Of a stretch of DNA of 64,000 nt, positions 1 through 64,000 are shown in pieces (the stretch's first letter is position 1; the number at the start of each line of letters is the position of its first letter). The DNA is taken from positions 56,534 to 120,533 of the forward strand of contig PLRJ01000162.1 in assembly GCA_003163855.1 (NCBI GenBank), read 5' to 3'. The DNA is from Bryobacterales bacterium (GTDB taxonomy: Bacteria; Acidobacteriota; Terriglobia; Bryobacterales; Bryobacteraceae). Position numbers and translations under genes: made by a program. The notes under the pieces are model-generated. The model did no database searches. It was not told the DNA's origin and saw nothing but the letters and a program-made list of their open reading frames with translations.

Positions 1-21
1 GGCCCCGGAAGAATAAATCTT

Positions 22-708
22 ATGGTTCTGAATGACTTCAATAAACTAGAGGCTAGGGCGATGAGTCAGCAGGAAATTTTTGAAGTAGCGCTCCCTAAGG
101 TCGAGCATGTCGCCGCAGGAGCGGTCCTTTTGCGCTCGTACGCCGAGACCTCCCAGGCGGCGGTTCTCGAATCCATTCATCAGATTGAAGCTTCCTCTCC
201 CTTCCGCCACATGGTCACGCCGGGCGGCTTCCGCATGTCGGTGGCCATGACAAATGCCGGCCGCATCGGTTGGGTGACCGATCGTTCAGGCTACCGTTAT
301 TCTCCGCTTGACCCCCTCAGTGGCAGGGCATGGCCTCACTTGCCCGGCCTTCTTTCCCGCTTAGCCTCAGATGCCGCTGCAAGTGCTGGCTTTCCATCGT
401 TCGAGCCCGACGTCTGCCTCATCAACCGCTATGCACCCGGAGCGCGCATGGCGCTCCATCAGGATAAAGACGAGCGTGATTTTGATCAGCCTATCGTGTC
501 TCTATCTCTGGGCCTGCCCGCGACCTTTATGTTCGGCGGTCTCAAACGCACCGACAAACCTCTGCGCATTCGTTTGTTGAGCGGCGATGTCATCGTGTGG
601 GGCGGCGTTAACCGGCTGGCTTATCACGGGATTGCGCCCTTACCCAAAGGGGTTCACCCGCTCACCGGAGCTTTTAGAATCAATCTGACATTCCGCTGCG
701 GACTTTAG
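22..708 (+). CDS. alkB: AlkB-like 2OG-Fe(II) dioxygenase (DNA alkylation repair)
   Basis: NRYAPGARMALHQDKDE...SLSLGLPATFMFGG...GDVIVWGG motifs; likely internal start at MSQQEIFE (61). Confidence 0.9.
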   Translation: MVLNDFNKLEARAMSQQEIFEVALPKVEHVAAGAVLLRSYAETSQAAVLESIHQIEASSPFRHMVTPGGFRMSVAMTNAGRIGWVTDRSGYRYSPLDPLSGRAWPHLPGLLSRLASDAAASAGFPSFEPDVCLINRYAPGARMALHQDKDERDFDQPIVSLSLGLPATFMFGGLKRTDKPLRIRLLSGDVIVWGGVNRLAYHGIAPLPKGVHPLTGAFRINLTFRCGL

Positions 709-758
709 AAAGTTTGCCGCTGGTAAACTGAAAGAGTTATTTTCCACACGCTGCACAA

Positions 759-834
<76 letters not shown>

Positions 835-1010
835 TTTTCCATTACAATCAAGTGGCAAGTACTGGTCCGTATAAGTACTCCCCGTGATTGCCTCATAACT
901 CGTCACCTCGCTACCATCTGCATTTGCCTTTTTCAAGAACGTTGATTGGCTGCGAACCTGACATTGACGTCAGTGCCTGCCAGTCTCCCAAAAAACCAGG
1001 TTGGAGTGAA

Positions 1011-3155
1011 GTGATTTTTTCAAAAAAATTCGCATTAACGCGGCGCATACTGCCAAACGCACTGATAGTGATTGCTGCGGCAGCCATGTATGTGGTTCCT
1101 GCATGGGCCCAGGACCTGACGGGCGGTCAATTCACCGCCAACTGCGGAAACGCCACCGCCGCCCAGATCTTCGACGCCAACAAAATGAATACCGGTCTGT
1201 ACGGTGAGACGAACCTGATCGCGGTGAGTGACCCGGACATCGTACTGATTGGCAACCAATGGTGGATGATCTTCGCGACCGGCCCCAGCAGCACCCGCGC
1301 CATCCAGCCCTTCGCGGCCTACCTCCCTCCGGGAGCCTCGCTCTCTACAACCACCACCTACCCGTCCGATCCGAACGGTTGGCACTTGGTCGGAGCGCAG
1401 GCCAATGGTCAGGGCATTGCGATCCCGGTCTCTCCTAACCCCGGCACGAACGGCTGGGATCAAATTGCGGCCGAGACACCCTCGGTCGACGTAGGGTCCG
1501 ACGGCACCGTCAGCATCTACTACTCGGGCCACAATGCGGGCCAGACCCCTTTTCAGATCGGCCTCATGACCGGCTTCACTAATGGCCAAGCCACCGGCGA
1601 TCCTAACCCGGTAATGACGGCGTTGGAGCCTTGGGAGTTCAGCAGCGGCCTGAGCGCGCTCCTGGAACAGTCGGTGCGCTGGATGCCGCAGCTCAACAAA
1701 TACATCATGTACTACACCGCCGGCGCATGGTGGGCCAGCCCGCCGGACAACAAGATTGCCTACGCCGAGAGCACCGATGGAATCAACTGGGTCAACCGCC
1801 AGCCGCTCGATTTTCCCGTTAGCTATTACAATCAGGACTTCCTTTACAACCCCGCGCGCAACCGTTACGAGATGGTGATCTCAAATGACCCCACCGGCGC
1901 GGGCGGTGCCAATCCTCGCAACATCGTTTGGCGCGACGCGGCCACCCCCGCCGTCAAAATGGCCAACTGGCAAAACGAGGTTACCTTGCTGCAATACAAC
2001 GCCTCCAACAGCGCGTCCTGGTACAACAGCGGCATCCTCTCGCCTTCGGTGAAATACGGCAACCTGCCTGGCGAATTAAACCGCATGTACGTTTTCTTCC
2101 ACTCCTATTCGCAGGCGGGCGACATGTCCATCGGCCGCTTTTATTGCGATGCCCCGGCGCAGTCCCAGACCATCACTTTCAATTCCATTCCGGCACAGAC
2201 CGTTGGCAGCACCCTCACAGTCAGCGCCACCGCCAGTTCAAACCTTCCGGTAACCTTCGGCGTGGTGCCGAATGGCAATTGCAGCGTTGCGGGCAACACA
2301 GTCACCTTTCTAAATGCCGGCGCATGCGGTGTAGTGGCCAATCAGGTGGGCAACGCTGCCTACCAGGCAGCACCGTCGGTCGGTCAGGTCGTTCAAGTCA
2401 ACAGCCAGACGGCGCAAACTATCACGTTTAAACCCATTCCCACGCAGGCAGCGGGTACGCCGCTAGCGCTCAGCGCGACTGCAACTTCCGGCTTAGCGGT
2501 TAGCTTTGCCTCCTACACTCCGGGCGTTTGCACCGTATCCGGCACAACGGCTAATTTTGCTGGCGGCGGCACATGCACCATCGTGGCTTCGCAAACAGGC
2601 AACAGCACCTATGCGGCTGCGCCGTTAGTAACCCAAAGCTTTACCGTTAGCTCGGGGCAGCAAGCGCAGACCATCACCTTCAACGCGATTCCCGCACAGA
2701 CCGTCGGCGGATCCCTGGTTGTCAGCGCCACGGCAAGCTCGGGCCTGCCGGTCACCTTTTCCGTAGTCCCCAATGGCAACTGCAGCATCTCGGGCGGCAC
2801 CGTCACCTTCTTAAACGTTGGGAACTGTGGAGTAGTGGCTAGCCAAGCGGGAAATGCGTCCTACTTGGCGGCTCAGGCCGTGGGCCAGATCATCGTCGTA
2901 AACAACTCAGCGGTGCAGAGTATTACCTTCAATGCAATCCCGCCCCAGAAGGTAGGCGGCACCCTCGCAATCACCGCTACGGCAAGTTCGGGTTTGCCCA
3001 TCACTTACGTGATTGTTCCAAACGGGAACTGCAGCATCTCGGGCAGCATTGTCACCTTCCTGAATCAAGGTGTCTGCGGGGTTGTGGCCACGCAGGGTGG
3101 CAACGCAACCTATGCGCCCGCGGCGGCCGTGGGTCAGGCAATTGTCGTCAATTAA
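1011..3155 (+). CDS. Secreted protein: GH43/GH32-like beta-propeller region plus four ~80-aa Ig-like repeats
   Basis: ORF 888-3155; in-frame GTG at 1011 after TTGGAG, then a signal peptide (FSKKFALTRRILPNALIVIAAAAMYVVPAWA); propeller-like YAESTDGINW; four QTITFxxIPxQTVGxxLxxSATASSGLPVTF repeats. Confidence 0.75.
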   Translation: MIFSKKFALTRRILPNALIVIAAAAMYVVPAWAQDLTGGQFTANCGNATAAQIFDANKMNTGLYGETNLIAVSDPDIVLIGNQWWMIFATGPSSTRAIQPFAAYLPPGASLSTTTTYPSDPNGWHLVGAQANGQGIAIPVSPNPGTNGWDQIAAETPSVDVGSDGTVSIYYSGHNAGQTPFQIGLMTGFTNGQATGDPNPVMTALEPWEFSSGLSALLEQSVRWMPQLNKYIMYYTAGAWWASPPDNKIAYAESTDGINWVNRQPLDFPVSYYNQDFLYNPARNRYEMVISNDPTGAGGANPRNIVWRDAATPAVKMANWQNEVTLLQYNASNSASWYNSGILSPSVKYGNLPGELNRMYVFFHSYSQAGDMSIGRFYCDAPAQSQTITFNSIPAQTVGSTLTVSATASSNLPVTFGVVPNGNCSVAGNTVTFLNAGACGVVANQVGNAAYQAAPSVGQVVQVNSQTAQTITFKPIPTQAAGTPLALSATATSGLAVSFASYTPGVCTVSGTTANFAGGGTCTIVASQTGNSTYAAAPLVTQSFTVSSGQQAQTITFNAIPAQTVGGSLVVSATASSGLPVTFSVVPNGNCSISGGTVTFLNVGNCGVVASQAGNASYLAAQAVGQIIVVNNSAVQSITFNAIPPQKVGGTLAITATASSGLPITYVIVPNGNCSISGSIVTFLNQGVCGVVATQGGNATYAPAAAVGQAIVVN
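2166..3152 (+). repeat. Four tandem ~250-bp units encoding Ig-like QxITFxxIP repeats
   Basis: Unit starts near 2166, 2413, 2667 and 2916; translated repeats clearly homologous. Confidence 0.85.
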
Positions 3156-4869
3156 GAAACGCCAGCACGAATACCAACGGAGCATTCCAGTTGATTGCCA
3201 CCTCGTTGCAGGCATAGGCGCCTGTTTGGTCAACGTACATTTTGCCGCGCGGCGTATCCGGACTCAGCAGTTTCTTCATAACGCTATCTTGCCGGCCGGG
3301 GTTCGGTCCTCCGGATAGCAATCCGGGCCAAGGCAGATCCAGGCCGTCTGCGGCGCTAGGACGGTGGTGAGGATGACGGAACGCGTTTTCACCTAGCTGC
3401 GTCACCCAGGAAAGCGAGAACGAATTTCTGCCCAGTAGATAGTGCAGGTTATCCATAGCGGCATTGCGGTACTGCGTATTGGGCTGAAAACGGTTCGCAA
3501 TCAGAAGTTGCATGCTGTAGTTTGCCGCTACTGCATTCGATCCCCAGACGTAATCGCTGGCCGTCAGGGAGATTCGATAAGGATGCTGATGAGTCCTCAA
3601 GGCTATTGCATCGGCAGCGGCTAGCGTTTTCTGGCGAATGGCCTCTGCTGCTTCTTTGTCACCGCCATTCCCAAGCACGTACGTGTAGAGAGCAAGCGGT
3701 GCAACCATCGGCCACGATTGTGGATTCACCGGACGAACCGAGTCGAGGTATTCGCGATAGTGCGCAAGAAAGTATTGCCCAAATTCCGGCTGCTTGGTTG
3801 TGCGCAGAAGTTCAGCCGCCGCCCACAACTCTTCATCGCCACAGGAGCGATCGCCGTAATCTCCCGTGGAGACGCCAGGCGGATTCTTGAAGGTAACGTT
3901 TGGATTGTTCTTCAGCCACGCCCACGCTTGCGTCGCTGCCTGTAGGCAGCGCTTGGCAAAGGTTGCATCAAAGCGCCTGTAGTCGCGCGCGGCAATTGCC
4001 ATCACAGCGGCAAAATCGGCTGTGGCGCAGGAACTCTTAAAGGGTGCCGCACCCGTCCCGACGACAACACTCGGCAGCGTGTCGCGGTCGGGCATGATGA
4101 AGGCACAGAAATGATCACTAGTCTGCTTATGCCAGACGCCTCCGTCGCTATCCTGCATGGATAACATCCATTCGAGGTTCCAGCGAATTTCGTTCAGAAT
4201 GTCGGGCTGGCCGTTTGCTGATTCAGGAAGATTAAGCGAAAGTTTGTCTGCCGAATCTCCATAAAGTTCCCACGCCCACAACAAAGTGCCAGTCGTGATA
4301 CCGCCATTCACAACATATCTGCCATAGTCACCGGCGTCGTGCCAGCCATACGCCGAGGCGTGGTCGCCCGCCTTGCCCGCCGACGGATCAAACCCGCCTT
4401 TGACATGACAGATGCCATGCCGGTAGCCTGGAAACTCGGAACCGAGATTAACTTCAGTTCCGCAACGCTGCCCATAGTAAGAACGCATCGTCAGGTAGTA
4501 GGCTCGCTTGAACACATCGGGAGCAATGCGGAAATTCCAGCTGCGACCCACGCCATCAATTTGGAGATAGAAGTTGCCCGTCTGCTTGAACTCCGAGAAG
4601 TCAGCGATTTGAACGCTATCGTTTGTGTCCGAATCAAGTACGGGATCGCTCAGGCTGCCTGAGAAAACGGCGGAATTGCCTTCCGGCTTGCGAATAGAAA
4701 AAGCCTTCCGTGGCGCGGCAGAAGCGGCCTGTGGCACGAACATCGCGAGCTTGGGAGCTGCCGGCAAATAACCCACTTGGTCCACTTTGATGGCAATGGT
4801 AGGGGATTGGGCGAACACCTGTAGCGAAAATCCGCCCAGCAAGCAGGCGCTGAAAACCCTTAAGTTCAT
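3148..4869 (-). CDS. Glycoside hydrolase family 9 (cellulase) with N-terminal Ig-like domain, secreted
   Basis: Signal peptide; IKVDQVGYLPAAPKLAMF; GWHDAGDYGRYVVNGG; C-terminal CNEVAINWNAPLVFVLAFL. Confidence 0.9.
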   Translation of the reverse strand: MNLRVFSACLLGGFSLQVFAQSPTIAIKVDQVGYLPAAPKLAMFVPQAASAAPRKAFSIRKPEGNSAVFSGSLSDPVLDSDTNDSVQIADFSEFKQTGNFYLQIDGVGRSWNFRIAPDVFKRAYYLTMRSYYGQRCGTEVNLGSEFPGYRHGICHVKGGFDPSAGKAGDHASAYGWHDAGDYGRYVVNGGITTGTLLWAWELYGDSADKLSLNLPESANGQPDILNEIRWNLEWMLSMQDSDGGVWHKQTSDHFCAFIMPDRDTLPSVVVGTGAAPFKSSCATADFAAVMAIAARDYRRFDATFAKRCLQAATQAWAWLKNNPNVTFKNPPGVSTGDYGDRSCGDEELWAAAELLRTTKQPEFGQYFLAHYREYLDSVRPVNPQSWPMVAPLALYTYVLGNGGDKEAAEAIRQKTLAAADAIALRTHQHPYRISLTASDYVWGSNAVAANYSMQLLIANRFQPNTQYRNAAMDNLHYLLGRNSFSLSWVTQLGENAFRHPHHRPSAADGLDLPWPGLLSGGPNPGRQDSVMKKLLSPDTPRGKMYVDQTGAYACNEVAINWNAPLVFVLAFLN

Positions 4870-4872
4870 AAA

Positions 4873-6684
4873 TCAACGATACGCAGCAGCCTGAATCCCA
4901 TACAACTCCGAATACTGGCCGCCTTTCGCCATCAGTTCCTCGTGTGTTCCAACCTCCACCAGGCGGGCGCCATCCAGCACAACAATTAGGTCAGCCATTC
5001 GCACGGTTGAGAAACGGTGCGAAACCAGAATCGTAATCCGCCCCTCGCCCCCGGCACCATGGGCGGCCGCTGCATAGCGGTCGAACAAAGCATGTTCAGT
5101 CTCAGCATCCAGAGCTGCGGTCGGTTCATCCAGAATCAACAGCAGCGGCTGATCCCGCATGAAGCCCCGCGCCAGCGCAAGTTTCTGCCATTGGCCGAAC
5201 GACAACTCAGCTCCGCCGGGCCACGTCGGGCCTAGTTGCGTATCCAATCCCGAAGTCAGCCGTGCAATCACATCTGCCGCTCCTGCGCGCTCAATAGCTG
5301 CGCGTACGGCCGGCTCATCGTCAAGCCGCGGCACATCACCCAAGCCCACTGTATGGGTAGCGCGAAATTCAAAACGGAAAAAATCTTGAAAAGCGCCAGC
5401 TAAACGCCCTCGCCACTGGCTGGCCGCGATACGCGCTAAAGGAACTTCATCCACAAAGATCGACCCTTCTGTGGGCTCATACATCTTTGCCAGCAGCTTC
5501 ACCAGCGTCGTCTTGCCGGCGCCGTTTTCACCGACAATCGCTATCACCGCGCCTGCTGGCAGCGTCAACGATACATCGTCCAGTACAGTGCGCGATGTTC
5601 CAGGATATTGAAACGACACGTGCTCCATCCGGATACCACTGCGCAGCGACGCCGGAACGGGAAGATCTCCTGCCGCCTCTATCTTGGCTGCATAATCCTC
5701 AAGCCAGGCCAGCCGCCGCGAGCCGTCCATCCAGAAACCGCGCAGGAATCCGATCTCGCCTACGGTCGCACCGATATACGAGGAAAGCCGCGCTCCTGCC
5801 GCCAGCACCAGCAGCACTTGGCTTGCCGGCGCACGCAAACCATACGCTACGAATACAACCGCGCCCACATACGCCAAGCCGAAAACCGCCCAACCAAGCG
5901 CGTGCCAGAAAGCCGAGCCCCAGCGTGCCGCAGCCACCGGCTTGTACCAACGCTCCCAGGCCGCACGGCGATCGCTTATCAACCTCTCGCCAATGCCGGC
6001 AACCCGCACCTCTTTGCCTGGCGAGGCGGTGGTTGCGATGGTGAACAAATGGCGCGACAGCCGGTTCGTTTGAGCGCCCCTCTCCTGCGCCTTTCTTTCA
6101 ATCGCCGGCCGCCAGCTGGATGTTAGAACGGTTGGAATGGCAAACACTGCCAGCAGCATCAGCGCCGGATGAATGGACGCCAGCAGCGCCATTGTCACTC
6201 CAAGCCTCAGTATCCATCCCAGCGTGGTGAATAACGACTGGTACATGTGGTCCAGCACGAAAACCTGGTTGCGAAGCATCGAGAGCCGGTCCAGGTATTC
6301 GGGCCGCTCTTGATGGGCGATCGTTGCGATGGAGCCCTGCAACTGCGCCACGTGCGACTCCAGCGCAATAGTCACCTTGTCGCGAAAGCGGCGCTGGATT
6401 CGCGTGCTCACTGTGCGCAGAAACCATGTTCCCGCCGTAGATAGCGCCAGCCCGGCCGCCGCCCACTGTACCAACTCCGGCCTATGTTGCATTACGCCTC
6501 TGCCCAGCAGCATCAGCCACAATGCGAGCAGAGCGTCCGGCAACGCGGCTAGTTGCGAAACCAGAAAGGAAGCAACCATCAGGCCCGGTTGATCGCGATA
6601 GCCCAGCTTGCATAACCGCCACATGGAAGACAAAGCCGGGGGCAAGGGCTCGATGGCGGAAATCGGTTTAGGCGAGGACGTCAT
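4873..6684 (-). CDS. ABC exporter, fused permease/ATPase
   Basis: Walker A GENGAGKTT, signature LSFGQ, Walker B LLLILDEPTAALD; likely start MTSSPKP at 6684. Confidence 0.92.
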   Translation of the reverse strand: MTSSPKPISAIEPLPPALSSMWRLCKLGYRDQPGLMVASFLVSQLAALPDALLALWLMLLGRGVMQHRPELVQWAAAGLALSTAGTWFLRTVSTRIQRRFRDKVTIALESHVAQLQGSIATIAHQERPEYLDRLSMLRNQVFVLDHMYQSLFTTLGWILRLGVTMALLASIHPALMLLAVFAIPTVLTSSWRPAIERKAQERGAQTNRLSRHLFTIATTASPGKEVRVAGIGERLISDRRAAWERWYKPVAAARWGSAFWHALGWAVFGLAYVGAVVFVAYGLRAPASQVLLVLAAGARLSSYIGATVGEIGFLRGFWMDGSRRLAWLEDYAAKIEAAGDLPVPASLRSGIRMEHVSFQYPGTSRTVLDDVSLTLPAGAVIAIVGENGAGKTTLVKLLAKMYEPTEGSIFVDEVPLARIAASQWRGRLAGAFQDFFRFEFRATHTVGLGDVPRLDDEPAVRAAIERAGAADVIARLTSGLDTQLGPTWPGGAELSFGQWQKLALARGFMRDQPLLLILDEPTAALDAETEHALFDRYAAAAHGAGGEGRITILVSHRFSTVRMADLIVVLDGARLVEVGTHEELMAKGGQYSELYGIQAAAYR

Positions 6685-8500
6685 ACGTTGCGCCCTCCTC
6701 ATCACCCTGAACGCTAAAGCGCTGCGCCTGCAAATCGAACATGGTCCGGTAACGTCCGCCAAGTGCCATTAATTCATCGTGTGTGCCAAGTTCGACAACA
6801 TGCCCTTGCTCCAGCACGCAAATGCGATCGGCCTGCCGAACCGTGGAGAACCGATGCGAAATCAGTATGGTAGTGCAATGCCTGGTAGCGGCTAATAGGC
6901 GTTCAAAAATCTCTGCTTCGCCTCGAACGTCCAACTGCGCCGTGGGCTCGTCCAGCAGCACTATGCCAGCGCCCAAGGTTACCGCGGCCAGCGATCGCGC
7001 CAGCGCGATGCGTTGCCATTGACCGCCCGACAGGTCTGTCCCGTCATCGTAGCCGCGAGCGAGAACTGTGTCGAGTGCTGCCAGATTTTCCGCTCCCGCC
7101 GAAACAAGCGCGCTATGTATGACGTGGTCGGGAGCGCCATTCGGAGCCACATTGTCGCGCAGCGGCAGTTCTAGGCGAATAAAATCCTGGAACACAGCCG
7201 TGATGCGCGCTCGCCAGGAAGCCAGATCGAAGGTAAGAATATCGATGCCGTCCACTTCAATCGTGCCTGACTGAGGATCATACAAACGGCACAGCAACTT
7301 CGCCAGCGTCGTTTTACCGGCGCCATTCTGTCCTACAATGGCCAGCGACGAGCCGGCAGGAATCGTCAGGTTAAAGTCTTTGACTACCGGAGCGCCGTCC
7401 TGATAAGCGAAGCTGACATCGCGCAATCGGATCTCGCGTTGAGGTCTCGCATCGGCAGAGCGGTTGCCGGAAGTAAGCGCGCCTGCGGGCTGCATGGCCG
7501 GTTCTAATCGCAGCACCGCCGCAACCGGAGCGGCCGCTCCATCTAGCGCCCAGCTGAATCCGCCGAAGGCAATCATAGATACGCCTATCGCGCTTTGCAC
7601 ATAGACAACGGCTTCGCCCAGGCTGATGCGGCCACTGCTGGCGGCCGCGGCAAGCATCAGGAATACAACCATGTTTGCCGATACCACCAGCAGCATGCTC
7701 CAGATAACGGGGCGCTCTCGTAAGCGCGTAGCCGCATACTGCAGTTCGTGCAATCGAGTTCGTCTTGCTTTGAATCGTTGGATAGTCCAGCTATCCAGCC
7801 CGAACAGCCGCAACTCCTTACTTGCAGGTGGGTCAACTGCAAGCCGATAGGCATATTCGGCGTCGCGTTGCGCGCTGCGCACTTCTTCGGTATTGCGGTC
7901 GCGCCAAACGCCGCTTTCGCGCAGCAGCCAGTGCGTTGCCAGCCAGGCCCCGGCCAGAACAAGCGGAGCCCACCAGGCGTAGTAGGCAAGAATCAAGGCC
8001 GACGCGACGCCGCCGATCATCTCAACCAAGCCGTTGGCAATGAAATCCATCGAGATAGACAATGGCGGGCCAGTCATTCCAAGGTCGAAATCGCGTGCCA
8101 CCGTCAGGTCGCTGGTTAAGGCGGGATTCTCCAAGTGACCCATGCCCGGCGGACGCACACACGCTTCCGTCAGCCGATCGTAAAGCCAGGCGGCCGCCCG
8201 GTCTCCAAGATTCGCACTGACGGCTTGACTTATTGGATTTAACAGTTGCAGCAGGACGAAAACACCCCCGGCAAATGCCAGTGCGCTGGCCAAAGGCTGT
8301 CCGCGCTGTACTGTGCCGACCAGAACTCCCATGGCGATGCCGAAAATTGCGGGCAAAGTTCCGCGTAGCAGGACAGTCGCCCACCAGGACGCCGCCAGGC
8401 CGGGGTCAGCCTTAGGCAGAGTTCCGAAAAACTTCCATTCTTTGCGGTTTCTAAGCGCCTGAAGCATAAGTAAGGCTGACACATTATAATGAAGTTTCAC
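6668..8500 (-). CDS. ABC exporter, fused permease/ATPase (probable partner of the previous gene)
   Basis: Walker A GQNGAGKTT, LSGGQ, GIVLLDEPTAQLD; GTG at 8500 or ATG at 8467. Confidence 0.92.
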   Translation of the reverse strand: MKLHYNVSALLMLQALRNRKEWKFFGTLPKADPGLAASWWATVLLRGTLPAIFGIAMGVLVGTVQRGQPLASALAFAGGVFVLLQLLNPISQAVSANLGDRAAAWLYDRLTEACVRPPGMGHLENPALTSDLTVARDFDLGMTGPPLSISMDFIANGLVEMIGGVASALILAYYAWWAPLVLAGAWLATHWLLRESGVWRDRNTEEVRSAQRDAEYAYRLAVDPPASKELRLFGLDSWTIQRFKARRTRLHELQYAATRLRERPVIWSMLLVVSANMVVFLMLAAAASSGRISLGEAVVYVQSAIGVSMIAFGGFSWALDGAAAPVAAVLRLEPAMQPAGALTSGNRSADARPQREIRLRDVSFAYQDGAPVVKDFNLTIPAGSSLAIVGQNGAGKTTLAKLLCRLYDPQSGTIEVDGIDILTFDLASWRARITAVFQDFIRLELPLRDNVAPNGAPDHVIHSALVSAGAENLAALDTVLARGYDDGTDLSGGQWQRIALARSLAAVTLGAGIVLLDEPTAQLDVRGEAEIFERLLAATRHCTTILISHRFSTVRQADRICVLEQGHVVELGTHDELMALGGRYRTMFDLQAQRFSVQGDEEGATYDVLA

Positions 8501-8513
8501 GCGTTCATGCTTA

Positions 8514-9272
8514 ATGGTCGATATACATAGTCATATTCTTCCTGGTCTCGACGATGGCTCGAAGACTATGGATGAAAGTCTTGAGATGTTGCAGCTGGCG
8601 GCATCGTCTGGTACTACCGATATCGTTGCCACACCTCACGCCAACCTCGAATTTAGTTTCGACCCCGCCGTCGTTTCGAATCTGGTAAACGAACTGTCTG
8701 ACAGAACCAAGGGGCTGATCAAGATTCACAAAGGTTGCGATTTTCACCTCAATGTAGATAATTTGCAGGATGCTCTTGCGAATCCGGCTAAATATACAGT
8801 AAATGGCCGCGCTTATTTAATGGTGGAATTGCCCGATCTGACATCCATTTCAGCCATGCGTAATGTGTTAAATAGACTGCTGGAAACGCGCATAATTCCC
8901 ATCATTACTCATCCTGAGCGGAATCGTTCCGTTCAGGGAAATTTGAAGGAAGTAGAGCTTTGGGTGAAGGATGGTTGTCTCATGCAGGTAACGGGGCAGT
9001 CGCTGTTAGGGCACTTCGGACAAACAGCGTTGCGCTTCGCCGAGTCCCTGTTTGATTCGGATTTAGTGCACTTTGTAGCCAGCGATGCGCACGATTGTGT
9101 CAATCGGCCGCCTAATTTAGCCCCCGCTTTTAAATTGGTTTCCGATCGCTGGGGCTCCGAGCGTGCAGACGCGTTATTCAACCATAATCCCCAGGCCGTG
9201 CTTTGGGGTGAGGCAATTTACGCACTTCCCAAGCCAAATAAAAAGGCACGTTTTTTCGCTTTCTGGAAATAA
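8514..9272 (+). CDS. CpsB/YwqE-like PHP-type tyrosine-protein phosphatase
   Basis: MVDIHSHILPGLDDGSKTMDESLEML...TPH...HPERN...SDAHD. Confidence 0.88.
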   Translation: MVDIHSHILPGLDDGSKTMDESLEMLQLAASSGTTDIVATPHANLEFSFDPAVVSNLVNELSDRTKGLIKIHKGCDFHLNVDNLQDALANPAKYTVNGRAYLMVELPDLTSISAMRNVLNRLLETRIIPIITHPERNRSVQGNLKEVELWVKDGCLMQVTGQSLLGHFGQTALRFAESLFDSDLVHFVASDAHDCVNRPPNLAPAFKLVSDRWGSERADALFNHNPQAVLWGEAIYALPKPNKKARFFAFWK

Positions 9273-9534
9273 ACGTGCCACGTTAGTCACTATTCCTACA
9301 TTCTTAGTTTGGGATAGATAGTTTTGTGGTTGTGGTACTCAGCAGGCTCATACCCTCCCTCGAAGATCTAGATTTATATCTGTAAAACGTGGTACTACAT
9401 TAGATGACGCTGATAGGTTAGTTCGCCTGTAGCGATTCCCTTCGAGCATGCCAGCCGAAGCCGATCCAAATAAATAGGCGTACCAAGTCAAAACGGCCTG
9501 TCCTTTAACTAACTCGTCTTTTCTCGGAGGATTG

Positions 9535-10107
9535 ATGTCTAGTTTGCAAATGGTGTTAGCCACAACTGTCTCTGTACTGCCAATACATGGACAAAGCCTG
9601 ATTCCAGATCAGGACGCTACCTTCCCTTGGTACGGAATTCGCACCCGCTCCAATCATGAACGGATGGCCGCTAATGTACTGTCCGGCAAAGGGTACGAAC
9701 ACTACCTTCCAACCTACAAAACGAAGCGCCGTTGGACCGACCGTATTGTCGAGAGCGAGCGCCCGCTTTTCCCCGGCTACGTCTTTTGCCGCTTCGATCA
9801 CAAAGCGCGGTTGCCTATTCTGACAACACCGGGCGTAGTTGCGGTGGTCGGATTCGGCAACGACCCCGCTCCCATCCAAGAGACCGAAATAGAGGCGGTG
9901 CGTACTGTTCTGCGCTCCGGTCTGGCCACCGAACCGTGTCCTTTTCTACGCGAAGGTCAGCGTGTGCGCGTGAAGCGTGGCGCTTTGGAAGGCGTGGAAG
10001 GCATACTCATGAAGAAGAAGAACGAATTCCGTATGGTGGTGTCGGTTGGTATGCTCCAGCGCTCCATTGCCGTAGAAATCGACCGTGAGTGGATCGACGC
10101 TATTTAG
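9535..10107 (+). CDS. UpxY/RfaH-like NusG-family transcription antiterminator
   Basis: WYGIRTRSNHERMAANVLSGKGYEHYLPTYKTKRRWTDR...LFPGYVFCRFD; KOW-like C-terminus; GGAGG upstream. Confidence 0.88.
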   Translation: MSSLQMVLATTVSVLPIHGQSLIPDQDATFPWYGIRTRSNHERMAANVLSGKGYEHYLPTYKTKRRWTDRIVESERPLFPGYVFCRFDHKARLPILTTPGVVAVVGFGNDPAPIQETEIEAVRTVLRSGLATEPCPFLREGQRVRVKRGALEGVEGILMKKKNEFRMVVSVGMLQRSIAVEIDREWIDAI

Positions 10108-10137
10108 TTTCAGCTGCCTTCTTATAAAGTATTAAGC

Positions 10138-13100
10138 ATGTTGCGCGCGACGTTGATCGTCCTCGCTTGTGCTATTCCCGTCCTGCCGGCAACTCCGGAT
10201 TTCAAGCGCGATATTGCGCCCATCCTTCAACAGTCGTGTGCCCAGTGCCACGTGGGTAACGTGGTGATGGGCAAATTAAGCCTTGCCAGCGAAGCGGATA
10301 TACTGCGCGGCGGCGCTTCAGGCCCGGCCATTGTGCCGGGACACAGCCCCGATAGTCTGCTGATTAAGCGCCTGCTGGGCTTTAACGACATGGCGCGCAT
10401 GCCCATGGGTGCCGCGCCGCTTTCCAGCCCGCAGGTGGCGTTAATCCGAACTTGGATCGATACTGCGGACTTCAGTGCCATAAAAGCTTCGCCTCTGTCG
10501 GTCGCCCCGGTCGCCGCTTCCAGCGCGCCCGAATCTTCTGTCTACGCCTCGCAAGTGCGACCCATTCTCGCCACCCGCTGCTATTCCTGCCATGGTCCCG
10601 ATGTGCAGCAAAACGGACTCCGGCTAGATTCCTTGGCCGCCATCCTGAAAGGCAGCGATTCGGGCAAGGTCATTGTTCCAGGCAAAAGCCAGGACAGCCG
10701 CTTGCTGCGTCGTTTACTGGCGCAGGAACGCCCGATGATGCCTTATGGCGGCCCGGCGTTGTCCTCAAGTGAAGTGGCTGTCATTCAGAAGTGGATCAAC
10801 GCTGGCGCTCCCGGACCTGATTCAACCACGCCGCTGGCTTTGGCTAAAACTCCAAAGCATTGGGCTTACGTAAAACCGGTTCAGCCGCCCCTTCCAACGG
10901 TACGCGACGCTGCGTGGATCAAAAATCCAATTGATAACTTTGTCCTCGCCAAGCTCGAATCCGAGGGTTTGAAGCCTTCGCCCCAGGCATCGAAGACCGC
11001 TCTCTTACGGCGCGTGTATCTCGACCTTACCGGCCTGCCGCCATCTATCAAGGAGCTCGACGATTACTTGGCAGATACGGCTCCCGACGCGTATGAGAAG
11101 GTCGTGGACCACTTGCTTGCTTCTCCCCACTACGGTGAGCGTTGGGCGCGCCCGTGGCTTGACCTGGCGCGCTATGCCGATAGTAACGGCTATGAAAAAG
11201 ACCGTATTCGCACAGCCTGGGAGTATCGCGACTGGGTGATTCGCGCTCTGAACTCCGGCATGTCCTTCCGCGATTTCACCATTCAGCAAATTGCCGGCGA
11301 CATGCTGCCGAATCCAACCAAAGACCAATTGATTGCCACCGGCTTTAACCGCAACTCGATGCTAAACCAGGAAGGCGGCATCGATATCAACGAGTATTAC
11401 TGGTACAGCCTGGTCGATCGGGTAAACACCACCGCTTCTGTTTTTCTCGGCTCCACGCTGGGCTGCGCGCAATGTCATAACCACAAGTTCGATCCTTTCC
11501 TGCAGAAGGATTACTATCGCTTTCTCGCTTTTTTCAACAATCTCGAGCACAAAGGAGTCGGCGTGGGCGACCGCTGGATGGATGAGCCCGAAATGGAACT
11601 GCCGACGCCTGACCAGGCGAAGCGGAGTGCCGAGATTAAAGCCGGCATCGGCAAGTTGGAAGATGTCTTACACACCCAAACCGCCGGGTTGAATACAGCG
11701 CAGCAGACGTGGGAAGCGCAGATGAAAGCGGCGGAATCGCAATGGCACCTGCTTAAGGTCACAAGCGCAAAGTCGGAAGGCGGCGCTACGCTTACGCAGC
11801 AGGCCGGCGGTTCCATTCTGGCGTCAGGCTCCAATCCGCAGGCTGATACTTACACGCTTGAGGCGACCAACGAACTGGCGGGCGTTACCGCCATTCGCCT
11901 TGAAGTATTGCCTGACACCAGCCTCCCGCACAACGGTCCGGGCCGCGACCCCGAAGGCAACTTCTTCCTGAGCGACTTCGAAGTGCGCACCGGCGCCGAC
12001 CATCATCTTGTCGCCTGGAAGGCAGCGGAAGCCGATGAATCCCAGGATGGCTACGGCATTGGCGGCGTGGTGAAGAAGGGCACCGGCTTATCAGGCTGGG
12101 CCATTGAAGCCCGCCCCGATGCTGCCGGCTTGCGCAGGCAGGCTGTGTTCATTTCCAGCGAAGCGCTGCCGGTTGGTCCCTTAACTATCACCATGAAGCA
12201 TTTGATGCGCCGCTCGTCGCGCAACATCGGATGCTTTCGTCTAAGCGCGACCACTTCCGCCGATCCTAAGTTCATCGTCCAGCTTCCGGCGCGCGATCGC
12301 CCTTTGCTCACGCTGAGTAACGAAAAACGCAGCACCGAGCAAGCGGCAAAGCTGAGCGCAGACTATCGGCAAGTTGCTCCTTCGCTCGACCCCGCTCGTC
12401 AACAGATCGCTAGCTTGCAGCAAGACCTGCAGAAACTCGGCATCGCCACCGCTATGGTGATGGCCGAGAAACCGACCTTCTTGCGCCCGGCCGCCTATAT
12501 TCGCGAACGCGGCACCTTCACTAGTCCAGGCGAACTGGTGTATGCCGATGTTCCGTCGGCGCTCGGCACGCTACCGAAAGATGCCATGCCCAATCGGCTG
12601 GGTCTGGCGCAGTGGCTGGTTAGCGATGACAATCCACTTACGGCTCGTGTAGCAGTGAACCATTTCTGGGAAACAATCTTCGGCCACGGCATTGTCGAAA
12701 CCAGCGAAGACTTCGGCACGCAAGGTGACCCGCCGTCGCATCCCGAACTGCTCGATTGGCTGGCCACCGAATTCATGCACGATGGCTGGGACATGAAGAA
12801 GATCCAGCGGCTGATGGTGACATCGGCCACCTACCGGCAGGATTCGCGCGTCAGTCCTTCCTTGCTCGAGCGCGATCCCTACAACAAGCTTTATGCGCGC
12901 GGTCCGCGCTTCCGCGTTGAGGCCGAAACGGTGCACGATCTGGCGCTTTCTATAAGCGGCCTGTTGAGCGGCAAGATGTACGGCCCGGGTGTGTTTCCTT
13001 ACCAGCCGGAAGGAGTGTGGAACATTCCATACAGCTCCGACAAGTGGGTCCAGAGCAAGGGCGAAGACCAGCACCGTCGCGCGCTTTACACCTTCATTCG

Positions 13101-13485
13101 CCGCAGCGCGCCTTATCCAAGCCTGGTAACCTACGATGCGCCCAGCCGCGAGTTCTGCACAGTTCGGCGCGTCCGAACCAACACGCCGCTCCAGGCGCTC
13201 ACCAGCTTGAACGATCCGTTCTTTTTCAACGCAGCGCAGGCCTTGGCGCTGCGCATGTCGCGCGAAGGCGGCAGTTCGCTGAACGCGCGCATTGCCTACG
13301 GCTATCGCCTCACTGTTTCTCGCCTCCCAACCGCAGCTGAGTTGCAGAAGGTGTCGGCCTTCTACACACAACAACTCGCCGCTTACAAGCAGCAGCCAAA
13401 CAAGCAGGATCCGCCTGAACTATCCGCGCTTACCATGGTTGCCAACGTTCTTTTAAGCATGGACGAAACCATCACTAAGGAGTAA
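10138..13485 (+). CDS. PSCyt1/DUF1549/DUF1553 multidomain protein with CxxCH motifs
   Basis: [74 protein letters not shown]. Confidence 0.92.
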
Positions 13486-13491
13486 TGCAAC

Positions 13492-14919
13492 ATGCCCGAC
13501 CGCCTTCTGGAACGCACCCGCCGCCACTTCTTCAAACAAGCGGGCTTCGGTATTGGCACGGCTGCATTGGCTGGGCTGCTGGATAACCAACTGCTTGCCA
13601 CTGACGCTGCCGGCACCGCAAAAGCGCCCATGTTCCCAGCCAAGGCCAGGAGCATTATCTACCTGTTCATGGCCGGCGCTCCATCACAGGTGGACCTGCT
13701 CGATCCTAAACCGCTGCTCCAGAAATACGATGGCCAGAACGTTCCCGATGAACTGACCAAAGGCGAGCGCTTCGCCTTTATCAAGGGCAAGCCGCGCCTG
13801 CTGGGTTCACCATATGAATTCACGCGGCATGGCGACTCCGGTGCCGAGATTTCCGAACTCCTTCCTCACTTGGCAAAGGTCTCGGGCGACATCGCCATCG
13901 TTCGATCGATGCACACCACCCAGTTCAATCATGCGCCCGCCCAGATCTTCATGAACACCGGCTTCCAGATCATTGGCCGTCCCAGCATGGGTTCGTGGAT
14001 GACCTACGGCCTGGGCAGCGAGTGCAAAGATCTGCCCGGCTTCGTCGTCCTTATCTCCGGTGAGAACCAGCCGGATGGCGGCAAAGCCTGCTGGGGCAGC
14101 GGCTTCCTGCCCACTCTGTATCAAGGTGTTGAGTTTCGTTCGCAGGGCGAACCGGTCCTGTTCCTGAACAATCCCGAGGGCGTTTCCGACAACGCGCGCC
14201 GTGCTTCGCTCGATCTGTTGAAAGACCTGAACGACATGCATCTGGCCGAAAACGGCGACGCCGAAATTCGCACCCGCATCGCTTCTTATGAGATGGCCTA
14301 TCGCATGCAATCGAGCGTACCCGACTTGGTGGACATCAGCAGAGAACCGGCCTCCGTTCATGAACTCTACGGCACCCAGCCCGGCAGGAAATCGTTCGCC
14401 AACAATTGTCTGCTGGCGCGCCGGCTGGTGGAACGCGGCGTCCGCTTTGTCCAGCTTTACCATCGCGGCTGGGATAACCACGGCACGTCGAGCCATGACG
14501 ACATCGTCAATCGGCTGCCCGATCTTTGCCAGGAGACCGACCAGGCTGCAGCCGCTTTATTGACCGATTTGAAGCAGCGCGGTCTCCTCGATTCCACCAT
14601 CGTCGTTTGGGGCGGGGAATTCGGCCGAACGCCGATGAACGAAGCCCGCAACAATTCGAAATTCCTGGGCCGCGACCATCACCCGCGCGCCTTCAGCATG
14701 TGGATTGCCGGCGGCGGCTTCAAACCCGGCATCACCTTTGGCAAGACGGACGAGCTTGGCTACAACATTGCCGAAGATCCGGTGGACGTGCACGATCTCC
14801 ACGCCACCATCCTGCACCAGATGGGTATGGATCACACGAAGCTCACCTATCGTTTCCAGGGACGCGATTTCCGCCTGACCGATGTAGCCGGCAACGTAGT
14901 TGAAAAATTGATCGCGTGA
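13492..14919 (+). CDS. DUF1501 (sulfatase-like) protein with Tat-like N-terminus
   Basis: [65 protein letters not shown]. Confidence 0.93.
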
Positions 14920-15440
14920 TGCTCTACATCCGTCCTGCCACGCGCGCCGATGTGCCTCAGATCAGGAAGTTGATTTTCGAGCTGGCAGAATACGAAAAAC
15001 AACCCGAGGCAGCCGTCGCAACCGAAGAAGATCTGTTGCGAGACGGCTTTGGGCCTGAGCCGTATTTCCAGTGCGTGATGGCCGAGTGGCACGGGGACAT
15101 CGCCGCGTTCGCTCTCTATTTCTTTCAATATTCCACCTGGGAAGGCCGCCCGGCCTTGTACCTGGAGGATCTCTTCGTGCGGCCGGCCTTTCGCAAGCTG
15201 GGAATCGGCAAGGCGCTGCTGCAGCACTTGGCGCAGCTCGCTATCGAGCGTAATTGCACGCGTTTTCAGTGGGAGTGTTTGGATTGGAACCAGCCGTCGC
15301 TCGATTTCTACGAGAGCATGGGCGCAGAGGTTCTCCGCGAGTGGCTGAATTTGCGACTCGGGAGGCAGGCGATTGAGGCGCTGGCTCATTCAACCGGCAC
15401 CGAGCCAGCCACGACTCACGATGATTACCGCGCTACCTAG
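14916..15440 (+). CDS. GNAT N-acetyltransferase
   Basis: [47 protein letters not shown] overlap with upstream gene. Confidence 0.9.
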
Positions 15441-15511
15441 TGGCAGGAATCAAAAGCCGAGGGCCGCCGAACCAGTGAGCCTTTGCCTCACCCGCTGCCA
15501 AGCGCAAACCG

Positions 15512-16984
15512 TCACTCTGCATCCCCGGTCAGTCGTTTCATCGGCCCATTACAAACCGCCAGAACCACGGCAAGAACAACCGCCGCTATACCAACGCTCC
15601 CAAACAGCTTCGGCAACGGCATCGTCTCAAACACCGAGGCCAAACGCCCGCTGATGTAATCCCCCACCGAAATCGCCAGGAAAAACACCCCCATAATCAG
15701 CCCCGCAATCCGCTGCGGAGCTAGCTTCGTCATCGCGCTCAATCCTACCGGACTCAAACACAGCTCGCCAATCGTCTGCAGCAGATACGTCATCGTCAGC
15801 CATATCGGACTCACGCCCGACTTTGCCGCAATCGGCACCAAAATAATAAAACTGAGCCCCGCAAACAGCAAGCCAATAGCAAACTTCATCGTGCTCGAAG
15901 GGTTTCGTTCTCCCAGCTTCACCCACAGCCACGCAAAAATAGGCGCGATCGCGATGACAAACAACGCCGGCAGCGATTGGAACCAACCGGCCGGAAACGG
16001 CTGCGACATCCCAAACACCAGGCGGTTCGTCCTGCGCTCGGCAAACAGATTCAACGTCGAGCCCGCTTCTTCATAAATCGACCAGAACAACGCCGCCGCC
16101 GCAAACAGCACAAAGATCGCTATCAACCGGCCGCGCTCCTCTTTGCTCCACTTTCCGAACGTCAACATACCCGCAAAAAGAACCACCACAATGGTGGTCA
16201 GCATCACGCCAAAACCCGATGACAGCGATTGAATCGACAGCGTCCCGTCGTACGCCAGCTTGCCGCCAATGCCCATCACCAGCAGGAAAGCGGTCACGCC
16301 CAGCCGGAATCGTAACCGTTCCGGCGCTTTCACCACCGGCGCCGCGCCTGCCGTGCCCAACGTGCGTCCGGACAGCGCGTATTGCACCACGCCGATGGTC
16401 ATGCCTATGCCGGCCAGCCCGAATCCATAATGCCAGTTGATGTTCTCCCCCACATAACTGCAAACAAGCGGCGCAGTAAAGGCACCCAGGTTGATTCCGA
16501 TGTAGAAGATGGAAAAGCCCGCATCCCGTCGCGCATCATGCTTCCGGTAAAGCTGCCCCACCATGGTGCTTACGTTCGGCTTTAGCAGTCCCGTTCCGGT
16601 AACTATCAGCGCCAACCCCAGAAAAAAAGTGACAACGCTGGGAAACGCCATGCTGAAATGTCCCAGCGCGATGATGATGCCACCCGCCAGCACAGCTCGG
16701 CGCGCCCCTAGAATCTTGTCCGCAATCCATCCGCCTGGCAGGGCCAGCAGATAAACCATGCCCGTGTACAGCCCATAAATCGCACCGGCTTCAGGCGTTG
16801 CAAAGCCCAGCCCCTTGCGCGCAACCGGCGCGGTCATAAACAAAATCAGCAGCGCGCGCATGCCGTAATAGCTGAATCGCTCCCATAACTCCGTTAGGAA
16901 CAGCGTGCGTAATCCAACCGGATGCCCGAAAAAACCTGCATCCCGCTTCTGCGATTCAATCGGCTGCTCAAGTGTTTGGTCGAT
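15512..16984 (-). CDS. POT/PTR family peptide MFS transporter (extended to a candidate AUC start)
   Basis: Supplied ORF starts mid-motif; reading frame extends through GHPVGLRTLFLTELWERFSYYGMRALL to a stop at 17000-17002; GGAGGAG lies 6 nt before ATC at 16984. Confidence 0.8.
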   Translation of the reverse strand: MDQTLEQPIESQKRDAGFFGHPVGLRTLFLTELWERFSYYGMRALLILFMTAPVARKGLGFATPEAGAIYGLYTGMVYLLALPGGWIADKILGARRAVLAGGIIIALGHFSMAFPSVVTFFLGLALIVTGTGLLKPNVSTMVGQLYRKHDARRDAGFSIFYIGINLGAFTAPLVCSYVGENINWHYGFGLAGIGMTIGVVQYALSGRTLGTAGAAPVVKAPERLRFRLGVTAFLLVMGIGGKLAYDGTLSIQSLSSGFGVMLTTIVVVLFAGMLTFGKWSKEERGRLIAIFVLFAAAALFWSIYEEAGSTLNLFAERRTNRLVFGMSQPFPAGWFQSLPALFVIAIAPIFAWLWVKLGERNPSSTMKFAIGLLFAGLSFIILVPIAAKSGVSPIWLTMTYLLQTIGELCLSPVGLSAMTKLAPQRIAGLIMGVFFLAISVGDYISGRLASVFETMPLPKLFGSVGIAAVVLAVVLAVCNGPMKRLTGDAE

Positions 16985-17044
16985 GGCGCACTCCTCCAGT
17001 TAATGTAGTCGATCCAACTGTTCACAGGCGATATTATCTTCTGC

Positions 17045-18808
17045 GTGGTCTTCATCAGCTACGCCCGCAAGGATTACTATTTTGCTGAGTCGCTAGCTTT
17101 CCATTTGCAACGCTATCGCGTTCCGGTCTTTCTCGACGCCAAAGACCTGGCGCCCGGCATCGACTGGCAGCAGCAGCTCGAGGCCGCTCTCGACACCGCA
17201 TCCTGTGTTCTGCTCGTCGCTTCGCCCGACAGCGTGAAGCGTCCCGCGGTCCGCATGGAGTGGGAGCGCGCCATCAAGACCGGCCGCCGCATCATTGTCG
17301 TTCTGTTTCGCAAAACCGTCCTCCCGCCCGAACTGACCGGCTATCAACGGGTCGATTTCCGCGCCCGCTTCGACACTGGATTGCACGCTCTCATTCAACT
17401 CCTCGCCGGCCAAACGCCGGACCGCCCGGCAAGCACATTCCTGACCTTCCCGCCCTGGATTTTAATCATCACGCTCACCCTGCTGGTGCCGCTGCTCAGC
17501 TACTTCGCCCTCGCCGACTGGAGCACCGGCCACCAGGGCCACGCCACCGGCAACGACATCTTCCTCTGGATAATGCTGCCGTTCTTTGCGGCCGGCTTCC
17601 TCTGGTTTCTCTGCCTGTCTTTCCTGCGCCGCCGCATGGGCATGACTCACCTGATGGCCTGCTTCGCTTTTCCCGCCATTTGGAGCATCTACCCGCTGCT
17701 CCGCTACTGGATCGCCGGTCCGGCAAATCTCCCCGCTGTCTGGCAAACCGCCGTCACCACCAATCCCTTGCCGATGGAGTTGTCCTCCGCCCTCACTCTT
17801 ATCGGCGTCGGTTCCATTTTGCTGGTTCAACCAGAAGACTTGCTGCGCTGGACGCCCACCGGAAAAGCATGGGGCTGGTACCGCCGTCGGCGCTTGCTGG
17901 TTGCCGCCGGTCCCGATCGTCCCTCGCCTCTCCGCCAAATCACCCGCTACGCGTTGCTGCACCATGCGGTCGATGGCCCTGCCGCCGGGCGGCTGCGCCA
18001 GTTACTCCGCAGCCTTGGCGCATCCGAGACGCTAAACGCCTCGCCGCAGGACACCACCATCCTGCTGCTCACCTCGCGCACCCAGACGCCATGGCTCAGC
18101 CAACAAACACCGCAATTGAATACAAATGTCCTAACCATCGTCGGCTCACGCATCGGTCTTCCTAACCAATTCGAATGGCTTTGGAAGCGCGAGTGGATCG
18201 ACTTCCGTCACTGGGATCTGCAGCGGCTCGATCGCAGGCGCGGCCTGCTGCAAGTGCCCGAAGCTGTCACCAACATACGTTACCCGCGCAGCGTCATGCT
18301 TGTGCACCACTTGCTGTGCGCACTGGCCGCGCTTGCCTTTTGCCTGTTTATCTTCGCCAATCCCGACTTCAACAAGCGCCCTGCTGGCGACGACGGGCCG
18401 CCGCTTGAGAGAGCGGAGTTGCTGTTCATTTCAGCCATTTGCATCTGGGGTGGAGTCGTCGCCCAGCGCTTTCTCAATCGCACGGTTTCGGAGCAGGGCT
18501 TTGACATATCCTGGAAACGATTTCTTCTGCCTGCCACTTGCGCCTATGCGATATCGGCCATCTATCGCGCATTCACTCGGCATGCACCTATTTGGCGCTT
18601 GCTCCCGGTCATGGCTTTTCTTGTGGCTTTTCCATTCTTGTTAGCAGGCAGACGCCTGCAATTCAACTTCTGGTTTCCATCTCCGGGAACGAGCAAGCCG
18701 GGAAACACACCCCGCCTTGCTGCGGGAAGGCAGTGGCAAACCCTCCTATGGGCAACCGTCTACATGTTTGTGTGGGCCTACATCCTAGGCATTTACGACA
18801 CGGACTAA
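17045..18808 (+). CDS. Membrane-anchored TIR-domain protein
   Basis: GTG start; VFISYARKDYYFAESLAFHLQ...SPDSVKRPAVRMEWERAI; several hydrophobic segments; cytoplasmic insert ILLLTSRTQ...WIDFRHWD. Confidence 0.88.
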   Translation: MVFISYARKDYYFAESLAFHLQRYRVPVFLDAKDLAPGIDWQQQLEAALDTASCVLLVASPDSVKRPAVRMEWERAIKTGRRIIVVLFRKTVLPPELTGYQRVDFRARFDTGLHALIQLLAGQTPDRPASTFLTFPPWILIITLTLLVPLLSYFALADWSTGHQGHATGNDIFLWIMLPFFAAGFLWFLCLSFLRRRMGMTHLMACFAFPAIWSIYPLLRYWIAGPANLPAVWQTAVTTNPLPMELSSALTLIGVGSILLVQPEDLLRWTPTGKAWGWYRRRRLLVAAGPDRPSPLRQITRYALLHHAVDGPAAGRLRQLLRSLGASETLNASPQDTTILLLTSRTQTPWLSQQTPQLNTNVLTIVGSRIGLPNQFEWLWKREWIDFRHWDLQRLDRRRGLLQVPEAVTNIRYPRSVMLVHHLLCALAALAFCLFIFANPDFNKRPAGDDGPPLERAELLFISAICIWGGVVAQRFLNRTVSEQGFDISWKRFLLPATCAYAISAIYRAFTRHAPIWRLLPVMAFLVAFPFLLAGRRLQFNFWFPSPGTSKPGNTPRLAAGRQWQTLLWATVYMFVWAYILGIYDTD

Positions 18809-18908
18809 CCGACCTGAGCTGGTACTGTCGCCAAACCATTACGGTCAAACTAGGCGCAATTGACCCGCCTTCAGGGTCATTGTTAGTCTCGAGCAGAAAC
18901 CCCCTCTT

Positions 18909-21344
18909 ATGATTTTTAGCCAATTAGCCAAACGTGTTTGGCGCTCGACCTTATTTGCTTGTTGTTTGTGCGCGCCTGAGGTAAAGGCGTCCACCATATC
19001 GGCAACGGCTCAAGCGGCTACATTGTCACCTGGAGCGGGCGGAGTATCGTCTATCGCTATAACGGGCGCCAGCAGCGCTCCGAATCTAGGCTTGGGTGGT
19101 ACCGCTTGCGTCAACGTATCGGGCTGCCAGTACAACTTGGGCGGTACCAGCGGCACAATCGGATTTGAGTTCTTGAACGTCACCAGCAACAGCGCCTTGC
19201 TGGTTATCTATGTCACTGCGTCCGTGCAGAGAAGCGCAACTGCCTACGCGCTTCCCATTACCGCCGGGAGTACCACAATAGGAACTCTTAGCCTCATTGT
19301 TCCGTTGACGGCGCAAAGCATCACATTCGGTTCCATCGCGGCGCAAACGGTAGGCACTCCCATCGCGTTGGCAGCAACCGCCACGTCAGGCCTGCCGGTA
19401 AGCTTCGCATCTTCGACGCCTGCCGTATGCACCGTCTCAGGCGACGCGGCGAACTTCGTCGCAGCGGGAACATGCACCATTACTGCATCACAGAGCGGCA
19501 ACGCCACCTATCCAGCCGCCGCGCCGGTTTCGCAGAGCTTCAGTGTGACGGGAAGTGTTGCGCAGGCTTCCGCCTATTCGACCATTTGCCAGGCACAAAG
19601 CGGCGGCGCCAGTTATTGCACCGACCAGACACCAGCCGCGGCCGATGCCAATGGCTATCACGATCTGGTCTGGGTGAACCTGAACAAGAGCCTTGCTTCC
19701 ATCGCGGTGAGCGACAACCAGGTTTGGGGACTGGACAGTAGCGGCGCCCTCTGGTACCTGCCCGATTTCAAGACGGGAACGACTTGGACGTCGGTGGCTT
19801 CGGGCGTCAGTCAGATTTCTGCCGGACACAATCTTGTGTGCCAGATCAGCAGCAATCAACACGTGCTGTGCAGCAGTTCGCCAAACCCGTCACAGGGAGC
19901 GCTTACATGGTTCGATACAGGTGCTACCAACCTGAAGCAGATTGCAGTCTCGGCGGGCACGCAATTGTGGGCGGTGGATACCAACAGCAACCTGGTTAGA
20001 GTTACCGACTACACGCATCTGGCCAGCACTTCTACCCTCGTAGCATCAGGCGTTCAGCAGGTCGCGGTGGATGGGCGTGGCATGGTGTGCCAAGTGAACA
20101 GCGACCAGGGCGTATATTGCAGCAACTGGTCGGTTCCGGCCGCTGTAGCCAATCCGGCGCCTTATCATGGCCTGACCTGGCTACGGACCGGCGCACAGTT
20201 GCAAAATATTTGTTTGGCCGATGGCCAAGTGTGGGGCACCGATACAAGCGGGAATGTATGGGAACTGCCCGACTACACCAATTCAGCAACCTGGTTCAAA
20301 ATCGCATATGGCGGGGTTGGCGAAAAGCTGGCGTCGTCGTCGACTCCGTCGCAGTTCCTGCCGGCCGATTTCGCAGGCAACGAAGTGGCGGTGCTGCTGT
20401 TCATGGGGCAAAGCAACTCGACCGGCTATAACGTGTTGCCCGCGCGTTTTATTTCACAGTCATCTCCAAACGTTTGGGGAGTACAGAATGGCGGGTGGAA
20501 TTTCCTGGCCGGGAACAACAACGGAACCGCGCCCTTCATGGGCACAATTTCCTCCATTACGTCGGTGCAATGGACTAACTTCGCGCTGACGCCCAGTGGA
20601 GCCGATATGAATCTCGGCTTCAATAACGACGGCGGTCCGGGTGGGAATGCGGCTAATTTTGCGGCGTACCAGTGGCAGGGCTTGATCAATGCCGGCTGGA
20701 ACCTTCCCGATCTGTATATTGTGCATATTGCCTGGCCCAGCCAAGGTATAGATTCAGCCGACACGACGACTGCGAATGTGGCATGGACGGTGCACGGAGT
20801 CAATTTATGGCAGCCGCTGTTAACAGCGTCGCAGGAGCCATCTTACGCGCTGGCGCCATTTGCCCGGCAGATTGTCTACCGCGCGCTGCAGAAGATTTTG
20901 GCCAACGGTAAAACGCCGCGCCTTATGGGTTTGCAATGGAACCAGTGGGAGGCTGAGGCGGGCAATGCAAACACCGTCTCCATTACGGATGCGCCCACGA
21001 ACTACAACAACCTGGTGAGTGGCTTTTTTGCGGCCATCGGCAGTCACTATCCGATTCAGTTCGTGAAACCGCTTTCTACAGCCTACGGAGCAACAGCGCT
21101 CAGTGAGATGCAGTCCGTATTTTCGAACATGGCGGCAAATGATCCCACCGATCTATCGGTCATTGATGTTTCGCAGGTAAGCAGCACCATCTTCAGCGGC
21201 GGCGTCTTGGGTGGCGGCGATGGTTCCGTCCACTATAATCTCGACACGCACAAGTGGTTTGCTACACAGGCGATTGGCACCTGCCTGGTACACGGGAATT
21301 GCGGCACTCGAATTGCGCTGTTGCCGGCTTCAGCTCCCAATTGA
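18909..21344 (+). CDS. Secreted modular protein: Ig-like repeat, tectonin/RCC1-like repeats, SASA/SGNH-type esterase
   Basis: QSITFGSIAAQTVG repeat; repeated VWGLDSSGALWYLPD / VWGTDTSGNVWELPD; LLFMGQSNSTGY ... GDGSVHYNLDTHKWFA. Confidence 0.78.
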   Translation: MIFSQLAKRVWRSTLFACCLCAPEVKASTISATAQAATLSPGAGGVSSIAITGASSAPNLGLGGTACVNVSGCQYNLGGTSGTIGFEFLNVTSNSALLVIYVTASVQRSATAYALPITAGSTTIGTLSLIVPLTAQSITFGSIAAQTVGTPIALAATATSGLPVSFASSTPAVCTVSGDAANFVAAGTCTITASQSGNATYPAAAPVSQSFSVTGSVAQASAYSTICQAQSGGASYCTDQTPAAADANGYHDLVWVNLNKSLASIAVSDNQVWGLDSSGALWYLPDFKTGTTWTSVASGVSQISAGHNLVCQISSNQHVLCSSSPNPSQGALTWFDTGATNLKQIAVSAGTQLWAVDTNSNLVRVTDYTHLASTSTLVASGVQQVAVDGRGMVCQVNSDQGVYCSNWSVPAAVANPAPYHGLTWLRTGAQLQNICLADGQVWGTDTSGNVWELPDYTNSATWFKIAYGGVGEKLASSSTPSQFLPADFAGNEVAVLLFMGQSNSTGYNVLPARFISQSSPNVWGVQNGGWNFLAGNNNGTAPFMGTISSITSVQWTNFALTPSGADMNLGFNNDGGPGGNAANFAAYQWQGLINAGWNLPDLYIVHIAWPSQGIDSADTTTANVAWTVHGVNLWQPLLTASQEPSYALAPFARQIVYRALQKILANGKTPRLMGLQWNQWEAEAGNANTVSITDAPTNYNNLVSGFFAAIGSHYPIQFVKPLSTAYGATALSEMQSVFSNMAANDPTDLSVIDVSQVSSTIFSGGVLGGGDGSVHYNLDTHKWFATQAIGTCLVHGNCGTRIALLPASAPN

Positions 21345-21399
21345 GATCCTCTCGAAACACAAAGTTCGGCTGCTCTCTCTACTTAGCAGAGAGGCTCAA

Positions 21400-21792
21400 A
21401 TGCCGGACAAAGAAACCTTACAGCGAGCCAGGAAAGACAAGGCAGAAGGAAAATCTGCGTCCACCCAGGCGGGCGAGTTTGTGCGCGAGGAAATGGACCA
21501 CATTCGCGAAGGAAAGCACGGTGCCCGTTCTCCGGAACAGGCTATCGCTATCGGCCTTTCCAAAGCGCGCCGGGCTGGGGTTAATCTTCCTCCTCCGAAA
21601 AACGGATCCACGTCCGAGGCGACACGGAAGCGCGCCAAAAAAGATTTGGATAAAGCGCACAGCGGGACCAAGACTAAGCCTTCCCGCAAGCGCTCCCAAG
21701 CCACGCTCAGCGCCCTGAAACGTGAGCCACATTCTTCCGCTTCCAGGTCGGCACTTTCAAAACACGCTAAACGCGCCGGCAAGCGGAAATGA
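21400..21792 (+). CDS. DUF6496-type basic protein
   Basis: MPDKETLQRARKDKAEGKSASTQAGEFVREEMDHIREGKHGARSPEQAIAIGLSKARRAGVNLPPP. Confidence 0.78.
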   Translation: MPDKETLQRARKDKAEGKSASTQAGEFVREEMDHIREGKHGARSPEQAIAIGLSKARRAGVNLPPPKNGSTSEATRKRAKKDLDKAHSGTKTKPSRKRSQATLSALKREPHSSASRSALSKHAKRAGKRK

Positions 21793-22415
21793 ATAGCCCG
21801 TCGCTAAAGAATAAGGTCAAAACGCTGCTCAAAGACCATGGCAGGACCTTCTCGGAAGATCTCGGTCTAAGTCTCAAATCGAACCAACCTGATTCGCTTT
21901 TCTGTCTCCTGGTTGCGTCGCTCCTGTTCAGCGCCCGCATCAGTCACACGGCTGCGCTGGAATCGGCCCGCTCCTTCATAAAGCATGGCTGGACAACCCC
22001 GCAGAAGCTTCTGAAAAGCAAGTGGGAACAGCGCGTGAAAGTCCTGGATGAAGCTGGTTATGCGCGCTTCGACGAGCGAACTTCAACCATGCTCGGCGAT
22101 ACGTCTCAGCTTCTGGTGGACCGCTACCACGGCGACCTCCGCAATCTTCGCAAAGAAGCCAAAAAGGATCCGCTCGCTGAGCGTAATCTGCTGAAGCAAT
22201 GCAAGGGAATCGGAGACCTGGGGGCCAGCATCTTTCTTCGCGAAGCTCAAGTCGCCTGGCCGGAGAACTATCCCTTTGCCGACGCAAGAGTCCTCTCCAG
22301 CGCCAGGAAATTCGGCCTGCCTGCCGATACCCGCGAACTTGCCAGCCTCGTCGCCGGACCGACGGCTTTCGCTCGCCTGGTAAGCGCCTTGATTCGCGTA
22401 CAACTTGAATCATGA
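21789..22415 (+). CDS. HhH-GPD / endonuclease III-like protein
   Basis: CKGIGDLGASIFLREAQVAWPENYPFADARV; no C-terminal FeS cysteines; ATGA overlap. Confidence 0.7.
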   Translation: MNSPSLKNKVKTLLKDHGRTFSEDLGLSLKSNQPDSLFCLLVASLLFSARISHTAALESARSFIKHGWTTPQKLLKSKWEQRVKVLDEAGYARFDERTSTMLGDTSQLLVDRYHGDLRNLRKEAKKDPLAERNLLKQCKGIGDLGASIFLREAQVAWPENYPFADARVLSSARKFGLPADTRELASLVAGPTAFARLVSALIRVQLES

Positions 22416-23188
22416 GGCCTCTCGTTTTTTTGGGCTTGGCGATTGTTCTGCGGACTGCAGCCGCTGACCCGGTGCCGGTCCGCCATGCTCAAGGCCTTGT
22501 GCATGGCTTCCTGACACTCAGCGATCTCAATCATCACGTTCTTGCCACAGGTGACCTGCTGCAATACAACAACGGCAACAACGTCACTTCTGAACTCATT
22601 TTTCACTTTAAAGACGGTTCGCTGCACGATGAAACAGCCGTCTATTCTCAGCACCGCACCTTCCAGATCCTTTCTTACCGGCTGGTGCAGAAAGGACCCG
22701 CTTTCAAACACGCGATTGACCTGTCGTTCAACACCGCTACGGGCCGCACCACGGTGAAAGAACTCGGAGAGGGCAACAAAGAAAAGACCATTTCCGATCA
22801 CCTGAAGCTTCCCAACGACTTGGCAAATGGAATCATCACCACGCTGTTGCTCGACCTCGATCACTCCACCCCGAAAACCACCGTATCCATGCTCATAGCG
22901 ACTCCCAAACCAAGACTCGTGAAGCTCGTCATCACACCCGCCGCCGGCGGCTCCTTTTCCATAGCAGGTGTAGCGCGAGAAGCCATTTGCTACGACATCA
23001 AGATTGATTTAGGTGGCGTGGTCGGAGTGATAGCGCCGCTGGTCGGAAAACAACCGCCCGACTTCCGGGTCTGGATTATCCCGGGAAAAGCACCGGGCTT
23101 CCTCAAAATGGAGGCTCCCCTCTACGACGGTGGACCTGTCTGGCGCATCGAACTTGCAAGCCCGGTCTGGGGCAAGTCCGACAACTAG
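22412..23188 (+). CDS. Hypothetical secreted protein
   Basis: Signal peptide-like start; ATGA overlap with upstream gene. Confidence 0.65.
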   Translation: MRPLVFLGLAIVLRTAAADPVPVRHAQGLVHGFLTLSDLNHHVLATGDLLQYNNGNNVTSELIFHFKDGSLHDETAVYSQHRTFQILSYRLVQKGPAFKHAIDLSFNTATGRTTVKELGEGNKEKTISDHLKLPNDLANGIITTLLLDLDHSTPKTTVSMLIATPKPRLVKLVITPAAGGSFSIAGVAREAICYDIKIDLGGVVGVIAPLVGKQPPDFRVWIIPGKAPGFLKMEAPLYDGGPVWRIELASPVWGKSDN

Positions 23189-23265
23189 TGACAATGAGTC
23201 TGGGCACGCTAATAGCGACGAAATAACTTCGGCGGCGCTCTGTCTCACATCCAGAGGCGAGTCAC

Positions 23266-23499
23266 ATGGCGGAAGACCGATGCTGGCCAGGCTACGAACC
23301 TGTCAAAGGCAAGAAGAAACACGAGCAGGGAAGCTGCCGTCCCAAGGCTGAATCAAAAGAAACGACCGGCGAGAAAAAGTTCCGTGCCAAACGGAAGAAA
23401 CAGTTGGACGAATGGCAAGCCGAACATCCGAAAACTCGCCGCTCGGCCGCTCAACATTTGCCCGCTCCAAAGGCCGGCAAAGCCAAACCTAAGAAGTAG
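23266..23499 (+). CDS. Small basic hypothetical protein
   Basis: AGAGGCGAG upstream; lysine-rich, MAEDRCWPGYEPVKGKKKHEQGSC. Confidence 0.6.
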   Translation: MAEDRCWPGYEPVKGKKKHEQGSCRPKAESKETTGEKKFRAKRKKQLDEWQAEHPKTRRSAAQHLPAPKAGKAKPKK

Positions 23500-23575
23500 C
23501 TTTTAGCAAGCCTCGAGTGCGTATTCCTCCTGGTAGGGCGGCCTGTCAGGCTGCGGAGTGGCTTTCTAGCCAGCT

Positions 23576-24583
23576 CTAACTCGAACCTGTAAACCAGAGT
23601 CTTATTCGCTCAAAAACTTCGCGTTGCACGTCGCGCGCGGGTTCGGCCGCGATCTTAAATCCGTGGTCTGCACCGACGACCCAATCAAGCGTACAGTCTC
23701 GTCCGCGAGCAAGGAGTTCGGCATAGAGAACGTCCGTCGCCGCAGGCGCCACACTTTTGTCTTCCGTTCCCTGCCAAATGTATACGCGGGCTTTCGTAAG
23801 GTTTAAGGCGGATACGCACGAGGATCGTGCAAAACTTGTCCAAGCCCGGTGCGAATGCCCTAGAAAGAGCTTCGATGAGCTTTCAGGATCGCGGAGAACT
23901 TGTTGCCAGTCATCGACCAGCTTCTTAACACGATCCTTTGGGTCGTCAGACACGTCCTTGTATAAGATGCCGGCCCTACAGAATTCAATAAGCGAGAACA
24001 GTCGTGTCGGACCGCCCCCGGCAAGAGAGGCCACGTGCGTCACGAATGGATTCATGGCGGCCACGGTGCAGGCGACCAATCCGCCCTCCGAGTGTCCAAC
24101 CACTAATGTGCGGGACGAATCGATATAAGGCAGCGTCGCCGCTGCCCGCATGGCGGCAGATATAGCCTCCGACCATCGTTCCAGTGTGTATTCGCGTCGA
24201 AATTCCTCGTTTGGTCCTTCAGATGTGCCCATGTGCTCCGGGTGTTCTCCCAACTGGAGGCCAGGCTTCTCTACAATCGCGATGCGAGCTCTTCCCTTAA
24301 AAACCTCCCGCAAGACTCTATGTCCGTCCAGCAGACGATCTCCGCGCTTCAGGAAGTTTGAATCCGCTCCTGAACCAAGAATTGAAACAATGAGGGGCAG
24401 TTTGGAGGCATTGTCTTCCTCTTGAGTTACGAAGAATCTTATCCTTCGTCCGAACCGATCGGAAATTGAGTAGGCAATATAAGGAAAACCAGTCGCTTGG
24501 ACGGTCTCCTTCTTGAGATCTAGAAAGGCTTGGGCGATTGAAAGAGCGGGCGGCAGCCCTACAACTGATCGTCTCGTAATCAA
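23576..24583 (-). CDS. Alpha/beta hydrolase
   Basis: LVVGHSEGGLVA nucleophile elbow; late ADHGF. Confidence 0.8.
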   Translation of the reverse strand: MITRRSVVGLPPALSIAQAFLDLKKETVQATGFPYIAYSISDRFGRRIRFFVTQEEDNASKLPLIVSILGSGADSNFLKRGDRLLDGHRVLREVFKGRARIAIVEKPGLQLGEHPEHMGTSEGPNEEFRREYTLERWSEAISAAMRAAATLPYIDSSRTLVVGHSEGGLVACTVAAMNPFVTHVASLAGGGPTRLFSLIEFCRAGILYKDVSDDPKDRVKKLVDDWQQVLRDPESSSKLFLGHSHRAWTSFARSSCVSALNLTKARVYIWQGTEDKSVAPAATDVLYAELLARGRDCTLDWVVGADHGFKIAAEPARDVQREVFERIRLWFTGSS

Positions 24584-24781
24584 GTAAGTTCTCCGAACAA
24601 CACAATGGTTCTAAGAGCAACGTGCTCAAAAAACAGCAGATGCTGAGAAAACAGCATATAGGCTAACGAGAGAGCTGTCAACTTCCTGTTCTTTGCAGTA
24701 GTTTTTCCTGGCGATACTAAGGCCCTAGTCGTTGTCTTGGCGGTGAAGTCACCCAGCCCGGCTAAGAGATCTTACATAGCT

Positions 24782-25183
24782 TTACAGAGCAATGATCTGA
24801 GCTGCCGGATCCAGACGCCGTAGATCCCCGGGATCGCTGGTAACGATGAGGTCTTGCCGCACCCTGGCGAGGATCACGACTGAGGCGTCAATAACATCCG
24901 GAACGCTGGCGGCGCCGCAGAGTTCTCCACAGGCTCGCGCAAGTTGCTCGTCAAGAGGAACAATCTCCACTTCCTCGCTCCGCAAGAACCGCCCTAAGGT
25001 AACCTGCAGCCGACCGTTGCGCCAGGCTTGCCCGACGACGCCGGCGGGCACACGGAAATCCCGGCCTTGGGCTAACGCCCGTTGCAGCAAGGCGATCATG
25101 CGCTTATCACCGCGCTCTAAGGCGATCAACGCGCCGGTATCCAGTACTATTCCCGCCGCTGTTGGAGTGCGCGTTCTGCCCAT
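24782..25183 (-). CDS. PIN-domain (VapC-like) toxin
   Basis: GIVLDTGALIALERGD...DVIDASVVILAR...LIVTSDPGDL. Confidence 0.85.
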   Translation of the reverse strand: MGRTRTPTAAGIVLDTGALIALERGDKRMIALLQRALAQGRDFRVPAGVVGQAWRNGRLQVTLGRFLRSEEVEIVPLDEQLARACGELCGAASVPDVIDASVVILARVRQDLIVTSDPGDLRRLDPAAQIIAL

Positions 25184-25383
25184 TTGATGTCCTTAGCAGC
25201 GGGCTTGCCGTGTTGCTCGATCAGGTCTCGTAGCACTTCCTGCAGAGACTCGCGTTTCTCCTGCTCCGCCAAGACCTTGGCGATGTAACCTGAGACCGAG
25301 CCAGCTCGCCCCGCACGAACTTCCCGATGAACCCGCGCGATCTGATCCTTGGGCAGACTGATCGCGATCTTAGAGGTGGTCAT
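25147..25383 (-). CDS. Ribbon-helix-helix (VapB-like) antitoxin
   Basis: MTTSKIAISLPKDQIARVHREVRAGRAGSVSGYIAKVLAEQEK; overlaps toxin start. Confidence 0.8.
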   Translation of the reverse strand: MTTSKIAISLPKDQIARVHREVRAGRAGSVSGYIAKVLAEQEKRESLQEVLRDLIEQHGKPAAKDIKWAERALQQRRE

Positions 25384-25635
25384 ACTACGATCATACCCGA
25401 GACGCTGGGGGCGGCTGCGATCCGCGTCGTGACTGTGGTGAAGCTGTAAGTGACCAAATACCGGTGACGCCATGAGTGCCGGTTGATTGCGCTTGGAAGT
25501 AAGTATGTTGTGCCTGGGTTCAAGCCGCTTACTCCCGCTTCGGCTCCATGGCGCCGCTACAGACAGCTCTGACCAATAATCACAGCGGCGTACTCACAAC
25601 TGGAGCAGGGTGGCCTTCCTTACGGATGACGTCGG

Positions 25636-25747
25636 GTGGATGCCTGCGCCGGTAACCGTTAGGCGCACATTCCTTGACAGGTAGACTGAAATCGGGATTT
25701 CAGCAAGACCTGGCGGTTGGCTGATGAGCCGGGTGGGCGTCGCCAGG
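25636..25747. other. Hairpin-rich intergenic region (possible structured RNA)
   Basis: TGCGCC...GGCGCA; CTGAAAT-CGGG-ATTTCAG (25686-25703); CCTGGCG...CGCCAGG enclosing GGCT-GATG-AGCC. Confidence 0.4.
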
Positions 25748-25891
25748 CCGACCAGGCTCTGTCCTGAAAAGCCAGCACCCTAACCACTAACCGCAGCATC
25801 GAAGCAGTATTCCGCCGAGTCGCGCGTCTTCACCGCTTTGCAGATACATGCTGAAACAAAGTCTCTGGTTACTTAGTCACTCCACCGTCGC

Positions 25892-27463
25892 ATGCCCGAA
25901 CAAGATACGTCTCAACAGAATCTAAAGCCGGGAGTAAACCCCTGGATTGTTGCATTAGCCGTAATTCTACCAGCGTTTATGGAGGTCATTGATACTTCCA
26001 TCGCCTCGGTATGCGTGCCTTACATCGCGGGCAGTTTGTCGGCCTCTAATGATGAAGCCACCTATGTTCTGACGTTCTATCTGCTGTCGAACGCGGTAGT
26101 GTTGCCGGCCAGCGCATGGTTTGGCTTGCGCTTTGGACGCAAGCGCTTTCTAATTACGTCCATTGTCATCTTCACCATCGCATCGTTCTTTTGCGGCGCG
26201 GCCAGCAGTCTGGTTGTCATCCTGATTGCGCGCCTTATACAAGGGGCGGGCGGAGGCGCCTTGCAGCCTATCTCGCAAGCCATTCTAACGGAAAGTTTCC
26301 CGCCTGAAAAACGTGGCATGGCGATGGGTCTCTTCGGCCTCGGCGTGGTGGTGGCGCCGGTCCTGGGGCCAACATTAGGCGGTTGGCTCACCGATAACTA
26401 TTCGTGGCGCTGGGCGTTCTATATCAACATTCCTATCGGTGTCATCGCCATTTTTTTGATCATGCGGTTTATTCAAGATCCGCCCTACATCAAGAATGCG
26501 AAACCAGGAAAGCTCGATTCCATTGGCTTCGGGCTGCTGGCGGTTGGCTTGGGCTGCATGCAGATCATACTGGATCGCGGCCAACAGGACGACTGGTTTG
26601 GCGCCACCTGGGTACGCTATGCGTTCATCCTCATGGTGCTGACACTAGGTGGCTTTATCTACTCGCAACTCACGCGGGAAAAGACGCTGGTAGACCTTAG
26701 AATCTTTATGAATCGCAACTTTGCGATGGGCTGCATACTGATTTTCATGTTCGGTGCGGCAGTGTATTCGGCGGTGACGCTGCTGCCCCTTTACTACCAG
26801 TCGATGATGGATTACTCGGCGTGGACAGCGGGATTGGTGGTCTCGCCGCGTGGTTTAGGATCCATCCTCGCCATGCCGATAGTCGGGCTGCTGGTGGCAC
26901 GCATGGACTCGCGCATTCTGGTGTCGCTGGGCTTTGGCATTTTTGGCATTTGCAGTCTCGCGTGGGGCAATCTGACCCTGCAGATGTCACCTTGGTCGCT
27001 GCTTCTCCCGGTTGTCATTAGCGGATTCTCGCTCGGACTTGTGTTCGTTCCGCTTTCAGTGACTTCGCTCGGTGGCCTGAAGCCGGAACAGGTCGGAAAT
27101 GGCAGCGGTCTTTACAACCTGATGAGGAACATAGGGGGCAGCGTCGGCATCTCGATCGTGGAAACGCTGCTGGCAAGGCGCGAGCAGTTTCATCAGAATG
27201 AAATCGTGAAGAACCTGCCGGCTTCCGGCCGGGAGTGGCAGCAGCATGTAAACACTTTGACGCATTTCTTCGAAGGTTTCAGCAATCATGTCACGGCGCA
27301 CTCGCAGGCGATAGCGAGAATAGGCCGGCAGGTGCAGCAGCAGTCGGAGGTCTATTCGTATGTTGACGATTTCCGGTTTATGGCCATGGCGTGTTTTCTA
27401 TGTGTGCCGATGGTGTGGATGGTGAAACGAGTGAAGGCGAAGGGCGACGTTCCGGTACATTAA
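25892..27463 (+). CDS. DHA2 (EmrB/QacA) family MFS efflux transporter
   Basis: DTSIASVCVPYIAGSL...GWLTDNYSWRWAFYINIPIGV. Confidence 0.93.
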   Translation: MPEQDTSQQNLKPGVNPWIVALAVILPAFMEVIDTSIASVCVPYIAGSLSASNDEATYVLTFYLLSNAVVLPASAWFGLRFGRKRFLITSIVIFTIASFFCGAASSLVVILIARLIQGAGGGALQPISQAILTESFPPEKRGMAMGLFGLGVVVAPVLGPTLGGWLTDNYSWRWAFYINIPIGVIAIFLIMRFIQDPPYIKNAKPGKLDSIGFGLLAVGLGCMQIILDRGQQDDWFGATWVRYAFILMVLTLGGFIYSQLTREKTLVDLRIFMNRNFAMGCILIFMFGAAVYSAVTLLPLYYQSMMDYSAWTAGLVVSPRGLGSILAMPIVGLLVARMDSRILVSLGFGIFGICSLAWGNLTLQMSPWSLLLPVVISGFSLGLVFVPLSVTSLGGLKPEQVGNGSGLYNLMRNIGGSVGISIVETLLARREQFHQNEIVKNLPASGREWQQHVNTLTHFFEGFSNHVTAHSQAIARIGRQVQQQSEVYSYVDDFRFMAMACFLCVPMVWMVKRVKAKGDVPVH

Positions 27464-27546
27464 GCGTCGCCCCGGCCTCCTAACATCCATAACCATGCCT
27501 TGCGCCGCAGCAATGGACCGTGCGGCGCTCGTCTTCAGGATTCCCG

Positions 27547-28563
27547 TTAATACAAGCTTCGCGACGAAGTTGCCGATTCCAGGTACACTGGGAACGATTT
27601 CACGCCATGGAAAAATGTGCTGAAATCGCGGTACCAGCTCATGTTGCACCTGTTACACGGCTCCGTGGCGAAATCGTCTTTTGTCATCGTCAGGATGTTG
27701 CCCAGCACCTGCGGCAATTGCATACACGGTCTTACATCTAAGAACCAGTCGACAAACATGACGCGATTTCCACCCAGACACTCATAGCGCACCGTTGCCG
27801 GATCGGTGAGGTACTGGATGATATTTTCCATCGACGCTATCGAGTTGACGATTGGATACTTCTTCATCTTCTTGATCTCAATGACGCTTTGAAGCGCCTT
27901 GATGACCCCGGGTTTATTCAGGCTGATGCCTTCTCCGCCGAGAGGATACAAGACCGATTTCGAGAAAGTCGGGTAGTTGACGGAGATGTGATCGAAGCCC
28001 ATGTCAATTGCCTTCATGAAGACTTTTTCCATCCGGTCGTGGTTGTCGTTCCAGATCAAGATGGAAGCCATGGATTTGATTTTCGTGCGCTTGATCCGCT
28101 TCACGGCGTCTTCGATGCCGTTCAAGATATCCGGAATCCTTCTGGATGCCTCGCAGACTTTAGGATCGTCCGAATCGAACGATATGGAGAGCATGTCCGT
28201 CTTCGCTTCGTCCAGGCCGTCCAGAATGGGTTCGGTAATGAGCGAAGGCGCGGCATCAAGAACCGCGGTATGAATGTTGCGGGAATTGCATTTCTTCGCA
28301 AAATCGATAATGTTCGGATGAAGCAGCGGTTCGCCGCCTGTAAGAGTGATATGGGCAACGCCGAAGTCGGCGAGTTTATCGATGGCCTGCAACCCCTTCT
28401 CTCTATCCACATACTGCCTGGGCCGCTGCTTCCAGATGTCGCAGAACGTGCATTTGGCAATGCACTCGTTAGTAATGGCAAATTCTGCAAGGCGCATGGA
28501 ACCGTTAAGAAACGTCTTGAGAATGTTGGTGTGTTTTGCTGTCATCCTGATCGGCATAAATCT
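27547..28563 (-). CDS. Radical SAM protein with SPASM-like C-terminal cysteines
   Basis: CIAKCTFCDIW; HITLTGGEPLLHP; C-terminal RPCMQL...PCNRCN; likely start MPIRMTAKH. Confidence 0.85.
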   Translation of the reverse strand, partial: RFMPIRMTAKHTNILKTFLNGSMRLAEFAITNECIAKCTFCDIWKQRPRQYVDREKGLQAIDKLADFGVAHITLTGGEPLLHPNIIDFAKKCNSRNIHTAVLDAAPSLITEPILDGLDEAKTDMLSISFDSDDPKVCEASRRIPDILNGIEDAVKRIKRTKIKSMASILIWNDNHDRMEKVFMKAIDMGFDHISVNYPTFSKSVLYPLGGEGISLNKPGVIKALQSVIEIKKMKKYPIVNSIASMENIIQYLTDPATVRYECLGGNRVMFVDWFLDVRPCMQLPQVLGNILTMTKDDFATEPCNRCNMSWYRDFSTFFHGVKSFPVYLESATSSRSLY

Positions 28564-28744
28564 CCCTTGGTAGGCGCAGGCGCGCGCTCGTCGCAATTTA
28601 GTTAGCTGAATTGTACATCCATTCGCCTCCCCGGCGAAACCTTTTCCTCTCTTTTATTTGTCGAATGCCGGCTCCTCACAGACGCTGACCGAAAAATGCC
28701 ATAATACGCGAAGACGCGATGGTGGCTAAATTGAGGAGATCTTA

Positions 28745-28966
28745 ATGCGAGGTTGCGCTACCTGCGCTGAGTTAGAGTTGCTGCTGGAGAAGACGGCAGA
28801 TGCGCACTGGGACCTGGTCCTTAAAGGTTCCGACGGGCTGGATCCCGAGCAGGCGAAAGCGGCAAAGCAACAGATCCGTGCGGCCAAGCTCGCCGCCGAC
28901 GACGCGCTGGAACGCTACAAGCTTCATCGCGAGACCGCGCACGCCCAAACAGCGTCTTCAACCTGA
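28745..28966 (+). CDS. Small hypothetical protein
   Basis: GAGGAGAT before ATG; helical composition. Confidence 0.55.
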   Translation: MRGCATCAELELLLEKTADAHWDLVLKGSDGLDPEQAKAAKQQIRAAKLAADDALERYKLHRETAHAQTASST

Positions 28967-29148
28967 AATGGCCGCCGCATCGTCAGCGGTTGACCTGTCT
29001 GTCGAACGTATCTGGCAGGAACTGGACCAGCTTTTCAACGACTGGGTCGGGTCTTGATCGTCGCGCGTGTTTTGTCAAAACGATTAGAACGGTCAGTACT
29101 CCTTACGCCATTTCGCCAGGCGTCCAAGCATGCCCACAATAAATCATC

Positions 29149-31473
29149 ATGAATGCGTCGATGAATCGTGGCATCTCTCCAGGCCATTCAAAGTTCCTGA
29201 TTTTGTTCCCGGTAGTCTTGTCGGTCAACCTCTTCTGCACGAGCCTGCCGGCGGTCGCCCAGACCGGCGTACCGCTACCTTCCGGTATGCAGGAGTGCGC
29301 GGCAGAAAACGGCACCTGTACGCTTCCGGCAGGCGTCACCGCGGACGTGTACTTCGGCGCGGGCAGCTACTACGCTGTCAGCAGCGGTGTCACCGGCTCC
29401 ATCAGTTGCTCGGACACCGTGTTCGGCGATCCCTATCCCAACGTGGCCAAGGCCTGCTACGCCTTCACCACACTGCCCTACGCCCAAGCCAGCTGGTACA
29501 CGACGGCCAAGGTGGGCATCTTCACCACCTACACGCCCGGGCTCAGCACGGATTCGGCTGGAAAAACATACTCGCTGAACGCCACCGCTAACGGCTTCAA
29601 CGCGACCCAATATGCGGCAGACGTCGCAAGCTTTGGCGCACAGTATGTCGTCTTCACCGTTTGGCACAAGGGAATGTACCCACTGTATCCGAGCGCCGTT
29701 ACCACCCAGTGGCGTCCTGGAACGAATTCTTCGACACGTGATGTGATCGCCGACCTAATAACGGCGCTAGCGCCTTACAACATCAAACTGATGCTCTATA
29801 TTCACGCGTCCGACGGTCAGGACATGGACTCGACCGACCAGGCAGCGACCGGTTGGAACGATCCCACAAATAGTTATGCGACCTGGAATAAATATGTCAA
29901 TGCTCTCATTCAGGAAGTCGGCAATCGCTACGGTACTTCAGTGGCGGGCTACTGGCTGGACGAAGCCTACTCGGCGGATTTTCAACTGCGTGTCAACAAG
30001 GCGGAACTCTACACAAGCATGAAGGCAGGGAATGCCAATCGAATCCTGATAGGCAACATCGGTCCGGGTTTTAACACTCCGTCGCCGCAATACTCGGCTA
30101 CCGATTACGGCGCGCGCGAGTATTATCAACGGCCGGCGGCGATCACTAATTGGCAAACAACCGCGAATCTCACCACCGTCCAGGCGAGCACTTCATGCTG
30201 GTGGGCTTGCACGACCGCGAGCCAGGCTAGCCTGATGAGCGGCACTGCCGCACAGTTTCTTCAATACACCGTCTTACAGGCCGCCTCCAACACGCGGGGC
30301 GGTGGCGTGTCGCTTGCCGTCTCTCCATATGTCGGCACAACAAGTCCGCTGTGGGAGACCGGCGTGAAGACGACCATGGCTGCCTTCGGCACGGAAGTGG
30401 TGAATGCCGGACCTTCGCTTGCGGGAACGACGCCGAGCACGGCCTACCCGGTTGCGTTCAACACCTCACTGCCGACTCTGCCGAACGGCATCGTGGCACT
30501 CACCTCCGGCGACAACTCGAAGACCTACATCCATGTCTTGACGCCGCCTTCCGGCAAATCCCTGAAGCTGCCGCCACCGGCGGATCAGGTGACCTTTTCG
30601 GCTGGCGCACTGCTCTCCAACGGCGACCCCGTCGCCATCAGCCAGACCGCCAGCGGCGTGACGCTGACGCTCAGCAGCGCCGATAGCTGGAGCAGCCTCG
30701 ACACCGTCATCCAATTGACGAATACTCACTACCAACCGGCGCTCTACAACGACACCAACAGCAGCATCCTCTACCAGGGAAGCTCCTGGGGCTACTCGTC
30801 GAATCGCGGCGCCGGGGACTATGACAACGACGTCCATTACACGACCAACAATGGAGATTCCTTCTCGTTCACCTTCAACGGCGTCGGCATCACCTACATT
30901 ACGTCTGAGTCAAGTGCCTACGGGTCGGCGAACGTGTACCTGGATGGTAACTTCGTGAAATCGGTGAGTGCCTACACTTCACAGAGCTATGTGCCCCAGC
31001 AGACCCTGTTCTCCTTCGTGGGTCTGGAGCCCGGTTCCCACACTCTCCAGGTCGTGAAAACCGGCGGAACCTGGATGCAACTCGACGCACTCTATGTACA
31101 GCCTGCGCTGGTGAACGACTCATCTTCGAGCTTTACCTACCCCTCCACATGGGGTGTCTCGAGCGGACGAGGCGCCGGTGACTTCGACGACGACCTGCAT
31201 TACACCACCACCCAGGGCGATTCGTTCCAGTACGCGTTCACAGGCTCTGCGATCGACTACATCGCCCCTACCGGACCGCAGTACGGCACGGAAGACATCT
31301 ATATTGATGGAACTAAGATCGGCAGTACAACCGCGTATGCGACCAGCTATAACCCGCAGCAGTTGCTTTACTCCGCGCATGGATTGTCGAATGGCTCGCA
31401 TGTATTAAAAGTTGTCATGACCGGTGGCAGCTATCTCCAGGTGGATGCCGTGCGAGTGTACACCGGCGGTTAA
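29149..31473 (+). CDS. GH29-like (alpha-L-fucosidase-like) secreted protein with two tandem C-terminal domains
   Basis: KVGIFTTYTPG; YVVFTVWHKGM; VAGYWLDEAYSADF; two ~120-aa RGAGDxDxDxHYTTxxGDSF repeats. Confidence 0.75.
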   Translation: MNASMNRGISPGHSKFLILFPVVLSVNLFCTSLPAVAQTGVPLPSGMQECAAENGTCTLPAGVTADVYFGAGSYYAVSSGVTGSISCSDTVFGDPYPNVAKACYAFTTLPYAQASWYTTAKVGIFTTYTPGLSTDSAGKTYSLNATANGFNATQYAADVASFGAQYVVFTVWHKGMYPLYPSAVTTQWRPGTNSSTRDVIADLITALAPYNIKLMLYIHASDGQDMDSTDQAATGWNDPTNSYATWNKYVNALIQEVGNRYGTSVAGYWLDEAYSADFQLRVNKAELYTSMKAGNANRILIGNIGPGFNTPSPQYSATDYGAREYYQRPAAITNWQTTANLTTVQASTSCWWACTTASQASLMSGTAAQFLQYTVLQAASNTRGGGVSLAVSPYVGTTSPLWETGVKTTMAAFGTEVVNAGPSLAGTTPSTAYPVAFNTSLPTLPNGIVALTSGDNSKTYIHVLTPPSGKSLKLPPPADQVTFSAGALLSNGDPVAISQTASGVTLTLSSADSWSSLDTVIQLTNTHYQPALYNDTNSSILYQGSSWGYSSNRGAGDYDNDVHYTTNNGDSFSFTFNGVGITYITSESSAYGSANVYLDGNFVKSVSAYTSQSYVPQQTLFSFVGLEPGSHTLQVVKTGGTWMQLDALYVQPALVNDSSSSFTYPSTWGVSSGRGAGDFDDDLHYTTTQGDSFQYAFTGSAIDYIAPTGPQYGTEDIYIDGTKIGSTTAYATSYNPQQLLYSAHGLSNGSHVLKVVMTGGSYLQVDAVRVYTGG

Positions 31474-31525
31474 TACCGCCTTCGTGAGTTCAGCCGCATT
31501 GCTGTTTGGGGTATAGGGCGGCTCT

Positions 31526-32262
31526 TCACTGAAAGGCTGCTACCCGCTTCGACCGTTTAGGTGGCGTGAAGACGAACAGCCTCGGGTCGATCGGAGCCGA
31601 GGTTTGCTGGTAAACCCAGGATGTTGTGACGGTCCAATTGGAAACATGACCAGCGCCGGAATACCGCTGCCGCTCTGGAGTTCGACCTGAATCGTGGGTG
31701 CCCCGCAAACCGCGTCACGCCGCTCGTTTTCTTTAAGTAGCTTAGCTTTGGACGCCAGTTCTTTTATTTCGCGGAACCGTGCAAAATAGCGCCATTCGAG
31801 TGACGGCAGGTCGCGGCCCGGACCTGGGTGCTCCGGCCACGGCGCGGACGGCGTTTCGGTGTACTCATTTACAGAAGGGCGATATTGCCAGGTGGTCTGG
31901 CCGTTCGTAATCCAAACGAACGGTCGACTTTGGCCAGGGGAAAGTATTTGATAGTGGAAGGCCTCTCCAAAACGCGCCAGCAGGATGCGGTCCGCCACGG
32001 GAAATTCGGCTGGACCGTTGGTGGGGGCAATGCTGGTAGGTCCGCCGATTGCTGTTGCGCTTGCGCTAATCACATAGTCGCTGATTGCCGAATACCTCGA
32101 CTCTACGCGCTGGAGAAGATCGTCCAGATTCGTTCCGGCTTGTAGCGGAGCGCCAAAAAACGTGAACAGCAAGAGCGCCGTAGGCAGGTATAATTTGGGA
32201 AATGAGCGCTGTAACTCAAGAGCACTTAACGCTCGAAGAATTCCATGCTTTTGAACATTCAC
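31526..32262 (-). pseudogene. DUF2092/LolA-like protein, frameshifted and probably internally deleted
   Basis: Frame of ORF 31540-32262 ends in a non-family tail; +1 frame of the same DNA reads NWTVTTSWVYQQTSAPIDPRLFVFTPPKRSKRVAAFQ. Confidence 0.65.
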
Positions 32263-32720
32263 GAACGGATGGTCCTCGCTACGAATATTGGTTCGGAAAG
32301 GCCGTCCCTAAAGCAATGCCAACATGGTTACACTCAGAGCTACAGGCTTTGTTGCTTGGCCTTCTGAAGCAATTAGGCTACTACAGTGCAATCGAACTGG
32401 AACTTCGTATTCTTCCGGACTGGCATCCAAAGCCCGATGTAGCTGCCGCTTCGTTCAGAGAGCAGCCTTATCCAACGAAGCCTATCGAAATCGTCGCAGA
32501 AGTGTTATCGCCTACAGATAAGCCCAGCGAAGTGAACGAGAAATGCCGCAACTATGAAAAATGCGGCATCGGTCAGATCTATGTATTCGATCCGCAGAAG
32601 CGAACCGCCGAAATTTGGATGGCGGACCGGCTTGTCGCCATTGAAATGCTGCGACTACCAAATGGCGTGACCTACCCTGTTAGCGCGATTTGGAATGAAC
32701 TGGATCGGCGAATGGCTTAG
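32202..32720 (+). CDS. Uma2 family (DUF820) putative endonuclease
   Basis: LTLEEFHAFEHSRTDGPRYEYWFG...KPDVAAASF...IEIVAEVLSPTDKPSEVNEKCRNYEKCGIGQIYVFDP. Confidence 0.88.
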   Translation: MSAVTQEHLTLEEFHAFEHSRTDGPRYEYWFGKAVPKAMPTWLHSELQALLLGLLKQLGYYSAIELELRILPDWHPKPDVAAASFREQPYPTKPIEIVAEVLSPTDKPSEVNEKCRNYEKCGIGQIYVFDPQKRTAEIWMADRLVAIEMLRLPNGVTYPVSAIWNELDRRMA

Positions 32721-32728
32721 CTGCCCTG

Positions 32729-34546
32729 CTAAAACGTAAAGCTGACACCGCCGCGAATGGCTTTCGGCGCCTGCACAATCAGCATCTTTCGCCCATCGCT
32801 GTTCAGCAGCGGCAAATAGCCCTCTGAAAGCAAGTTCCTCAGATCGCCCGTTAGTTCCAAGTGTCCCGGCAGGCCAAACATGCTGGGCAGCGGCTGCTTG
32901 AAATAGATATTAAGCCCAGGCGCAGCGTACGTCGATTGCGTGGTAAAAACATGCTGCGGAAGGGAAGCGCCGCGATCGGTCCAACCATATTCAGCCCCTA
33001 AACGGGTACCGGTTCGAGCGATACGCGTGTTCAAACCCACCGTAGCCAGGTTATGGTTTTCGCTGCGCAGGAAACTGGAAGCCATGGCAGGATTTTCCAG
33101 CGTTCCTTGGCGCGTGGTGAAGCCACCCATGCGGCCGTAACCAACATCGAGATCCATCCAGTCGGTCAGTCGCTGGGATGCACTTGCCATATAGCCGTTG
33201 CGGTGGTAGTTGCCGATGTTGAAGGTAGATGTCTGCGAAATGCCGTCGGAAAGCACGTCGCCTGCGGGCAGCGATGACAAGTCACCAGCCACATTCAAGC
33301 GCCCGTTGGAAACGATTTCGGAAAAAGCGCTCACCGCATAAGTACGTGAACCGCGGGTTTTGTTCCAACCCATTTCAAAACTCTCGGTCCGCTGCAATTC
33401 CAAACGCCCATTGCGCGTGGAAATCTGCGCGACGCGAGCCATGGCGTTCACTGCCGTAGAAAGATCGTCCGCCGGCGGATTCGGCACCGACAGTTCACTG
33501 GAAGTCTGATGAGCGGTCAACTCGTCCGGACGTCCGCCGTCGCTGAACGACGAAACCACCGTTCCCAGGGCGCCGATGTTGACACTGACCCGGGCAAACG
33601 GACTCACGCGCGAAGTGTGCTGAAGGTAATCAACCGATTCGCCGGTCATGCCGTATTCCAGGTGCACATTATCTAAAGGGTCGGCCGTTTCGTACATGCT
33701 CAACGACATGGTCCGCATGGTTCCCGCCATGGTCCCCATTTGTCCGCCTTGGCCACCCAGCAGACCTATTTGAGACATCGTCAAGGTGATTTCGGGCGCG
33801 GTGGCAAAGCCAAATCCATCATTACGGCTGTAGATGGCACACAGCCCGAAGGCCGTTCCGCTCACATCCATGCTCTGGCCGAAGCTGCCGGCTAACTGAA
33901 TCTGATTCTTGCCATAGACGTTGGTAGATAGGGCGAAGCGTGTGCCCAAATCGCTCACGGCCGATTCCGAATCGATAATGCCGCTGCCGCTGCCAGACAC
34001 GCCCAGCATCATGTGCGTACCGGAAAACACCTGCGGCGGCGCATTAGCGGCTACCGAAGAATCGTCAGGCAAAAAGCGCGTAATGGGCCGGGTTGCGGGT
34101 GAGGAGCGCAGTACCCATTTCCAGTCGCTGCTCATGCCGCCAGTAGGCACGGTGGAATTCAACTGAATATTGCTGAACAGCGTGGACATGTGAATCTGCA
34201 GCATGCTGTTAGCGCCGGCGCGCACGAAGATTTTGTCCTTGAAAGCAGGCAGGAACCCATTCAGCGAGACCCGTATGGCATAGACGTCGGAAGCCAGTCC
34301 GGCAAAAGCAAAGCGGCCGCCGGTGGTAGACAGGGTCCGCGAAATCAACCGGTCGTACTTGTTTAGGAGCTCCACGCGGGAACCCATTTGCGGGTTACCG
34401 GCCGCATCCACTACCGTCCCCAGCAAGTTGCCTGTGACAGGGAGCGACCAATCCGCCGCCTTCGACTGGCCTGATAAGGCCAGGAAAGACGCCAGGACGA
34501 CCGCTTTAGCGAACTTTTTGCCTGCTAAATACGAGTGCAAAGTCAC
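32729..34546 (-). CDS. Carboxypeptidase-regulatory-like domain outer-membrane-type protein
   Basis: GNLLGTVVDAAGNPQMGSRVELLN...TTGGRFAFAGLASDVYAIRVSLNGF; C-terminus GGVSFTF. Confidence 0.7.
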   Translation of the reverse strand: MTLHSYLAGKKFAKAVVLASFLALSGQSKAADWSLPVTGNLLGTVVDAAGNPQMGSRVELLNKYDRLISRTLSTTGGRFAFAGLASDVYAIRVSLNGFLPAFKDKIFVRAGANSMLQIHMSTLFSNIQLNSTVPTGGMSSDWKWVLRSSPATRPITRFLPDDSSVAANAPPQVFSGTHMMLGVSGSGSGIIDSESAVSDLGTRFALSTNVYGKNQIQLAGSFGQSMDVSGTAFGLCAIYSRNDGFGFATAPEITLTMSQIGLLGGQGGQMGTMAGTMRTMSLSMYETADPLDNVHLEYGMTGESVDYLQHTSRVSPFARVSVNIGALGTVVSSFSDGGRPDELTAHQTSSELSVPNPPADDLSTAVNAMARVAQISTRNGRLELQRTESFEMGWNKTRGSRTYAVSAFSEIVSNGRLNVAGDLSSLPAGDVLSDGISQTSTFNIGNYHRNGYMASASQRLTDWMDLDVGYGRMGGFTTRQGTLENPAMASSFLRSENHNLATVGLNTRIARTGTRLGAEYGWTDRGASLPQHVFTTQSTYAAPGLNIYFKQPLPSMFGLPGHLELTGDLRNLLSEGYLPLLNSDGRKMLIVQAPKAIRGGVSFTF

Positions 34547-34583
34547 CTATCACATCTGCGGCACGGAGGTAGCCGCATACCGT

Positions 34584-36311
34584 CTACGATGTTACCGTAA
34601 ATTGAGCCGAAGGGGTAACGCTCTGGTTTTTCAGTTTGTCATCCATCTTTAGTTTAAGGGTATAGCGGCCCGGCGGCAGGCTCTTCAGGGAAACCTTCTT
34701 CTCTACCGTAACCAGGAATGGCGACGCGTTCTGAATGCCCGAAACGTCCTCAGTCTGGCTCATAACAACCTTGTTATCGGAATCTATCACCTCATATTCG
34801 ATCTTGCCTTCGGGCTTCTTGGTCTTTTCGTCCATGCCCAGGTTGTAGAACTCGGTGTAGATGCCCATGGTCTCGTCCTGCTTAAAGACATTGGCGATGC
34901 GCGGGCGAACCTTGGAACTGCGAATAACGAACTGGCCGGTGCCAATGCTGTTGGTGGGCACCCGTTCTAACTGGTCGGCCAGGATCACGCTGCTCGAAGC
35001 CAGTTGATCCTCTTCATAGTGAGGAACGTTAAGCGCCAGTTCATAGGTGTTCATGGTGTTGCCGACGGTATCTTTAGCAACGATATTCAGGCGGTAGGTG
35101 CCGGGCGCCAGGGGGACGCGCTTGGAGTAGATCTGCGATCCGTTCATGGCCTGCTGAAGCATTTCTGCCGGCATTTCGGAGCTGACGGTATCTTCAAACC
35201 AGTTAACCGACTTCCGCGTCAGAGTGGTAATGCGGCCGTAGATATTGATGGTAGCCTTGGCGATTTTATCTTTGGTGGCGTAGTTCAAATCGCTGTTCTT
35301 AAACTGCACCATGATGTTGGCATAAACGGTGGAATCGGTAACGCGGATGAAATCGGCCCGCACCGCCATTGGCAGGGTGTTGTACTTGATGTTCGAACTA
35401 ACCACCGCATCCAAATCCTTGAACTTGATAACCGGCGCCTTCATCAGGTTGGCGTAGTTTTCAATACGCGTGAACTCGTTCATGCTTTCCGGCAGAGGCG
35501 TGGTGCCGGTGCCAAGGTGGGTGCCGTCCGTACGGTTGAAGCGCTGCGTTTTATCGGACATACCCATCTGTTCCGATAAGGTCAGGCCGGCGCCGGGAAC
35601 GTACAACAGGGCGTCTTTTTCTTCCGGATCCAAGCTGATGTGATACTCGCCGGACATTGTCGTGTCCACGAATTCGATCATCACGTTAGTACCCACGCCT
35701 TCGATATAGCGATAGCGCCAGTCTTCAAACGGGAACGTCGAAGTTTCGCCGCCGCCTTCTTCAATAGGCCGCTCATAGCTGCCGCCGGAGGGGTGCGAAT
35801 CGATTTCGTCAGCCGGGCCATATTTGATATAGATCATGCCGCGATCGGTCTTCCAGCCTGGAATACCCGAGGCGTAATGGTCATTCGCGTAGGCGATACG
35901 GCGGTAGTGTTCCTCTTTATACTCGTTCTCTTCGGTGTCCGGGGTGGGGTCGCGCCGTTGCCAGAACGACTCCACAAACGATTGCCGTTCTTCATCCGTC
36001 TTCAGGCGCTTGAAGGCTTGCTTTTCCTCATCCGTAATGATGTAGAGGACATCCTCATTCATCCACTTCTTCCAAGGTCCGGCGAGTTCCTTTTCAAGCT
36101 CCTTCTGCTTCTTGGCAATTTGCTTCTTAGTAAGCGGTTTGGAAACGGTTTCCGTAGTAGTGCTGGAACTGGACGACGTGGAACTTTGCGACGCGGCAGC
36201 AGGAGGCGGAGTCGCCGTCTGCTGCGCCGGATTGAGGCCGAATAATGCTGCTGCGGCTGTAACGCACACGCCTACTGTCACCAGGGACTGCCGAGCGGGG
36301 AAGAACTTCAT
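34584..36311 (-). CDS. GWxTD domain protein
   Basis: WMNEDVLYIITDEEKQAFKRLKTDEERQSFVESFWQRRDPTP...GWKTDRGMIYIKYGPADEIDSH. Confidence 0.9.
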   Translation of the reverse strand: MKFFPARQSLVTVGVCVTAAAALFGLNPAQQTATPPPAAASQSSTSSSSSTTTETVSKPLTKKQIAKKQKELEKELAGPWKKWMNEDVLYIITDEEKQAFKRLKTDEERQSFVESFWQRRDPTPDTEENEYKEEHYRRIAYANDHYASGIPGWKTDRGMIYIKYGPADEIDSHPSGGSYERPIEEGGGETSTFPFEDWRYRYIEGVGTNVMIEFVDTTMSGEYHISLDPEEKDALLYVPGAGLTLSEQMGMSDKTQRFNRTDGTHLGTGTTPLPESMNEFTRIENYANLMKAPVIKFKDLDAVVSSNIKYNTLPMAVRADFIRVTDSTVYANIMVQFKNSDLNYATKDKIAKATINIYGRITTLTRKSVNWFEDTVSSEMPAEMLQQAMNGSQIYSKRVPLAPGTYRLNIVAKDTVGNTMNTYELALNVPHYEEDQLASSSVILADQLERVPTNSIGTGQFVIRSSKVRPRIANVFKQDETMGIYTEFYNLGMDEKTKKPEGKIEYEVIDSDNKVVMSQTEDVSGIQNASPFLVTVEKKVSLKSLPPGRYTLKLKMDDKLKNQSVTPSAQFTVTS

Positions 36312-36374
36312 GGGAGAGAGACCACCTTTACCAACTTCTTAAGGTTATACCTTAAGTCTAGGTTTCTTTTCGAA

Positions 36375-36396
36375 GCACGTCAACGCCGTGACGTGC
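36375..36396. promoter_or_regulatory. Perfect 8-bp inverted repeat (possible operator)
   Basis: GCACGTCA-ACGCCG-TGACGTGC in the divergent intergenic region. Confidence 0.45.
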
Positions 36397-36653
36397 GAAA
36401 GCGGGACTAGGTTTCAAGCTGCACCAATATTGGAATCTGTATATCTCCTCCAATATAGAAGATTATGCTTAGGCTAATTGGGCGAAGAATATTGATTCTT
36501 AACCACATACCAACATCTTACGGCGAGTGGTCAAAATGGTTGTTGACGTGCTATGGTGCTTAGCAACTGGGTGCTTTAGCAACTGAGTACGATAACTCCG
36601 CAAGCTCGGAGTGTCGCTAAGTAAGTATCGATGCAAATATTCTTAGGTGTGTA

Positions 36654-39605
36654 GTGAGCGAGACTCGGAATCAATTCGCTGGTACTTTGCTGTTGCTGCT
36701 GACCGTTGCGGCCATCATCAGCGCGGTCTTAAGCTTCCAGCACCTGCGTTCCTACCCTCTTAACGACGACGGCGTCACTTGGATAGATAAAGCCGGCACC
36801 GGGAAAGATTCAACGGCAGTTACGGCCGGTTATGTTTCCGCAGGCGGCCCCGGTGAAAAGGCTGGCATCCACCTCGGCGACCAGTTGTTGAAGATCCAGA
36901 ACTTCCCCATTCTTCACGCCATCGACGTACCCCAGGCGCTGTGGCCCTACACGCCGCCCGATAGGGTGAAGTACACGCTGCGCCGGAATGGCATTGAATT
37001 CTCCAAAAGCGATATTTTCCTGCGCGCCGCGCCGCGCGATTCCGCCGTTTACTACCAGTTTGGCGTCGGCTTCTTCTACCTGGTCATCGGCCTTTTCGTC
37101 TATTACCGCCGGACCAGCGCAGCCAAGAGCCGTCACTTTTTCCTGCTGTGCCTCACCTTCTTCATTGCCAGTTGCTTCCACTACTCGGGCAAGCTGAATA
37201 CGTTCGATGAAGTCATGTACTGGGGCAACTTTATCGGCGGCCTTATGGCGCCGGCCATCTTCCTGCACTTCTGCCTCACCTTCCACACGCGGCCGCGTTT
37301 TCTCGAGCGGCGCGGCGCCTGGCTGCTACTTTATCTGCCTTCCACCTTGCTGGTTCTGCTGGCCGCCGTTTCGGCTGAAGGCATTTTCCAGCTTTCTACC
37401 CCACTTTTGGAAGTTCGCTGGCTGCTCGACCGTGTGACGCTTGCATTTGAAGTGCTCTTGTTCTTCATCGGAGCAGCCGTACTAACGCTGGATCTACGTA
37501 AAGCGGAAGACCCCGTGGTTCGGCGTCAGTTGAAATATCTGCGCAACGGAGCCGTTTTAGGTCTGCTGCCGTTCACTGTCTTCTACGCCGTTCCCTACGT
37601 ACTGGGAGCAGTGCCCAATCACCTGATGAACCTGACAGTGCTGACGACGGCGCTCATCCCGCTTACCTGGGCTTATGCCATCACGCGCTATCGCCTGATG
37701 GACGTCGATATTATCTTCCAGCAGGGCTATGTTTATACGCTGGCAACGCTGGCGGTTATCGGCACCTTCTATCTGCTGATTTTCCTCATCTTTAATACCA
37801 GCACCATCACGCCGCCCGCTTTCGTCCTTTTTATCTCCTTTGCAACATTTGTTTTTCAGCCAATACGGCGCTGGATCCAGGAGCAGCTAGACCGCTGGGT
37901 CTTCTATCGCGACCGCTACGACGCCCGTCTGACCCTCGTAGAGTTTGCGCGCGAACTCAGTTCCGAGACCGATCAGAACGCCATGCTCGCAAAGGTGTCC
38001 GATCGCCTGTTGCGCACCTTATCCATTCAACAGATTGGCTTTTTCCTGCGCGAAGAAGCGACTGGCCACTTTCACGTCCACTCGATGACCCAGCGTTCTA
38101 CCCGCGCGCCTAAAGTGGTTTCCTCGCGCCCCGATTTATCGTTCTTAGAAGCCGCGCCGAACGACAAGCCCTATCTCTTCTTCGAGCGTCCGAAGTTTCT
38201 GCGCGACATCGTCACCGAGAGTTACCCCCTTACCGTACGCGAGACGCTTTCCGACCTCGACTTTACCTATTACGTCGCCTGCCGTTCACGCGGCCGCGTG
38301 ATGGCCTACTTCGGCGTCAGCCGCACCACGGAAGGCGATTTTCTATCCAGCGACGACATTGAACTGCTGCTGACGCTGTCCAATTACGTCGCCATCGCCA
38401 TCGAAAATTCACGCCTTTACACTTCACTACAGCGCAAAGCCGACGAGTACGAACGCTTAAAGGAGTTCAGCGAGAACATTGTTGAATCCATCAACGTCGG
38501 AATTCTGGCAGCCGGCCTCGATGATCGGGTAGAGAGCTGGAATTCGCAGATTGAAAAACTGACCGGTATCACACGCGAGCAGGCCGTTGGACAGCGGCTC
38601 TGCGATCTTTTTCCTGAAGACTTGTGCCAGAAATTCGCCGAAGTCAGCGCCGACGATGGCGTTCATAACGTCTACCGCATGGTCATGCGCGCCCGTGACC
38701 ACGCCGTGAACGGTGAACCTTCTCGGGCGGTGCGTGGACTGGAGGTAGTCACCCCTCCGCCGGCCCCCCGCGAGTTTATTGTCAACCTTGCCATCGCGCC
38801 GCTTATTTCCAAGGAATTGAAGCAGATCGGCCGCCTGATTATCTTCGACGACGTCACCGACCGTGAAGAACTCGAGCGGCGTCTGGTGCAAGCCGACAAG
38901 CTGAGTTCCATTGGACTGCTGGCCGCCGGTGTAGCGCATGAAGTGAACACGCCGCTGGCGGTTATTTCCACCTACGCCCAGATGCTGGCAAAACAGGTCT
39001 CCGGTGACGAGCAGAAAGCCAAACTCCTCGACAAGATCGCCAAACAGACCTTCCGGGCCAGCGAAATCGTTAACTCACTGCTGAACTTCTCGCGCACTTC
39101 GCCTACCGAATTTCTTGAGACAGACCTGAACCGGGTCATTCGCGAGACCGCCTCCCTGGTCGAACATCAGTTTGAGAAGGCGGGCGTGGTAAGCGAACTC
39201 GATCTCGAAGAGCAGTTGCCCACCATCCGCGGCAATGCCAGCAAACTGCAGCAAGTGTTTCTGAATCTGTTCCTGAATGCGCGCGATGCCATGACCTCAG
39301 GCGGCACGCTCAACGTGCGCAGTTGGTCAGGCAACGGCCTGGTGCATATAGAAGTTACCGATTCAGGGCAGGGAATTGCGCCGGAAAATCTCAGCCGCAT
39401 CTACGACCCGTTCTTCACCACCAAGGGCGCCAAAAAGGGCACCGGCCTGGGCCTGTCCATCACCTACGGCATTGTGGAGGAGCACAAAGGCGTCATTGAA
39501 GTGGAAAGCACGCTGGGCAAGGGCACCTGTTTCCGGCTCGACTTTCCCGCCATCGCCGTGCACGCTTTCGCACCTGGCACTCTGCGCCGCGCCCTGCATG
39601 CCTAG
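36654..39605 (+). CDS. PDZ-containing membrane sensor histidine kinase (GAF-PAS-HisKA-HATPase)
   Basis: GTG start; VSAGGPGEKAGIHLGDQLLKIQ; multi-TM; GVAHEVNTPLAVIS; DSGQGIAPENLSRIYDPFFTTKGAKKGTGLGLSI. Confidence 0.9.
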   Translation: MSETRNQFAGTLLLLLTVAAIISAVLSFQHLRSYPLNDDGVTWIDKAGTGKDSTAVTAGYVSAGGPGEKAGIHLGDQLLKIQNFPILHAIDVPQALWPYTPPDRVKYTLRRNGIEFSKSDIFLRAAPRDSAVYYQFGVGFFYLVIGLFVYYRRTSAAKSRHFFLLCLTFFIASCFHYSGKLNTFDEVMYWGNFIGGLMAPAIFLHFCLTFHTRPRFLERRGAWLLLYLPSTLLVLLAAVSAEGIFQLSTPLLEVRWLLDRVTLAFEVLLFFIGAAVLTLDLRKAEDPVVRRQLKYLRNGAVLGLLPFTVFYAVPYVLGAVPNHLMNLTVLTTALIPLTWAYAITRYRLMDVDIIFQQGYVYTLATLAVIGTFYLLIFLIFNTSTITPPAFVLFISFATFVFQPIRRWIQEQLDRWVFYRDRYDARLTLVEFARELSSETDQNAMLAKVSDRLLRTLSIQQIGFFLREEATGHFHVHSMTQRSTRAPKVVSSRPDLSFLEAAPNDKPYLFFERPKFLRDIVTESYPLTVRETLSDLDFTYYVACRSRGRVMAYFGVSRTTEGDFLSSDDIELLLTLSNYVAIAIENSRLYTSLQRKADEYERLKEFSENIVESINVGILAAGLDDRVESWNSQIEKLTGITREQAVGQRLCDLFPEDLCQKFAEVSADDGVHNVYRMVMRARDHAVNGEPSRAVRGLEVVTPPPAPREFIVNLAIAPLISKELKQIGRLIIFDDVTDREELERRLVQADKLSSIGLLAAGVAHEVNTPLAVISTYAQMLAKQVSGDEQKAKLLDKIAKQTFRASEIVNSLLNFSRTSPTEFLETDLNRVIRETASLVEHQFEKAGVVSELDLEEQLPTIRGNASKLQQVFLNLFLNARDAMTSGGTLNVRSWSGNGLVHIEVTDSGQGIAPENLSRIYDPFFTTKGAKKGTGLGLSITYGIVEEHKGVIEVESTLGKGTCFRLDFPAIAVHAFAPGTLRRALHA

Positions 39606-39642
39606 ACCCCGCACGGTCAATAAACCTTCGTGCTTAAATTAA

Positions 39643-41127
39643 ATGTCTGATACAACCACAACCGTGGCCTTCCCAAACCAAGCTCTTCCCGCCGATCGCA
39701 TAAGTTCCCCCGACAAGCGCCGCATCCTCGTCATCGACGATGAAGTGGATATCCGCGAAAGCCTGGAACTGCTGCTGACGACCGAGAACTACAACGTTGA
39801 CCTGGCCGAGAACGCAACCTCCGGCCTGCAGAAGTTCGAATCTGGACTGCATGACCTCATTCTGCTCGATCTGATGATGCCCGACAAGTCGGGCATGGAG
39901 GTCTTGGCCGAGATACGCCAGCGCGACCAGGAGACCCCCATCTTCATGCTGACCGCTTACGGCTCGGAAGAGGTGGCAGTGCGCGCCTTGAAATCCGGCG
40001 CCAACGATTACTTCGCCAAGCCCTGGGACAACGAGAAACTGCTGATCGAAATCGATCGCATGATCTTAAAAGGTCGCCTGGAGCGCGAGAATACTCACCT
40101 CAAGCGCGCTCTGAAACAGCGCTATGCGTTCCCCAATATTGTCGGCAAAAGCGAGCGCATGTTGCGTCTGCTCGATCAAGTGGCCCAGGTTGCGCCCAGC
40201 CGCGCCACCATCTTAATTACCGGCGAAACCGGCACCGGCAAAGAATTGATCGCCAAGGCCATCCACGCCCATTCGGCGCGCGCTGACCAGATGTTTGTCC
40301 CGGTAAATAGCGGCTCGCTGCCGTCCGAACTGCTGGAATCTATTCTGTTCGGCCACGTCAAAGGCTCATTCACCGGCGCCATCGCCAATCGCAAAGGCTT
40401 CTTTGAAACCGCCAATCGCGGCAGCATTTTTTTCGATGAGATCGGCACGGTGGGACCCGAAATTCAGGTGAAGCTGCTGCGCGTGCTGCAGGACCGCGAA
40501 TTTATGCCGCTCGGCGCCAACGAAAGCATGCGGGTGGATGTTCGCATCATTGCCGCCACCAACGCCGACCTCAAGAAACTGGTCGAGGACGGCAAGTTCC
40601 GCGAGGACCTTTATTACCGTCTGAATGTCATCAACCTAAACTTGCCGCCACTGCGCGATCGCAAAGACGACATACCGCTGCTGGTGGATTTTTTCTTCAC
40701 CCGCTATTGCCAGGAGAACGAAAAGTTTCTCAACAGCGATGGAAAGTCCGTGCTCAGCTTTGAGCCGGAAGCCATGCAGATTCTGATGGAGCACACCTGG
40801 CCCGGCAACGTGCGCGAATTGGAAAACGTAGTCGAGCGCGCGGTTGTTTTGACCACCACGTCCACTGTGCCGGCGCACGTTCTGCCTGACAATTTGCAAC
40901 AGGCGAGCGGCATGCGCATTTCGCGCGACAGCAGCGGCATGCTGGCGCCCGATGCGTCGCTCTTTGAAGTGGTCGCCGATTTTGAGCGCCGCAAGATTAT
41001 TGAGGCACTGGAACGGGTCAACTACAGCCAGACGGAAGCGGCCGAATTGTTACGCATTCCTCTATCAACTCTGAACCAGAAGATCAAACGGCTCAGCATT
41101 GACGTCAAGCGCAAGGGCGCTAGTTAG
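39643..41127 (+). CDS. NtrC-family sigma-54-dependent response regulator
   Basis: ILVIDDEVDIRESLE; GETGTGKELIAKAIHAHS; GSFTGAIANRKGFFE; C-terminal Fis HTH. Confidence 0.95.
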   Translation: MSDTTTTVAFPNQALPADRISSPDKRRILVIDDEVDIRESLELLLTTENYNVDLAENATSGLQKFESGLHDLILLDLMMPDKSGMEVLAEIRQRDQETPIFMLTAYGSEEVAVRALKSGANDYFAKPWDNEKLLIEIDRMILKGRLERENTHLKRALKQRYAFPNIVGKSERMLRLLDQVAQVAPSRATILITGETGTGKELIAKAIHAHSARADQMFVPVNSGSLPSELLESILFGHVKGSFTGAIANRKGFFETANRGSIFFDEIGTVGPEIQVKLLRVLQDREFMPLGANESMRVDVRIIAATNADLKKLVEDGKFREDLYYRLNVINLNLPPLRDRKDDIPLLVDFFFTRYCQENEKFLNSDGKSVLSFEPEAMQILMEHTWPGNVRELENVVERAVVLTTTSTVPAHVLPDNLQQASGMRISRDSSGMLAPDASLFEVVADFERRKIIEALERVNYSQTEAAELLRIPLSTLNQKIKRLSIDVKRKGAS

Positions 41128-41225
41128 CAACAAAGTGTGGGCATGAACTGGAAGCTGAGACTCTCAGTGCGCCTCCCGGTCTTTTTGATCCCTTGAAACG
41201 TTGAGCCTTTCTGCCGGCTTCCGGA
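41128..41225 (+). pseudogene. Decayed 5' remnant of the membrane-protein gene found intact at 42504
   Basis: GGGCATGAACTGGAAGCTG... GGTCTTTTTGATCCC... GAGCCTTTCTGCCGGCTT parallels 42500-42605 with internal deletion. Confidence 0.65.
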
Positions 41226-41250
41226 CGGAGCGCTTAGAGCTGATCAGTCT

Positions 41251-41901
41251 TTAAAAAAGTTTTCTCAAAGTGCCGACGAGCATTCCAACCACCAAGAGAG
41301 CCGAGGCCGCGAGGCCCGTCGATGCTGGCTCCGGGACTGAAGAGGCTGCGGGATCGGCATTTATATAAAGTTGGCCGGTGTAAGTCGCGTAACCAGGATA
41401 GGCGGGGTTGGAGGTTAGACTGTCAATGATGTAGGAAGCCGCGAAGCTTATGAGGTTTCCCGACGAGTCAAATGAAACCTGGCTAATAGTCACGCTTCCT
41501 GTAGCCACACTGTTGTTCATTTCTCCATAAAGGTCGTATACGTCAATAGGCGCAAACCCCATGCCGATCGTACCGGTTCCCGGGCCGCAAACCAAGGCCG
41601 CTCCTGAAAATGTTCCAACTTGCAAGGGCGCTCCCGTGCAAGAGCTGAAGCTCACGTTCACCACACCCGAATAGCCCTTAACGGAAGCGCCGACAAGGCT
41701 GCCACTAGGATTCCAGGTGGTCTGAAATTGCGCTGCATTGGAATAGGGAAAAGATAAGCTCGTTACCGCCGGCGTTGAACTGCCGGGCGCGTAATAGGAT
41801 TGCGAAACTGTTAATTCCGTTAAAGGGTTTGCCATCAACCCAGATATCGACAGTAAAAAAAATGTGCCTGAGACCCGGATGATTTGCCTTACAATTGCCA
41901 T
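41251..41901 (-). CDS. PEP-CTERM sorting-domain protein
   Basis: C-terminus SSVPEPASTGLAASALLVVGMLVGTLRKLF; likely start MAIVRQ. Confidence 0.8.
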   Translation of the reverse strand: MAIVRQIIRVSGTFFLLSISGLMANPLTELTVSQSYYAPGSSTPAVTSLSFPYSNAAQFQTTWNPSGSLVGASVKGYSGVVNVSFSSCTGAPLQVGTFSGAALVCGPGTGTIGMGFAPIDVYDLYGEMNNSVATGSVTISQVSFDSSGNLISFAASYIIDSLTSNPAYPGYATYTGQLYINADPAASSVPEPASTGLAASALLVVGMLVGTLRKLF

Positions 41902-42034
41902 CCCCTGAAGCGTACGCGAGCGCGCGATAAAAACCAAGAGTACTAAGAGCATTGTTGCTGCGTTTTTAGTGAATTCATACATTTCTTAGAGAACCGCGCC
42001 GTCCGCACACTGTATATAGTTACGTGTCCACGGG

Positions 42035-42211
42035 TTCGATTGGGATAAGGAAACCTAGGACACATCCCCGTCACGGTGTGACTCCGCAGGAAGTGGAGGG
42101 ATTGTTCTAACTTGCTCACGTTGAGTCCCGGACGAACCAGTAAAGGGCGAGGAGCGGTTTCTGGTCTATGGCATTTCGGCTGGTGGGCGTCTGCTGACGG
42201 TCGTTGTTTTG
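42035..42211 (+). pseudogene. BrnT-like toxin remnant, frameshifted
   Basis: Across frames: FDWDK / NLGHI / RHGVTPQEVEGLF / VPDEPVKGEERFLVYGISAGGRLLTVVVLT. Confidence 0.65.
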
Positions 42212-42487
42212 ACCACCACGTCCACCGTGCCGGCGCACGTTCTGCCCGACAATTTGCAACAGGCGAGCGGCATGCGCATTTCGCGCGACAGCAGCGGCAT
42301 GCTGGCGCCCGATGCGTCGCTCTTTGAAGGGGTCGCCGATTTTGAGCGCCGCAAGATTATTGAAGCGTTGGAACGGGTCAACTACAGCCAGACGGAAGCA
42401 GTAGAATTGTTACGCATTCCTCTATCAACTCTGAACCAGAAGATCAAACGGCGCAGCATTGACGTCAAGCGGAAGGGTGCTAGTTAG
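42203..42487 (+). pseudogene. Partial duplicate of the NtrC-type gene 3' end (Fis HTH region)
   Basis: Near-identical and gap-free to 40843-41127, constant offset 1360. Confidence 0.92.
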
Positions 42488-42503
42488 CGATACAGTATGG
42501 GGC

Positions 42504-42938
42504 ATGAACTGGAAACTGCTATTCCAACTCTCCCTCTTCGGCCTTGTCATGGGTTTGGGCACGGTCTTTTTCATCCCCTCCAATATCGAGCCGTTCTGCT
42601 GGCTTGCTATTTTCTTGATCTGCGCTTGGTGCATTGCTAAGCAGACCGTTGCCCGGCGTTTTCTGCACGGCTTGTGCCTCGGGCTGGCAAACAGCTTCTG
42701 GATAACTACCTGCCACATTGTGCTGTTTGCCCAATATGCCGTCAGGCACATGCAAGAAGTACAGATGATGCAGTCAGGTCCGCTAGGTGCGTCGCCGCGC
42801 TTGATGACTTTATTCGTTGGCATCATCGCTGGCCTGGTATCCGGATTGATTATTGGTTTGTCATCGCTCGCGGCCGCCAAAATGGTTAAGCCTGGGGTTC
42901 ACGCTGCACCGGTAGCTGCGCTCAGGCAGAGTGCCTAA
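42504..42938 (+). CDS. Small hypothetical membrane protein
   Basis: MNWKLLFQLSLFGLVMGLGTVFFIPSNIEPFCWLAIFLICAWC; further TM segments. Confidence 0.75.
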   Translation: MNWKLLFQLSLFGLVMGLGTVFFIPSNIEPFCWLAIFLICAWCIAKQTVARRFLHGLCLGLANSFWITTCHIVLFAQYAVRHMQEVQMMQSGPLGASPRLMTLFVGIIAGLVSGLIIGLSSLAAAKMVKPGVHAAPVAALRQSA

Positions 42939-43066
42939 ACGGGCCGTTGCCGGTTCGGGTCGGCTGAGGGCCATGGCATCCCTGGGCGCTATCAATCGCG
43001 CAAGGTGTTGCCGCTTTGCCCGCGGTAATCTGCCGCAGAACATGGCTGAGATGTCGGTTGTAGGAG

Positions 43067-43081
43067 GCCTCCGCGGGAGGC
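43067..43081. terminator. Short GC-rich hairpin
   Basis: GCCTCC-GCG-GGAGGC; no U-tract seen. Confidence 0.3.
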
Positions 43082-43236
43082 GTGCCAACGCTGCATATCG
43101 AAGGAGCTAAACACCGCTTCCGCCTGGAGCAATAAGCTGATTGAGGGGGTCGGGCAGTTCTTCAAACATGAAGTTCTTCAACGGCTAAATTCAACAGTCA
43201 TCAGCCTAGCAGTCCAACCCAAACTGTGCCCGCACA

Positions 43237-43304
43237 AAAGGAACTCGCCAGCTCTTTCGGCGGGGCGCTTCATACCGCGTTCGTCTTGCGCGTGTTTCTT
43301 AAAA
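43237..43304 (+). repeat. Leader repeat element, copy 1 (upstream of DUF1844 gene)
   Basis: AAAGGAACTCGCCAGCTCTTTCGGCGG...CCGCGTTCGTCTTGCGCGTGTTTCTTAAAA. Confidence 0.75.
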
Positions 43305-43330
43305 CATCCAAGTAAAATAAAGTTGTTGGT

Positions 43331-43711
43331 ATGCCTGAACAGAACGAACACGATTCCGAATTCCCCCTGCCCCCGCCCTCCTTTTCCTTTCTAGTGGAGT
43401 CAATCCTGATGCAAACTCAAATGCAGCTGGGTCTTTTCTCCATGGGCGCACAAGAAGAAAAGGAAGAACCCAATTTAAAATTGGCGCGCCACTCCATCGA
43501 TCTGCTTTCCGTCCTGCATGAAAAAACGCGCGGCAATCTATCCATTGAGGAGCAGCGCCTGCTCGAAAACGGCCTCACCGAGGTCCGCTTCCGTTTCGTA
43601 CAGGTTTCCGAAGATCTGAAGAAATCCAAGCAAAAACCCGCAGTCGACAAAGCAGACGATCAGCCGCTCATCATCACCTCAGACGGAGGAAAAGGTTCCA
43701 GAAGCGAATAG
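43331..43711 (+). CDS. DUF1844 protein
   Basis: FSFLVESILMQTQMQLGLF...LKLARHSIDLLSVLHEKTRGNLSIEEQRLLENGLTEVRFRFVQVS. Confidence 0.9.
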   Translation: MPEQNEHDSEFPLPPPSFSFLVESILMQTQMQLGLFSMGAQEEKEEPNLKLARHSIDLLSVLHEKTRGNLSIEEQRLLENGLTEVRFRFVQVSEDLKKSKQKPAVDKADDQPLIITSDGGKGSRSE

Positions 43712-43712
43712 C

Positions 43713-44516
43713 ATGCTCGACCAGTTCGGGCACGCCTCCATTCTTGTCCTCGGATCCGGCACCAGCGTCGGCGTGCCCATGGTGGGCTGCAAATGTAAGG
43801 TCTGCCATTCGGACGATCCGCGCGACCGCCGCCTTCGGCCTTCTGTTCTCTTAAAGCTCGACGACAAACGAATTTTGATCGATAGCGGACCCGATTTCCG
43901 TTATCAGGCGCTCCGCTTCGGCATCGAACGTCTGGATGCCATCCTCTATACCCACGCGCATGCAGACCACATCCTGGGATTGGACGACGTAAGGCCCTTC
44001 AACTTCATGCAGCGCCAAAATATTCCTATTTACGCGTCCGCCGAAACCCTCGGCGCCATTGAAAAGACCTTCGCTTACGTGTTTCAGGAAGCACCCACCG
44101 AATCCAGCCGCCCGCGCCTTTCTCCCCACATCTTTAATACCGATCCTTTCTGCGCGGCCGGCGTTTCCATCACGCCCATCCGCCTTTCGCACGGCAGCAC
44201 CATCACGCACGGTTTTCGCTTCGGCGACTGCGCTTATCTCACCGACCACAGCGAGATTCCGCCCGAAAGCCTCGACCGCCTTCACGATCTCGACGTGCTC
44301 TTTCTGGATGCGCTGCGCCACAATCCTCATCCCACGCATTCCACTGTCGAACAATCCTTATTAACGGTTGAGAAGCTTAAGCCCAGGCGCGCCTTCTTCA
44401 CCCACGTATCGCACGATCTCATGCATTCCACCCTCGAGGCGCGCATGCCGCCCGCTGTCCACGTTGCCTACGACGGTTTGGAAATCCCCATCGGCGTCAG
44501 GGCGGCCGTGGCATGA
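43713..44516 (+). CDS. MBL-fold metallohydrolase (PhnP-like)
   Basis: LGSGTSVGVPMVGCKCKVCHSDDPRDRRLRPS; THAHADHILGLDD. Confidence 0.9.
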   Translation: MLDQFGHASILVLGSGTSVGVPMVGCKCKVCHSDDPRDRRLRPSVLLKLDDKRILIDSGPDFRYQALRFGIERLDAILYTHAHADHILGLDDVRPFNFMQRQNIPIYASAETLGAIEKTFAYVFQEAPTESSRPRLSPHIFNTDPFCAAGVSITPIRLSHGSTITHGFRFGDCAYLTDHSEIPPESLDRLHDLDVLFLDALRHNPHPTHSTVEQSLLTVEKLKPRRAFFTHVSHDLMHSTLEARMPPAVHVAYDGLEIPIGVRAAVA

Positions 44517-45481
44517 CCCAGTTAGTTTTCCGTTCCCTCGATGAAGCGCGCGGACGCTTCGGCCCCTGTTCGCTCGCCATCGGCAACTTCGACGGAGTTC
44601 ACATCGGGCACCAGGCGCTGCTCCGCACCACCCGCGCTTTCGCGCTGGCCAACAATCTTCAAACCGGCGTTCTCACTTTTCATCCCCATCCCACCGTCTT
44701 AGTCGCGCCCTCGCGTGTTCCGCCTATGCTCTGCACGCTGGAACAGCGCATCGCACGCCTGCGGGCCTTCGGTGCTCAAAAGGTTTTGGTGCTCCCTTTT
44801 ACCGAAGCCTTGGCGCTTCTCACTCCTGAAGAGTTCATTACGGCTATTCATTCCTCGCTCGAAACTAAAGGCATATTTGTCGGCGACAATTTCCGCTTCG
44901 GCCATAAAAAAGCGGGCACAACCGAAGTGCTCGCCGCATTAGGCCAAAAACATAACTTCGCCACCACCTTCCTGAACCGCCTCACCTTTCGCGGCAAAAT
45001 CGTCTCCAGTTCCGCCGTCAGGCTGGCTCTTTCTGAACACCGCCTGCTGCTGGCCGGCCACTTGCTCGGCCGCTGTTTCTCAGTCGAAGGCACGGTTGTC
45101 TCAGGGCAGGGAATCGGCTCCAAACAAACCGTTCCCACTCTCAACCTGCGGCCCCACGAAGGACAGCTTCAACTGCGCGGCGTCTATGTAACCAGAACTT
45201 TCGATCTTGATAACCGCCGTTCCTGGCCCTCCATCACCAACGCGGGCGTTCGTCCTACCTTCGGTGGCGGCGAAGTAACCATCGAAACCTTTCTGCTCGG
45301 TTCCTTGACCGGAGAAACCCCGCAAAGAATACGGGTGGATTTCAACCATTACCTCCGCCCCGAAAAACAGTTCTCGTCCCCTCAGGAATTGAAAGAGCAG
45401 ATACTCAAAGATGTAACTAGGGCACGCACTTACTGGCGCAGGGTGCAAACACTGAAGCAACCCTCCGCTTCGATATACTGA
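44513..45481 (+). CDS. ribF: Bifunctional riboflavin kinase/FAD synthetase
   Basis: AIGNFDGVHIGHQALL; VGDNFRFGHKKAGT; GIGSKQTVPTLNL; NAGVRPTFGGGEVTIETFLL. Confidence 0.94.
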   Translation: MTQLVFRSLDEARGRFGPCSLAIGNFDGVHIGHQALLRTTRAFALANNLQTGVLTFHPHPTVLVAPSRVPPMLCTLEQRIARLRAFGAQKVLVLPFTEALALLTPEEFITAIHSSLETKGIFVGDNFRFGHKKAGTTEVLAALGQKHNFATTFLNRLTFRGKIVSSSAVRLALSEHRLLLAGHLLGRCFSVEGTVVSGQGIGSKQTVPTLNLRPHEGQLQLRGVYVTRTFDLDNRRSWPSITNAGVRPTFGGGEVTIETFLLGSLTGETPQRIRVDFNHYLRPEKQFSSPQELKEQILKDVTRARTYWRRVQTLKQPSASIY

Positions 45482-45524
45482 GGTTTCTCAAGCGCAAAGG
45501 GCGCGGATGCGCTCCGCCAGTGGG

Positions 45525-45590
45525 AAAGGAACTCGCTAGCTCTTTCGGCGGATCGGCTGACGCCGCGCCCGTCTTGCGCGTTTCTTAAAA
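45525..45590 (+). repeat. Leader repeat element, copy 2 (upstream of lacD-like gene)
   Basis: AAAGGAACTCGCTAGCTCTTTCGGCGG...CCGCGCCCGTCTTGCGCGTTTCTTAAAA. Confidence 0.75.
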
Positions 45591-45609
45591 ATATTGAGGA
45601 GTCAAAAAC

Positions 45610-46620
45610 ATGCAGCTTTCTGAAGGCAAAATCAAGCATATGAACGCCTTGTCCAACGACAAAGGTGTCATCGCCGCCGCCGCGATGGATCAACGCGGCA
45701 GTCTGCGCAAGTCCATCGCAGCCGCCAAAGGTGTTCCTCAGGAACAAGTAACGAACGAGATGATGGAAGAGTTCAAGATCTGTGTCTCCAAGGTCCTGAC
45801 GCCCCACGCCAGCGCCATCTTGCTCGATCCCGAGTTCGGTCTCCCCGCCGCCAAAGCGCGCGCGAAAAATGCGGGTCTCTTGCTTGCTTACGAAGAAAGC
45901 GGCTATGACAACACCAAGCCGGGTCGTCTGCCCGACTTACTGCCCCACTTATCTGTCAAGCGCATTAAGGACGACGGTGCCGATGCCGTCAAGATCCTCA
46001 TTTACTACACTCCCTTTGATGACGCCGACGTTAACGACATCAAGCACGCCTTCATTGAACGCATTGGCGCTGAGTGCGAGACCTACGATATTCCTTTCTT
46101 CCTCGAATTTGTCGGCTACGACCATAAAGGCGGCGATGAAAAAGGCTTGGAATACGCCAGGAAAAAGCCCGGCATCGTCATCGGTGCCATGAAGGAGTTC
46201 AGCAAGCCCCAATATAAAGTGGACATGCTGAAGGTGGAAGTGCCGGTCAACGCTCCGTTCGTCGAAGGCAGCAGCGTGTACAAAGGCGTCGCCGCCTACA
46301 CCCGCAAGGAAGCGCTCGATCTTTATCGCAAAGCGGCCGACGAAGCCACCAAACCCTTCATCTATCTCAGCGCCGGTGTCGGCAACGCCGAGTTCGTGGA
46401 ATCGTTAAACATGGCCGCCGAAGCCGGAACTGCCTATTCAGGCGTGTTGTGTGGACGCGCTACCTGGAAGGAAGGCATCCCGGTCTATGGCAAACACGGT
46501 GGTAAAGCCCTGGAAGATTGGCTGCAGGACGAAGGTCTGAAAAACATCAACGCTGTCAACGAAGCCATCAAGCCTGCCAAGCCCTGGCAGTTGAAAGCTG
46601 GTCTTACTGTCGGAGTCTAG
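45610..46620 (+). CDS. lacD: Tagatose-1,6-bisphosphate aldolase (LacD-like)
   Basis: [51 protein letters not shown]. Confidence 0.9.
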
Positions 46621-46624
46621 CGCT

Positions 46625-47731
46625 TTGCCCTTTGCTTCCGTGCCCGAAGCCATCGAGGAATTTCGGCAGGGGAAAATTCTTGTTGTAGTGGACGATGAGG
46701 ATCGCGAAAACGAAGGCGATCTCACGCTCGCGGCCGATAAAGTCACGCCCGAGGCCATCAACTTCATGGCTACTCATGGCCGCGGCCTTATCTGTCTGGC
46801 GGTTGATGCCGCCACCTGCGATCGTCTTGAACTCCAGCCCATGTCGCCGGTCAACACAGCCCGCTTCGGTACCGCCTTCTGCGAAGCCATCGATGCGTCC
46901 GAAGGCGTTTCCACCGGCATCTCCGCTTACGACCGCGCCCACACCATTCGCGTAGCCATGGATCCAGCCTCCAAGCCGCACGATCTGGCACGCCCCGGCC
47001 ACGTCTTTCCGCTGCGTGCCCGCCCCGGCGGCGTTTTGGTGCGCTGCGGGCAAACGGAAGCCGCCGTCGATCTGGCTAAATTGGCCAACTTTTCCCCCGG
47101 CGGCGTTATCTGCGAAATTATGAACGAAGACGGAACCATGGCCCGCGTTCCGCAACTGATCGAATTCTGCCAGCGCTACGGCTTGAAAATGATTTCCGTC
47201 GCCGAACTTATTCGCTACCGCATGCAGACCGAACGCGTTGTCCAGCGCGAAGCCAGCGGCGTCATGCGCACCCCCCAGGGGGAGTTCCGCGCTGTTCGTT
47301 TTGTCAGCCGCGTCAACGACGAAGCTCATCTCGCGCTGGTCTATGGCGACGTCGAAGGCAAATCCGACGTTCTGGTGCGCGTTCATTCCCACTGCGTCTA
47401 CGGCGACGTTTTCGATTCGCTCGATTGCGAGTGCCACCGCATTATTCCAGCGGCCTTGGAAGCTATCGTGCGCGCTGGCGCCGGTGTCTTGCTCTATCTG
47501 CACCAGACCGGCCCTGGTTTGCAGACCGCTTGGCGCGATGGCAGTCACCACATCCTCGTCCATGGCCAAACCCGCCATCAGCCTCTCCAGCATGAAACCG
47601 GATTGGGTGCGCAGATTCTTTCCGATCTTGGTTTGACCACCATCAAACTCCTGACCAACCACCCGCGAAAAGTAGTTGGCCTGGAAGGTTTTGGCATTCA
47701 GATTACTCAGCAGGTGCCACTCCCCCGCTAA
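46625..47731 (+). CDS. ribB: RibBA-like: DHBP synthase with degenerate GTP cyclohydrolase II domain
   Basis: TTG start; [35 protein letters not shown]; Zn-type [17 protein letters not shown] but HQTGPGLQT in place of RQEGRxIGL. Confidence 0.88.
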
Positions 47732-47734
47732 CAA

Positions 47735-49897
47735 ATGCTTATTAGAACCGGAACCTTACTCTCAATCGTCCTTCTAGCCACGACTGTCCTGCCCGCGCAG
47801 CAACTCTCCTTGGATCGCCTTTTTGCCCGCCCCTTCCTGTGGGGCACCTGGCCGTCGCAAATCGCCTGGGCCAAGGATTCCCACCTGCTGGGCTTCCTCT
47901 GGAACGCGCACGGCGAGTCGTTCAAAGATCTCTACGTCTACAACGCCGAGGGCAAGAAACTGCTCCGGCTGACCGATCTCCAAGGCCTGAAAGATCCCAT
48001 CAACGACACCGAAGCCGAACACGATATCCATCGCAAAGACTATCTTCCCCCTCCGCCCGGACTCGCCTCTTTTGACCTCTCTCACGATGGCTCAAAGGCC
48101 GTCTTTTCCTATCGAGGCGATCTGTTTATCGTCAGCACGTCAGGCGGCGCGCCCCAGCGGCTTACCAAGACCAAGGCCGCTGAAGTAAACCCGCAATTTT
48201 CGCCCGACGCCACTAAAATCGCCTTCACCCAAGCCGGTCAGTTATATGTCATGAGTCTGAACGGCGGCTTGCTCGACCAGCGCACCGACATCAAACCACC
48301 GGCATCCCTTACCAGTTATCGCTGGTCCCCGAACGGCAGATATCTCGCCTATTCCATTCAACCAACGCCCGGCCGCACCATGCCGCTACCTATCTACTCC
48401 GGCCAGTTCGTAACCGCCTCGCCTTTCCCGCGCTCCGTCGCTGGTGACTCCACCGGCGGCTGGCACTGGTACGTAGTCGAAAGCAGCGGCGACGCTCCCG
48501 CGCGTGAGTTAGACTTCGGCAAAGGAAACGCCAGCCGTGCCGTGCAATGGTCTCCCGATTCGAAATTCTTGCTCGTCACTACCCAAAGCGCCGACTTCAA
48601 AAGCCAAGACATCCGCATCGCCAGCGCCGATACTCTAAAATCAAATTCCGTGTTCCACCAGACCGACGACCGCTGGGTCGAAACCTCCGACGCCGGCTGG
48701 GATCCTCAGTCGAAGCACATCTGGTTCGTTAGCGATCAGACCGGCTACCAGCAGCTTTATGTAGTGGATGCGGATGGCGCCAACAGGAAGCAGATTACCA
48801 AGGGTTTATGGGATATCCACAACGATCCCTTTTCCCACAATCCGCAGTGGATCGGCGACTATATTTACTATTCTTCGACGCAACAAAGCACGGCGGAACG
48901 TCAGTATTATAAGGTCAAAGCCGACGGCTCTTCCGATCCCGACCGCCTCAGCACCCGCGAAGGCATGAATATCGGTTGGATGTCGGAAGACGGCACCCAG
49001 CAGGCGCTGCTGGAAGCCGATCCGAAAGAGCCCTTCGATCTGTATGTCAACGGCGAGCGTGTTACTAAGTCGCCGCTGCCCGAGTTCTACCAGCTTCCCT
49101 GGGCCGCGACAACTTACTTCACTTATCCATCCCTAAAAGATCACAAACAAGTCGCGGCCCGCTTATTACTGCCGCTCGGCTATAAGCCTAACGATCCAAA
49201 CCAGGCCAAGCGGCCCGCCATCGTCTACATCCACGGCTCCGGTTACGCCACCAGCGTCTTGAAGCAATGGGGCAGCTACCAGGAACAGCGCTTTGCCTTC
49301 AACAACTACTTAGTAAGTAAAGGCTATGTCGTGCTCGAAATGGATTACCGCGGCAGCACCGACTACGGCCGCGATTGGCGCACCGGAGTCTATCTCAAAA
49401 TGAGCGGTCCCGACCTCGAAGATGTTTTGGGCGGAGTCGAATATCTGCGCGGCTTGAAGAACATCGACATGGCCCGCATAGGAATCTGGGGCTGGAGTTA
49501 CGGCGGTTTTATGACCGCTGCCGCCATGTTCAAAGCTCCCGAAACCTTCAAAGCGGGCGCGGCGTTTTCGGGCGTTTACGATTGGGCCAATTACAACGCC
49601 GTCTACACCGACGAGCGCCTGACCGCACCGTATGAGAATCCCGAGGCGTTCCGCCGCAGCTCACCCATCACCTTTTCCAATCAACTGCAAAACCATCTCC
49701 TCATCCTTCACGGCATTGCCGATACCAACGTGCTTTTTCAGGAAGCCGCACAGCTTTCCGAAAAGCTGATTCATGAAGGCAAAAGCTTTGAGGAAGCTTT
49801 CTATCCTGAGGAGAACCACGCTTACGTGCGCGACGAAAGCTATCGCGATGCATTCGCCCGCGCCGCTGAGTTCTTCGACCGCAACCTTAAGCAGTAA
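47735..49897 (+). CDS. S9 family peptidase (DPP IV/prolyl oligopeptidase-like)
   Basis: Propeller plus GIWGWSYGGFMTAAAM; late PEENHAY. Confidence 0.93.
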   Translation: MLIRTGTLLSIVLLATTVLPAQQLSLDRLFARPFLWGTWPSQIAWAKDSHLLGFLWNAHGESFKDLYVYNAEGKKLLRLTDLQGLKDPINDTEAEHDIHRKDYLPPPPGLASFDLSHDGSKAVFSYRGDLFIVSTSGGAPQRLTKTKAAEVNPQFSPDATKIAFTQAGQLYVMSLNGGLLDQRTDIKPPASLTSYRWSPNGRYLAYSIQPTPGRTMPLPIYSGQFVTASPFPRSVAGDSTGGWHWYVVESSGDAPARELDFGKGNASRAVQWSPDSKFLLVTTQSADFKSQDIRIASADTLKSNSVFHQTDDRWVETSDAGWDPQSKHIWFVSDQTGYQQLYVVDADGANRKQITKGLWDIHNDPFSHNPQWIGDYIYYSSTQQSTAERQYYKVKADGSSDPDRLSTREGMNIGWMSEDGTQQALLEADPKEPFDLYVNGERVTKSPLPEFYQLPWAATTYFTYPSLKDHKQVAARLLLPLGYKPNDPNQAKRPAIVYIHGSGYATSVLKQWGSYQEQRFAFNNYLVSKGYVVLEMDYRGSTDYGRDWRTGVYLKMSGPDLEDVLGGVEYLRGLKNIDMARIGIWGWSYGGFMTAAAMFKAPETFKAGAAFSGVYDWANYNAVYTDERLTAPYENPEAFRRSSPITFSNQLQNHLLILHGIADTNVLFQEAAQLSEKLIHEGKSFEEAFYPEENHAYVRDESYRDAFARAAEFFDRNLKQ

Positions 49898-50538
49898 TGG
49901 CCAAGTCATTCGAACTGCCGCGCTTCTATCCCATTCTCGATACAGCCGTGCTCAGAAGCCGCGAATGTGGCGTCCTACTAGCGGCTGAATGCCTGTTGCG
50001 GGCCGGTGCGCGCATTCTACAGTACCGGAATAAGAACGGCTGGCACCAATTCCACTATGATGAGGCAAGTAACATTGCAGAGCTTTGCCGGCAGGCAGGC
50101 GCGCTGTTCGTCGTAAACGACCGTGCAGACTATGCACAGCTTCTGAATGCCGGATTACATATTGGACAGGATGATCTTCCGCCCGTGGCAGCTCGAATGG
50201 TTGTACCGAACGCAGTTCTAGGGTTTTCCACTCACAATGCGCTGCAACTGCGCCACGCCAGCGATGCGCCTGCCGATTATCTTTCGCTCGGACCCATCTT
50301 TGCTACCTCCTCAAAAGAGAAGCCCGATCCTGTCGTGGGCGTCGATGGCCTCAAAGCCATGCGAGCCCTCACCAATAAACCCTTATGTGCCATCGGTGGC
50401 ATCACCTTGGCCAATGCCCCACAGGTCCTGGAAGCCAAAGCAGATTCTATTGCGGTTATATCCGCCCTCTTGCCCGAAAAATGCGATGCCGCCAGCCTCA
50501 CAGCTCGCGCGGCGGAATGGTTGAAGTTATCACAATGA
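49897..50538 (+). CDS. thiE: Thiamine phosphate synthase
   Basis: GARILQYRNK; LFVVNDRADYAQLLNAGLHIGQDDL; DYLSLGPIFATSSK; AIGGITLANA. Confidence 0.9.
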   Translation: MAKSFELPRFYPILDTAVLRSRECGVLLAAECLLRAGARILQYRNKNGWHQFHYDEASNIAELCRQAGALFVVNDRADYAQLLNAGLHIGQDDLPPVAARMVVPNAVLGFSTHNALQLRHASDAPADYLSLGPIFATSSKEKPDPVVGVDGLKAMRALTNKPLCAIGGITLANAPQVLEAKADSIAVISALLPEKCDAASLTARAAEWLKLSQ

Positions 50539-53177
50539 ATAAGTTCTTTAAAGCGACATTAGTAAGTGCTTTCTGCTTCACCGTCTATGCGTATCAGAAG
50601 CCGCCCGCGTTACGTCTGCCCGACACTATCGCTCCTGTAAGTTACAAAGCGGCGTTGAATCTCGATCCCGCAAAAGAAACGTTCAGCGGAAAGATTGAAA
50701 TCAAGGTAGACGTTAAAGAACCCGCCCAGATCGTTTGGCTGAACGCCACCAAAATCAATATCTCGGAAGCCGTTTTGAAAGCCGGCGGCAAAAGCTATCC
50801 CGCTAAACCGCGGCCCGGAGGCGACGACTTTGTCGGCCTCGATTTCACCACGCCCATACCCGCCGGCGCCGGCGAAATAGACATCAGCTATACCGGCAGC
50901 GTCCGCCAAAAGGACAGTTCCGGCGTCTTCGCCATGGTGGATAACGGCAACAAATACATTTACACTCAATTCGAATCCACCGACGCGCGCGCCGCTTTCC
51001 CCTGTTTCGACGAGCCATCCTTCAAAGTCCCGTGGCAGTTGACTCTAACGGTCCCTTCCTCGGACAACGTCATCAGCAATACATCCGTCATGAAGCAGGA
51101 AAAGCAGGGCGAACAGACAACTTACTACTTCAAACAGACAAAGCCGCTGCCCAGTTACCTGGTCGCTTTCGCCGTGGGTCCCTTTGACTTTGTCGACGCC
51201 GGAACGGCCGGCAGAAATCATATTCCCGTTCGCATAGTTACTCCAAAGGGACACGCTGACGAAGCTAAGTACGCCGCCGAGGTAACCGCCACCATCATCA
51301 CCCGCGAAGAAGAGTACTTCGGCATTCCTTTCCCCTACGACAAATCGGACCAAGTCGCCATTCCCGTAACCTTCGGATTCGGCGCCATGGAAAACGCTGG
51401 CATGGTCACCTATGGCCAGACCATCATCCTTGCCAAACCATCCATCGACACCATAAGTCGACAGCGCGAATACGCTTCGGTAGCCGCGCATGAACTTGCC
51501 CACCAATGGTTCGGTGATTTAGTCACAACTGCCTGGTGGAACGACATCTGGCTGAATGAAGCGTTTGCCACTTGGATGGAACAGAAACTCCTGCGCGAGT
51601 GGAAGCCCGAATGGAACACCGTTGTAAACGATGTGGGTGCAAAACTCGGCGCGGAGAGCCAGGACAGCCTGGCATCGGCCCGCAAGATCCGCCAGGAGAT
51701 TAAGACCAAAGACGACATCAGCAACGCTTTCGACGGCATCACCTATCAAAAAGGCGCGGCCGTCATTTCCATGTTCGAGAATTACGTCGGCCAGGAAGAC
51801 TTCCGCAAAGGCGTGCAGAGTTACCTGAAGCAATATGCATTTCGCAATGCCGATGCGCCGGAATTTCTCGATGCCATCAGCACTTCGAGTAAGAAGAACG
51901 TCACGGCTATGTTTTCAACTTTCCTGAATCAGCCCGGCGTGCCGCTAGTTTCAGTCGCCCTCGATTGTAAGCAATCTCAACCATCGCTTCATCTCGAACA
52001 GCAGCGTTTTGTTCCGCTTGGCACCAAAGCGCCCGACCAACTTTGGCAAATTCCCATCTGCGTCCGCTACGGCAACGGGAGCACCAGTGAGACTGCGTGC
52101 GAAGTGATGACGCAACCCAAGCAGGATTGGGCACTTAAGGCCGCCAGCTGTCCAACCTGGGTAGAGGCGAACAACCGCGCCCTTGGCTACTATCGCGTCG
52201 ATTACAAAGGCGGGTTACTAAGCGCACTCACTGAGGGCGACGTCGATAAACGCCTGAGTGCGGCGGAACGCGTGGACTTCATGGGCAATGCTGAGTCCCT
52301 CTCAAGCGCGGGCAAACTTCCCGCTGGAGACGCCTTGAAACTCGTGCAAACTTTCGCCGGCGACCCCGAGCGCCAAGTCGTTCAAAGCGCGCTGGGTCTT
52401 GCCTTGCAACCGGTGCAGCACGAGGTGCCGGAAACTCTGATGCCTAACTACCGGCGCTTCTTGCTGAAAAACTTTGAAGCGCGCGCAAGAGAAATCGGCT
52501 GGACTCCGAAACCCAATGAATCTGATGACATTCGTCTTCTGCGTCCGCCCTTGCTGCGCCTGATGGCCACGTACGGCGGCGACAAAGAACTGGCCGCGCA
52601 AGGAACAGAACTCGCGAACAAATGGCTGAATGATCACACCTCAGTCAACCCGAACTTAGCCAGCTCCGTACTCAGCACCGCCGCTTTCTATGGCGATAAA
52701 GCCCTGTTCGACCGCTTCCTGGCTAGCTTGAAGGCGACCAAAGACCGTCAGGAGCGCGGCCGAATCATCAATGCGATGTCCAGTTTTCGCGAGCCCGCCG
52801 CCATTACCGCGGGTTACGAAGGCGTGCTGAGCGGCGAGGTCCCCTTCATCGAAGGCGTGTACTTGTTATTCGCCGGACAGTCGTTTCCGTCAACCAGGAA
52901 TATGGCCTTTGGCTTCATGAAAGCCCACTTCGACGAGATCATGGAGAAACGTCCCACCGGCGGCGGCTTCGATGCGGGAGCCTATCTACCCTATGTCGGA
53001 GCCAGTTACTGCGACGCCAGCTCGAAAGAAAAATTGAGCAGCTTCTTTGAACCACGCGTGGACAAAATCACCGGCGCCAAACGAACCTTGTCTAACGTCC
53101 TCGAATCCATCGACGATTGCATAGCCCAAAAGGCCGAACAGGAACCCAGCGTAGTAGCGTTCCTTCAGAGCTACTAA
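50535..53177 (+). CDS. M1 family metallopeptidase
   Basis: FGFGAMENAGMVTY; HELAHQWFGDLVTTAWWNDIWLNEAFATW; start overlaps thiE stop. Confidence 0.95.
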   Translation: MNKFFKATLVSAFCFTVYAYQKPPALRLPDTIAPVSYKAALNLDPAKETFSGKIEIKVDVKEPAQIVWLNATKINISEAVLKAGGKSYPAKPRPGGDDFVGLDFTTPIPAGAGEIDISYTGSVRQKDSSGVFAMVDNGNKYIYTQFESTDARAAFPCFDEPSFKVPWQLTLTVPSSDNVISNTSVMKQEKQGEQTTYYFKQTKPLPSYLVAFAVGPFDFVDAGTAGRNHIPVRIVTPKGHADEAKYAAEVTATIITREEEYFGIPFPYDKSDQVAIPVTFGFGAMENAGMVTYGQTIILAKPSIDTISRQREYASVAAHELAHQWFGDLVTTAWWNDIWLNEAFATWMEQKLLREWKPEWNTVVNDVGAKLGAESQDSLASARKIRQEIKTKDDISNAFDGITYQKGAAVISMFENYVGQEDFRKGVQSYLKQYAFRNADAPEFLDAISTSSKKNVTAMFSTFLNQPGVPLVSVALDCKQSQPSLHLEQQRFVPLGTKAPDQLWQIPICVRYGNGSTSETACEVMTQPKQDWALKAASCPTWVEANNRALGYYRVDYKGGLLSALTEGDVDKRLSAAERVDFMGNAESLSSAGKLPAGDALKLVQTFAGDPERQVVQSALGLALQPVQHEVPETLMPNYRRFLLKNFEARAREIGWTPKPNESDDIRLLRPPLLRLMATYGGDKELAAQGTELANKWLNDHTSVNPNLASSVLSTAAFYGDKALFDRFLASLKATKDRQERGRIINAMSSFREPAAITAGYEGVLSGEVPFIEGVYLLFAGQSFPSTRNMAFGFMKAHFDEIMEKRPTGGGFDAGAYLPYVGASYCDASSKEKLSSFFEPRVDKITGAKRTLSNVLESIDDCIAQKAEQEPSVVAFLQSY

Positions 53178-54418
53178 GTCCGCGCAGCGATAACCGCGTC
53201 CGCCGCTCGCAACCCGGACGAAATCGCTCCCTCAATCGACGTAATCGACAAATAATCGCCACACAGAAACAAGCGTTCCGACAGTTGCACCGGCTTCTTG
53301 ACTGTTTCCAGCGCCGGAGGCTCCTGCAGTATCAGCGCCTCCGGAATGGCATAAGTTCGCAGATGCCGCCACTTACTAACTTCCTCCCCATACCACTCCG
53401 AAAGCTGCTTCCGAACCTCCGCTTCCAGTCGAGCTTCATCCTCACTTACTCCCAGCACCGTTACTGACACCAGTGACTTTCCAGCCGGAGCATAGTTTGC
53501 ATGCAACTCGCTCGGCACGCACAAATTATTAATCGGCCCGCTGCCCTCTCCATTCAAAACCAGCCACGGCCCCTTCACCGGCGACCGGTCGGCAGCATAG
53601 TAAAGGCACGTAACACTGGCGTTTCTGAAGCCCTCGCTCCGTCCGCGCAACCGCGCTGCTTCCAGTGGAGCCGTTGCAATCACCACTGCCGAATAATCCA
53701 CCCGCCCGCCATTTTCCAACAAAACACAGTCGTCGTTAATCTCGCGAACCGCAGTCGCCGTCCGCACAACGTCGGGTCTCAACCGGTTCAGCAACTGCTG
53801 CGGAATGGCCTGTATCCCCAACGCCGGCAGCGCCGCTTCACCCAGCGAAAACATGCGAAAAACAAATTCAAATTTGCGGCTGCTCGTAACCAGGTTCGGC
53901 TCCAAAAAAATGCCGCCCAGAAAAGGCTTGAAAAACTGTCGCACCATCTTCTCGGAAAACCCAAACTCACGCAGCCGCTGATCGGTGGTCACCTCCGGCC
54001 GGTCCAGCAGGCTGGAAACGCTCACGTCGGTAACTTTGTCGCGCAAATGCAACATGCGCGTCTTGTCACTCAACGACCCTACGGGCGCAAGCAACGTCGC
54101 CATGGCATCGCTCGGATGCCGCAACGGATCGCCCAGCGTATAAAACTTCCCGTTCATTCGCACCTGCGCGCCGGAATGAAAAGCCTTCAAGGCAAGCGCG
54201 CCGTAATCGATGGTTTCCTGCGTCCTCGGATACGCCGTCAACAGCACCTGAAAGCCCCGGTCCATGCGGTATCCGTCCACTACATGCGTCCGCACGCGCC
54301 CGCCCACGCAATCGCTCTTCTCCAGCACCACGCACGGCACGCCGCGCTCCTGCAACCTTACCGCACAAGTCAAACCGGCCAATCCTGCGCCCACAATCAC
54401 AACCGGGTTTTCCGCCAT
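53174..54418 (-). CDS. FAD-dependent amine oxidase-like oxidoreductase
   Basis: VVIVGAGLAGLTCAVRLQERGVPCVVLEKSDCVGGRVRT; LCGDYLSITSIEGAISSG. Confidence 0.9.
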   Translation of the reverse strand: MAENPVVIVGAGLAGLTCAVRLQERGVPCVVLEKSDCVGGRVRTHVVDGYRMDRGFQVLLTAYPRTQETIDYGALALKAFHSGAQVRMNGKFYTLGDPLRHPSDAMATLLAPVGSLSDKTRMLHLRDKVTDVSVSSLLDRPEVTTDQRLREFGFSEKMVRQFFKPFLGGIFLEPNLVTSSRKFEFVFRMFSLGEAALPALGIQAIPQQLLNRLRPDVVRTATAVREINDDCVLLENGGRVDYSAVVIATAPLEAARLRGRSEGFRNASVTCLYYAADRSPVKGPWLVLNGEGSGPINNLCVPSELHANYAPAGKSLVSVTVLGVSEDEARLEAEVRKQLSEWYGEEVSKWRHLRTYAIPEALILQEPPALETVKKPVQLSERLFLCGDYLSITSIEGAISSGLRAADAVIAART

Positions 54419-54464
54419 GCAGTCACCAGTGTAAGTGGCCTGCCAATTGCAACAATCAGGGAGG

Positions 54465-55241
54465 ATGACACCCGCAATCGAAACAACCTCGCTCACACGC
54501 CGTTTTGGCGAACTTACCGCCGTCCGGGAGGTAAATCTTTCGGTCGCCTCCGGTCAGTTCTTCGGTTTTCTTGGGCCAAATGGCGCGGGCAAATCCACCA
54601 TGATCAAAATGCTCACCGGCCTGCTCGCCCCAACCTCCGGCAGCATTCGCATTCTTGGCGAAGATCTCAAAGATAAGTCCGCCGAACTCAAGCACCAGAT
54701 CGGTGTCGTGCCCGAAGGCATGGCCCTTTTCGGGCGTCTTACCGCCAATGAATATCTCCGCTTCGTCGGCGCCATGTACGGTCTCGACCGGGCCACCACC
54801 CTCCAGCGCACCGAAGAATTGCTCGAGTTCATGAACCTCGCCAGCGAGCACAAAAAGCTCGTCACCGACTTCTCCCACGGCATGCAGAAGAAACTCGCTC
54901 TCGCCGCAGCTGTTATTCACGCGCCCAAAGTCCTTTTCCTCGACGAGCCTTTTGAAGGAGTCGATGCCGTCGCCGCCGGCACGCTGAAAACGATGCTGCA
55001 GCGCATGATCTCGCACGGCGCAACCATCTTCCTCACCTCGCATGTCCTCGAAATAGTGGAGCGCCTCTGCACCCACATCGGCATCATCCATCGCGGTCAG
55101 CTCGTCGCCCAAGGCTCCTTGGAAGAACTGCGCGCCGGCCAGCACTTGTCCCTTGAGCAGATCTTTCTCGAGATCGTAGGCACAGATCGAGCCGGCAATC
55201 TCGCCGCCGGTCCTCCCGAACAGGAGCTTTCATGGCTGTAG
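54465..55241 (+). CDS. ABC transporter ATP-binding protein
   Basis: LGPNGAGKSTMIKML; SHGMQKKLALAAAVIHAPKVLFLDEPFEGVD. Confidence 0.93.
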   Translation: MTPAIETTSLTRRFGELTAVREVNLSVASGQFFGFLGPNGAGKSTMIKMLTGLLAPTSGSIRILGEDLKDKSAELKHQIGVVPEGMALFGRLTANEYLRFVGAMYGLDRATTLQRTEELLEFMNLASEHKKLVTDFSHGMQKKLALAAAVIHAPKVLFLDEPFEGVDAVAAGTLKTMLQRMISHGATIFLTSHVLEIVERLCTHIGIIHRGQLVAQGSLEELRAGQHLSLEQIFLEIVGTDRAGNLAAGPPEQELSWL

Positions 55242-56911
55242 AGCGTGGCAGTCAAGCGGCCATTCCCGCTTCTACGCAGCTTCTCGCCGTCGCCTGGCTG
55301 CGCTGGCGGCTCTTTGCCAATGGCTTTCGCCGTAAACAAAGTGGACAAGGGCGCGCAGGCCGAATCATCTTCGCCATCCTCATCCGCCTTATTACCTGGC
55401 CGTTTGTCGCCCTCTTGGTAGTGGTGCCGGCTCTCAGTTGTGGCGTGTTGGCGTGGACCCTTGTCGCCCGTCACCAATCCCAGAACCTGGTGGGTCTCCT
55501 TGCCGGCGTCTTTCTCCTTTGGCAGTTTCTAAGTTTGAACGGCATCAGCATATCCGCCAACCTGCCGGCCTTCGACCCAGCCACCCTTCTGCGCTTCCCG
55601 CTGCGCTTTGGCCGTTATCTTTTGCTCCGAACGCTACTCGGCCTCATGACTCCAATGACCATCGTTGGCACCCTCGCCCTTTTGTCTGCCGCCCTGGGCA
55701 TCGGCATTGCCAACCATTTGCTGGCGTTCCCCGCTTTGCTCGTTCTCATGCTCTACGCGTCCATGAATGTATTCTTTACCCGCATGATGGCCGCCTGGCT
55801 CGAGCGCTGGCTCGCCCATCGCCGCGCCCGTGAGGCGTTCGCCGCCATCATGGTGCTCGTCTTTGTAGGGGTTCAGTTCCTCAACACACGCGCCACCTAC
55901 TTGTCGGCGCAAGGCAGAAGCAGATTTTTCGATTTTGTCAGTGGATCTGCCCATGTTCTGCAATGGCTTCCGCCCGGCTTTGCAACCAACGCCATCCTCA
56001 GCCGCCACAATCCGCTTGCCCAATACACGGCGCTATTAGCCTGCACCGCGTTGTTCTTCAGCATCTTCGCCCTCCGTCTTCACAAGCAATTCCTGGGCGA
56101 ATATCTCAGCGACGGCCCGGCACGCAGTAAGGCCCCCGTTTCGCCTTCACCCCGTCTACCGGCCATGACTTCGACATGGCCGCCTTTCGTTTCTCCTGTC
56201 ATTGCTGCGTGCCTCCGCAAAGAATGGTTTTATCTTTTCAGCGGCGCCAATCAACTCATCGGCCTCCTGACACCGCTGCTTTTCATCTTCGTCTTCAGCC
56301 GCGGAATCTTCGGCAATCACCCTCACTACTTCCTGCCGGCCGCCATCGCCTACGCCCTCATCGGTCTTTTGCCAGGGCTCTACAACATATTCGGAGCAGA
56401 TGGAACCGGCGTGCAGATTTACCTGCTCGCGCCCGTCCGCCTCCGCGACATCGTTATCGCCAAGAATATGGCAAGCCTGGCGCTCATCACCGTGCAGGCC
56501 TCGCTCGCCTGGATCCTGGCCCTATCGTTCAGCAAGAACCCGATATCGCCCGAAACCCAGCTCTCCGCCGCCCTTTGGACGATCTTCGTCATCGCCATCA
56601 ACCTGACCGTAGGCACTCTGCGTTCCATTCAGGCGCCGCGTAAGTTCGTCCCGGGCCAGGCGCGTCAGGCGCGAACGCCAACCGGCCGCACCAGCGGCCT
56701 GCTCGTACTGGCGCTCTTTTTCGGCAGTATGTTGCTGCAGATTCCCGTTATTCTCTTAAGCCGCAGCCTCAGCCAACCCTGGTTAGGCGCAATCATCTTT
56801 GGACCCCTCGCCCTCGCTTCCATCGCCGCCTATTTCCTGCTGCTGAGCGCAGTGGAGAGCCTGATCCTGAACCACCGCGACTCAATGGCTGAGGAACTCT
56901 GCAGAGCCTGA
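55232..56911 (+). CDS. ABC-2-type transporter permease
   Basis: Multi-TM; overlaps the ATPase gene. Confidence 0.8.
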   Translation: MAVERGSQAAIPASTQLLAVAWLRWRLFANGFRRKQSGQGRAGRIIFAILIRLITWPFVALLVVVPALSCGVLAWTLVARHQSQNLVGLLAGVFLLWQFLSLNGISISANLPAFDPATLLRFPLRFGRYLLLRTLLGLMTPMTIVGTLALLSAALGIGIANHLLAFPALLVLMLYASMNVFFTRMMAAWLERWLAHRRAREAFAAIMVLVFVGVQFLNTRATYLSAQGRSRFFDFVSGSAHVLQWLPPGFATNAILSRHNPLAQYTALLACTALFFSIFALRLHKQFLGEYLSDGPARSKAPVSPSPRLPAMTSTWPPFVSPVIAACLRKEWFYLFSGANQLIGLLTPLLFIFVFSRGIFGNHPHYFLPAAIAYALIGLLPGLYNIFGADGTGVQIYLLAPVRLRDIVIAKNMASLALITVQASLAWILALSFSKNPISPETQLSAALWTIFVIAINLTVGTLRSIQAPRKFVPGQARQARTPTGRTSGLLVLALFFGSMLLQIPVILLSRSLSQPWLGAIIFGPLALASIAAYFLLLSAVESLILNHRDSMAEELCRA

Positions 56912-56975
56912 CAAACTTTATGAGTTCCCAACAGCGTAAGCAAAGGCAAAAAATCCACTAAGGGACACTTTCCGA

Positions 56976-57356
56976 ATGAAACACACCACCATGCTGACTG
57001 TCGCGTCTCTGCTCTCGCTCCTCTTGCTGACGCTTCACATTACAGACGACATCGTTCGTGGGATCTCGAAAGCCGAGAGCTCAAACACCGCGCTGCTCGT
57101 CCTCGCGGTCTTCCTCTACGGCACACTCGTGCTCGCCGAACGGCGATCGGGACTCATCATCATGCTGCTCATCGGATTGTTAGCGGCGGCCATGCCCGTC
57201 CTGCACATGAGGGGGGCTCATTACGCCGAGATCGCCAAATCCCAAGGCGGTTTTTTCTTCGTCTGGACTCTCTGGGCTCTCGGCGGGCTGGGGGGCTTCA
57301 CCTTCATCCTCTCGGCGCGCGGACTTTGGGATCTGCGCCGGCGTCGCCCCCGGTAG
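56976..57356 (+). CDS. Hypothetical small membrane protein
   Basis: About four hydrophobic segments. Confidence 0.7.
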   Translation: MKHTTMLTVASLLSLLLLTLHITDDIVRGISKAESSNTALLVLAVFLYGTLVLAERRSGLIIMLLIGLLAAAMPVLHMRGAHYAEIAKSQGGFFFVWTLWALGGLGGFTFILSARGLWDLRRRRPR

Positions 57357-57417
57357 TCCAGGCAACTAACGGAGTTCAATCCAGCCACCGCCGCAAGCGT
57401 CGTGGCACCATAGTCTG

Positions 57418-59091
57418 ATGTTTCGTCGCTTTGCCCTAACAATTCTTGCTGCCGGTAACCTGCTTCTCCTAGCGAACCAGGAACTCGTGCCCTCTCGCGC
57501 TTGGAACGCCATCACCACCGGCGCCCTGCTGAAGCACATCCGCATCCTCTCCTCCGACGAGTTCGAAGGACGCGCCCCGGCAACCGCAGGCGAGCAGAAG
57601 ACCGTCGAATACCTGGTCAACGCTTGCCGCGCCATGAAACTGGCTCCCGGCAACCCGGATGGCACCTATCTGCAAAAAGTAGCGCTTTGGGGCATCACCC
57701 CTGTCGACAGCAAACTCACCATTAAAGCAGCCGGCTCCGACTTTCCGTTGGCTCCGGAAGACGCCAGGATCTCCTCCCAGCAGCCAAAGCCCGCCATCAC
57801 CATTCCCGAATCAGCCATCGTATTTGCCGGTTATGGAGTAGTGGCGCCGGAGTATGGCTGGAACGATTACAAAGGCCTCGACGTCAAGGGCAAGGCTGTC
57901 GTTATTCTGGGTGGCGATCCGCCAGTGGCCGATCCGCACGATCCTTCAAAGCTCGATGACAAGATGTTTCTCGGGCCGGAGCTTTCCTTTTACGGCAGAC
58001 CAGGATCGAAAGCCGATCAGGCGCATCGCCTCGGCGCAACCGCGGTCATCACCATCACCGGAGGTCCGGCAAGCCGCTTCCCCACTCGTCCTCCCGGCGC
58101 CGGCGCAGGCCCAAACCGCTACATCACCCGCGAAACGATGATCGTGCGGGACGCTTCGTCCACAGATCGGATCGACGCCGCCGTTTCCATGACGAACGAC
58201 AAGGCGGTGGCCTTATTTGCCGCTTCTGGACTCGATCTAAACGCCCTGCGCGAAGCCGCCGTCTCGCGCGATTTCAAACCAGTGACTCTCAAAGCCAGCC
58301 TGTCGGGAACCGTCCACAACCAGGTGCGCGAGATCGACACCAATAATGTAATCGCGAAGATTGAAGGCAGCGATCCCGCGCTGCGCAACCAGTACGTTAT
58401 TTATTCCGGACATTGGGACCACATGGGTCGGCAGGGCGACAACATCTTCCACGGTGCCAGCGACAACGCTTCCGGAGCCGCCAGCGTTCTGGAATTGGCC
58501 CACGCATTCACGGAACTGCCGAAGCCTGCAAAACGCACGGTGCTGTTCCTGTGGCCCACCGCCGAGGAGCGCGGCCTGCTGGGTGCGAAGTACTATGTGC
58601 AGCATCCGCTCTACCCGCTGGCCCAGACAGTGGCCAATATCAACCTCGATTACTTCAGCGACTGGGGCTGGGGACGGACCAGGGACTTCAGCATTCTCGG
58701 CATGGGGATGAGCACTCTCGACGATGTGACAAAGCAAGCCGTCGAGCGCCAGGGCAGAGTAATGACCAGCGACACCGATCCAGTGGAGGGTTTCTTCTGG
58801 CGTTCCGACCACGTGGAGTTCGGCATGGGCGGCGTGCCCTTTCTCGCCATGAGTCCGGGCATTGACTTCGTCGGCAAACCCGCAGGCTGGGGCGATCAAA
58901 AGCGTCAGGAGTACATCCACGCCAACTATCACAAGCCGACCGACCAGATTAAGCCCGATTGGGACCTGAGTGGATCGGTGGAAGATCTCCAGGTACTGCT
59001 CGAAGTGGGCTACCTGGTGGCGCAAGCACCGGACCGTCCGCACTGGACCCACCGTCCGCCCTACATGCACAGCCAGTATGCGGGCAAGTAA
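57418..59091 (+). CDS. M28 family peptidase with PA-like insert
   Basis: YSGHWDHMGRQGDNIFHGASDNASGAASVLELA; LFLWPTAEERGLLG. Confidence 0.92.
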   Translation: MFRRFALTILAAGNLLLLANQELVPSRAWNAITTGALLKHIRILSSDEFEGRAPATAGEQKTVEYLVNACRAMKLAPGNPDGTYLQKVALWGITPVDSKLTIKAAGSDFPLAPEDARISSQQPKPAITIPESAIVFAGYGVVAPEYGWNDYKGLDVKGKAVVILGGDPPVADPHDPSKLDDKMFLGPELSFYGRPGSKADQAHRLGATAVITITGGPASRFPTRPPGAGAGPNRYITRETMIVRDASSTDRIDAAVSMTNDKAVALFAASGLDLNALREAAVSRDFKPVTLKASLSGTVHNQVREIDTNNVIAKIEGSDPALRNQYVIYSGHWDHMGRQGDNIFHGASDNASGAASVLELAHAFTELPKPAKRTVLFLWPTAEERGLLGAKYYVQHPLYPLAQTVANINLDYFSDWGWGRTRDFSILGMGMSTLDDVTKQAVERQGRVMTSDTDPVEGFFWRSDHVEFGMGGVPFLAMSPGIDFVGKPAGWGDQKRQEYIHANYHKPTDQIKPDWDLSGSVEDLQVLLEVGYLVAQAPDRPHWTHRPPYMHSQYAGK

Positions 59092-59137
59092 TTACGGATT
59101 ACTGTAACGATCAGGCAGAAATCATCACCACAAAGAT

Positions 59138-59686
59138 GTGGCAGACGCCGGCTCCTTTCACCGTTGGTCTTACGTTGTCTTGATGGTGCTTGGCGGCGCA
59201 ACGTCTCTTTACTGCCTGGCAGCGATCGGCGCTTGGTTGGCGCGGGAACGGTGGATGGGCCGCCTGATCGTCAATGCCGGCAAACCACCCTCCAAATTCC
59301 GGGTTTACAGCTGGATTTTCTATGCGCTGCTGTGGGCAGCGGCCGCCTTTTCGGAACCGGCACATTTCCCGTTTTCGTTCAGCACCGTTATCTTGATTTC
59401 ACTAGGTACGCCTCTTCTCATCGGCGACGCTCTCGAGATCCGCGAAGGCGGCATCTTTTCCGACGCGCTGATCATTTCCTGGAACCGGGTTAAGGACTGG
59501 CGCTGGGAGCATGCCGGCGGCGGCAAGCAGGTTCAATGGTCAGGCAAGGTTGAACCTGGACCAGCCATTATGAAGGTGGAACTCGTAAAGCCATTGTTTT
59601 TTCGCCGTATCGTCCAGATACGCGTGCCGTACGCGCAAGTGGATGCGGTCGAGCACGCGGTGTCGGCAAAGGTGCCTGTCAGATAA
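59138..59686 (+). CDS. Hypothetical membrane protein
   Basis: Hydrophobic N-terminal segments and a PH-like C-terminal region. Confidence 0.6.
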   Translation: MADAGSFHRWSYVVLMVLGGATSLYCLAAIGAWLARERWMGRLIVNAGKPPSKFRVYSWIFYALLWAAAAFSEPAHFPFSFSTVILISLGTPLLIGDALEIREGGIFSDALIISWNRVKDWRWEHAGGGKQVQWSGKVEPGPAIMKVELVKPLFFRRIVQIRVPYAQVDAVEHAVSAKVPVR

Positions 59687-60051
59687 AAGATTTACGCCGC
59701 ACAGGAACCGCAACTCCCAGTTCTTCCCAGGAAACTCGCAGACTTGAAGTTGCGCCACACGGCCTTCACCTGCCAATCACAGCTGATCAGGCTGCGGCTA
59801 GGCAGGCAGCTAGCTATGCCGTGAACACCCGATTGGGTTTGCTCATCTAGAGACTCCACCTCGTGAAATTTGTTGCTAATTCTGCTGTCTGCGAGTTCGG
59901 GGACACTTTGACCGTTAGTTAGCAGAAACCAGTTGCCAACAGTTATGTTTCTGGTTGACGATGGAGTTTTCAGTGTTTCAGTCAGGTCACCAAAATGAAT
60001 AAATTCCTAGTGCTACGATGAACGCTAAACTGCCAACAGCGGTGCCAATCT

Positions 60052-60456
60052 ATGCTTGCGACAGGTCGCATGTCTCGTTCCATGTTTATCTTTGGCTACG
60101 ATGCGTCTGCGAGTTCGTTCACTGCATTGCATTTGGGTGTTACTGTCGCAAACTCAACAAGCTCGCAGCAGTTTACCGGCAAGGAACGGGATGCAGAATC
60201 AGGACTCGACTACTTCGGAGCCAGGTATTACGGATCGGCGCTGGGGAGGTTTACGTCGCCCGATTGGTCGACAAAGCCGCAACCGATCCCCTATGCGAAG
60301 CTTGAGAACCCGCAGAGCCTCAATCTGTACGCGTATGTGTTCAACAACCCTCTTGCTCATCGGGATGCTGATGGGCATATCATTGACGACGCTGCGTTGG
60401 AAAAGAACAATATCCAAACAAGTCGTCATCTCGACTATAATTCGGCGCCAAGGTAG
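60052..60456 (+). pseudogene. Truncated RHS-repeat core fragment
   Basis: QFTGKERDAESGLDYFGARYYGSALGRFTSPDW...NPQSLNLYAYVFNNPL; no upstream RHS repeats. Confidence 0.8.
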
Positions 60457-60469
60457 CATTCTTTGACCG

Positions 60470-60681
60470 ATCCGGTGCGTCCCACCGACTGAGACATCGT
60501 CATTTGTGTGAAAGTCGATCTTATTCCCCTCTTGGGCAGTTGCCGAAGACAGGGTATGCATAATTCTCAGACGAACCGGTATTCCTTCGGGGAGCACCAA
60601 GTCCTGTGAATATGCAACCTCGGGAAGGATCGAAATTAGGAGCGCCAAAGCCGTGCGACCCCAGAGCTTATTACCGCGCAT
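60470..60681 (-). pseudogene. 5' remnant of a secreted protein gene, 3' part lost at the RHS junction
   Basis: MRGNKLWGRTALALLISILPEVAYSQDLVLPEGIPVRLRIMHTLSSATAQEGNKIDFHTNDDVSVG then unrelated sequence. Confidence 0.55.
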
Positions 60682-60745
60682 GATAATTCTCCAATCACGA
60701 CCTTCGAAAAATGAACAACAGGGACAATCAGGGTAGCAGAGTGCC

Positions 60746-60840
60746 GTGGCAAAGCGTTGTGTGAGAGGTTTCACCGGTCATCAGTCATTAGAGATCACTA
60801 TGAGGTACGTTCGCCTGAACGAATCGATTCGGAAGCCGTC
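60746..60840 (+). pseudogene. Tyrosine recombinase (integrase) C-terminal remnant
   Basis: FTGHQSLEITMRYVRLNE resembles the integrase box GHxSxxxTxRYxHL. Confidence 0.6.
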
Positions 60841-60876
60841 TGATGGGATCGCGCGAAACTCGAAACCGGAGGTTGA

Positions 60877-60899
60877 GGGTGGGCATAGTTTTGGGCATA
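60877..60899 (+). repeat. Direct repeat copy A
   Basis: GGGTGGGCATAGTTTTGGGCATA. Confidence 0.85.
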
Positions 60900-60931
60900 C
60901 TCGCCAGTCAAAACAAAATAATGGCGAGTTA

Positions 60932-60980
60932 TGGTGCGCCCGGAGAGGCTCGAACTCCCGACCTAATGATTCGAAGTCAG
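60932..60980 (-). other. tRNA-Arg(TCG) 3'-half fragment (attachment-site scar)
   Basis: Minus strand reads CTTCGAATCATTAGGTCGGGAGTTCGAGCCTCTCCGGGCGCACCA; intact T-arm and CCA; 5' half absent. Confidence 0.75.
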
Positions 60981-61025
60981 GAAAGCATTAAGCATCAACA
61001 ACTTACGAAGGATTATGCAGAGTTG

Positions 61026-61838
61026 CTAACTTTGGCTATAACTTGTTAGCAGTGAGCAGTTTACGACGTTTTTGTTCGGCTTCGATAGCTTTGGGTGGTA
61101 ACGCAGAGTAGCAAGGGGTGGGCATAGTTTTGGGCATAGTCGAACGCCGCCCGCGCTCAGTGCGACGACTAACAGCAGGAGCCCCAATGTTGTTGGCTCA
61201 GGAGTAGCGGCCGAGACATCAACCGGCGTAACGCCATCTGCTTCGAAGAATTCTAACGTACCTCCGAAGTCTAAGGCGCCAAGAGAGCCCATCTCGCCTT
61301 CATTGAATGCCCCAGCGTAAGTAGAGGACATCTCTGTGAGCTCTAACGTAGTCCCGAGCGTCACTTGATACGGCTCATAAACGGGCGGGAAAACGCACCC
61401 GAGTTTGGTTCCGCACATGCCCCCCAGAGTGTCGGATAAAATGAAACTGGCAGTGCTAGTCACCCCAGTCTCCCCAACGCCGCTTGCATCGAAAGCGGGA
61501 ACGTACACGATGCCGCTACGTATGGGACCGCTGGTAACAAAATACAAACTCAAGAAAGTTGAAGCAGAAGCCGTGTCGCTTGATGGACCGGCTGGGTTTG
61601 CGGAGACACTTGCTTCCACTGAACTATTAAACGTTACGGTATTGCCCGAAATAGTGTAAGAATCCGACGCGCTAGCCGTTACCGTATCCAAAGTACCAGC
61701 CTGAGTGCAAGACGACGAGCCGGTGACAGATCCGAGGTTTGTATTGCAAATGACGCTTGTGGCAATGGTGACGGATGCCGCCTGGACGCTTGTGCCAACA
61801 AGGGTCATAAAGATGACAGAGAAGATAGTTTTGTTCAT
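61026..61838 (-). CDS. PEP-CTERM protein with atypical tail after the sorting motif
   Basis: MNKTIFSVIFMTLVGTSVQA...ATPEPTTLGLLLLVVALSAGGVR then CPKLCPPLATL...; tail encoded by repeat B and flank. Confidence 0.7.
   Translation of the reverse strand: MNKTIFSVIFMTLVGTSVQAASVTIATSVICNTNLGSVTGSSSCTQAGTLDTVTASASDSYTISGNTVTFNSSVEASVSANPAGPSSDTASASTFLSLYFVTSGPIRSGIVYVPAFDASGVGETGVTSTASFILSDTLGGMCGTKLGCVFPPVYEPYQVTLGTTLELTEMSSTYAGAFNEGEMGSLGALDFGGTLEFFEADGVTPVDVSAATPEPTTLGLLLLVVALSAGGVRLCPKLCPPLATLRYHPKLSKPNKNVVNCSLLTSYSQS
61116..61138 (+). repeat. Direct repeat copy B, identical to A
   Basis: GGGTGGGCATAGTTTTGGGCATA. Confidence 0.85.
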
Positions 61839-61980
61839 AAATCCTCCAGTGTAGGCAGCCACCGCGCGGAACGTAAATTGCCAGCCGAGCACTAACAATC
61901 TTAGGCAGACTCAGTTTGTTTACGCAAGATGGCAAGTTTTGGTACTCAGAGAGCTTTGCCTAGTAATGCAGCTTGGCAAG

Positions 61981-62004
61981 GGGTTTGGCATAGTTTTAGG
62001 CATA
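61981..62004 (+). repeat. Direct repeat copy C (diverged)
   Basis: GGGTTTGGCATAGTTTTAGGCATA. Confidence 0.75.
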
Positions 62005-62239
62005 TCAATTTTGGTTCAGTTACCTATATCGCGAGACAGTTAGAACACCTTCTCGCGGAATTGAAGGTAATCCGTAGACACGTGGAGAAGATGAGGCCAT
62101 GACGAGAATACTCGTTTGCCTTTGTTCGGGCGTTTGAAACCGTGTGGTTTCGCTGGCAAACCATCAGGGTCAACAAGAACTCTAGAAATTCTCGAACGTT
62201 TCGCCTTGATGTAACCTGAGTCAAGAAAGCATTAAGAAT

Positions 62240-62330
62240 GCGGATTCCGGGGCATGTGGATGAAGGATTCCGACAAAATGCGAATAAAGATTCCGGGGAT
62301 GTGAATAGAGGATTCCGAGAAAAGGTGAAT
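62240..62330 (+). repeat. Four imperfect ~21-24 bp tandem units
   Basis: GGATTCCGGGGCATGTGGATGAA / GGATTCCGACAAAATGCGAATAAA / GATTCCGGGGATGTGAATAGA / GGATTCCGAGAAAAGGTGAATTGA. Confidence 0.7.
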
Positions 62331-62615
62331 TGAAAAATGAGCCTCGTCGGAAAAATTATTCACATGTCGGAATGAATTTGTAAAAAAAGCTTCATCTTTC
62401 GGAGAGCGGCGGCGCTGGACAACTAAGACGGAAGTTCCTCTACTGAGCGTGGAGGAGATTCCGTGGCTCAACAACAGGGTAGTGTCAACAAAAATGTGTA
62501 AGCTTCTTTTGGCAAGTAGCTTATTTATGAAATTGTGATAGATTACTCGGTGCCTGACGGAGGATAGGGCCATGCGGGGACGCAACCCGAGCACCGTTCA
62601 GGGCCGAGACCGGAG

Positions 62616-62635
62616 ACGGGCGGTGTTCCGCCCGT
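62616..62635. terminator. Perfect 8-bp hairpin downstream of the transposase
   Basis: ACGGGCGG-TGTT-CCGCCCGT. Confidence 0.5.
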
Positions 62636-62725
62636 TCTGGATGAGCTTGAAAATCCGGGATCGGCCGCAAGCGATAAATCCCGGGGTTTGGGGCCGAGCC
62701 CCATTTCAACGACGGCGCAGCCTCC

Positions 62726-63949
62726 TTATCTCCTTTCCAGCGCCGGCATGCGCTCCGGCCAGAGAATTTGAAAACGATTGAGGGCTTCGCGCCAGCTCTG
62801 CACCGTGCTCCATCTTTTCGAATGATTGCGCAGCGCCAGATACAGCAGTTTAAGAGCCGCCTCTTCGTTGGGAAACGAGCCGCGTGTCTTGATGATTTTG
62901 CGCAGGCTCATGTTCAGTGACTCCACCGCGTTGGTCGTATAAATGATCTTGCGGATCTCATCGGGAAACGCAAAGAACGGCGTGACGCGCTCCCAGTTTC
63001 GATGCCAAACCTGGGCAATGGTGGGATGGCTCTTATCCCACTGGGCCGCAAACTTTTCAAGCTCCAACTCCGCTGCCTCGCGCGTCGGCGCCGTGTAAAT
63101 GGGACGCAGCGCCGCCGCTACTTGCCGACGTTGCTTCCAGGAAACGAAGTTCAAACAGTGCCGCACGATATGCACGATGCACAACTGCACCAGTGCTTTC
63201 GGGAACACAGCCTCAATCGCCTCCGGAAAGCCCTTGAGCCCGTCAACACAGGCGATGAACACATCTTTGACGCCGCGGTTTTTCAACTCTGTCATGACTT
63301 GGAGCCAGAACTTGGCGCCCTCGTTCTCTGTTGTCCACAGCCCCAACACTTCCTTCACGCCTTCCATGTTGATGCCAATGGCCACATGCACCGCGCGGTT
63401 CTCCACGTGCCCGTTGTGCCGCATCTTGACGTACAACGCATCCATGTACAAAATCGGGTAAATCTCTTCCAGCGGCCGGTTCTGCCAGGCGCGCACCTCG
63501 TCCTGCACCTCCTCGGTGACGTTGGAAATCAGTCCCGGACTCACCTCTACTCCGTAGATCTCTTTCAGGTGCGCTTCAATGTCGCGCGTCGACATACCGC
63601 GCGCATACATCGACAAAATCTTGTCGTCGAAGCCGGTCCAGCGCGTCTGATTCTTCGCCACAATCAGCGGCTCAAAAGTCGCGTTCCGGTCGCGCGGCGT
63701 CTCCAACTCCATCTCGCCGAAATCGCCTTTCAGCGTCTTCTTTGTCTTCCCGTTGCGCGAGTTCCCGCTCTTATAACCAGCCGGATCGTGCTTCTTATAC
63801 CCCAGATGATCGGTCAGTTCGCCTTCCAGCGACCGCTGCAAAATCGCTTTGGTGAGCTGCTTCAGCCAGCCGTTCTCACCCGCTATGTCTTCCGGCCGCT
63901 TGCCGTGCTCGGCCAGTAATTGATCGACCAGGTTCAAATCGATTCCCAT
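62726..63949 (-). CDS. IS256-family transposase
   Basis: LGYKKHDPAGYKSGNSRNGKTKKTL; ILYMDALYVKMR; FIACVDGLKGFPEAIEAVFP; TTNAVESLNMSLRK. Confidence 0.95.
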   Translation of the reverse strand: MGIDLNLVDQLLAEHGKRPEDIAGENGWLKQLTKAILQRSLEGELTDHLGYKKHDPAGYKSGNSRNGKTKKTLKGDFGEMELETPRDRNATFEPLIVAKNQTRWTGFDDKILSMYARGMSTRDIEAHLKEIYGVEVSPGLISNVTEEVQDEVRAWQNRPLEEIYPILYMDALYVKMRHNGHVENRAVHVAIGINMEGVKEVLGLWTTENEGAKFWLQVMTELKNRGVKDVFIACVDGLKGFPEAIEAVFPKALVQLCIVHIVRHCLNFVSWKQRRQVAAALRPIYTAPTREAAELELEKFAAQWDKSHPTIAQVWHRNWERVTPFFAFPDEIRKIIYTTNAVESLNMSLRKIIKTRGSFPNEEAALKLLYLALRNHSKRWSTVQSWREALNRFQILWPERMPALERR

Positions 63950-64000
63950 GTGTCTGTCCTTTCCCGCCTTCTCGCCAGAAACAGAGCTTACACATTTTGT

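Follow-up and report, generated by a model that had tools for sequence, protein, structure and literature searches.

The question raised by this locus is how a TIR domain placed in a multi-pass membrane protein might be controlled when no partner gene is present, and whether the cytosolic module lying between its membrane helices is a second, inactive TIR. The open reading frame at 17045-18808 of the window (the whole 64,000-nucleotide stretch of DNA that was analysed, from a Bryobacteraceae-type soil acidobacterium) is confirmed and encodes a protein of 587 aa with a GTG start (Table 1). This start is uncertain by a few codons; the frame stays open for 12 codons further upstream, with no ATG, GTG or TTG there. 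Hydropathy analysis gives four transmembrane (TM) helices, a 157-residue K/R-rich loop and five more TM helices, and the layout of the single homologue described below is identical, in agreement with the original prediction of several TM segments on both sides of the loop. The cytosolic module between the helix blocks (domain plus tail) is about 125 aa long. The short TM2-TM3 loop contains RRR, and the TM1-2 and TM3-4 loops have none or one basic residue. Because the two modules are separated by an even number of helices (four) and the loops are K/R-rich, the TIR and the middle domain should, by the positive-inside rule, both lie on the same, cytosolic side of the membrane. TM1-4 appear as helices, at low confidence, in the full-length AF2 model. 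As the pLDDT of the TM packing is below 50, no interface between the TIR and the middle domain can be read from this model.

Table 1. Positions in the window of the membrane TIR gene and of the parts of its product
Feature	Position	Strand	Evidence
Complete ORF, membrane TIR protein, 587 aa	17045..18808	+	GTG start; homologue; dN/dS
N-terminal TIR domain, residues 2-121	17048..17407	+	Pfam TIR_2, Foldseek
E72 codon, catalytic-type Glu in helix alphaC	17258..17260	+	Alignment; WxxxE Trp position is A68
Four TM helices, residues 139-157, 172-190, 201-219, 243-261	17459..17827	+	Hydropathy, positive-inside count
Middle cytosolic domain, residues 294-390	17924..18214	+	AF2 models, Foldseek, sequence tests, constraint
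Basic juxtamembrane tail, residues 391-416, LxRLDRxxGLLxVPEAVTxxRxP	18215..18292	+	Homologue conservation
Five TM helices, residues 419-437, 459-477, 493-511, 516-534, 566-584	18299..18796	+	Hydropathy, conservation

One full-length homologue was found, in a genome of the same genus (L010/L011, genome G037; 581 aa, 47% identity), with the order TIR-4TM-middle-5TM. A GTDB scan by two short peptide patterns only, which sees close relatives, returned a sole relative in 'Bryobacteraceae bacterium isolate GZL_FP_2_bin.77', and this is the same gene as in G037. The 257 genomes searched in the order, also with the middle domain alone, yielded no further homologue, and neither did shallower searches of the phylum (396 genomes) and the class (399 genomes; the two sets overlap). 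There was no relative in plasmids or viral contigs. Weak genome matches to the C-terminal region or the middle domain were judged to be due to chance on inspection of the informative ones; two of these are what we take to be a 16S rRNA methyltransferase RsmG-like protein and a dihydrolipoamide acyltransferase-like protein. The TIR/pseudo-TIR membrane layout was not found elsewhere in the searched Acidobacteriota genomes or in the literature searched, in which no paper on pseudo-TIRs or on membrane TIRs of Acidobacteria came up.

All conservation and model evidence is drawn from these two sequences only. Between them, dN is 0.37 for the TIR, 0.51 for TM1-4, 0.48 for the middle domain plus tail and 0.70 for TM5-9, with dS about 3 or saturated (whole gene: dN 0.53, dS saturated). 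Judged by these values, the gene is real and its middle domain is under purifying constraint comparable to that of TM1-4. The middle domain, which is also conserved in length, is kept by the homologue in the same domain order, as the original reading implied. By region, the juxtamembrane tail is the most conserved stretch (62% identity) and TM5-9 the least conserved part (36% identity).

The N-terminus had been described as a clear TIR domain with a catalytic-type glutamate in RMEWERAI, and both statements hold. Residues 2-116 match TIR_2 (Pfam E-value: 1.1e-26; 94.2 bits, curated cut-off 28), and the protein has no above-threshold Pfam match outside these residues. The Foldseek matches of this domain include the TIRs of SPARTA, Hydra TRR-2, SARM1 and AbTir, with E-values down to 2.6e-5. 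Its elements are E2-5, H8-23, E28-30, H41-51, E54-59, H61-78, E82-87 and E101-104. The glutamate is E72, which is invariant in seven aligned TIRs and falls in the column of AbTir E208. Together, S5, D31 and E72 align with AbTir S140, D167 and E208 (betaA Ser, betaB Asp and alphaC Glu, respectively; AbTir numbering from PMC11374754), and all three are retained in both homologues despite a TIR identity of 59%.

AbTir W204 aligns with A68, and the homologue has His at this position, such that the Trp of the WxxxE motif is absent in both proteins. NADase activity of the N-terminal TIR is therefore not assured. The W204A substitution abolishes AbTir NADase activity, the matching Trp is dispensable in TcpC, and the WxxxE Trp is reported to be best conserved among cADPR-making TIRs (PMC11374754). 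From its residues, the domain could act as an NADase that yields ADPR, as a weak NADase or as a scaffold. If it too were non-catalytic and worked as a scaffold, the product would be a membrane signalling or transport-related protein with no immune role. The effect of W204A in AbTir would fit this reading, as would the housekeeping-type neighbours and the lack of a defence context, but the retention of the Glu, Asp and Ser at this level of divergence and the Trp-independent activity of TcpC (PMC11374754) argue against it, and we consider it unlikely.

The middle domain has no Pfam family match. AF2 models were generated from a two-sequence input, both for the full-length protein and for the isolated middle domain. 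In both runs, residues 294-386 are predicted to fold as beta-alpha-(beta)-beta-alpha-beta-alpha-beta, with a pLDDT of about 70-75 over most of the domain in the full-length model and of 74-88 in the core of the isolated model (pTM 0.65). The predicted order of elements, betaA-alphaA-(betaB)-betaC-alphaC-betaD-alphaD-betaE, is TIR-like. Compared with the first TIR, the modelled domain is without helix alphaB and the BB-loop, and its alphaC is shorter. A Foldseek search of the middle domain against the PDB gave no match at an E-value of 0.001 or below (observed E-values: 0.03-0.3). The three highest TM-scores among the 50 PDB matches listed all belong to TIR domains (4lqd, 0.52; 3ub4, 0.49; 4w8h, 0.49), and TIRAP (4fz5) and the IL-17RB SEFIR domain (3vbc) are among the same 50 with a TM-score of 0.45. 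By E-value, SIS/sugar-isomerase folds (1vim and 1jeo) stand first and second, with TM-scores of 0.41-0.46, and TIRAP and the SEFIR domain are mixed in with SIS/sugar-isomerase, PYCR and further Rossmann folds, whose TM-scores reach 0.46. A search of BFVD with the middle domain gave no match. The flavodoxin/TIR-like beta-alpha fold expected of this region is thus what the models predict, with the best TM-scores to TIRs. On these models, assignment to the Rossmannoid fold class is well supported and the TIR identity of the domain moderately supported. A TIR-like fold is, in our estimate, probable, and the label "degenerate TIR-like" is likely but unproven.

The original prediction had also claimed that this loop resembles the first TIR in sequence. 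In the window protein itself the resemblance is at background, as Smith-Waterman alignment of the TIR with the middle domain gives a score of 20, below the mean of 26 for shuffled sequences; when the homologue is used in the pairings, the observed scores are reached by 3-7% of 2000 shuffles. When a profile of seven TIRs is compared by HH with the middle domains of the two homologues, the probability is 1.1%, and direct sequence homology of the two modules was rejected on these results. An HMM built on 43 TIRs of related genomes matches the middle domain of the homologue with an E-value of 0.7 and that of the window protein with an E-value of 6 (suggestive, not significant), ranking them first and fourth, respectively, among approximately 200 pieces of other window proteins. 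The part of the claim that stands comes from the two-homologue profiles: profile Smith-Waterman (two TIRs against two middle domains) recovers a single co-linear block running from helix alphaC through LP to DFR, which 30/2000 column shuffles reach with loose gaps and 167/2000 with strict gaps (p about 0.015-0.08). The betaD-LP-betaE-DFR pattern is common to both modules in the same order, and the betaA region of each has a hydrophobic strand with an invariant Asp after it (D10 in the TIR, D310 in the middle domain). The predicted lack of a catalytic signature in the middle loop is borne out by the AF2 model and the alignment: the window protein has no catalytic Glu, with a Pro at the place where the homologue has a Glu in TREEWL. 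It is the predicted fold, rather than the sequence, that carries the claim of a second TIR. A second TIR-like module without the catalytic Glu appears to be the better reading of the two-sequence AF2 model, the Foldseek matches without significant E-values and the marginal sequence statistics.

The middle domain could instead be an unrelated Rossmannoid ligand binder, SIS-like or specific for another nucleotide or sugar. The protein would then resemble a Thoeris circuit on one chain, in which the TIR would make a product from NAD, the middle domain would sense it and the TM helices would cluster or leak. The marginal similarity to the TIR in sequence would be expected under this reading, the SIS/sugar-isomerase folds 1vim and 1jeo are among the best Foldseek matches by E-value, and in the TM-macro effectors of Thoeris an ADPR-binding domain anchored by TM helices is paired with the products of a TIR (PMC11204291). 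However, the SIS folds fall below the best TIR matches in TM-score (0.41-0.46 against 0.49-0.52), the LP...DFR match to the first TIR is co-linear, and no nucleotide-binding motif of the GxGxxG type is seen in residues 294-390, so that a ligand binder of this kind seems improbable. That the region is no more than an extended cytosolic loop whose short matches are incidental, as its lack of a family match and the background-level alignment within the protein would allow, is very improbable given the AF2 core (pLDDT 74-88, pTM 0.65), the purifying selection comparable to that on TM1-4 and the length kept in the homologue.

The proposed model for the degenerate TIR-like reading is as follows. The protein would be a stand-alone, nine-helix inner-membrane TIR protein with both modules facing the cytosol. 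The middle domain would be an enzymatically dead, TIR-like Rossmannoid in which betaB/alphaB and the BB-loop have eroded and the catalytic Glu is gone. It would most likely pack onto the first TIR, either in cis or within oligomers, and control it. The membrane part would sense a perturbation or cluster the protein, and clustering would allow the first TIR to act on NAD+, causing growth arrest or a local signal. Because the WxxxE Trp is missing, hydrolysis of NAD+ to ADPR would be more likely than production of cADPR. Of this model, the domain layout, the topology by charge, the conservation in the homologue and the missing catalytic features of the middle domain are observed, whereas descent of that domain from a TIR, its control of the first TIR, NAD+ as the substrate and any part in defence are inferred. 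Taken as a whole, this membrane-anchored TIR with a dead regulatory module is a tentative mechanism to which we give somewhat less than an even chance. A more specific version, in which a single-chain TIR/pseudo-TIR pair uses the dead copy to cap or complete the active site while the membrane block signals damage to the envelope, is doubtful. Activation of TIR enzymes normally depends on the coming together of separate TIRs. If the model is correct, this protein, with an enzymatic-looking TIR and a stripped TIR-like copy both on the cytosolic side, would provide a compact model for TIR restraint and release. It would also be one of few cases in which a TIR is built straight into a multi-pass membrane protein that has no partner gene.

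Among known systems, the bacterial TIR NADases (TIR_2; AbTir and TcpB/TcpC) belong to the same family and have the betaA Ser, betaB Asp and alphaC Glu in common with the window protein. Unlike them, the window protein is membrane-embedded, is without the WxxxE Trp and carries a second TIR-like module on the chain. Thoeris with a TM-macro ThsA (ThsB TIR plus ThsA TM-macro) is similar in bringing a TIR and membrane helices together, and the idea of nucleotide-driven clustering of TM helices comes from this system (PMC11204291). The window protein differs in being one chain rather than two genes, in having no macro match and in having nine TM helices rather than two. Its TIR scores below the cut-off on ThcB4 and just above it on ThsB_TIR (22 against 21.2 bits), and no SIR2-SLOG or macro gene that could encode a ThsA effector is present among the neighbours. 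TIR-STING of CBASS, in which another folded domain and oligomerisation govern the TIR (PMC9402430), is a parallel to the control proposed here. Unlike TIR-STING, the window protein has no STING domain and no adjacent CD-NTase, and is multi-pass. The CBASS TIR-SAVED and TIR-STING models match it by their TIR part only, with neither a SAVED or STING domain nor a CD-NTase neighbour. Membrane adenylyl cyclase has two related cytosolic modules on one chain with a TM block between them; it is an analogy of layout only, as its fold and enzyme family are unrelated to those of the window protein.

The TIR gene is flanked upstream by a divergent gene for a POT-family peptide transporter and downstream by a gene for a Tectonin-domain protein followed by small genes. 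Further out, the window encodes NusG-like, DUF1501/1549/1553, ABC, GH9 and M1/M28 peptidase proteins, among others. PADLOC found no credible defence gene in the window, so the absence of an obvious partner gene stands for defence-type partners. By the same token, the suggested part in defence or cell death finds no backing in the neighbourhood, where the neighbours are not defence genes; a role in phage defence is plausible but unsupported. Inspection of the ORFs flanking the homologue (L011) likewise revealed no defence gene. The homologue adjoins other genes, among them a divergent 403-aa ORF in place of the permease, and this different context argues for a self-sufficient protein. TIR matches number 21 in the genome of the window, 39 in a second genome of the genus (G025) and none in some relatives (genus range: 0 to 39). 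A TIR-rich genus and differing neighbours point to one accessory TIR among many, without a fixed partner; the gene is a stand-alone accessory gene in this genus. An empty-site comparison does not date the arrival or loss of the TIR gene here, as both the flanking permease gene and the downstream gene are rare within the genus. Next to the permease's relative in L058 there is no TIR gene. Scans for Rfam families, tRNAs and promoters added nothing for the TIR gene.

Several further observations were made on the neighbours. About 50 bases separate the start of the TIR gene from that of a divergent, unrelated neighbour in each of the two genomes (L011, 9527-9581; window, 16999-17045). The POT transporter, listed from 16861, extends upstream over 16862-16999 (-), where 25 residues match the N-terminus of the L058 relative. 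This extension has no ATG, GTG or TTG before the stop at 17000-17002; GGAGGAG is found 6 bases before an ATC codon, and either a non-standard start or a changed base would account for this. The gene at 18909-21344 (+) encodes an 811-aa secreted-looking protein with Tectonin repeats. Its N-terminal 190 residues are 61% identical to part of a 2767-aa ORF in the same genome (G000:C136) and have no match in the other 16 genomes of the genus.

Other TIR proteins in these genomes show related arrangements. A second multi-pass TIR protein is encoded in the genome of the window (L006, G000:C173; reverse strand, 411-aa ORF), with a TIR and about six TM helices and without the middle domain. Two further TIR proteins with TM helices in this genome (L007 and L003) have a TIR plus three TM helices, and a TIR plus one TM helix and a further tail. 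In G025, a 364-aa soluble ORF (L043, G025:C686) has one TIR and a second, partial TIR-like stretch (two PF13676 matches), and is possibly another pair of a TIR and a degenerate TIR.
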